Shown here: positions 1 to 33,115 of the stretch, piece after piece
Position numbering within the stretch: position 1 is the stretch's first letter
How the letters are laid out: each line of letters opens with the position of its first letter
Assembly: GCA_005877505.1 (NCBI GenBank)
Contig: VBOO01000019.1
Span: 1-33,115 of the forward strand
Direction of reading: 5' to 3'
Source of the DNA: Nitrospirota bacterium
Lineage (GTDB): Bacteria > Nitrospirota > Nitrospiria > Nitrospirales > NS-4
DNA length: 33,115 bases
Made by a program: the position numbers and the translations under genes
Notes under the pieces: generated by a model
Database searches by the model: none
Seen by the model: only the letters and a program-made list of their open reading frames with translations
What the model was told of the DNA's origin: nothing

Positions 1-146
1 TTCGAAACATCGCGGGGAGCCCTCGTGGGCGGCATCTTAGCTTACCTGTCACGGTCCCAGCAAGGCATCCGGCAACCTTGACTTACTTCAGCGATTCTGT
101 TTAGATGGCGCCCGATTTTGACCGGAGCAATTTGAACGCCGCTCAC

Positions 147-210
147 GACCCGTTGCTGGTGACCCGTTGCAATTGAAGAGCAACTGGTACCCCGAGCAAC
201 GGGTGCCCCG
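147..210. repeat. Nested palindromic repeat, copy A (two nested ACCCGTTGC/GCAAC-type stems)
   Basis: ACCCGTTGC (148-156) pairs with GCAACGGGT (196-204). Inside it, ACCCGTTGC (162-170) pairs imperfectly with GCAACTGGT (180-188). Same modules as copies at 4402-4470 and 12501-12596. Confidence 0.8.
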
Positions 211-293
211 ACTTCGCGGCTATCTTAACGCTGCTCGGCCGAGACCTCGCAGCTACGGAGGCGCGGAGCGCGAAGCCGCAGGCGCTGGGTTTC

Positions 294-503
294 ATGGTTG
301 ATCAGCCCGATGCGTTCCGGAAAGGCCTCGCGATCGCCGCGCGGATCGGCGTCGAGCTGGTAGCCGCCCTGATCGTGGGCGGCGGCTTGGGATACCTGGC
401 CGACGCGTACTTCAGTTCCGCACCAGTAGGAATCATCATCGGGATCTTCCTGGGCATGGCGGCGGGTCTGTTGAACGTGTATCGGACTGCGTCACGGCTC
501 TGA
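294..503 (+). CDS. atpI: AtpI/AtpZ-like F0F1 ATP synthase-associated small membrane protein
   Basis: 69-aa two-TM protein with GGGLGYLAD and GIFLGMAAGLLNVYR, directly upstream of atpB. Confidence 0.7.
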   Translation: MVDQPDAFRKGLAIAARIGVELVAALIVGGGLGYLADAYFSSAPVGIIIGIFLGMAAGLLNVYRTASRL

Positions 504-506
504 TCG

Positions 507-1256
507 ATGGAAAGCAATCCCCTCCATCCCTTTGAATTGCACCCCTACGGGGAGTTTCACCTGTTCGGGCTCGACATCACGCCGAACAAGGCGGTGATCA
601 TGATGTGGATCGTGATCGCCCTGGCATCGTGGCTTCTCTACACGGCGGGCCGCGAGCGTCGGCTGGTCCCGACCAGGCTGCAGAGCGTGGCCGAGATGCT
701 GGTGGAGTTTATCCGGGGGATGATCCTGGATATGATGGGGGAGAAAGGCATGCGGTTCTTTCCCTTCGTCGCAACGCTGTTTGTGTTCATCCTATTCTGC
801 AACCTGTTGGGGCTCATCCCCGGCGCCTACACGGTGACGAGCCAGATCGTGGTCACGGCGTCCTTCGCGATCTTTGTGTACACCATGAGCGTCGTCGTGG
901 GGTTCGCCCTCCACGGCATCAGGTTCTTCGGAATTCTGGTTCCTCCGGGAACGCCCTTGTGGCTCCTCCCTCTGATGATCCCGATCGAAATCGTGAGCCA
1001 GTTGGCGCGGCCATTCGCGCTTGCGGTCCGACTGTTTGCCAACATGACGGCCGGGCACACGATTCTGGCAGTCCTCTTCGGCATGGTGCTCTCGCTGCCC
1101 GTGTTTATCGGCTGGCTTCCGTTTGCGTTCACGATCGCGATATCGGGATTAGAAGTGCTCATCGCATTTATTCAAGCCTACATTTTTACGATTTTGACCT
1201 GCGTGTATCTCGGAGACGCCATCACTCTGCACGGACATTCCGAGGGCGCGCACTAA
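507..1256 (+). CDS. atpB: F0F1 ATP synthase subunit a
   Basis: Contains the conserved Arg helix ARPFALAVRLFANMTAGHTIL; followed by the subunit c and b genes. Confidence 0.95.
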   Translation: MESNPLHPFELHPYGEFHLFGLDITPNKAVIMMWIVIALASWLLYTAGRERRLVPTRLQSVAEMLVEFIRGMILDMMGEKGMRFFPFVATLFVFILFCNLLGLIPGAYTVTSQIVVTASFAIFVYTMSVVVGFALHGIRFFGILVPPGTPLWLLPLMIPIEIVSQLARPFALAVRLFANMTAGHTILAVLFGMVLSLPVFIGWLPFAFTIAISGLEVLIAFIQAYIFTILTCVYLGDAITLHGHSEGAH

Positions 1257-1290
1257 CCGCGTGAATTGCGACAAGAAAGGAGAACGCTGA

Positions 1291-1521
1291 ATGGACGCTG
1301 CATCGGCTGCACTGTTGGGAATGGGGTTGGCGGCCGCCGGGTTTGCCGGCGCCGGCGTGGGCATCGGGTACATCTTCGGAAAGATGATCGAAGCGGTGGC
1401 TCGACAGCCTGAAGCCGAAGGGCGGGTCGGCAAGTACATGTGGATCGGGTTCGCCCTCGTAGAAGCGATCGCGCTCTACGGGCTCGTCGTTGCGTTCATC
1501 ATCATGGGGCTTCGAAAATAA
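1291..1521 (+). CDS. atpE: F0F1 ATP synthase subunit c
   Basis: 76-aa hairpin proteolipid with GAGVGIGYIFGKMIEAVARQPE and carboxylate helix FALVEAIALYGLVVAF. Confidence 0.95.
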   Translation: MDAASAALLGMGLAAAGFAGAGVGIGYIFGKMIEAVARQPEAEGRVGKYMWIGFALVEAIALYGLVVAFIIMGLRK

Positions 1522-1566
1522 TCATTCCGTCGACGCGGAGCGTCACCATCCGGAGAGGACTTCGCC

Positions 1567-2076
1567 ATGCCACAGTTTGACACCCACTTTTTCTCCTCGT
1601 TGCTCTTCTGGGAATGGGTTTCCTTCGGCATCTTGCTGTTCCTGCTCTACAAGTACGCCTTCCCCGGGATTCTCAATGCCCTTGATGAGCGGGAACGGAA
1701 GATCCGCGAGAGCATCGAGGCGGCGGAGCGATCGCGCGCGGAAGCCGAACGGCGGTTGGCCGAGTACGAGGCCAGGATGCAATCCGCGCAACAGGAGGCA
1801 GCGGAGCTGGTCGCCCAAGCCAAGGTCAGGGTGCAGCATATGATGGAAGAGAACGAGCGCCGGATGGCGGCCGAGGCGGAGCGGATCAAGGCGAATGCCG
1901 CCCGTGAGATCGAGCAGGAGCGCCGCAAGGCGCTCGAGGAGGTGCGACGCTATACCAGCGAGCTGGGCCTGCGCATCGCGGAGAAAGTGCTCGAACGGAC
2001 TCTGACGGACGCCGACCACAAGCGTCTGGCCGACGAGGCCCTCATCGCGGTCGCCAAGGACTTCGAGAAGTCGTAG
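1567..2076 (+). CDS. atpF: F0F1 ATP synthase subunit b
   Basis: N-terminal TM followed by a long charged coiled coil; position after atpE. Confidence 0.92.
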   Translation: MPQFDTHFFSSLLFWEWVSFGILLFLLYKYAFPGILNALDERERKIRESIEAAERSRAEAERRLAEYEARMQSAQQEAAELVAQAKVRVQHMMEENERRMAAEAERIKANAAREIEQERRKALEEVRRYTSELGLRIAEKVLERTLTDADHKRLADEALIAVAKDFEKS

Positions 2077-2101
2077 GGGGACAGATTTGAAATCCGTCCC
2101 C
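2077..2101. terminator. 25-nt near-perfect palindrome between convergent atpF and GYD genes; possible bidirectional terminator or REP-like element
   Basis: GGGGACAGATTT-G-AAATCCGTCCCC (12+1+12, one mismatch), starting immediately after the atpF TAG stop. Confidence 0.5.
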
Positions 2102-2107
2102 ACCGGG

Positions 2108-2413
2108 TTATTTCTTCTTCCAGAGCTCACGCAACAGCGTCGCCCATTCATCCCTCGGCAAGGCCGGCATCGTGGTGATCGAGATGTGCCCGAGGGAGGC
2201 GTTCTTGACCGCGGCTTTCATCGCCGTCTTGTTGTCCGGGAACTGGAGGATGGCTACTACATCGTAGTCTCCGAGACAATAGTAGGCGGCGAGCAGTTTC
2301 CCGCCCAGTTCCTCGATGTTCTTCTTCACCTTGTCAGACCGGTCGATACCCTGGTCCTTCATCGTCATGATCCCTTCCCGCGTGAACTTCACCAGGCTCA
2401 CGTAGATTGGCAT
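2108..2413 (-). CDS. GYD domain-containing protein
   Basis: MPIYVSLVKFTREGIMTMKD...KLLAAYYCLGDYDVVAILQFPD... matches the GYD family pattern. ATG at 2413; the longer ORF to 3043 is antisense to the desaturase. Confidence 0.85.
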   Translation of the reverse strand: MPIYVSLVKFTREGIMTMKDQGIDRSDKVKKNIEELGGKLLAAYYCLGDYDVVAILQFPDNKTAMKAAVKNASLGHISITTMPALPRDEWATLLRELWKKK

Positions 2414-2659
2414 GGCTTCCTCCTTATGACTGCGGCGAACGATCGGAGCCTCGCTCTGTCGTTCTCGGTCGAATGACACCGAACCACCCTCGGATGGGGA
2501 CAATTCTAATCCTGAAAAGAATGCGGCACAAGCTGCAACCATATTGTGTTCTGCGGGAAAGTGTGGTACCGTATCGCTCGATTCATCGCTAGTCTTGCTG
2601 CAAGCGTTTTCCTGCTTGTTGCGTGACCGTTCTCTTTCCCAAACCAGGAGACCGTCGCT

Positions 2660-3535
2660 ATGCCGTCTACTGCAGACTCTGTCAAGCCGCTGACTCGTCA
2701 GTGCAGTTATGGGACGATCATCCTTTTCAGCCTCATCACCCTGGGCGCCCTGGTCGGGCTTCCCGTGTTCGCGTATTTCCATGACTACTCGTGGGTGGAT
2801 TGGGCCATGTTCGGGCTCCTGTATGTCGTCACTGGTTTGGGCATCACGGTCGGCTACCATCGTCTCATCGCCCACCGAAGCTTCGACTGCCCGAGGTGGG
2901 TCAAGGCGGCTTTGTTGATCGCTGGCGGATGGGCTTTGGAAAACTCGGCGCTCAAGTGGGCCTCGGCTCATATCCGCCACCATGCACGGTGTGACGAGGA
3001 AGAGGACCCCTATAACGCCCAACGGGGGTTTTGGTACAGCCACGTCGGGTGGATTTTTTTCACTGACCCTTACGCCTACGATGAGAGATACACCTCGCGT
3101 CTGCGGCAGGACCCGTTAGTGATGTGGCAGCACCGGTACTACGTACCCCTCCTGCTGCTCGGGCTCGCCCTGCCCTTTGTGGTGGGCTTTCTCTATGACG
3201 GGTGGATGGGCGGGCTCGGCTGCTTTCTGCTGGCGGGCGTGGGGCGGACCTTCCTCGTGCTCAATTCCACCTTCTGCATCAATTCCATCTGTCATCTGTG
3301 GGGAGCACAGCCGCATACGGCGACGGACTCGAGCCGGGACAGTTGGGTGGTCTCTCTCGTTACCTTTGGCGAGGGGTACCACAATTATCACCACGCCCAT
3401 CAGCGAGACTACCGGAACGGGCCGCGGTGGTATAACTTTGATCCGTCAAAGTGGCTGATCTTTGGATTGTCCAAGATCGGCGCGGCTTGGGATCTCTGTC
3501 GGGTGCAGCCTGGGCGGACTCGATTTGTGTCTTAG
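2660..3535 (+). CDS. Acyl-CoA / fatty acid desaturase (membrane di-iron)
   Basis: His boxes HRLIAHR, HIRHHARCDEEEDPY and HNYHHAHQRDYRNG. Confidence 0.92.
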   Translation: MPSTADSVKPLTRQCSYGTIILFSLITLGALVGLPVFAYFHDYSWVDWAMFGLLYVVTGLGITVGYHRLIAHRSFDCPRWVKAALLIAGGWALENSALKWASAHIRHHARCDEEEDPYNAQRGFWYSHVGWIFFTDPYAYDERYTSRLRQDPLVMWQHRYYVPLLLLGLALPFVVGFLYDGWMGGLGCFLLAGVGRTFLVLNSTFCINSICHLWGAQPHTATDSSRDSWVVSLVTFGEGYHNYHHAHQRDYRNGPRWYNFDPSKWLIFGLSKIGAAWDLCRVQPGRTRFVS

Positions 3536-3551
3536 CGTAAGGCGAAACACC

Positions 3552-3854
3552 ATGATGACCCTTCATACGCCAGGACCCTGGCATCTAGCGGTCTATGTCA
3601 ATGAAAGAGACGAGATGTTCCCGCCGCATATCGTCGGTTTGTTGGATAACTACTCTGTGGCCGATTGTTGCGGGGGGGATGATCTAGACCTGGGTAACGG
3701 TCGGCTGATCTCGGCTGCTCCAGACCTTTTGGAGGCATGCGAGGCGGCCATCGTCGCCTTATCCGACGATGCCCCAGGCGGTGCGCTATCGGAAGCCAAT
3801 CGCAGGGCGGTAAGACTGTGCCGTGCCGCCCGCGACAAAGCCTACGAGGCATAA
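3552..3854 (+). CDS. Small phage-type hypothetical protein (TPGPW...LISAAPDLLEAC pattern)
   Basis: MMTLHTPGPWHLAVYV...GNGRLISAAPDLLEACEAAI resembles small proteins common in phages and prophages; ATG at 3552 in ORF 3462..3854. Confidence 0.6.
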   Translation: MMTLHTPGPWHLAVYVNERDEMFPPHIVGLLDNYSVADCCGGDDLDLGNGRLISAAPDLLEACEAAIVALSDDAPGGALSEANRRAVRLCRAARDKAYEA

Positions 3855-3971
3855 CGACTAGACCCGACTCTCCGGGGTTCTGCTCCTCAGCCCACACGCA
3901 CAGGACACGCCGCAGTCCTGCCTCTTGGAGCCTCTTTCGCGGGAGCCCGTGTCGCGATACAATCGATTCCA

Positions 3972-4382
3972 ATGGGTGACCTAACGCGAACGATCGACCC
4001 GGGCATGGAGACTATTCTGCTCGTGGATGACGATGAGTCGGTCCGGGCACTGGTTCGTGACAGTTTTAAGCAGCAGGGGTACACCGTCTTGGAGGCCCGT
4101 TTCAACAGCGAAGCGCTCCTGATCGCCAGGCGGCATGATGGCCCCATCCATTTGACAGTCGTGGATGTCATGATGCCCGGGATTAACGGGCGTGAATTGG
4201 CCTACATGTTGACATCGTCACGCCCGAACATGAAAGTGCTCTACATCTCCGGGTACCCGTTTGAGATCGTCCGTGAGAAGCTCCGGGTTGTCGACATGGC
4301 AAACTTTTTCCCTAAATCCTTCCCCATCGAGGCCCTTGTCAGTAAAGTACGAGAACTGCTGAAGGCCAACCCGCAGCCCTGA
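3972..4382 (+). CDS. Stand-alone response regulator receiver domain protein
   Basis: METILLVDDDESVRALV...LTVVDVMMPGINGRELA...FFPKSFPIEALVSKVRELL. REC fold only, no output domain. Confidence 0.88.
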   Translation: MGDLTRTIDPGMETILLVDDDESVRALVRDSFKQQGYTVLEARFNSEALLIARRHDGPIHLTVVDVMMPGINGRELAYMLTSSRPNMKVLYISGYPFEIVREKLRVVDMANFFPKSFPIEALVSKVRELLKANPQP

Positions 4383-4401
4383 GCGAGACAGCGCACGAAG
4401 A

Positions 4402-4470
4402 ACCCCTCACCCTAACCCTCTCCATGACCCATTGCATTCAGAAGAGCAATGGGTGCCCCGGGCGAGGGTA
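4402..4470. repeat. Nested palindromic repeat, copy B (ACCCATTGC/GCAATGGGT inside an ACCCTC/GAGGGT stem)
   Basis: ACCCATTGC (4427-4435) pairs with GCAATGGGT (4446-4454); flanking ACCCTC (4415-4420) pairs with GAGGGT (4464-4469). Confidence 0.8.
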
Positions 4471-4504
4471 AACTAGGCCCATTTCTTCGCTTTGCTCAGG
4501 ATGG

Positions 4505-5347
4505 TTAAATGGTAGGGATGTTTGCGCTGCCGGGGCGGTAGCCGGCGGGATCGAGGGTCACGCTCGCGAAGCCCAGCGCGGTAAGCCTGCTGGTGACGTG
4601 GTCGCGCATCCTTGGCTCGACGAGCCGCGAGAGCTCTTCCTGCCCCACCTCGACCCGCGCGTGCCCGCCGTGATCCCGCACCCGCACCTGACGAAAGCCT
4701 TCATCCAGCAGGACCGCCTCGGCGGCTTCGATCCGTCTGAGCCGCTCCACCGTGATCGTCTCCCCCCGGACAATGCGCGACGACAGGCATGCGGCTGCGG
4801 GCTTGTCCCAGTTCGACAGCCCCAGCCGTCGCGCCGCCTGCCGGACTGCCGTCTTGCCCATGCCGGCCTCCACCAACGGACTCCGGACACGGTGCTCGCG
4901 CGCGGCCTGGAGACCCGGACGATCGTCGCCCAGGTCATCGCATTGCGTCCCGTTCACGACATACGCGAGACCGAGCCCCGAGGCCATGGGGACCAGCGCC
5001 GAGTAGAGGTCCGTCTTGCACCGGTAGCACCTGCTGGTGGTGTTCATCACGAACTCAGAGTCGCGGAGCTGATCTGTTTCGTGGATGATCTGCCGGACGC
5101 CGAGTTCCGCGCAGATCGTCTGGGACAGCGCCAATTCAATGGCAGGGAACGTGGGGGACACCGCCGTCACTGCGACGGCACGCGCTCCGAGCACGTCGTG
5201 CGCCACTTTCAGGACGAGCGTGCTGTCGACGCCGCCGGAGAAGGCGACGAGCGCGGAGTCCATGTCGCCCACGATCGCCCTGAGACGATCGAGCGCGAGG
5301 TCCGCGGTCCCGGCGTCACTTCGTGTTGAGGACGACATTCGCGTCAA
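4505..5347 (-). CDS. larE: LarE-type ATP-dependent sulfur transferase
   Basis: PP-loop SGGVDSTLV, CYRCKTDLYSAL, and PAAACLSSRIVRGE. Confidence 0.88.
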   Translation of the reverse strand: MTRMSSSTRSDAGTADLALDRLRAIVGDMDSALVAFSGGVDSTLVLKVAHDVLGARAVAVTAVSPTFPAIELALSQTICAELGVRQIIHETDQLRDSEFVMNTTSRCYRCKTDLYSALVPMASGLGLAYVVNGTQCDDLGDDRPGLQAAREHRVRSPLVEAGMGKTAVRQAARRLGLSNWDKPAAACLSSRIVRGETITVERLRRIEAAEAVLLDEGFRQVRVRDHGGHARVEVGQEELSRLVEPRMRDHVTSRLTALGFASVTLDPAGYRPGSANIPTI

Positions 5348-6668
5348 TCTTGGCTTCGGCCAATTTGCCGACGATGACCAGGGCGTAGAGGTCGGGGTTG
5401 AGATACGTCCGGGCCACGCGCAGGACGTCCTCTTTTGTCACCGACGCAATGGCCTTGGGGTAATCGTCGAAATAGCTCAGGCCGAGGCCGTGCAGCTCCA
5501 CGAGGTTCAGCAGCGACGCGAGTTTCGCGGCGGTGTCCATGCGCAGCGGGAAGCTGCCGATCAGGTACGCTTTGGCGTCGGCCAGTTCCTGGTCGCTGAC
5601 CGGTTCGGTCCGGATGCGCTTGAGCTCCTGAAGCACGCTGGCGAGGGCCTGGTTCGCCGCCGCGTTCCGGGTCTGCACGCGCACGGCGAAAGGACCCGGC
5701 ATGACATTCGCTTCGAAGACGCTGTCCACGTCGTAGGCCAGGCCCTGCTCGTCGCGAATACGGTGCACGAGTCGCGAAGAGAACCCGCCGCCGCCCAGGA
5801 TATAGTTCATCACCGCCACGGCGTAGAAGTCTGGGTTCCGCCGTTCAATGCCCACATGACCGAGGACAATGGTCGCTTGCGTGAGGTCCTTATCGATCAG
5901 CTTCAGCATGGGCTTCGGCAGAGGGAGCGGGGTCGGGAAGGCCGGGAGCGGGAGCGCTTTCGGCGTCCAGGAGCCGAAGTACTTCTTCACCAGATCGAGG
6001 GCCTCGGTCTTCCGCACATCGCCGACGATGGCCATGATCGCGCGGTTCGGGCGGAAGAAGCTGTTGTGGAACTCGACCAGGTCTTGCCGGGTGAGCCGGG
6101 ACACGGTCATTTCGTCGCCGTTGGCCGGCCGCTGGTAGGGATGGCCCTTGAAGACGATCTCGTTGAAGGCCTTGGTGGCGATGGTGCCCGGCTCGTCTCT
6201 CTCCGACTTGAGGAAGCCCACCAGCTCGTCGCGGACACGCGTGACCTCCTTCGCCTCAAATGTGGGATTCCTAAGGATGTCGGCCAGAAGAGTGAACCCG
6301 AGGTCCGCGTCTTTTTTCAGCACGCGCAACGTGGCGGTCGTAGAGTCCTCTCCGCCTTGGGCGGTGAGCTCGCCTCCGATGAACTCGATCTGCTCGGCGA
6401 GTTGAACCGCGCTCCGGGTTTTGGTGCCTTCGTCCAGCATGTCGGCGACCATGTACGACAGGCCGGCCTTGGCGTCCGGATCGTAGACTGCTCCCGCTTT
6501 CATCAAGACGGTCACGGTGACAATGGGCAGAGAGGGCTGGTCCACGATCAGCACGGTCATGCCGTTCTGCGTCACCACGCGGGCCACTGCGATCTCGGCG
6601 GCGTGGGACGCACTCGTCAGGACGCTCCCGACCGCGAGCACGGCGAGGAGGAACGTGGCGCGGATCAT
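5316..6668 (-). CDS. M16 family peptidase-like protein, probably the non-catalytic partner
   Basis: M16 fold features (GGGGFSSRLVHRIRDEQGLAYDVDS) but the metal site reads LSYMVADMLDEGT, so HxxEH is absent. Confidence 0.88.
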   Translation of the reverse strand: MIRATFLLAVLAVGSVLTSASHAAEIAVARVVTQNGMTVLIVDQPSLPIVTVTVLMKAGAVYDPDAKAGLSYMVADMLDEGTKTRSAVQLAEQIEFIGGELTAQGGEDSTTATLRVLKKDADLGFTLLADILRNPTFEAKEVTRVRDELVGFLKSERDEPGTIATKAFNEIVFKGHPYQRPANGDEMTVSRLTRQDLVEFHNSFFRPNRAIMAIVGDVRKTEALDLVKKYFGSWTPKALPLPAFPTPLPLPKPMLKLIDKDLTQATIVLGHVGIERRNPDFYAVAVMNYILGGGGFSSRLVHRIRDEQGLAYDVDSVFEANVMPGPFAVRVQTRNAAANQALASVLQELKRIRTEPVSDQELADAKAYLIGSFPLRMDTAAKLASLLNLVELHGLGLSYFDDYPKAIASVTKEDVLRVARTYLNPDLYALVIVGKLAEAKIDANVVLNTK

Positions 6669-8038
6669 CGGGCGCCTCCCGCCGCCTGGGCGCCTTCGGA
6701 TTTGGACGACAGGGGCATGAGGATGCCGACGGTGCGGGTGTCCGCATTCAGGTACGTGCGCGCGACCCGATGGACGTCCTCTCTGGTGATGCGGCTGAGC
6801 TGGTTCACGTAGTCAGCGATGTACTGCCAGCCGGCGCCGACGGTCTCTGCCGTGCCCAGCAGCATGCCCTGTCGAAAGACGGAATCCTGCTCGAAGAGGT
6901 AGTGGGCCGCCACCTGGTTTTTGGCCTTCTGGAGTTCCTTCTCCGACGGCGGCTCCTTCTTGAGCCGTTCGATCTCCGCGAGCACGGCCTTTTCCACGTC
7001 CGCGATCTTCGCGCCGGGCTTGACCATCGCGTAGAACGTGAAGAGCTCGGGGTCTGCCGCCAATTCGTTGTAGCCGGCGCCCACCTGCAAGGCCAGTTTT
7101 TTCCGGTACACGAGCGCGTCGTAGAGGCGCGCGCTCCTGCCGGTCGAGAGGATGTTCTCCAGGACAGCCAGGGCATGCACGTCGCGGCTTTTGAAATTGG
7201 GCACCTTGTAGCCGAAATAAATGAAGGGGAGTTGCGCTTCACGCTTCACCACGATCCGCCGTTCGCCCTGTTGCACCGGCTCAACGACCGACGGGGGTCT
7301 GGGCGGGGAGCCTTTGGGGATGCCTTCGAAATATTTCTTGATCAGTGGCAGGGCGGACTCGGCCGTGACATCGCCCACGATCACGAGCGTCGCGTTGTTC
7401 GGAACATAGTAGGTCTCGTAGTAGGCCTTGAGGTCCTCGCGCGTCATCGCGTCCAGGTCATGGAACCATCCGATGATGGGCCAGTGGTAGGGGTGAACCA
7501 TGAAGGCCTGGGCGGACATCTGCTCGACAAGGTACGCCATCGGGACATCCTCGACTCGCAGGCGGCGCTCCTCCTTGACCACTTCGCGCTCCAGCTGAAA
7601 CTCCTTTTCGTCGAGGAGGAGCCCCTTCATCCGGTCTGCCTCCATTTCGAGCGCGAGATCCAGCTTGTCGGCGGCCAGGTTTTCGAAATAGGCGGTGTAG
7701 TCCTGGCTGGTAAAGGCATTGTCATTGCCCCCGTTCTTTTCGATGATCTTGGAGAATTCGCCCTTCCCGTACTTGGGAGTGCCCTTGAACATCATGTGTT
7801 CGAGCATGTGGGAGAGGCCGGCCCGTCCCATGACTTCGTTGCGGGAGCCGACCTTGTACCAGATCTGGACCGTGATGACGGGAGCCTTGTGCTCTTCCGC
7901 GAGCAGCACCATGAGCCCGTTGGCCAGCGTGAAGTCCTGGACCGTGAGACGCCCGGCCATCGCCTGCTGGCTGGTCGGGAGGAACGCCAGAAGTGAGACG
8001 ACGGCCGCACGGCACAGGATTCGCTGGAGAGCGGTCAC
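6665..8038 (-). CDS. M16 family zinc peptidase (pitrilysin-like), catalytic
   Basis: Intact HMLEHMMFKGTPKYGKGEF (HxxEH). Likely GTG start at 8038 (VTALQRILCRAAVVSLLAF signal peptide); ORF is open to 8128. Confidence 0.9.
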   Translation of the reverse strand: MTALQRILCRAAVVSLLAFLPTSQQAMAGRLTVQDFTLANGLMVLLAEEHKAPVITVQIWYKVGSRNEVMGRAGLSHMLEHMMFKGTPKYGKGEFSKIIEKNGGNDNAFTSQDYTAYFENLAADKLDLALEMEADRMKGLLLDEKEFQLEREVVKEERRLRVEDVPMAYLVEQMSAQAFMVHPYHWPIIGWFHDLDAMTREDLKAYYETYYVPNNATLVIVGDVTAESALPLIKKYFEGIPKGSPPRPPSVVEPVQQGERRIVVKREAQLPFIYFGYKVPNFKSRDVHALAVLENILSTGRSARLYDALVYRKKLALQVGAGYNELAADPELFTFYAMVKPGAKIADVEKAVLAEIERLKKEPPSEKELQKAKNQVAAHYLFEQDSVFRQGMLLGTAETVGAGWQYIADYVNQLSRITREDVHRVARTYLNADTRTVGILMPLSSKSEGAQAAGGAR

Positions 8039-8054
8039 TGGTTGGTCCCTTTCT

Positions 8055-9160
8055 TCATGCGTGCGACTGGAGGATCGGAATAGGGTGCGGACTGCCCGAA
8101 CCGGGCGGGGGGACAAGGACCGGCGCATCAGGCACCGTGCCCAGCTGGCCGCAAGCGCCCAGGATGTCCCGCCCCTTGCTTTTGCGGATGTAGGCCTCCA
8201 GCCCGTGCCGTGTCAGGACGGCCTGGAAGCGCAGCACGCGTTCATCGGAGGGCCGCCGGTGCGGGTTGCCCGGAAACTCGTTGAACGGGATCAGGTTGAT
8301 CTTGCAGCGGAGACCGCGCAGCAACTTGACGAGCCGCGCGGCGTCCTGCTCCGTGTCGTTCACGTCGGCCAGCAGCACGTACTCGAACGTCAAGCGGCGG
8401 TGTGGTTTCAAGGGAAACGCTCGACAGGCTGCCAGCAGGGTCTCCAACGGGTACACCTTGTTGACCGCCGGCATGAGCCGGTTCCGCTGTTCGTTGGTCG
8501 TGGCGTTCAGCGACACCGCCAGGTTGACGCCCATGCGCGCCACCTGCGTGAGCCGTGGGCTCAGCCCGGCCGTCGACAGCGTGATCCGGCGGGGCGAGAA
8601 GCCGACGCCCCAGGTCTGATTGGTAAGGCGGCGGATGGCTTGGCTTCCTCCACCGCCGAGGCGTTGGCCAGCGGCTCGCCCATACCCATGAGGACGAGGT
8701 TCGTGATCGGCCGGTCTTTCGGCAAGAGTCGTTGCGCGGCTAAGACCTGTCCCACGATCTCATGGGCCCTGAGGTTGCGCTGGAGCCCCATCTGCCCGGT
8801 CAAACAAAACGTACAGTCCAGCGTGCAGCCGACCTGGGTGGAAAGACAGAGGGTCAGGCGATCAGTCGAACGGAGAGAGGTATCTGGGATGAGGACGCTT
8901 TCGATGCGCTTGTCGTCCTCCAGGGAGAAAATGAATTTCCGTGTGCCGTCTTCCGACGTGAGGACTTCGGATGGGCTCAACGATCCGATGCGTGACTGTG
9001 CGGCCAGGCGCGTCCGGTCCGTCATGGCGGCGATGTCCGTGATGCGGGCCTGGTAGAGCCAGCGGAGGATCTGCCGGGCGCGGTAGCGGGGCCAGCCCCA
9101 GGCGCGCACCAGCGCGGCCAGTTCGTCCGCGCTCAAGGCGATGAGGTCTATCAGGGACAT
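8055..9160 (-). pseudogene. rlmN: 23S rRNA (adenine2503-C2)/tRNA methyltransferase RlmN, frame-broken near 8637-8641
   Basis: N-terminal ORF 8561..9160 (CTLDCTFCLTGQMGLQRNL, NLVLMGMGEPLAN) and C-terminal ORF 8055..8543 (ARMGVNLAVSLNATTNEQRNRLMPAVNK, INLIPFNEFPG) lie in different frames. One inserted G restores VEEAKAIRRLTNQTWGVGFSPRRIT. Confidence 0.85.
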
Positions 9161-9251
9161 TGCGGAGAGAGCCTAACACAGCATCCAGATACGCAGCAAG
9201 CCACCCACATCCTCCGCGGAAGCCGTACACCCCTGTGGTATAATTTTCGTC

Positions 9252-11522
9252 ATGCGTGCGCCTTCCGTGACAACCTTCATGTCTTCCTTCACCTTTCTGT
9301 CTCGTGTCTTTCGGCTTGGCGTGCCGCTCGTTGCCTCCGGCGTTGTCCTCGTCCTCGTGACCGTCGTGTCTGCTGACCTGCCGGGCGGCGCCCAGTGTGT
9401 GGAGCCGGCCTCCTGTCTGGCCCAGGCCGTCCAATCGTTGACTCAGCAGGATCAGGAGACAGCGACTCGTCTCTTGCAAGATCTCATCGATCAATTTTCG
9501 GGCACGCCGTGGGGCGGTCGCGCCGAGCTGCTGCTCGGGAAGTGGTACCAGGAGCAAGGCGATCGGCAGGCAGTTCCCTACCTTGTGGCTGCGCCCGCGC
9601 ATCTGCCTGCGTTAGGCGACTACGCGCACTTCTACCTCGGTGAGGCCGGGATGAAGCGCGGCGACTACAACGGAGCCGCGACGGCCTTCGACTTGCTGGT
9701 CGAGCGGTACCCGGACAGCGTGCTCAGGCCCCCGGCCCTGGCGCGGGCAGCCGAGGCGTGGTTCCTGGCCGATGACTGCCGACGCGCGAGGGAGCGGCAG
9801 GCTCAGTTTCTGTCGGAGTACAGCAGCCATGCCTTGGCGCCTGCTGTGCTCTTGCGCCACGGCGAGTGCCTGGAGAAGGTTGGCGACACCGCCGGTGCGG
9901 TCGCGACCTATCAGCGCATCTGGACTCAGTATGCAGCCGCCTCGCAAGCCGACGACGCTGCGGTGCGACTGGAGCGCCTGCGGAGCGAAGGCGTCGCGAT
10001 TCCTGAATTGACGGGGGGCGAGCGCTGGGTGCGCGCTAAGACGCTGTTCGACGCGGGCCAGTACCCCAAGGCGGTAAAGGCCTGCGAAGAAATCCTCAAG
10101 GGGACACCGGGCGGGACGCACCGGGAACAGGCCAGGCTGACGCTCGGAATCGCGCAGGTGCGGCTCAAACGCTATGAGGATGCCCGCGCCAGCTTCGAGC
10201 AGTTGGCCAAGAGCGGGACGAACGGGCTCGCGCAGGAGGCCATCAACTGGCTCGGCCGGATCTTCCTGCGGCTGGGGTTGGACGAGCCTTTCCTCGCTCT
10301 CGCCCGCGAGGTCGAAGCCGGTCGTCTTTCCGGCGAGGCGAAGGCGAAGTTCTTGCTGATGCTGGCCGCCCAGCATGCGGATCGCGGGCGGACGGATCAG
10401 GCGATCCAGACCTATCAGCAAGTCGGACGAAAGGAGAAGCCGGAGAGCCTGGCCGCGGAAGGATATTGGCGCGCCGGGTGGCTGCTTTACAAGAGTGGTC
10501 GCTACGAGGAGGCCGGTCGCTCTTTTGATCAGGCCGTTCAGCTCCAACCGGACGGCCCCGTCCGCCTAGCGGCGCTCTATTGGAAAGGGCGGAGCCTGGA
10601 GAAGGCCGGCGAGCCGCAGAAAGCCGCCGCGCTGTTCGCGGCGCTCTGCACGGAGGCGCCGTTGACCTATTACTGCCACACCGCACGGGCACGCGCGGGC
10701 GGGGCCGCGATGACCAACATCGTCGGAGGTGATGGAGACAGCGGGTCGTTTCCCGGGTTGGATCCCCAGGACAAGACGGTCACGACCGACGTTCACTACC
10801 AGCGCGCCGTGGAACTTCGCATGGTGGGCCTGTTGCGCGAGGCGGGTGAGGAGCTGGGCATGCTACCCGGACGGATCGGCGGAGACCGCAGGGCCATTCT
10901 GTGGCTGGCGGGCCTCTTCAAAGAGGTCGGGGAGTACTATCGCGCCCTGAAATTGGTACAGCTGTTCTTCCCTGACGTGATTGACCGCGGCGTCACTGGA
11001 GTGCCTGCTGCGTTCTGGGAATTGGCGTACCCGCAGGGACTCTTGCCGGTGATCCAGACGGTGGCGGATCACGGTGTGGACCCGCATCTCGTGGCCGCGA
11101 TCATCCGGGAAGAGAGCACCTACAATCCGTCAGCGGTGTCGCCGGCCGGCGCCCTGGGCCTGATGCAGGTAACGCCCCAAACTGCGGAGATGATCGCGCA
11201 CCGTCTGGGCGCCGAGGCGTTCAACCGGGACCGGTTGTTCGACCCCACGTACAACATCAAGCTCGGAAGTCGGTACCTGGGACAACTGGGGGAGAAATTC
11301 AACCACAATCCGATCTATACAATCGCGGCGTACAATGCCGGCCCCGATATCGTATCCAAATGGGCGCAGCAATTCGGCGGTAGCGATCCAGATGAGTTCA
11401 TCGAGACGATTCCCTATACCGAGACCCGGCTGTACGTGAAGCGGGTCCTGCGCACCTACCGGGAATACAAGCGGGTGAGCGGGCTCGAGTGCGCGGCGTC
11501 GTTTTTTGAGAAGGGGTGCTGA
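9252..11522 (+). CDS. Soluble lytic murein transglycosylase with TPR-like repeats
   Basis: N-terminal helical repeats; C-terminal SLT motif IIREESTYNPSAVSPAGALGLMQVTPQTA and YNIKLGSRYLGQL...AAYNAGP. Confidence 0.93.
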   Translation: MRAPSVTTFMSSFTFLSRVFRLGVPLVASGVVLVLVTVVSADLPGGAQCVEPASCLAQAVQSLTQQDQETATRLLQDLIDQFSGTPWGGRAELLLGKWYQEQGDRQAVPYLVAAPAHLPALGDYAHFYLGEAGMKRGDYNGAATAFDLLVERYPDSVLRPPALARAAEAWFLADDCRRARERQAQFLSEYSSHALAPAVLLRHGECLEKVGDTAGAVATYQRIWTQYAAASQADDAAVRLERLRSEGVAIPELTGGERWVRAKTLFDAGQYPKAVKACEEILKGTPGGTHREQARLTLGIAQVRLKRYEDARASFEQLAKSGTNGLAQEAINWLGRIFLRLGLDEPFLALAREVEAGRLSGEAKAKFLLMLAAQHADRGRTDQAIQTYQQVGRKEKPESLAAEGYWRAGWLLYKSGRYEEAGRSFDQAVQLQPDGPVRLAALYWKGRSLEKAGEPQKAAALFAALCTEAPLTYYCHTARARAGGAAMTNIVGGDGDSGSFPGLDPQDKTVTTDVHYQRAVELRMVGLLREAGEELGMLPGRIGGDRRAILWLAGLFKEVGEYYRALKLVQLFFPDVIDRGVTGVPAAFWELAYPQGLLPVIQTVADHGVDPHLVAAIIREESTYNPSAVSPAGALGLMQVTPQTAEMIAHRLGAEAFNRDRLFDPTYNIKLGSRYLGQLGEKFNHNPIYTIAAYNAGPDIVSKWAQQFGGSDPDEFIETIPYTETRLYVKRVLRTYREYKRVSGLECAASFFEKGC

Positions 11523-11527
11523 CAGAC

Positions 11528-11776
11528 GTGGACAAGATGGCTGCCCTTGAAGCGAAGGTCAAAGAGCTCATCAAGCATTCCACCGGGCTGCAGCGGCGGG
11601 CGGTGCAGCTGGAATCCCGCCTTCGCGAGGCGGACGCCAAGCTGGAGCGCCACGCGGCCGACTCCCGCCGGCGCGAGAAGGAGCGGGAGTGGTTCCGGGG
11701 CCGATTGCAGAAGATTTTGGGCGAGCTGGAGCTCCTCGAACATCGGGAGGACAGCCGGCAAGCAGGCAAGGGCTGA
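11528..11776 (+). CDS. Small coiled-coil protein upstream of zapA (ZapB-like by position)
   Basis: VDKMAALEAKVKELIKHSTGLQRRAVQLESRLREADAKLERH...; GTG start at 11528; adjacent to zapA. Confidence 0.6.
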   Translation: MDKMAALEAKVKELIKHSTGLQRRAVQLESRLREADAKLERHAADSRRREKEREWFRGRLQKILGELELLEHREDSRQAGKG

Positions 11777-11798
11777 CGCTCAGGAACGGAGGACGACG

Positions 11799-12080
11799 GT
11801 GAGCCAGAGATTTGAGGTCGAGATCTACGGCCAGCGGTACGCGATCCGGGGAGAAGCCGACCAGTCGTACGTCAATGAGTTGGCCAGGGAAGTGGACGAG
11901 CAGATGCGGACCCTGGCCGGGGGGATGAAAGTGGCCACGCCCGCCAAAGTCGCCATCCTGGCGGCCCTGAACCTGGCGCACCAGCTCCATCAGGCGCGCA
12001 AGTTTCAGCACGAGAAGGTGGAGCAGATGGCCGATAGTCTCATCAGTTCGATCGAAGAGACGCTCGGCGGCGCCAGATAG
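11799..12080 (+). CDS. zapA: Cell division protein ZapA
   Basis: VSQRFEVEIYGQRYAIRGEADQSYVNELAREVDEQM...KVAILAALNLAHQL; GTG start at 11799. Confidence 0.88.
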   Translation: MSQRFEVEIYGQRYAIRGEADQSYVNELAREVDEQMRTLAGGMKVATPAKVAILAALNLAHQLHQARKFQHEKVEQMADSLISSIEETLGGAR

Positions 12081-12091
12081 GGCTTTTGTTC

Positions 12092-12121
12092 TTGCAAGCC
12101 CGTAGACGTTTTTGCTAGACT
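12092..12121 (+). promoter_or_regulatory. Candidate sigma70-type promoter for an unannotated intergenic transcript
   Basis: TTGCAA (12092-12097), 18-nt spacer, TAGACT (12116-12121). Confidence 0.35.
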
Positions 12122-12124
12122 GGC

Positions 12125-12300
12125 GCCCGGATGGGAACGGAATGCTCCCGTCGGTGGAAAGCCCTGCACGATGTAGGGCTTGTGACAAGGCTGGATATGA
12201 CAATTCACGAGGACGAGCGGTTTTGGTTAGACCAAACCGGTTCAGTTGACACAACAGGATGGGGACAGGGCTCGGGCCTAACACCGTCAGCATGCTTTTT
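12125..12300 (+). ncRNA. Candidate structured RNA in the zapA-rny intergenic region
   Basis: Hairpins AGCCCTGCA-CGA-TGTAGGGCT (12160-12180, 9 bp with one G-U) and CGGTTTtGGT-TAG-ACCAAACCG (12218-12239, 9 bp plus bulge) downstream of a promoter-like sequence; boundaries are approximate. Confidence 0.3.
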
Positions 12301-12500
12301 GGCTCTGGAGAGCCCGAACGGAATGGGGGATTCGGTCTCAGAATGAGGGATGTGCGACACAGACGCTGGTGTACATGCAAGGGCTGAAGCCCCCTCCTGA
12401 CGACTCTTCCTCCCCGCCGGTTGCGTCCTGCCGGGCAAGCGGCTCGCTTCTCTAATCGCCTTTCCGTCCGCCTTTCACCGACTCGCTTCCAGTTCCGCTC

Positions 12501-12596
12501 CCCCGACCCGTTGCTGGTGACCCATTGCATCGACCCATTGCATCAGTAGAGCAATGGGTTCCCCGAGCAACGGGTGCCCCGAGCAAGGGGTGCCCC
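12501..12596. repeat. Nested palindromic repeat, copy C (three left and three right modules)
   Basis: Left arms ACCCGTTGC (12506), ACCCATTGC (12520), ACCCATTGC (12533); right arms GCAATGGGT (12551), GCAACGGGT (12567), GCAAGGGGT (12583), with (T/G)CCCCGA spacers. Confidence 0.85.
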
Positions 12597-12655
12597 GTAC
12601 GCGATGGCGCTGCCCTGCGGCGCGTGGTGATGTCGTCGCGCTGGCGTGAAGGGAG

Positions 12656-14214
12656 GTGAACCCCATTCCAGACCTGACCATTGTGATCCTGGCGGTGTTC
12701 GCCGGAGCGGCCCTCGGCGCCGGCCTGCTCCGGCTCATTCAAGGCAAAGTGGTGCCCTCGCGGCTTCGTGAGGCGGAGGATCGCGCGGCCCAGATCGTCC
12801 GGGCGGCCGAGAGAGAGGCCTCCACGCGTGCGCGCGAAGCGCAGCTCGAAGCCAAGGACCTGATCGTCCAGGCGAGGGCCGAGCTCGACAAGGAGTTACA
12901 GGCTCAGCGCAACGAGATCCTCGCGCTGGAAAAGCGGCTAGTCCAGAAAGAAGAGTCCCTGGACCGCCGGATGTCCAATTTCGACCGGCGCGAGTCCGAA
13001 CTCCAGAAACGAGAGAAGACGGTGACGTTCCGGGAGAAGGCGTTGGAGGAAAAAGAGACCGACCTGGCGCGCCTGGTCCAGGAACGCACCAAGGCGCTCG
13101 AATACGCCTCGGGCATGACGGCCGACGAGGCCAAGGCGGCGCTCCTACAGCAGGTGGAGAGCGAGGCCAAGTTCGAGGCCGCCAAGATGATCAAGCGGGT
13201 CCAGGACGAAACCAAGGAGGTTGCCGATCGGGAAGCGAAGGAGATCATCGCCCGGTCCATCCAGCGGATCACGCGGGACTACGTGGCGGAGGCGACGATC
13301 TCGGTGGTGCCGCTCCCGAGCGACGGCATGAAGGGTCGGATCATCGGCCGGGAGGGCCGGAACATCCGGGCGCTGGAAGCCGCGACGGGTATCGACCTGG
13401 TCGTGGACGAAACGCCCGAGGCGGTCCTGATCTCCTGCTTCGATCCGCTTCGCCGGGAAATTGCGAAGGTGTCGCTGGAGCGGCTGATGGCGGACGGCAG
13501 GATCCACCCGACCCGCATCGAAGAGGTGGTCGAGAAGGTCAAGAAAGACCTGGACAAGATGATGCTCGAGGAGGCGGAGAAGGTGCTCTTCGAGCTGGGG
13601 ATCACCAACATCCATCCGGAGATCGTGAAGCTCCTGGGTAAGCTCAAGTTCCGGACGAGCTACGGGCAGAACAACCTCTACCACGCGCGCGAGGCGGCCT
13701 ACATCTGCGGGATCATGGCCTCGGAATTGGAGCTGGATGTCAAGCTCTCACGGCGTGGGGCCCTGATGCATGACATGGGCAAGGCGCTGAGCCAGGAGGA
13801 GGAAGGCCCGCACGCCATCATCGGCGCGGACTTCGCCAAGAAATACGGGGAAACGCCATCGCTGCGCACCACGAGCAGGTCGAGCCGATCTGTCCCGAAA
13901 CGGTGCTGGTGGCGGCCGCAGAATCGCTCTCGGCGGCGCGGCCGGGGGCGCGGCGGGAGACCGTCGAGGCCTACATCAAGCGCCTCGAGAAGCTGGAGAA
14001 GCTGGCCGTAGACTACAAGGGAGTGGAGAAGGCTTATGCCATCCAGGCCGGGCGGGAGATCCGGGTGATCGTGAAGCAGGACACGATCACGGACGCGGAA
14101 TGCGCCGTCCTGTCCCGCGACCTGGCCCGCAAGATCGAGCAGGAGCTGACATATCCCGGCCAGATCAAGGTCACGGTTATCCGCGAAAGTCGTTTTACAG
14201 ACGTCGCGAAGTGA
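12656..14214 (+). pseudogene. rny: Ribonuclease Y, frame-broken near 13852-13855 in the HD domain
   Basis: ORF 12656..14011 carries the TM, coiled coil, KH (MKGRIIGREGRNIRALEAATGIDLVVDETPEAV) and the HD motif ([31 protein letters not shown]). The rest ([11 protein letters not shown]...[29 protein letters not shown]...[10 protein letters not shown]) lies in another frame from 13855 to 14214. Confidence 0.87.
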
Positions 14215-14216
14215 AA

Positions 14217-14261
14217 TCCGGGCAAAGGCTGCGTCTCGGCGCGGCCGGGGCGGGCGGGTGG
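14217..14261 (+). repeat. 45-nt palindromic element, copy at the rny-ymdB junction
   Basis: tccgggcaaaGGCTGCGtctcggCGCGGCCggggcgggcgggtgg; 36/45 identical, ungapped, to the unit at 16709-16753. Confidence 0.8.
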
Positions 14262-14263
14262 AA

Positions 14264-15043
14264 ATGAGAATTCTCTTCATCGGCGACATCATCGGCGAGC
14301 CGGGGCGCAAGACCGTCGCCCGCCAGGTGCCGCGGCTCGTCCGAGAGCGCGGGGTGGACTGCGTCATTGCCAACGCGGAAAACGCCGCTGGGGGCTTCGG
14401 TGTCACGCCGGATGTGGCGCGGGAGCTGTTCGCGGCGGGTGTGCACGTGCTCACGAGCGGCAATCACATCTGGGACAAGAAGGAGGTCATCGACTACATC
14501 AAGAACGAGCCCCGGCTGCTGCGGCCCGCCAACTATCCCAAGGGAGTGCCGGGATGCGGCCGCGTTGTGGTGACGACCGCTGCAGGCGAGAAGGTCGGCG
14601 TGGTGCAGGTGATGGGGCGGGTGTCGATGCCCACGGTGGACTGCCCGTTCCGGGTCGTCCGGCACGAGGTCGAGGCGGTCAAGCAGGAGGCGCGAACCGT
14701 CATTGTGGACATGCATGCGGAGGCGACCTCCGAGAAGATGGCCATGGGCTGGTACCTGGACGGCGAGGTCAGCGGGGTGTTCGGAACCCACACCCATGTC
14801 CAGACGGCCGACGAGCGGATCCTGCCCAAGGGCACGGCCTACCTCACCGACGTCGGCATGGTCGGGCCCACCGAGTCCGTGATCGGGATCAAAAAGGAGA
14901 TCGCCATCGAAAAGTTCCTTTCGCAGATGCCGCGCCGCTTCGAAGTGGCCCCGGGACCGTGCGTCTTTTCGGCGGTGCTGTTGGACGTTGACACGGCGGT
15001 CGGCAAGGCCCTCTCGGTCGAACGCGTGCGGATGATGGATTGA
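14264..15043 (+). CDS. ymdB: YmdB family metallophosphoesterase
   Basis: MRILFIGDIIGEPGRKTVARQVP...VIANAENAAGGFGVT...LTSGNHIWDKKE...GTHTHVQTADERILPKGTAYLTDVGMVGP; adjacent to rny. A GTG at 14258 is an alternative start. Confidence 0.92.
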   Translation: MRILFIGDIIGEPGRKTVARQVPRLVRERGVDCVIANAENAAGGFGVTPDVARELFAAGVHVLTSGNHIWDKKEVIDYIKNEPRLLRPANYPKGVPGCGRVVVTTAAGEKVGVVQVMGRVSMPTVDCPFRVVRHEVEAVKQEARTVIVDMHAEATSEKMAMGWYLDGEVSGVFGTHTHVQTADERILPKGTAYLTDVGMVGPTESVIGIKKEIAIEKFLSQMPRRFEVAPGPCVFSAVLLDVDTAVGKALSVERVRMMD

Positions 15044-15047
15044 TCGC

Positions 15048-16418
15048 ATGCCCAGCGGGCCTCCTCCGCGAACGCTCTATACGGTCTCAGCCCTCACGGC
15101 GCTTCTTCGGGTCCACCTCGAGTCCGCCTTCTCCGACGTCTGGGTGGAGGGGGAGGTCTCCAACGTCCGCATCCCGACCTCGGGACACGCCTACTTCACG
15201 CTGAAAGATGCCTCGAGCCAGATCCGTGCGGTCCTCTTCCGGTCCGTCGGGCGCTCCCTGCGGTTCGCCTTGCAGGACGGGATGCAGCTTGTCTGCCGGG
15301 GCCGGGTGACGGTCTACGAGCCCAAAGGCGACTATCAGGTCATCGTGGAGCATGCCGAGCCGAAGGGGGTCGGAGCGCTCCAGCTCGCCTTCGAGCAGCT
15401 CAAAGCGCGGCTGGCAGCAGAGGGTCTGTTCGACCAGGCGCGCAAGCGGCCGTTGCCGTTCCTCCCGCGCCGGATCGGAGTGGTCACCTCGCCTACGGGT
15501 GCGGCGGTCCGGGACATCGTGCAGGTCACCCAGAAGCGCGACCCTGGCGTCACCATCGTGGTCAACCCCGTTGCCGTGCAGGGCGAGAGCGCGGCCGCCG
15601 GGATCGCCCGCGCCATCGAGGAGCTCAACGAGATGGGCGGCTTCGACGTCCTGATCGTGGGGCGCGGCGGCGGATCGCTCGAGGACCTCTGGCCGTTCAA
15701 CGAGGAGAGTGTCGCGCGGGCGATCGCGGCGTCGCACATTCCCGTCGTCTCGGCCGTGGGGCACGAGATCGATTTTACGATCGCTGATTTCGTCGCCGAC
15801 GTGCGGGCTCCCACGCCGTCAGCGGCCGCCGAGTTGGTGGTGCGAGACCGGCAGGATCTCCTCAAGCGGGTCGTGGGGTACGGGGACCGCGCCGTGCATG
15901 CCGTCCGGTCCGTACTCCGGGATCTGCGCGCGCGCGTGGAGGCCGAGCGGCGCAGCCTCCTCGATCCGACCGCGCTCGTGGCGCGCGCCATGCAGCGTCG
16001 TGACGAACTGGAAATGCGCCTGCGCCTGGCGCAGGTGAACCGCCTGAAAGGCCAACGGTCGGCGCTCGAGGCCCTCCGGCTGGATGTGCTGCTCCGGAGT
16101 CCCCGCCAGCGGATCGAGCGGGGCTTGACCCTGCTCCCCCACTTGCGGACGCGCCTCCAGCAACGGATGAGGGTGACGCTGGAATTGTGGCGGCGCGTGT
16201 TAGAAGAATCCATCGGGACGCTCCATGCCTTGAGTCCTCTCGCGATCCTCGGACGGGGGTACAGCATCACCCGGCGGTGGCCGGAGCTGACCGTCTTGCG
16301 GGAAGCCTCCGCCGTCTCGCCCGGCGAGGTCGTGCAGGTGCGGCTGGCCGCCGGCGAGCTGCTGTGCGAGGTCCAGAAGACCGCCGACGAGTTGATTCGG
16401 AGACCCGGCGGCGTATAA
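15048..16418 (+). CDS. xseA: Exodeoxyribonuclease VII large subunit
   Basis: VSNVRIPTSGHAYFTLKDASSQIRAVLFR...GVVTSPTGAAVRDI...IVGRGGGSLEDLWPFNEE...PVVSAVGHEIDFTI. Confidence 0.96.
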   Translation: MPSGPPPRTLYTVSALTALLRVHLESAFSDVWVEGEVSNVRIPTSGHAYFTLKDASSQIRAVLFRSVGRSLRFALQDGMQLVCRGRVTVYEPKGDYQVIVEHAEPKGVGALQLAFEQLKARLAAEGLFDQARKRPLPFLPRRIGVVTSPTGAAVRDIVQVTQKRDPGVTIVVNPVAVQGESAAAGIARAIEELNEMGGFDVLIVGRGGGSLEDLWPFNEESVARAIAASHIPVVSAVGHEIDFTIADFVADVRAPTPSAAAELVVRDRQDLLKRVVGYGDRAVHAVRSVLRDLRARVEAERRSLLDPTALVARAMQRRDELEMRLRLAQVNRLKGQRSALEALRLDVLLRSPRQRIERGLTLLPHLRTRLQQRMRVTLELWRRVLEESIGTLHALSPLAILGRGYSITRRWPELTVLREASAVSPGEVVQVRLAAGELLCEVQKTADELIRRPGGV

Positions 16419-16441
16419 TGCGCCGTTGAGGGAGCGAGAGC

Positions 16442-16708
16442 GTGCCGACGGTCAAATTCGAAGAAGCGCTGGCCCGGTTGGAAGCGATCGTCGCCGAACT
16501 GGAGCGGGGCGAGTTGCCGCTTGAAGACTCCATGCGGATCTTTGAGGAGGGGATCAAGCTCTCCAAGGTCTGCCTCAAGATGCTCGAGGAGGCCGAGCGC
16601 AAGGTGGAGATCCTCGTCAAGGACAAGGACGGCCAGAAGCGCGCACGGACGTTTGACCTTGAGGAGGTCCCTGAAGCCGGCCCGGACGACCGCGACGTCG
16701 ACGGCTGA
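16442..16708 (+). CDS. xseB: Exodeoxyribonuclease VII small subunit
   Basis: VKFEEALARLEAIVAELERGELPLEDSMRIFEEGIKLSKVCLKMLEEAERKVEIL. Confidence 0.95.
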   Translation: MPTVKFEEALARLEAIVAELERGELPLEDSMRIFEEGIKLSKVCLKMLEEAERKVEILVKDKDGQKRARTFDLEEVPEAGPDDRDVDG

Positions 16709-16798
16709 GCCGGGCAAAGACTCCGTCGTGGCGGAGTCGGGGCGGGCGGGTGAGCCGGGCAAAGACTCCGTCCTGGCGGAGTCGGGGCGGGTGGGTGA
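16709..16798 (+). repeat. Two tandem copies of the 45-nt palindromic element between xseB and tlyA
   Basis: 16709-16753 and 16754-16798, 43/45 identical; each contains GACTCCG-6 nt-CGGAGTC. Confidence 0.92.
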
Positions 16799-16802
16799 GA
16801 AC

Positions 16803-17567
16803 GTGCCAGTCGCGGTCCGGCGTAGAGAGAGGTCGAGGGAGCGGTTGGATCTGGAAATGGTCCGCCGCGGGCTCGTCGAGAGCCGGGAGCGGGCCCAGAG
16901 TCTCATCCTGGCTGGCGTCGTCACTGTGGCAGGCCGTGTCGCCAGCCGGGCTTCGCAACCCATTCTTGCTGACACTTCGATCGAGATCACCGAGCCTGAG
17001 CATCCCTATGTGGGGCGGGGCGGTCTCAAGCTGGCGGCGGCCCTGGACGCGTTCGGTATCAATCCGGAAGGCCTGCTCGCCCTGGATGTGGGCGCCTCAA
17101 CGGGAGGGTTCACGGACTGCCTCTTGCAGCACGGCGCCGCGCGCGTCTATGCGGTGGACGTCGGCTACGGCCAACTGGCCTGGCGCCTCCGGCAAGACCC
17201 GCGTGTGGTCGTAGTGGAACGATGCAACGCGCGGTACCTGGACCGCACGCGGGTGCCTGAGCCCATCGACCTGGCTGCCGTTGACGTGTCCTTCATCTCG
17301 CTCACCCTCGTGCTCCCGGCCGTGCGCCGGTGTCTCAAGGACGAGGGCCAAGTGGTGGCCCTGCTCAAGCCGCAGTTCGAAGTCGGCAAGGGGAAGGTCG
17401 GAAAAGGCGGCATCGTTCGTGATGAAAGTCTGCGGCAAGAGGCGGTCCGGAAGGTCCGCGCTGCCCTGGTCGCGCAGCAGTGGACATGGAGGGGCGAGGT
17501 ACTCTCCCCGATCGCCGGCCATAAGGGAAACGTCGAGTACTTGGTCTGGTTACGGCCTCGCATCTGA
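16803..17567 (+). CDS. tlyA: TlyA family rRNA 2'-O-methyltransferase / hemolysin A-like
   Basis: S4-like RLDLEMVRRGLVESRERAQSLILAGVVTVAG then YVGRGGLKLAAALDAF...ALDVGASTGGFTDCLLQHGAARVYAVDVGYGQL. Start uncertain: GTG 16803 or GTG 16728 inside the repeat. Confidence 0.9.
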   Translation: MPVAVRRRERSRERLDLEMVRRGLVESRERAQSLILAGVVTVAGRVASRASQPILADTSIEITEPEHPYVGRGGLKLAAALDAFGINPEGLLALDVGASTGGFTDCLLQHGAARVYAVDVGYGQLAWRLRQDPRVVVVERCNARYLDRTRVPEPIDLAAVDVSFISLTLVLPAVRRCLKDEGQVVALLKPQFEVGKGKVGKGGIVRDESLRQEAVRKVRAALVAQQWTWRGEVLSPIAGHKGNVEYLVWLRPRI

Positions 17568-17612
17568 TCGCCGGAGGCGCGCAACCATTGCGGAAAGGGA
17601 CGGGCGGCACTC

Positions 17613-18596
17613 GTGAGGGACGGTGACGGGGCGGTGCTGGTCACGGGTGGCGCCGGATTCATCGGGTCGCACGTCGTGGATGCGCTGCTGGCCCGTGGCT
17701 ACGATGTGGTGTGCCTGGACAACTTCGATGATTACTATGATCCGGCCGTCAAGCGGCGGAACCTTTCCGAGGCGCTCCGCTCCAAACGGTTCGCCCTCAT
17801 CGAAGGGGACATCCGGGACCCTGGGGCCCTGGCGCGGGTGTTTGCCGGCCGCCCGATCAGCCGAGTCTTCCATGCGGCCGCCCGCGCGGGCGTGCGCCCG
17901 TCCCTGCAACTGCCGTTGCTTTACGAAGAGGTCAATGTCCGCGGGACGCTACAGCTTCTGGAAGTCTGCAAGAGCACGGGGGTCCGTAACTTCGTCTTCG
18001 CCTCATCGTCGTCGGTCTACGGGGCCTGCGAACGGATCCCGTTCCGCGAGTCGGAAAGCGAGCTCCGCCCCATTTCCCCTTACGCCGCCACCAAGCTGGC
18101 GGGGGAGTACCTGTGCCGGACGTATGCCGCCCTGTATGGAATCCCGATCACGTGCGTACGCCTGTTCACGGTCTATGGACCGCGGCAGCGGCCCGAGATG
18201 GCGATCCATCATTTCGTCCGGCTCGTGGATCAAGGATTGCCCGTGCCGGTCTATGGGGACGGCACGGCTCGCCGGGACTTCACCTATGTGGACGACGCTG
18301 TGGCGGGGATTCTGGCCGCGCTGGAACGCCCGCATGCGTTCGAGGTGGTGAACCTGGGTGTCTCCCAGGTCGTGGAACTGCAGGAGGTCATCCGGCTGAT
18401 CGAAGAAGCCGTTGGCAAGCCGGCCCGCATTGAGTGGCATCCCATGCAGGCCGGGGACGTGCCGGTGACCTTTGCCGACATCGGGAAGGCGATCAGTCTG
18501 CTGGGCTACGCGCCGCGCACGACGATCAAGGAAGGCATCGCCGCATTTGTCCGGTGGTACCGGTCGGCGGCCGGGTTGGGAGGAGCGGCTTCGTGA
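17613..18596 (+). CDS. NAD-dependent epimerase (extended SDR, UDP-glucuronate 4-epimerase-like)
   Basis: VTGGAGFIGSHVVDALL...CLDNFDDYYDPAVKRRNL...YAATK...FTVYGPRQRPEMAI. Confidence 0.88.
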   Translation: MRDGDGAVLVTGGAGFIGSHVVDALLARGYDVVCLDNFDDYYDPAVKRRNLSEALRSKRFALIEGDIRDPGALARVFAGRPISRVFHAAARAGVRPSLQLPLLYEEVNVRGTLQLLEVCKSTGVRNFVFASSSSVYGACERIPFRESESELRPISPYAATKLAGEYLCRTYAALYGIPITCVRLFTVYGPRQRPEMAIHHFVRLVDQGLPVPVYGDGTARRDFTYVDDAVAGILAALERPHAFEVVNLGVSQVVELQEVIRLIEEAVGKPARIEWHPMQAGDVPVTFADIGKAISLLGYAPRTTIKEGIAAFVRWYRSAAGLGGAAS

Positions 18597-19522
18597 AAAT
18601 TCTGATCACGGGCGGGGCGGGCTTCATCGGGTCGCACCTCGTGGACCGGTTCGTCCAGGAAGGCTACGAAGTCGTGGTCGTCGACAACCTGTCCACGGGC
18701 AAGCGGCAGCAGGTCAACCGTGCCGCCAGGTTCTACCGGTGCGACATCCGAGGATGGTGGCTGGAGCGGGTCTTCCGCCGGGAGCGGCCCGCGATCGTGT
18801 CGCACCACGCGGCGCAGATGAACGTGCGCCGGTCCGTTCAGGACCCGAGGTTCGACGCGGACGTCAATATCCTCGGGACGCTCAACGTCCTGCGGCTTTC
18901 GGTCAAATATGGGGTGCGCAAGATGATCTTCGCCTCCTCCGGCGGGGCGGTGTACGGGGAGCCAGAGTCGCTCCCGGTGAAGGAGTCCCATCCGACGAGG
19001 CCGGCCTCTCCCTACGGCATCAGCAAGGCGGTGGGGGACGAATACCTGCGATATTTCCGCGATGCGGACGGTCTGGAGTACGTGAGCCTGCGGTACGGCA
19101 ACGTCTACGGGCCTCGCCAGGACCCGTACGGCGAGGCGGGGGTCGTGGGCATCTTCACGCAGAAGATGCTGCTCGCTGAGCAGGCGATCATCAACGGCAA
19201 CGGCCGGCAGACGCGCGACTTCATTTACGTGGACGATGTGGTCGAGGCGAACATGGCCGCCATGAACAAGGCCGCTCACGGGATCTACAACGTAGGGACG
19301 GGGAAGGAGACGACCATCAACGAATTGTTCGCGATGCTGGCCGGCCTGATCAATCCCTCCGTCCGCGAGGTCCACGGGCCGGAGAAGCGTGGCGAGCAGT
19401 TGCGGATCGCGTTGGATGCATCCCGGCTCACCCGCGAGTTGGATTGGGAGCCGAAAGGCTCGCTCAAGGACGGCCTTGCGAGGACCGTCGAGTACTACCG
19501 GAAGACGATCCGGTCGGCCTGA
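18593..19522 (+). CDS. NAD-dependent epimerase (extended SDR, UDP-glucose 4-epimerase-like)
   Basis: VKILITGGAGFIGSHLVDRF...VVDNLSTGKRQQ...YGISKAVGDEYLRYF...YGNVYGPRQDPYGEAGVV; GTGA overlap with the upstream gene. Confidence 0.9.
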   Translation: MKILITGGAGFIGSHLVDRFVQEGYEVVVVDNLSTGKRQQVNRAARFYRCDIRGWWLERVFRRERPAIVSHHAAQMNVRRSVQDPRFDADVNILGTLNVLRLSVKYGVRKMIFASSGGAVYGEPESLPVKESHPTRPASPYGISKAVGDEYLRYFRDADGLEYVSLRYGNVYGPRQDPYGEAGVVGIFTQKMLLAEQAIINGNGRQTRDFIYVDDVVEANMAAMNKAAHGIYNVGTGKETTINELFAMLAGLINPSVREVHGPEKRGEQLRIALDASRLTRELDWEPKGSLKDGLARTVEYYRKTIRSA

Positions 19523-19529
19523 TGGCTGT

Positions 19530-19850
19530 CTAATACCTGGGGACGGATGGGTCGATGTGCAGGGACCACGCGTTGATGCCGCCGGTGAGATTCTTCACGT
19601 TCTTAAACCCTTGCTGCAGGAGGAATTGGGTCGCATCCATGCTCCGCATCCCCATGTGGCAATGCAGGACAATCTCGGCGTTCGGGTCGAGCTTCTTGTA
19701 TTCGGTGCCCAGCGCGCCTAGCGGAATGAGCTGAGCGCCGGGGATCTTGCAGATGTTGTATTCCCAAGGCTCCCGGACATCGATCAGGACAATCTGCTCT
19801 CCCCGATCAAGTATTTCCTTCAACTCCTGGACCGTGATGGCGAAGCCCAT
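19530..19850 (-). CDS. Rhodanese-like domain protein
   Basis: IVLIDVREPWEYNICKIPGAQLIPLG...IVLHCHMGMRSMDATQFLLQQGFKNVKNLTGGINAW; ATG at 19850. Confidence 0.9.
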   Translation of the reverse strand: MGFAITVQELKEILDRGEQIVLIDVREPWEYNICKIPGAQLIPLGALGTEYKKLDPNAEIVLHCHMGMRSMDATQFLLQQGFKNVKNLTGGINAWSLHIDPSVPRY

Positions 19851-19916
19851 GGCGCGAGCCCTCCTGTGCCACACGAATAGTAAGCCGGCGCTGTTCGGGC
19901 TGTCAACCGTGGTGAG

Positions 19917-19996
19917 AATGGGGTCAGAGTCGATTTTTCAAGACAGTTTTGCAAGGCGTCAAAATGGTGAGGAGAAAAATCGACTCTGACCCCATT
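19917..19996. repeat. Perfect 23-bp inverted repeat with 34-nt loop
   Basis: AATGGGGTCAGAGTCGATTTTTC (19917-19939) and GAAAAATCGACTCTGACCCCATT (19974-19996). Confidence 0.95.
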
Positions 19997-20317
19997 TCTG
20001 AGGGTGGGGACGCCCTCGTGGTCCTGATCACGGTGGCCTCGCGCGAGGAAGCGGAACGCATCGCCCGACGCCTGGTCGAGGACCGGCTCGCGGCATGCGT
20101 GAACATCGTGCCCCAGGTCCGGTCGTTCTTTATCTGGCAGGGGAAATTCTCTCAGGAAGACGAATGCCTTCTGGTGGCGAAATCCAGGCGCGCCCGGTTT
20201 CCGGAACTCACGGCCGCCGTCAAGCAACTCCATAGCTATAGCGTGCCGGAGATCATCGCCCTCCCAATCCTGGTGGGATCTGCTGATTACCTCCGGTGGA
20301 TGGCCGACTCCACCTAG
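19949..20317 (+). CDS. cutA: CutA1-like divalent cation tolerance protein
   Basis: LVVLITVASREEAERIARRLVEDRLAACVNIVPQVRSFFIWQGKFSQEDECLLVAKS. ORF opens at 19949 inside the inverted repeat; GTG at 20018 is an alternative start. Confidence 0.85.
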   Translation: MQGVKMVRRKIDSDPISEGGDALVVLITVASREEAERIARRLVEDRLAACVNIVPQVRSFFIWQGKFSQEDECLLVAKSRRARFPELTAAVKQLHSYSVPEIIALPILVGSADYLRWMADST

Positions 20318-20381
20318 ACCGGGACGACGCGCTGTTTTGTATGACAACCACACGCATTGCATGACAGGCGGGTCTCTAATA

Positions 20382-20410
20382 TTGACATCTAGCCGGCGCT
20401 GTGGTAGTAC
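20382..20410 (+). promoter_or_regulatory. Candidate promoter for the M23 peptidase gene
   Basis: TTGACA (20382-20387), 17-nt spacer, TAGTAC (20405-20410). Confidence 0.4.
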
Positions 20411-20467
20411 TTTGCCCTTACTTATCTTGTAGGATTGGCGGGATTCCCTAACTAGCCACCGAGAGGG

Positions 20468-21409
20468 GTGACCGAGATGAGTCACAAGAGTGACCAGGAA
20501 TTCCATATCGTCATCTTCCCGAGCGCGACGTCGCGCCCGCGCCGGTTCAGCATTAAGCGGCGCACCGTCCGCGTGCTGCTGATCGCGACCCTGGTCGCGG
20601 TCGTCCTGGAATCGCTCTTCCTCGTACAGTACGTCACTCGCAGCGGGGAGATCTGGGAGCTTGAGACCTTGCGGTCCGAGGCGATCCTGCACCGCCAGCA
20701 GGCCACCTCCCTCTCGTCGGCGATGGAGGATCTGCGCAAGCAACTGTCCAACATGCGGGAAGTGAATGTCCGGCTGCGCGTCATGCTGGGCTTGGACCCA
20801 CCCAAAGTCCCGCCGTCTCCTCTCGGGTTAGGCGGGAAGGAGGAATCCTTGGTGGTCCCACAGTCGGCAGGCGGCATGGGAGGCGAGGGCCAATCGCTGT
20901 CGGAGGTCGTCGCGCAATTGCAGCAGAAGATGACGTGGCTCAAGCAGGAAGCGGTCATCCAAGAGCGGTACCTGCAAGAGCTGACCGGGATCGTCGGCCA
21001 GCGGCGCGCGCAGTGGGCGTCCACGCCTTCGATCTGGCCGGTCCGGGGCTGGGTCTCGTCAGGCTTCGGGCGCCGCGTGTCCCCATTTACCGGGGAGGAC
21101 ACGATGCACGGCGGGTTGGACATTTCCGCGCCGATGAGCACGCCGGTCAAGGCGCCGGCGGCCGGGACCGTCATCGCGGTCGGACCTGAGAAGAGCCTGG
21201 GCAACGTGGTGGTGTTGACGCACGGCTATGGCTTCAAGACGCTTTACGGGCACCTGTCCAAGCTGAGGGTGAAGAGGGGACAGATCGTGAAGCGGGGAGA
21301 TATCATCGGAGAGGTCGGGAACACGGGCCTCTCGACCGGTCCCCACCTCCATTACGAAATCGAGTTCAACGGCGCCACCGTCGACCCGATCAGGTACATC
21401 ATCGACTAG
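20468..21409 (+). CDS. M23 family metallopeptidase (murein hydrolase-type)
   Basis: N-terminal TM and coiled coil; GWVSSGFGRRVSPFTGEDTMHGGLDISAP...GYGFKTLYGHLSKLRVKRGQ...TGLSTGPHLHYEI. ATG at 20477 is an alternative start. Confidence 0.93.
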   Translation: MTEMSHKSDQEFHIVIFPSATSRPRRFSIKRRTVRVLLIATLVAVVLESLFLVQYVTRSGEIWELETLRSEAILHRQQATSLSSAMEDLRKQLSNMREVNVRLRVMLGLDPPKVPPSPLGLGGKEESLVVPQSAGGMGGEGQSLSEVVAQLQQKMTWLKQEAVIQERYLQELTGIVGQRRAQWASTPSIWPVRGWVSSGFGRRVSPFTGEDTMHGGLDISAPMSTPVKAPAAGTVIAVGPEKSLGNVVVLTHGYGFKTLYGHLSKLRVKRGQIVKRGDIIGEVGNTGLSTGPHLHYEIEFNGATVDPIRYIID

Positions 21410-22367
21410 GCTTCTCGGCTCCTGCCGCCACCGGCGCCCCCATCCTGTCCACGAAGATCTCCTCAATCGGTCGGCTCTTCCATTCCACGTAGTAGTCGGT
21501 GATGCCGAACGCGCGCATGACAGTCGCCGCGGTGTCGATCAGCGAGACCGGCCGCGTGATCTCATATCCGGCCTTGATTCCCGGCCCCGCCGCGATCCAG
21601 GGGATGGTCTTGTCTTCGGACATTGAGGTGCCATGGATCTTGGCATGGCCCCCGTGGTCGGCGGTCACGATGAACGTGGTCCGGTCGTAGAGCCCCAGGT
21701 CCTTGAATCCCTTGATGAGGCTCCCGATCGCCCGATCGACTTCCTCCACCGCCTTCAAATAGGGCTTACTCATCCAGCCCTGGTCGTGGCCGGCCGTATC
21801 GGCGTCGGCCAGTTGAACGACGAACAGGGCAGGCTTGCCTTCGGTCGCGGTCTTGTACGAAGCGATCACGTCGTCGGTGATTTTCTTGGCATTGCAGCCC
21901 TGCTCGTTGATACTGCACACGTTCACCAGCAGCCGGCGATCTTGTTTGATCACGTGCAGCAGCTTCTCCTTACTCAGGAACGCCGCGCCCCACTTGCTGC
22001 CATTGAACGAGGCGATCTCAAACAGGGTCGGGGCCTTGATAAAGCCGCGCGGGGGATCGTACTCGTTCCAGTCCACTCCATGCTGTTCAACGGGCAGGCC
22101 GCTCATCATCGACGCAAAGGCCGGCAGCGTCAGGCTGGGCTCGACGGTCTGCGCCTTCATCGTGGAGGCCCCTCGCTTGATGAGTCCGTCCAGGGTTGGC
22201 ACCTTGGCCTGTTTGAGCGCGTCGGGCCGCAATCCCTCCACCATGATCACGACAACGTTGTTGGCGTAGGTGGGCACTGCGGCGGCGTGCCGCGTCTCGA
22301 GACCCACGAGGCCGGTGCCGATGACGACGAACGACACCAACCACTGAGCAAGCACGCAGACTCTCAT
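21399..22367 (-). CDS. Alkaline phosphatase family / type I phosphodiesterase-nucleotide pyrophosphatase-like protein
   Basis: VVVIMVEGLRPDALKQAKVPTLDGLIKRGA...PSLTLPAFASMMSG...TADHGGHAKIHG...IPWIAAGPGIK. Confidence 0.88.
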   Translation of the reverse strand: MRVCVLAQWLVSFVVIGTGLVGLETRHAAAVPTYANNVVVIMVEGLRPDALKQAKVPTLDGLIKRGASTMKAQTVEPSLTLPAFASMMSGLPVEQHGVDWNEYDPPRGFIKAPTLFEIASFNGSKWGAAFLSKEKLLHVIKQDRRLLVNVCSINEQGCNAKKITDDVIASYKTATEGKPALFVVQLADADTAGHDQGWMSKPYLKAVEEVDRAIGSLIKGFKDLGLYDRTTFIVTADHGGHAKIHGTSMSEDKTIPWIAAGPGIKAGYEITRPVSLIDTAATVMRAFGITDYYVEWKSRPIEEIFVDRMGAPVAAGAEKPSR

Positions 22368-22473
22368 GCAGGTCCCCCTTAAGTCAGCATCGAGCGCCGG
22401 CATTCTACACAAGCCTCGGAAGGATTGCCACAGCGAAATCCGAACAGTCTCCTCCGGTGACTACCCCGAGTTC

Positions 22474-22502
22474 TTGACTCTGTTTCGACCCTTTTGTAGA
22501 GT
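22474..22502 (+). promoter_or_regulatory. Candidate promoter upstream of the hypothetical / radical SAM genes
   Basis: TTGACT (22474-22479), 17-nt spacer, TAGAGT (22497-22502). Confidence 0.4.
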
Positions 22503-22545
22503 GGGCCGACGATCTCGTTCTCCCGATGATGCGGTGGAGGTGGCG

Positions 22546-22875
22546 ATGTCGGACTCCCAGCCTGCGACGCTTCCGTTTGCGGCCCAGGCCGTGCCGTTTC
22601 ACGAGATGCTGGCGACAGGCAAAATCCCCAACGGCTTGCTCACGAGTCCCTATGTCGCCGAGCAGTTCGTAGAGCGCCTCGTCCACTATGTCCTGAGCGT
22701 CCCGGCCGGCAGCTATTCGATCGCCAATCTCGGCAAACTGCTCGAGCAGGTGGACCCGCGACAGCAAGTGTTCTTTTTCAAGAGATTAAAGGAGACGAGC
22801 CCCGACAGCCTGCAGCACTTTGCTCCTCTGTATTACGGCTTCATGTCAGAGTTCAGCGAGTTGCTCTTTACCTGA
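22546..22875 (+). CDS. Hypothetical protein (109 aa) upstream of the radical SAM gene
   Basis: MSDSQPATLPFAAQAVPFHEMLATGKIPNGLLTSPYVAEQFVERLVHYVLS...; ends 21 nt before the next gene. Confidence 0.7.
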   Translation: MSDSQPATLPFAAQAVPFHEMLATGKIPNGLLTSPYVAEQFVERLVHYVLSVPAGSYSIANLGKLLEQVDPRQQVFFFKRLKETSPDSLQHFAPLYYGFMSEFSELLFT

Positions 22876-22896
22876 CCGTCCTCGCCAATCCATGTC

Positions 22897-25137
22897 ATGA
22901 GCGCACCACGTCTCCTCCTCCTGATCCCGCCGCTGACCCAGCTCAACACACCCTATCCTTCCACCGCGTACTTGACCGGATTTCTCAAGCAGCATGGCTA
23001 TGTCACCGGCAAGGCCCCCGTCTCGGCGGGCACGGGGGGGGCGGGTGTAGTGACGCAGGCCGATGTCGGCATCGAGATGGCCCTCGCATTGTTCTCCCGT
23101 GACGGTCTGACGCGCGTCTTCGCCCGGGTCCGTGAGATGCCCGGAGACCTGCCGGGCGAAGCCCAGCAGATGCTGGCGTTGGAGCGGGCCTATCTCGACT
23201 CGATCGACGCCGTGATTGGGTTTCTCCAGGGACAGGATCCGACGCTGGCGCCTCGGATCTGTCAGGGACGCTTCCTCCCGCAAGGCCCCCGGTTTGCCCA
23301 TGCGGACGAGCAGAGCCGCGCCCTTGGAGCGCTCGGCACGACGGACCGCGCCCGGTATCTCGCCACGCTCTACCTGGAGGACTTGGTCGATCTGATTCAT
23401 GAAACCGTGGCGCCCCAGTTCGCGCTCAGCCGCTACGCGGAGCACGTCGGCGTCTCGGCCTCCTCGTTTGATGCGGTGCGGTGCGCCCTCGCCGAGCCGC
23501 CCAGCCTGACGGACGAGATGCTGCTTGAGGCCGTGTGGCGGCACATCGAGGAGGCCGATCCGACCCTCATTGGGCTGACGGTCCCCTTCCCGGGCAACCT
23601 CTTTGGCGCGCTCCGAATCGCCCAGGCCGTGAAAGAGCGGCGGCCTGCCGTGCGAGTCGTGCTCGGTGGCGGTTATGTGAACACGGAGCTGCGCCGGCTT
23701 CTGGAGCCGCGTCTGTTCGACTACGTGGACTACGTGTCGCTGGATGACGGTGAGCGGCCACTGCTCTGTCTCCTGGAGCACCTCGCCGGCAAACGCGACG
23801 AGGTTGAGTTGCGGCGGACCTTTCTGCGATCGGAGGGGCGTGTCGTGTGGCGGGACGGCGCTCGCGAACCCGAATTCGGCATGGCCGAGATCGGCGCGCC
23901 GACCTACGCCGGGCTGGCGCTGGACCGGTATCTCTCCGTGCTTGACACGCTGAACCCCATGCACCGTCTGTGGTCGGACGGGCACTGGAACAAGCTGACG
24001 GTGGCGCACGGGTGCTATTGGAAGCAGTGCACCTTCTGTGATGTGGGCCTGGACTACATCGGCCGGTACGAGGCCATGCCGAGCGAAATCTTGACCGATC
24101 GCATCGAGGCGCTCATCGCCGAAACGGGGCGGCGGGGGTTCCACTTCGTGGATGAGGCGGCGCCACCGGCGGGGCTCAAGGAGCTGGCGTTGATCCTGCT
24201 GGAACGGGGCGTGACGATCACGTGGTGGGGGAACATCCGCTTCGAGCAGGCTTTCACGCGGGACCGCTGCCGCCTGCTCGCCGCGTCTGGGTGCGTCGCC
24301 GTCACGGCCGGACTCGAAGCGGCCTCCGACCGGCTCCTTGACGTCATGAAGAAGGGGATCACCGTGGCCCAGGCCGCGCGCGTGGCGGCGTCGTTCCAGG
24401 CTGGAGGGATCATGGTGCACGCCTATCTCATGTACGGATTACCGGGCGAATCCATCGGAGAGACCGTGGAGGCGCTTGAGCGCGTGCGCCAACTATTCGC
24501 GCACGGTCTGATCCAATCGGCGTTCTGGCACCGGTTCGTGGCGACCGCTCACAGCCCGATCGGGTTGGACCCGACAGCCCATGGCATCCGCATCACGGGG
24601 CCGGCGTTCGGCGGCTTTGCGGAGAATGATCTCAGCCACGACGATCCCGCGGGGGAAGCGCCGGAGTGGCTCGGCGTCGGATTGAGAGCGGCTCTCTCCT
24701 CGTACATGCGTGGGGAGGCATTGACGGACGATGTTCGGCAATGGTTCGACCATTCGGTCCCCCGACCAAAGGTGCCGCGTCATTGGGTTGCTCGGGTGCT
24801 GGAGGAGATGCCGGTCCACGATGATCCGGCAGCAGAACGTCGGTTCGTCTGGATCGGGGGGACGCCGGTGAGCGAATCGTGCAGGCATGACCGGCGTCGA
24901 GTGATCCTTCCCAATCAGGTCGAAGACGTCGAGGTGCGACTCTCTGCTGAGAAGGCAGACTGGCTGCTGGACCTCATCCGATCCGCGACGCCCTTACGGG
25001 AGAAGCGAGGCGAAGGATACCCCTCGCTCAGGGAAGTCCGCGAGACGTATCCGCTGGGCGGGCCGCGCGGGTTCGACGCGCTGGTCAGGTCAGCCTTGTG
25101 GCGACAGGCTCGGACCGGCGGGTTGCTCCTGGTCTGA
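22897..25137 (+). CDS. B12-binding-domain-type radical SAM protein
   Basis: Rossmann-like LIGLTVPFPGNLFGALRIAQAVKERRPAVRVVLGGGYVNTEL and cluster region GCYWKQCTFCDVGLDYIGRYE, then LEAASDRLLDVMKKGIT...YLMYGLPGES. Confidence 0.9.
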   Translation: MSAPRLLLLIPPLTQLNTPYPSTAYLTGFLKQHGYVTGKAPVSAGTGGAGVVTQADVGIEMALALFSRDGLTRVFARVREMPGDLPGEAQQMLALERAYLDSIDAVIGFLQGQDPTLAPRICQGRFLPQGPRFAHADEQSRALGALGTTDRARYLATLYLEDLVDLIHETVAPQFALSRYAEHVGVSASSFDAVRCALAEPPSLTDEMLLEAVWRHIEEADPTLIGLTVPFPGNLFGALRIAQAVKERRPAVRVVLGGGYVNTELRRLLEPRLFDYVDYVSLDDGERPLLCLLEHLAGKRDEVELRRTFLRSEGRVVWRDGAREPEFGMAEIGAPTYAGLALDRYLSVLDTLNPMHRLWSDGHWNKLTVAHGCYWKQCTFCDVGLDYIGRYEAMPSEILTDRIEALIAETGRRGFHFVDEAAPPAGLKELALILLERGVTITWWGNIRFEQAFTRDRCRLLAASGCVAVTAGLEAASDRLLDVMKKGITVAQAARVAASFQAGGIMVHAYLMYGLPGESIGETVEALERVRQLFAHGLIQSAFWHRFVATAHSPIGLDPTAHGIRITGPAFGGFAENDLSHDDPAGEAPEWLGVGLRAALSSYMRGEALTDDVRQWFDHSVPRPKVPRHWVARVLEEMPVHDDPAAERRFVWIGGTPVSESCRHDRRRVILPNQVEDVEVRLSAEKADWLLDLIRSATPLREKRGEGYPSLREVRETYPLGGPRGFDALVRSALWRQARTGGLLLV
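23005..23049 (+). repeat. 45-nt palindromic element apparently inserted in frame within the radical SAM CDS
   Basis: accggcaaggcccccgtctcggcgggcacggggggggcgggtgta encodes TGKAPVSAGTGGAGV; aligns with the other copies with short gaps; loop TCTCGG identical to the 14217 copy. Confidence 0.65.
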
Positions 25138-25145
25138 GACGAGAT

Positions 25146-25892
25146 ATGCCGATGACCGCGTGCAGAGTGGAAGTGGTGAAAGACGCATCCGAGATCGCAC
25201 GCGCGGCCGCCGAGCTGTTCGTGAAGCTGGCGGCGCAGACTGCGAGCCAACGCAGTCAGTTCCGTGTGTTGTTGGCCGGTGGGACGACACCGAAGGCCTT
25301 GTATACGCTCCTGGCTTCCGCTGCGTATCGGTCGCGGGTGGACTGGGACCGTATCGTCTTCTTCTTCGGGGATGAACGGGCCGTGCCGCCCGATGATCCG
25401 CAGAGCAACTACCGCATGGCCAATGACGAGCTGTTTCGCCCTGTAGGGATAGCGGAATCATCCATACACCGGATGAAGGCGGAAGCGGAGGACTTGAATG
25501 CCGCCGCCGCGGCGTATGAGGGCGTGCTGCGCGCGTCCTTCGGTTCGGTCCCGCGTTTGGATTTGGTGCTATTGGGAATGGGAGCCGACGGGCACACGGC
25601 CTCGCTGTTTCCGGGATCGCCGGTGCTCAAGGAACACTCGCGGTGGGTGGCCCCCGTGGTGGATGCGCCCCAGCCGCCGCCTCGGCGCCTGACGGTGACC
25701 CTGCCGGTGTTGAATGCGGGGCACCAGGTGCTCTTCATGGTGGCAGGGCGTCACAAAGCGCCTGCCCTTCGGGAAGTGTTGGAAGGGACGGCGCCACCCG
25801 AGCAGTATCCAGCCAAATGTGTCCAACCCGGACCGGAGCGGCTGCGTTGGCTGGTGGACGAAGCGGCCGGCGCCGAGCTTCAAGGCAGGTGA
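25146..25892 (+). CDS. pgl: 6-phosphogluconolactonase
   Basis: FRVLLAGGTTPKALYTLLAS...WDRIVFFFGDERAVPPDDPQSNYRMANDELF...LDLVLLGMGADGHTASLFPGSP. Confidence 0.93.
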   Translation: MPMTACRVEVVKDASEIARAAAELFVKLAAQTASQRSQFRVLLAGGTTPKALYTLLASAAYRSRVDWDRIVFFFGDERAVPPDDPQSNYRMANDELFRPVGIAESSIHRMKAEAEDLNAAAAAYEGVLRASFGSVPRLDLVLLGMGADGHTASLFPGSPVLKEHSRWVAPVVDAPQPPPRRLTVTLPVLNAGHQVLFMVAGRHKAPALREVLEGTAPPEQYPAKCVQPGPERLRWLVDEAAGAELQGR

Positions 25893-25903
25893 GGACGGAA
25901 TTT

Positions 25904-26974
25904 TCACGATCTTTGCTTGCTTCTGATAGTCTTTGCCCGCGCCGCGAGTTGTTCCGCCTCGTCCGGGCGACGCATCGCCCGTAGCAATGCCGCATAGTTC
26001 TCCAGGGTATCAGCCACCGTGGGATGCTCTGGTCCCAGGCTCTTCTCCCGGATCGCCAGCGCGCGCGTGAAGAGGGATTGCGCTTCGCCGTATCTCCCCT
26101 CGTGGTTATAGAGGATCGCCAGGTTGTTCAGGCTCGTCGCCACGTCCGGGTGCTCAGGCCCTAGACGTGTCTCGCGGATCGCCAGGGCGCGCTGATGCAG
26201 AGGCTCCGCCGAGTGGTACCACCCCAGGACGAAATAGAGGTTTGCGAGGTTGTTCAGGCTGACAGCCACATCCGGATGCTCCGGCCCGAGGCGTTTCTCG
26301 CGGATTGCGAGTGTGCGCCTGTAGAGAGCTTCGGCCTCTGCATACCGCTTTTGGGTCTTGTAGAGCACCGCCACGTTGTTCAGGGTCTCGGCCACGTCCA
26401 GGTGCTCGAGGCCGAGGGCCTTTTCTTGGATGGCAAGCGCCCGCGCGTACAGGCGTTCCGCCAGGTCATACTTCCCCTGGCTTTTGTACAGGATGGCTAG
26501 GTTGTTCAGGGTGTCGGCCACCTCCGGATGGTCCAGGCCGTGAGTTTTTTCCTGGATGGCGAGCGCCTGCGTGTAGAGACGCGCCGCCGCCTCATACTGC
26601 CCATGGTTGTCATGCAGGGTCGCCCAGCTCTTCAGGGTCTCGGCGACGGCCGGATGCTCCCGCCCCAACAGGCGCTCTTGGACGGCGAGCGCCCGTCTGA
26701 AGAGGCGCTCCGACGCCTCGGGCTTCCCTTCTGCAAGGTAGAGTTCCGCCAGTGCGGCAATACTGTCGGCCACACGTGCGCCCGGGGCGCCGGCCGCCTC
26801 CTTGAGGGCGGCGACATAATGCTGTTCCGCTTCATCGAAGTGGTGTTCCTTCACGGCTCGCTTGCCGCTGTCCACGTGCCACTCCGAGAGCAACCCATTC
26901 TGCGCGCGCGCATCCAAGACCAAGAACAACAACACGCAGGCGCCCACGATGGCTGTCAGTCTTTTGTCTCTCAC
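25904..26974 (-). CDS. Tetratricopeptide repeat protein (kinesin light chain-like 42-residue repeats) with signal peptide
   Basis: Repeated LGPEHPDVAxSLNNLAxLYxxxGRYxEAExLxxRALAIREK units. Confidence 0.92.
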   Translation of the reverse strand: MRDKRLTAIVGACVLLFLVLDARAQNGLLSEWHVDSGKRAVKEHHFDEAEQHYVAALKEAAGAPGARVADSIAALAELYLAEGKPEASERLFRRALAVQERLLGREHPAVAETLKSWATLHDNHGQYEAAARLYTQALAIQEKTHGLDHPEVADTLNNLAILYKSQGKYDLAERLYARALAIQEKALGLEHLDVAETLNNVAVLYKTQKRYAEAEALYRRTLAIREKRLGPEHPDVAVSLNNLANLYFVLGWYHSAEPLHQRALAIRETRLGPEHPDVATSLNNLAILYNHEGRYGEAQSLFTRALAIREKSLGPEHPTVADTLENYAALLRAMRRPDEAEQLAARAKTIRSKQRS

Positions 26975-27087
26975 CGCAGTGCGGTTACCTGTCCTTCAAT
27001 GGCGTTGCTGAGTACGCCACCCCTGAAGCAAGCAAGTGCGATGCCAATGCCTGAGGTAGTTTGAGAAACTTGTCAAGGAATGTCAGA

Positions 27088-27846
27088 TCAGGAGGATCTG
27101 ATCTCCCGAAACAGCTTCTTTGGGATTGGCGGTGAGGGGATGTTGGGGTTGCCCATCCAGGTGGGGCGGCTATCGTAGTAGTTGACGGGCGCGGCCGGGT
27201 CCTCGCCGCGAAAGGCCTTGTAGCGGCGTAACACCTGCTCGTATCGCCGCTTCGACATATGATATGTCTTGTGTGGCATCTTGAGGAGATACTTTTCGAC
27301 CTTCCAAACGTTCCTCGGTGAGAAACGCCAGTCGTAGTTGCCGAGGTCGTACAGGTTCCCCACGCCGTATCCGGTCAGCCGGCCGGTGAAGTCGACGTAG
27401 GGCTCCACATAGGAGAGGACCAGGTCCCGGACTGTCCGGAAAACCGGCTTGCGCCCGTGGAGGCCAGCCTCGCGCGAGCGGGCGATGGTCCCCCAGCGCC
27501 CGTTGTGTTTGAAGAGATACACGACATGGTCGAGCTTGTCCGCCGACTCGAGACTCAGCAGGAGCGGGGGGTAGCCGCGCCGCTCCAGGATCACTGCGGC
27601 TGTGATGGCCGCCTCAAGGCAATGGGCGGTGCCTGTGGCGATCACGCCCCGGAACGAGCGGAGCGTCTCCTTGGGTTTTTCCCAGTTATAGGGGAGGGAA
27701 TCAAGAAAATGTTGAACTTGCTGCGGGGTCCGGTGCGTCTGGATCACCGCCCATTCTTTGCGGGTGAAGGCGGAGACAGGGGGGATCTCGTTACGGGCGA
27801 GGATACGCCGCGCTGCTAGAAGATGCCGGCCTGCTTTTGGAGCCAC
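27088..27846 (-). CDS. Transglutaminase-like / papain-fold hypothetical protein
   Basis: Cys region GTAHCLEAAITAAVILERRGYPPLLLSLES followed by LDHVVYLFKHNGRWGTIARS (candidate His). Confidence 0.55.
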   Translation of the reverse strand: MAPKAGRHLLAARRILARNEIPPVSAFTRKEWAVIQTHRTPQQVQHFLDSLPYNWEKPKETLRSFRGVIATGTAHCLEAAITAAVILERRGYPPLLLSLESADKLDHVVYLFKHNGRWGTIARSREAGLHGRKPVFRTVRDLVLSYVEPYVDFTGRLTGYGVGNLYDLGNYDWRFSPRNVWKVEKYLLKMPHKTYHMSKRRYEQVLRRYKAFRGEDPAAPVNYYDSRPTWMGNPNIPSPPIPKKLFREIRSS

Positions 27847-28184
27847 CGGATGTACGCGATGATCTGGGTGAGATCGTCCCGAGTGACGCCCGGAATCTTC
27901 GGCATGTCGCCGAACCTCCAGTGATGGGCGCGCACCCCCATTTCAGCGGCGCGGTAAAAGGCGCTGTCCGCGTGGTGATTGGGCTCGTAGATCTTGTCGA
28001 GGAACGGCGGTCCCTGCTTGGTGCCTCGCGCCCCGACGCCGTGACACACGGAGCAGTTGGTGTTGAAGAGGGCCTGTCCCTTGGCGAGCGCGGTGGGCAC
28101 GTTGGCGTCCGGGGCGTCGGCGGCATCCGCTGAGAGGGGCACGGCCACGAACAGGGCGAGTGCCATCGCGGCAGGGAGCAGCAT
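27816..28184 (-). CDS. Secreted monoheme c-type cytochrome
   Basis: Signal peptide MLLPAAMALALFVAVPLSADA; NCSVCHGVGARGTKQGPP (CxxCH); candidate distal Met in FGDMPKIPGVTRDDL. Confidence 0.88.
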   Translation of the reverse strand: MLLPAAMALALFVAVPLSADAADAPDANVPTALAKGQALFNTNCSVCHGVGARGTKQGPPFLDKIYEPNHHADSAFYRAAEMGVRAHHWRFGDMPKIPGVTRDDLTQIIAYIRWLQKQAGIF

Positions 28185-28534
28185 CAATGCCCTTTCTTCT
28201 CCATCTGCGTTTCCGCTTCTTTGGCGTTCTCTGTGGCGACCCAGAAGCGATAGCGGATCGGGGGGTTCTGATTGTTCTCGGCGTTGGGGTTGTCGTACAG
28301 GCAGCGGTCCACGGTGTGGATCTCTTCGTCCGTGAACTCGATGGTCACCGGCTCTTTCCAGAATTGGTGAAGGGTGAAGTAATCCGACGTGTCCGGCTTC
28401 TTCTTCAGTTCCTCCTGCATCCGCTGAAAGGCGGCACTGTCCGTTCCGGGAATGTTCTTGTGGTTGCGCTCGATGCACCACTTGAGCACCTCGGCGATCC
28501 CGTACCTGGTCACTGTGATCTTGTGTGTCGCCAT
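28184..28534 (-). CDS. Hypothetical protein, start-stop coupled to the cytochrome gene
   Basis: 116-aa ORF MATHKITVTRYGIAEVLKWCIERNHKNIPG...; its TGA overlaps the cytochrome ATG by one base. Confidence 0.75.
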   Translation of the reverse strand: MATHKITVTRYGIAEVLKWCIERNHKNIPGTDSAAFQRMQEELKKKPDTSDYFTLHQFWKEPVTIEFTDEEIHTVDRCLYDNPNAENNQNPPIRYRFWVATENAKEAETQMEKKGH

Positions 28535-28655
28535 GCGGGCCTCCTCGAAAAACCGCGTCAGTCTACCCGAACCATTCGATGATTGACAAGTCCATTTTGC
28601 CTTCCGGACGCCGATCGAGTAACCTTAAGCGGACGACTCACGGCGGGGGAGCGGG

Positions 28656-29027
28656 ATGAAGCACAATCCGGGGTTTCTGAAACTGGTCGAAGAAGCGAAG
28701 AAGCACATCAAGGAATGCACGATCGCCGAGGTGAAGGCCAAACTGGACCGCGGCGCGCGGTTCCATTTCATCGATGTGCGCGAGGACAACGAGTTCGCGA
28801 CTGACCATGCCAAGGGCGCCGTGCATCTGGGGCGAGGGGTGCTCGAGCGGGACATCGAAACCGTGGTCCCGGAGAAGCGCGCCGAGATCGTCCTGTACTG
28901 CGGCGGGGGATTCCGGTCCGCGCTGGCCGCCGACAATCTTCGGAAGATGGGCTATGCCAACGTCTCTTCGATGGACGGAGGCATCCGGGCCTGGCGCGAG
29001 GCGGGGTATCCGATCGAGAAGGGGTGA
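28656..29027 (+). CDS. Rhodanese-like domain protein
   Basis: FHFIDVREDNEFATDHAKGAVHLGRGVLERDIE...IVLYCGGGFRSALAADNLRKMGYANVSSMDGGIRAW. Confidence 0.92.
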   Translation: MKHNPGFLKLVEEAKKHIKECTIAEVKAKLDRGARFHFIDVREDNEFATDHAKGAVHLGRGVLERDIETVVPEKRAEIVLYCGGGFRSALAADNLRKMGYANVSSMDGGIRAWREAGYPIEKG

Positions 29028-30986
29028 ATGGCGACGCCACCTGAGCCGGGGCCGGTCATCCCGGCCGAAGTCACGCTTCCGGAAATCACCGTCAAAGCCG
29101 TTCTCCTCTCAATTGTGCTCGCCGCCGTGCTGGCCGGGGCCAACGCGTACCTGGGTCTGTTCGCCGGGATGACGGTGTCGGCATCCATTCCGGCGGCGGT
29201 GGTCTCGATGGCGGTGCTCCGCCTGTTTCGTGAATCGAACATCCTCGAGAACAACATCGTGCAGACCGCTGCGTCCTCGGGCGAAGCCCTCGCCGCCGGC
29301 GTGATCTTCACGATCCCGGCCCTCCTGCTCATCGGCTACTGGACGAGCTTCGACTACGGTCAGACCGCGGCCATCGCTGCGGTGGGGGGGCTCTTGGGTG
29401 TGCTGTTCACGATCCCCTTGCGTCGCGTCCTGATCGTGACCGAGCGACTTCGCTACCCCGAAGGGATCGCGACGGCCGAGGTCCTCAAGGTCGGATCGGG
29501 CGTGGGAACGGCGGTGGCCGGCTTTCGCACGCTGCTCTCGGCGGCGATCATCGGTGGGCTCGTCAAGCTGGGCGAGAGCGGCCTGCGGCTCTGGGCGGAG
29601 GCCCTGGAGGGCGCCGCGCGCATGGGACGATCTGTGGTCTATGGCGGCATCAACCTCTCGCCGGCCCTGCTGGCGGTTGGCTTCATCATCGGCCCGAACA
29701 CGGCCAGCGTGGTGTTCCTGGGCGGGGCGCTGGGCTGGCTCGTGCTCTTGCCAGTGTACGGGGCATGGATGGGCGCCCCGGAACAGGTGGCTGCGATCGA
29801 CGCGGCCAGGTCCATCGGCAGCACCCGCGTCCGGTACGTCGGCATCGGCGCGATGCTCGTCGGCGGGCTCTGGACCCTCGTCCAGCTTCGGGAGCCCTTG
29901 CTCGAAGGGATGCGGCGGTCGGTCGCAGCCTATCGCGACGCCTCGATCGGCGGGCGTCCGCACGGAGCCGGCATTCCTCGAACGGACTATGATGCGCCGC
30001 TGCTCTGGGTGCTGGTGCCGCTCGGGCTAGTGCTGGTGCCGATGGCCCTCATTTATCACACGGTCGTGCGGGACGGGGTCGTGGCTCTGGTGATGACGGT
30101 GCTCATGGCCGGGGCGGCGTTTCTCTTTTCCGCCGTGGCTGCCTACATGGCAGGACTCGTGGGCAGCTCGAGCAATCCCGTGTCCGGGGTGACGATCGCG
30201 ACGATCGGGCTGACGGCCTTGGTGCTGGTGCCGGTGATGGGGGGCGGCCATCCGGCCGGACCGGCAGCAGCGCTTTTGATCGGCGCGGTCGTGTGTTGCG
30301 CGGCGGCGATGGGCGGGGACAACCTGCAGGACCTCAAGACGGGTTACGTCGTGGGATCCACGCCGTGGAAGCAGCAAATCATGCAAGTCGTCGGGGTGGC
30401 GGCCGCCGCAGTGGTGATCGTGCCGGTGCTGGTCCTGCTGCAGGCCAAGTACGGCATCGGTGAGGCGACCCTGGATCATCCCCATCCCTTGAGCGCGCCG
30501 CAGGCCATGCTCATGGCCAGCCTGGCGCGCGGCGTGTTCGGAGGCACGCTTCCGTGGGGGGCGGTCAGCTTGGGCGCGGCTATCGGGATCGCCGTCATAG
30601 TAGTGGACCGAAGGCTGGCGGCTCACGGCTCTGACTTCCGGATGCCAGTGCTTGCGGTCGCCTTGGGGATGTACCTCCCGCTGAAGCTCTCCGCGGCCAT
30701 TCTGACCGGCGGCTTGGTCGGCGCGTTGGCGAAGCGGGGAGCAGGCAAGCCCACGGAGTCGGGAAGCGCGCGCGGGCTCTTGTTCGCCGCCGGTCTCGTG
30801 ACCGGAGAAGCGCTCATGGGAATCCTGCTGGCAGTCCCGATCGCGTTGAGCGGGATCTGGCCGACGCTTGGCGCGGATCCCTTCCAGCTCTTCGAGACAC
30901 CGCCGCTGGGGGGATGGCCGGGGCTGGTCGTGCTGGCGGCGGTGGCCGTGCTGTTGCACCGAACGGCGACCGTGCGGGGTCATTGA
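29028..30986 (+). CDS. OPT family transporter
   Basis: Multi-TM 652 aa: ANAYLGLFAGMTVSASIPAAVVSMAVLRLF...NIVQTAASSGEALAAGVIFTIPALLLIGYW...GDNLQDLKTGYVVGSTPWKQQ. Confidence 0.92.
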   Translation: MATPPEPGPVIPAEVTLPEITVKAVLLSIVLAAVLAGANAYLGLFAGMTVSASIPAAVVSMAVLRLFRESNILENNIVQTAASSGEALAAGVIFTIPALLLIGYWTSFDYGQTAAIAAVGGLLGVLFTIPLRRVLIVTERLRYPEGIATAEVLKVGSGVGTAVAGFRTLLSAAIIGGLVKLGESGLRLWAEALEGAARMGRSVVYGGINLSPALLAVGFIIGPNTASVVFLGGALGWLVLLPVYGAWMGAPEQVAAIDAARSIGSTRVRYVGIGAMLVGGLWTLVQLREPLLEGMRRSVAAYRDASIGGRPHGAGIPRTDYDAPLLWVLVPLGLVLVPMALIYHTVVRDGVVALVMTVLMAGAAFLFSAVAAYMAGLVGSSSNPVSGVTIATIGLTALVLVPVMGGGHPAGPAAALLIGAVVCCAAAMGGDNLQDLKTGYVVGSTPWKQQIMQVVGVAAAAVVIVPVLVLLQAKYGIGEATLDHPHPLSAPQAMLMASLARGVFGGTLPWGAVSLGAAIGIAVIVVDRRLAAHGSDFRMPVLAVALGMYLPLKLSAAILTGGLVGALAKRGAGKPTESGSARGLLFAAGLVTGEALMGILLAVPIALSGIWPTLGADPFQLFETPPLGGWPGLVVLAAVAVLLHRTATVRGH

Positions 30987-31357
30987 TGGCGGGCCTCTCT
31001 CTCCAGGACTTTCGCGCCACCATGCGGGGGATGCGCTTTAAATGGGGATTGCTTGCCGGTCTTACGGTTGGCGTCCTGACCGCGATCATTTGGGGTACTC
31101 ATATCTACCGGCTAGGGCAGGCCAACCTGAGCGTGTGTGGCGGCATTGAGCCTGGCGGACAGCGAGCCGATCTCATCACGACTCTGAGTACGCCGTGGAG
31201 CACCAAGGCGAATCCATCCAGAACGCGTCTCGTGCTGATTTTTCCAGGGGCCCTGTTTCCCATGAAGCCGATTCGGGCGGTCGTGAACGTGCGAGACGAC
31301 GTGGTGATGGAAATCGATTGCGGGGACGGGCGCATCAAGACCTATGACAAGTACTGA
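30986..31357 (+). CDS. Hypothetical single-TM protein, coupled to the OPT gene
   Basis: MAGLSLQDFRATMRGMRFKWGLLAGLTVGVLTAIIWG...; ATG overlaps the OPT stop (TGATG). Confidence 0.75.
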   Translation: MAGLSLQDFRATMRGMRFKWGLLAGLTVGVLTAIIWGTHIYRLGQANLSVCGGIEPGGQRADLITTLSTPWSTKANPSRTRLVLIFPGALFPMKPIRAVVNVRDDVVMEIDCGDGRIKTYDKY

Positions 31358-32336
31358 GCGCGGGTGCACTAGGGCGGCGCGGGCAGTCTCCGCATCGTTT
31401 GCGTGGCTTCTGTGCGGAACTCTCGGCCCTCCTACGACGGCCGATGCGCACCACACGAAGCCTCATCAAGAGGCCGTCCAGGCGGCACGAAGCGCCCTCT
31501 TCGACCGGAAAGATCCCAGCCTGGCCTTGCGCCATCTTGAAGGCCTCTGGGCCGACTCACCAACCGACAGCGAGACACCATACCTCCTCGGTCTCGCCCA
31601 CTTCCTGCTCTATGATCCCGATCGAGCGCTGTCGATGTTCGACGCGTGCCTGTCGCGCGAGAGCCTTGATAAGCGCGTGGCGCACCAGCGACTTGAGTGC
31701 TTGTACTGGAGCGCTCGCGCGTCCTCCTTGAAGGCCGCCCTGGCGTGGTACCATCGGACCTCCATTCTGGACGGGGTGATCAAGAGCCGGCGCGCGATCA
31801 GGATCGCGCTGGATCTGTACGAGCAAGTCCTGGCGCAGGAGCCTGGGCATGTCGGGGCGTTGCTCGGGCAAGCTGAGTACTACATGGCGGCACCCTACCT
31901 GCCGCCGCTGGCCTACGGCGATGTTGACAAGGCCCGCTCGTTCGTCGCACGCGCGCTATCGCTGGAACGGGACAACCTCCGCGCCCGTTATCTCCAGGCC
32001 CGCCTGGAACTGTATTATAACGGGCGCCGTGACCTGGCGCGGAGCGGGTTTGCCACGGTCCGGCAACTCCTGGATCGCGGCGCGGGCGGGGCAGAGGCGG
32101 TGCTCCTGCGGCGGTGGGTGGACTTCGCCCAGGCCGAGGTGGCCTTCCTAGACCAGGACTTCCCGGCGGCGATCGCCTATACCGACGCGTACCTCAGCCA
32201 GGTTCCGGACGGGGCCGAAGGCTATGCTCTGAAGGGGGCGTCTCTCAAGTTTCTCGGCCGGCCAGAGGCAGGGGAGGCGTTGATCAACAAAGCCCGTGAA
32301 CTGAATCCCCATGTGCGCCGGTACCGAGAACCGTGA
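31344..32336 (+). CDS. TPR-like secreted/periplasmic hypothetical protein
   Basis: Signal-like N-terminus (AARAVSASFAWLLCGTLGPPTTADA); helical repeats ALRHLEGLWADSPTDSETPYLLGLAHFLLYDPDRALSMFDACL; overlaps the upstream ORF. Confidence 0.75.
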   Translation: MTSTERGCTRAARAVSASFAWLLCGTLGPPTTADAHHTKPHQEAVQAARSALFDRKDPSLALRHLEGLWADSPTDSETPYLLGLAHFLLYDPDRALSMFDACLSRESLDKRVAHQRLECLYWSARASSLKAALAWYHRTSILDGVIKSRRAIRIALDLYEQVLAQEPGHVGALLGQAEYYMAAPYLPPLAYGDVDKARSFVARALSLERDNLRARYLQARLELYYNGRRDLARSGFATVRQLLDRGAGGAEAVLLRRWVDFAQAEVAFLDQDFPAAIAYTDAYLSQVPDGAEGYALKGASLKFLGRPEAGEALINKARELNPHVRRYREP

Positions 32337-32356
32337 GTCTTCAATTCCGCTGAGGG

Positions 32357-32384
32357 TTGACCCTGTCCGGTACCGCTGTATACT
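32357..32384 (+). promoter_or_regulatory. Candidate promoter for the gene at 32431
   Basis: TTGACC (32357-32362), 16-nt spacer, TATACT (32379-32384). Confidence 0.45.
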
Positions 32385-32430
32385 GTGAAGCCTACATCAC
32401 TGCGCTGCCGTCTGGCGAAAGGGAGCGTCA

Positions 32431-32835
32431 ATGAAGAGAGAGTACCTGATCATAGCATTGGTGGTGCTCTTTGTCTGGGCGAATCGGGATAACATTCCGC
32501 CGCGGTTCCAGTTCTGGAAGATTTACAATACCACGATCACGGTGCAGAACGGCTCCGGCCAGGACATTTCGGATGTGACGCTGGTCGTCTGGTCGGCGCC
32601 GCACGCTCTGGGGGACATCAAGAAGGACAGCGTCAAGGAACTCAAGACGCCCCGCCTCCGCGATATCACTGACGTCATCATCAGGTTTAAGTTCGCGTCG
32701 GAGCCTGTGGAGCGGTATGTCGGGACCCTGGACGCAAACTCCGGCTATACGATGAACATTCAGGTGAATTTCGCCGGTGTCGTGACTGCCCAGGTCGGGA
32801 CTGTGTCCTCAGATGGCGGCGACAAGAGCAAGTAG
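32431..32835 (+). CDS. Hypothetical membrane-anchored protein
   Basis: MKREYLIIALVVLFVWANRDNIPPRFQFWKIYNTTITVQNGSGQDISDVTLVVW...: N-terminal TM plus beta-rich domain. Confidence 0.75.
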   Translation: MKREYLIIALVVLFVWANRDNIPPRFQFWKIYNTTITVQNGSGQDISDVTLVVWSAPHALGDIKKDSVKELKTPRLRDITDVIIRFKFASEPVERYVGTLDANSGYTMNIQVNFAGVVTAQVGTVSSDGGDKSK

Positions 32836-32844
32836 CCCCGCCGC

Positions 32845-33115
32845 GTGCCCGCCCCTATTCTTCCCCTCATCGTGTGCTTCGGCGACAGCCTGACCGCAGG
32901 GTTCCAGTCTCCGACCGCTGAATGTCCCGACTGCCAGGAGACACCCTACGGCCGTTTTCTGGCGGAGCGGCTCGGGGATCGCGGGCAGGTCCAGATCAGC
33001 GGAGTCTGCGGAGAGCTGACGGCGGAGATGGTCGAACGCTTCGAGCGCGACGTGGTGCGTCACCGGCCAGCCTGGGTGGTCATCCTCGGAGGGACCAACG
33101 ATCTGGGCTGGAACC
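32845..33115 (+). CDS. SGNH/GDSL hydrolase, truncated at the window edge
   Basis: Manual translation from GTG 32845: VPAPILPLIVCFGDSLTAGFQSPTAECPDCQETPYGRFLAERL...PAWVVILGGTNDLGWN (GDSL block and GGTND block). Confidence 0.88.
   Translation, partial: MPAPILPLIVCFGDSLTAGFQSPTAECPDCQETPYGRFLAERLGDRGQVQISGVCGELTAEMVERFERDVVRHRPAWVVILGGTNDLGWN

Follow-up and report, generated by a model that had tools for sequence, protein, structure and literature searches.

Small palindromic sequences are common in bacterial genomes, and the origin and spread of the families that lack a transposase is an open question. The RPEs of Rickettsia are dispersed palindromes that occur in frame within genes, with different families found at orthologous sites (PMC2229807, PMC10969869, PMC3767692), and the motif ATGAC is common in RPE-4, RPE-6 and RPE-7 (PMC3767692). 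A GTAG or CGTC tag marks the REP sequences, of which the GTAG type is associated with RAYTs (PMC3733652), while some of the bacterial MITEs are fused in frame with genes (PMC10969869). In the organelles of Volvox carteri, short palindromic repeats are inserted into each other and the composites recur at several sites (PMC2670323); for the mitochondrial elements of Allomyces, no target duplications have been reported (PMC2800124).

The short hairpin described here, from a soil Nitrospirota genome, shares with the RPEs and with the WPEs of Wolbachia a dispersed distribution of several palindrome families, both between genes and inside intact reading frames, and the presence of different families at orthologous sites (in this case, in a MidA-like gene); it differs from them in that it occurs in another phylum, in G+C-rich DNA, as a 28-nt tip unit that is common to many families and is found in stacks three deep. 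Like the REPs, REPINs and BIMEs, these are short, high-copy, mostly intergenic imperfect palindromes, but they carry no GTAG or CGTC tag, do not correlate with Y1 enzymes, and are nested instead of lying side by side. The organelle palindromes of Volvox and the hairpins of fungal and sponge mitochondria provide a precedent for a palindrome within a palindrome and for composites at several sites, whereas here the host molecule is a bacterial chromosome, and sister genomes reveal the donor family and the intermediate states. Bacterial MITEs (ERIC, RUP, Correia/NEMIS) are likewise small non-autonomous inverted-repeat elements, but for the present unit neither a target duplication nor, among the enzyme families searched, a cognate transposase was found. 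By analogy, the Nitrospirota unit appears to work like the nested organelle palindromes and the RPEs, a likeness in mode of working that does not imply common origin. A literature search, with thin coverage of subscription journals, returned no match for nested palindromes in bacteria, which leaves their absence unproven.

We interpret the unit, with a probability of roughly 0.55, as a small non-autonomous palindromic repeat that serves as an exchangeable tip in a REP/RPE-like mosaic and would spread by template switching from hairpin to hairpin. The sister genomes hold the intermediate steps, namely sites with no element, with a plain hairpin, with one to three stacked tips, and with tips that have been exchanged or inverted. 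The donor family is identifiable for one inner hairpin. Together, this makes the idea of tip copying directly testable. With the in-frame cases, coding palindromes like those of Rickettsia are now seen in Nitrospirota as well.

A three-level nested hairpin upstream of rny

The window, that is, the whole stretch of DNA that was analysed (33,115 nucleotides), is contig C202 of the MAG G000 (soil Nitrospirota; 2.17 Mb, 316 contigs, 87% complete); the hairpins of this family and the rny frame are given on the forward strand. We confirm a nested palindrome at 12505-12598, upstream of the RNase Y gene rny, the reading frame of which (12656-14011) lies 3' of the element and served to locate the orthologous sites. 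The outer arms ACCCGTTGC (12506-12514) and GCAAGGGGT (12583-12591, followed by GCCCCGT) enclose the middle arms ACCCATTGC (12520-12528) and GCAACGGGT (12567-12575, followed by GCCCCGA), which in turn enclose the inner arms, again ACCCATTGC (12533-12541) and GCAATGGGT (12551-12559, followed by TCCCCGA). The innermost pair is free of mismatches, and the middle and outer pairs contain one mismatch each (A vs C and G vs G, respectively), in both cases at stem position 5. The outer ring is common to the two-level orthologues in the sister genomes G001 and G002, and the inner part corresponds to a two-level ATCG cassette.

Folded as single-stranded DNA, the 101 nt at 12500-12600 reach -26.2 kcal/mol, compared to a mean of -13.7 for dinucleotide shuffles (z = -5.4), with none of the 200 shuffles folding as well; two hairpins of this kind were observed in the window against a mean of 0.0 in first-order Markov simulations. 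Mis-assembly, by collapse or expansion, is an unlikely source of the three-level structure because, at 98 bp, it is shorter than a read, and the sister assemblies have the two-level form at the same site.

The first-pass annotation, made from the window alone, had reported three left and three right arms with (T/G)CCCCGA spacers at 12501-12596, a two-level version at 148-204 and a one-level version at 4427-4454. All six arms lie where it had placed them, the spacers are present between the right arms, and both additional versions are borne out. The two-level copy is a nested tip of the TGGTG type (146-209), the inner hairpin of which carries GCAACTGGT, and it is held between the arms CGCCGCTCA and GACTTCGCGGC of a family D hairpin (137-220; see below for the families). 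The single unit, ACCCATTGC-ATTCAGAAGA-GCAATGGGT-GCCCC (4427-4459), is located in the loop of a family A palindrome, CCCCTCACCCTAACCCTCTCC ... GGGCGAGGGT (4403-4469).

The rny frame (12656-14214) departs from conserved RNase Y after approximately codon 401 (KYGE|...), beyond which the coding sequence carries on in another frame. The RNase Y homologue of G002 aligns up to the end of the query, residue 451, so the frame shift may be shared; a sequencing error is also possible.

Distribution and conservation of the unit

The unit has the form ACCCRTTGC-N9/10-GCAAYGGGT-NCCCC, with a 9-bp stem, a loop of 9-10 nt and a conserved 3' NCCCC. Many units start with ATGACCC, which recalls the ATGAC motif of the RPEs and may be a coincidence. 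The exact hairpin ACCCRTTGC-N3-20-GCAAYGGGT was found 59 times in the whole G000 genome, compared to none for a reversed control pattern, and a tandem-arm pattern yielded 15 matches, compared to none for its control. By its RNase Y homologues, the window falls among soil Nitrospirae MAGs, of which NS_8 (G001), NS_3 (G002) and NS_1 (G003) are the closest, with 91-93% protein identity. Covariance-model searches, in which 150 candidates were scored per genome so that the counts are lower bounds, detected at least 91 units in G000, at least 58 in G002, at least 16 in G001, at least 13 in G003 and at least 8 in each of G004, G005 and G006. In a phylum-wide sample of Nitrospirota, the unit was present in 16 of the 295 genomes, with a patchy distribution.

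Among 122 copies, stem position 5 is a GC pair in 90, an AT pair in 30 and a mixed pair in 2, and stem position 1 is an AT pair in 113, a GC pair in 7 and a mixed pair in 2. Given that the search pattern permitted mixed pairs at both positions, these counts represent covariation, kept either by selection or by arm-templated copying. Compensatory changes in a conserved stem, together with the location of some copies close upstream of genes, such as rny, would be expected if a selected RNA or DNA function (an mRNA stabiliser, a terminator or a protein-binding hairpin) kept and multiplied the hairpins, with nesting strengthening the structure. We consider such a function improbable: the sites are empty in sister genomes and show no orthologous conservation, several copies lie within genes, no T-run indicative of an intrinsic terminator follows the hairpin in any of the 122 listed copies (the 3' flank is NCCCC or ACCCG), an Rfam scan of the searched loci for known structured RNAs retrieved two tRNAs only, and template switching by itself can keep arms matched (PMC8794818, PMC8604942).

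The unit as the tip of unrelated palindromes

Beyond the genome-wide pattern searches, sequence was analysed in the neighbourhood of the copies and at the orthologous loci. When the copies were sorted by their flanks (in the 122 copies, mostly ATG, GTG, TTG, TCG or CATC on the 5' side), the unit proved to be the tip of several unrelated families of palindromic repeats. Family A has the form CCCTCACCC...CCCTCTCC-ATG-unit-GCCCCGG-GAGAGGG, family B is GCGGGAGGGGGCCCATC-unit-ACCCGCGCCCCTCCCGCACCCAC, family C is GAGCTGGTG-unit (with GCAACAGGT)-GCCCCGGTAGCTCGGCGACAGGACCC, and family D is AACGCCGCTCA-unit-CGACCTCGCGGC; families E, F and G are smaller. An exact flanking stem of at least 6 bp is present in 56% of the non-nested copies and at 19% of positions drawn at random from these loci (Mann-Whitney p = 2.5e-25, which overstates the significance, as members of one family are not independent observations); families F and G have little or no outer stem and contribute little to this excess. 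Plain palindromes, about 26 of family A and 12 of family B, exist in one genome beside those that bear the unit. Elsewhere in Nitrospirota, the unit is also found within elements with the ends TTAGCCCGCATTATTCA and AGCAGGATGTT-AAAAA.

Several composite arrangements were observed in addition. In loci L235 (G258) and L238 (G296), the unit lies within elements of about 230 bp with the inverted ends TTAGCCCGCATTATTCA...TGAATAATGCGGGCTAA, which are possible MITEs. At L220 (G001:C37:2648-2755), one family B element follows another in direct tandem, at a distance of 72 bp. In L195 (G002:C111), a family A-like composite with the unit is embedded in an A+T-rich palindrome (CGTTAATCGTTAAACGTT...), so that three types of palindrome are nested, and the same A+T-rich palindrome occurs, with a different loop, in L029 (G000:C294).

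Empty, plain and stacked states at orthologous sites

Comparison of the same loci in sister genomes, which had been proposed along with the initial description of the window, yielded zero-, one-, two- and three-level states at orthologous sites. The site upstream of rny is empty in G003 (L055), contains a two-level element in G001 and G002 (L032 and L033), and a three-level element in the window. At the window site at position 148, G001 has a plain family D hairpin, CGCCGCTCA-GCCGAGACTTCGCG, and in the window the two-level tip separates CGCCGCTCA from the GACTTCGCG side; a plain family D form is also found in G004 at the C294 site. At the C119 site, a family B palindrome holds three levels in G000 and is plain in G003; the site is empty in G001, G002, G004 and G005. 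At C77/C219 (L010/L187), where two A palindromes are adjacent, the unit occupies the first loop in G002 and the second loop in G000, the other loop being plain in each case. At C35, G000 has two levels within a B palindrome, one copy in G002 is a B palindrome with a different tip (ACCCGCAAAGCGGGT), and half a B palindrome is all that is found in the other G002 copy and in G001. Finally, at C9 (L001/L210), G000 has two levels, and G002 has a single level whose tip points the other way. By-eye inspection of the compared empty and filled sister sites detected no obvious target-site duplication.

Taken at the level of sequence comparison, these states show that sites occupied by whole A, B and D palindromes are vacant in sister species, that the same palindromes occur with plain or unit-bearing tips, which are one, two or three hairpins deep, and that one inner cassette resides within different outer hairpins, with the orientation of the tip reversed at one site.

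Origin of the inner hairpins

A unit lies within the loop of another unit at approximately 17 sites. To trace the inner hairpins, we took every nested inner unit together with 4-5 nt of its flanks and calculated its edit distance to each of the non-nested units. In the two-level element at the rny site of G001, the inner unit differs by 1 edit (over 36 nt) from a family C tip at another locus of G001; this inner hairpin carries the 5' TGGTG flank of family C and its GCAACAGGT stem mismatch. The TGGTG cassette is found within outer hairpins of the A type (GCCC...GGGC), the B type and the D type, each with its own family flanks. For the three-level element of the window, the middle and inner part matches the C294 cassette in 59 of 63 bases (a manual count on the alignment), with the C165 cassette nearly as close; the same part aligns with the G001 and G002 orthologues in the arms only, with a score of 9, compared to 51 and 49 for the cassettes. 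Given this match to cassettes elsewhere and the arms-only alignment at the same site, the best account of the third level at 12501 is that a two-level cassette which already existed, and which is also present at C294 and C165, took the place of the inner hairpin, with the direction of the exchange inferred.

The first-pass annotation had proposed a palindrome that repeatedly inserts into, or duplicates within, its own loop. The nesting is indeed real and recurrent, the elements are mobile, and the arrangement is distinct from the side-by-side architecture of REP/BIME arrays, as had been proposed. The inner hairpins, however, do not derive from the outer hairpin around them but correspond, in the common two-level form, to a family C tip and, at the third level of the window, to a two-level cassette known from other loci. 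The genome-wide search for nested arrays uncovered further copies, including nested ones. Most units reside in the loops of unrelated palindromes and not in loops of their own kind.

Tandem slippage, in which the left-arm and right-arm segments would each be duplicated in place and so mimic nesting, could account for the ATCG-spacer type only: there, the arms resemble 13-mer and 16-mer repeats, with GACCCATTGCATC occurring twice on the left side and GCAAYGGGTKCCCCGA two or three times on the right side. Slippage would nevertheless require a simultaneous, matching duplication on both arms; the spacers of the TGGTG and AGTG types are missing from the outer hairpins, the inner arms are unlike the outer arms, and the orthologues show heterologous replacement. 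For the TGGTG type, slippage is largely refuted, and as a general explanation we give it little credence.

Insertions inside genes

Comparison of sister genomes revealed four in-frame insertions in protein-coding genes. A Methyltransf_28 (MidA-like) gene contains a two-level A element in G000, where G002 and G003 have 2 residues and G001 and G004 have differing short inserts. A MutS2-like gene carries a two-level A element, in frame, directly 5' of the ATPase domain; a proline dehydrogenase gene contains a two-level element in G000 and a flipped one-level element in G002, in frame in both; and a family B insertion is in frame in another gene, in G001. Stop codons occur in 2-17% of the units, depending on the frame, compared to 26% in random sequence of similar composition. 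In 32 of the 122 copies, some frame is open for at least 80 codons on both sides, a count that overstates the true coding cases in G+C-rich DNA.

At the MidA-like insertion point, the short remnants in G001 (L293, C253) and G004 (L295, C167) resemble halves of family B, and the G000 element belongs to family A, as if this point were a hotspot where palindromes come and go.

Transposition or template switching

A trans-acting transposase (HUH/Y1 or another enzyme) could recognise the unit hairpin and place it by preference in single-stranded hairpin loops, as in a REPIN- or MITE-like system, with nesting resulting from the choice of target. We regard this as a serious rival and as possible: the copy number is high and patchy, with all 23 scored candidates positive in some Nitrospirota genomes and none in most, the empty sites are clean, sites flanked by stems are strongly preferred, and known GTAG REPs are tied to such enzymes (PMC3733652). 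On the other hand, Y1_Tnp has one weak match in G000 and none in G002, G003 or G296, genomes with many units or close relatives of such genomes, and several Y1-bearing genomes contain no units, so that the presence of Y1 is not correlated with the number of units, which argues against a RAYT/Y1 enzyme as the driver. Furthermore, no GTAG or CGTC tag is present at the unit ends in the flanks of the 122 copies, target duplications were not seen, and no IS110 transposase (Transposase_20) or reverse transcriptase (RVT_1) match was found in G000; the rejection of a Y1 enzyme, of IS110-type hairpin targeting and of reverse transcription is provisional for a MAG that is 87% complete.

Two other candidates were considered. 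Ku is without a match in G000-G005, which argues, provisionally given the completeness of G000, against Ku-based end joining. With regard to phage carriage, a search of viral_contigs with one exact unit pattern gave no match.

Under the preferred reading, exchange of tips by template switching, a hairpin would form on single-stranded DNA at the replication fork, and synthesis would jump, via short homology in the arm or loop, to another hairpin, copy its tip and return through the complementary arm. Such copying would replace or fill the loop and would involve neither a target duplication nor a dedicated transposase. Because inverted arms would provide both entry and exit homology, matched arms and an inverted tip at one locus would be accounted for. 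Template switching is known to homogenise the arms of inverted repeats and to invert their spacers (PMC8604942), and the opposite orientation of the tips in L001 and L210 is as intermolecular template switching predicts (PMC8604942). Neutrality would let nested stacks last, either between genes or, if length and frame allow, within them. That template switching acts across dispersed loci with just 8-9 bp of homology is suggested by junctions read by eye.

Some observations weigh against this scheme. The 12501 insertion site is not an obvious palindrome, and families F and G have little or no outer stem, so not every copy resides in the tip of a hairpin. Moreover, copy numbers of 91 and 58, compared to 8-16 in close relatives, are as after an enzyme-driven burst, and some other transposase, or one encoded in the 13% that the MAG lacks, could yield the same pattern. 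The broader notion that hairpin tips are transposase-free mobile DNA, which spreads and stacks by replication template switching via its arms and remodels proteins from inside genes, is put forward tentatively and is, in our judgement, rather doubtful.

The window also contains other repeats. Another type of palindromic repeat is represented at 19917-19996 by a perfect inverted repeat of 23 nt, AATGGGGTCAGAGTCGATTTTTC, with 34 nt between its arms, and a 126-bp repeat in five to six tandem copies (25997-26714) probably encodes a protein repeat.

Follow-up and report, generated by a model that had tools for sequence, protein, structure and literature searches.

Protein-coding palindromes were at first deemed a peculiarity of Rickettsia and were later found in a few tagged REP families. 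Rickettsia palindromic elements (RPEs) are repeats of 100–150 bp in Rickettsia and Wolbachia (PMC3767692, PMC10969869), and those of R. conorii have been reported with CGTC at their end (PMC3733652). Tagged REPs, with GTAG/GTGG or CGTC ends, are hairpins of 20–40 bp that occur singly, as dimers or in clusters; some are intragenic, with uvrA and dnaE among the published targets (PMC3733652). In-frame intragenic REPs are known outside Rickettsia, for example in Opitutus terrae and Thauera (PMC3733652), and MITEs or TIR-flanked Y1 miniatures can fuse in frame with genes (PMC10969869). Here, we describe an untagged family in free-living Nitrospirota, to which a 45-nt insertion in a radical SAM gene belongs.

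The element resembles RPEs in several respects. Both are short palindromic repeats found between genes and in frame in unrelated, often housekeeping genes, both encode residues in exposed regions, and no transposase is known for either. In-frame palindromes inside unrelated genes are seen here with empty sites for the radical SAM protein, UvrA, RimO and an MBL-fold protein. A reading made earlier from the sequence only had drawn the comparison with RPEs, and the further in-frame copies inside genes show it to be right as an analogy. In contrast, RPEs are longer than the 45-bp unit observed here, which only composites of nested copies exceed. The terminal CGTC of R. conorii RPEs is absent, since the element runs from C-GGG to GGGTG-NRA and has CGTC only at the stem–loop boundary. 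The hosts also differ, Rickettsiales lying outside our search, and, unlike RPEs, the element is GC-rich with variable, covarying stems and fixed G-rich ends.

With tagged REPs the element shares short hairpins and intragenic copies, including hits in uvrA and dnaE. However, the stem of a tagged REP family is a consensus sequence, whereas here the arms vary with compensation and the loop and tail are fixed. Like MITEs and TIR-flanked Y1 miniatures, the element is non-autonomous and repeated, but MITEs have terminal inverted repeats and its own inverted repeat is internal. Since tested traits of both RPEs and tagged REPs fail here, we regard the element as working like both and file it as a member of neither. 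In-frame intragenic REPs have already been published (PMC3733652), so the phenomenon itself is not new; the family, with its fixed 45-bp unit and variable stem, appears to be new within the literature searched. In agreement with the sequence-only reading, which saw no named match, Rfam gives no matches in the window (the whole analysed stretch of 33,115 nt) at the gathering threshold. We interpret the 45 nt as one copy of a new non-autonomous REP/RPE-like family of mobile hairpins that has spread across the order, with a probability of roughly 0.88.

Table 1. Copies of the repeat and the interrupted gene in the window
Feature	Position	Strand	Evidence
Intergenic copy, 41-nt core, between the rny 3' end and the TIGR00282 metallophosphoesterase gene	14220..14260	+	R1 61.0 bits; NCBIfam neighbours
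First core of intergenic tandem pair upstream of tlyA	16712..16752	+	R1 59.0 bits; TRF period 45
Second core of this pair, offset from the first by exactly 45 nt	16757..16797	+	R1 60.6 bits; followed by tlyA at 16803
Interrupted gene, encoding a radical SAM / B12-binding protein of 746 aa	22897..25137	+	ORF and translation; Pfam
45-nt element, in frame, degenerate copy, translated as TGKAPVSAGTGGAGV	23005..23049	+	Orthologue absence; model R1; 35/41 identity
Left stem arm GCCCCCG of the radical SAM copy	23014..23020	+	Columns 8-14 of model R1, match 23007-23047
Right stem arm CGGGCAC of the radical SAM copy, 5/7 pairs kept	23027..23033	+	Columns 21-27 of model R1

The insertion in the radical SAM gene

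The ORF product matches Radical_SAM (E 4.2e-13) and B12-binding (E 1.2e-8) in Pfam. A scan for orthologues, limited to a single genome for each species, retained 80 related loci, of which 79 have an alignable N-terminus. All 79, from Nitrospirota to Bacteroidota, lack the 15 residues, which makes the insertion specific to this lineage; without the insert, the helix runs directly into QADVG, QADLG or a similar segment. The two nearest orthologues (~88% identical) show a clean empty site at the nucleotide level, with GGCTCTGAC joined to GTGACGCAG in L031 and GGCTATAGC joined to GTGACGCAG in L079. The proposal of a 45-nt in-frame addition, whose removal would restore a natural segment, is thereby borne out. 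The junctions are ambiguous by 1–2 nt (23005-23049 or 23006-23050), with a net length of 45 both ways. In the sibling NS_1, the start of this radical SAM gene is closely preceded by a tandem pair with two different stems (L031:3851-3936).

Against a covariance model built without it, the radical SAM copy scores 33.8 bits, with E-values of 8.7e-5 in the genome and 2.8e-6 in a set of nine sources. Its 41-nt core is identical to that of one family member at 35 of 41 positions, compared with 28 of 41 for the best of 65,408 other window positions. The pairing of its stem is the one on which the sequence-only reading had called the copy degenerate. Model R1, derived from an ungapped, 41-column alignment of 72 copies with the radical SAM copy left out (A1), picks up 28 matches across this genome at E<1. 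Of these, 24 are confident, with E-values no higher than 8.7e-5, and the radical SAM copy ranks last among them. The three other window copies are all intergenic, and the tandem elements before tlyA, seen earlier as akin to the radical SAM copy, match R1 and belong to the same family.

The follow-ups proposed in the sequence-only reading give concordant answers: no close orthologue aligned carries the 15 residues, a covariance-model search of the genome finds many further copies, several in frame inside genes, and the predicted structure places the insert in a helix–strand loop. This structure (mean pLDDT 85, pTM 0.87) has the loop in the N-terminal domain, between the first helix (residues 21–32) and the strand at 51–56, with pLDDT below 50 at residues 42–46. 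The model would fit an exposed, tolerated loop, and the low pLDDT may merely reflect that zero aligned sequences cover the insert.

The repeat unit, its stem and its spread

The 45-bp consensus, C-GGGAAAAG-stem-TCYYGG-stem'-GGGGYGGGYGGGTG-NRA, comprises a C-GGGAAAAG head, a 7-bp stem enclosing a TCYYGG loop, the G-rich tail GGGGYGGGYGGGTG and a final NRA. Conservation extends beyond the 41-nt core, with C before GGG in 71% of copies and NRA after GGGTG carrying its A in 92%, which brings the unit to 45 nt. Each of the seven tandem pairs examined has a spacing of exactly 45 nt, and three of them pair unlike stems, so tandems are not only local duplications. In-frame copies agree with the earlier suggestion that a codon-multiple length is tolerated in proteins, but intergenic tandems share this length and have period 45; the codon-multiple length is therefore a property of the element itself rather than a product of selection inside genes. 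Composite copies contain a second hairpin inside the loop of the first.

The seven-pair stem is paired in 96.8% of cells, against 68.9% after shuffling. Its covariation is 0.717, compared with 0.198 in shuffles and at most 0.146 for slid pairings, and double changes occupy 133 cells versus 39.6 in shuffles (counts uncorrected for relatedness). The 112 copies include dozens of different left arms, with loop and tail fixed, so one inherited change cannot explain the paired changes. Covarying arms together with a fixed loop and tail imply that something reads the folded hairpin and its ends. Paired changes could also arise without selection, through templated correction of one arm of a quasi-palindrome by the other. 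Single-strand folding energy is ordinary for the composition (z of -0.9 to -1.5 versus shuffles).

The family is spread in the order that holds the source genome, with matches in two of its families, including Nitrospira. Copies occur in genus mates and family mates, ten related genomes holding 8–71 each. A pattern search of 40 genomes finds them in this genome and its relatives, and the reversed-pattern control is zero in 40 of 40. A sample of 246 genomes of the phylum yields 42 with matches at 1e-6, every one of them belonging to the order of the window; Nitrospira defluvii NOB1 has 2 matches and Nitrospira sp. RSF11 has 19. No copies are found in 13 Bacteroidota or one Myxococcales-labelled genome, the taxon labels being those of the record titles, and viral contigs give no exact match to the strict pattern.

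A short palindromic unit, limited to an order, with tandems, composites and intragenic copies as for published REPs (PMC3733652), would also suit a REP of the known superfamilies moved by a REP-associated tyrosine transposase, and some relatives do have Y1 genes. We consider this improbable, since the tags are lacking: in alignment A1 and the flank profile, GTAG/GTGG is absent 0–2 nt 5' of the stem on either strand, where GGGAAA and, on the other strand, CCCGCCCC are found, and there is no terminal CGTC. A search of 13 genomes for a linked Y1 transposase (PF01797) gives matches in six, and no confident copy adjoins any of them; the six loci searched with R1 yield a single match at E 0.48. Y1 genes are not detected in several copy-bearing genomes, including the copy-rich G004 (71% complete). 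The flank profile resolves no target-site consensus, and the consensus has no terminal inverted repeat; no target duplication is visible, with junctions ambiguous by 1–2 nt. Under the mobile-hairpin reading, the folded hairpin and its fixed ends would be recognised by an enzyme supplied in trans, which is the most likely mode of mobilisation. Whether such an enzyme reads the structure of the hairpin rather than its sequence is a testable question.

It seems less probable still that the repeat is a terminator-like hairpin or regulatory RNA under selection in intergenic positions, its in-gene copies being accidents of spread. Several copies do lie directly behind a gene and ahead of its same-strand neighbour (rny, xseB–tlyA), and the reverse strand of the element reads as a GC hairpin followed by TTTT. 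However, orientation relative to genes varies, the T run exists on one strand only, and several copies sit inside genes in reverse orientation; the covariation shows that the hairpin matters, not that it acts as RNA.

Copies inside genes

Besides the radical SAM gene, this genome carries copies in UvrA, an efflux adaptor and an MBL-fold protein. Others lie in reverse orientation in the N-terminal linker of citrate synthase and the TRAM domain of RimO, as a composite in RibH, and within a larger repeat insertion in YggS. In relatives, copies are found in citrate synthase, a homoserine dehydrogenase-like protein, M20 and M28 peptidases, an FtsX-like permease, Era, DnaE and YbeY. NCBIfam assigns eight copy-bearing proteins (RibH, YggS, RimO, citrate synthase, Era, DnaE, YbeY and UvrA) to their families; since fragments were submitted, the UvrA and some DnaE models do not reach the full-length cut-off. 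The remaining names are read from the sequence. Sorting of the 112 copies into coding and intergenic by codon bias is crude, having missed the radical SAM, RimO and adaptor copies; it served to pick candidates only. Genome-wide in-gene fractions are lower bounds.

Comparison with empty relatives gives a length of exactly 45 nt for the UvrA and MBL inserts, and the RimO insert aligns as 45 nt within a divergent loop. The citrate synthases of siblings are mutual empty sites, with the element in the N-terminal linker here and in the middle of the protein in G001. In M20 peptidases of two genera the element occupies nearly the same loop, their siblings being empty, and a relative's UvrA holds a short remnant at the insertion site seen in this genome. 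From these sequences, the M20 and UvrA patterns may mean that permissive loops have been hit repeatedly or that the element has been lost several times. The RimO of G006 (L213) has a different palindrome, GGGGGGACAGATTTGAAATCTGTCCCCC, at the loop that holds the 45-nt element in this genome, which would make this loop a permissive site struck by two repeat families. Filled and empty sites in siblings make the tolerance of 15 extra residues by Era, DnaE, UvrA and RimO directly testable.

Five of the six frames of the unit consensus are free of stops, and the sixth is closed when GGTGA brings TGA into frame. The sequence-only reading had noted a reading frame shared by the radical SAM copy and the tandem elements; their membership of one 45-nt family stands, but the element is not bound to one frame. 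Copies inside genes are read in each of the three forward frames and in at least two of the reverse ones, and the peptides that result in unrelated proteins include TGKxxVSAxxGRAGx, xxGARLGAPGAGGC, xxGASWRxxGGRV, xTRPPQARQDAPLP and HPPTPSLSEQAPFH. With at least five of six frames in use, it is a DNA element that moves and not a protein module. It is thus very improbable that recombination between proteins has spread the 15 residues as a functional peptide or linker, with the DNA repeat incidental. The peptide TGKxxVSAxxGRAGx is common to the radical SAM protein, UvrA, efflux adaptors and one citrate synthase, but other in-gene copies are translated in four or more further frames, some of them reverse (RimO, M20 peptidase, DnaE), with unrelated peptides; many copies are intergenic, and the DNA ends and pairing are conserved while the codons are not. 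An assembly or sequencing artefact at the radical SAM site can hardly be credited: the source is a fragmented draft MAG (316 contigs, 87% complete; genomes of the genus are likewise draft MAGs) with an apparent frameshift in the nearby rny, but independent in-gene copies in several genomes have intact flanking frames and clean empty sites in relatives.

As a mobile hairpin, the element would insert new copies beside older ones, in intergenic DNA and within genes. Insertion into a surface loop would lengthen the protein by 15 residues instead of knocking it out, and such insertions would be survivable because the unit is 15 codons long and nearly stop-free. An in-gene copy would afterwards decay by point mutation; the radical SAM copy has lost two pairs and kept its reading frame. 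The in-gene copies are most likely tolerated passengers without benefit. A bolder version is possible, if on the unlikely side: the 15-codon length and near stop-free unit would have been selected for harmless insertion into genes, the enzyme would be neither Y1/RAYT nor a known DDE, and free-living hosts would continually add exposed peptides to conserved, including essential, proteins.

Other features of the window

In rny (RNase Y), the ORF that begins at 12656 breaks frame, and the C-terminus is encoded in another frame up to 14214 (13799-14214); the NCBIfam RNase Y match is split across the two. This break is either a frameshift or a small deletion, real or from assembly. A perfect 23-bp inverted repeat, AATGGGGTCAGAGTCGATTTTTC, at 19917-19939 and 19974-19996 with 34 nt between its arms, resembles a miniature of a TIR-flanked Y1 element.

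A second repeat family, built of GAGCAACGGGTGCCCC units, is found at 161-211, 4438-4468 and 12532-12598, and also in L254. A similar sequence has apparently added ~19 residues in frame to the citrate synthase of G001, and a hairpin related to this family is nested in the loop of composite copies of the 45-bp repeat. Finally, a 126-nt unit (42 codons) is repeated in tandem at least six times at 25997-26714; the units are 60–75% alike and look like protein repeats encoded on the reverse strand.
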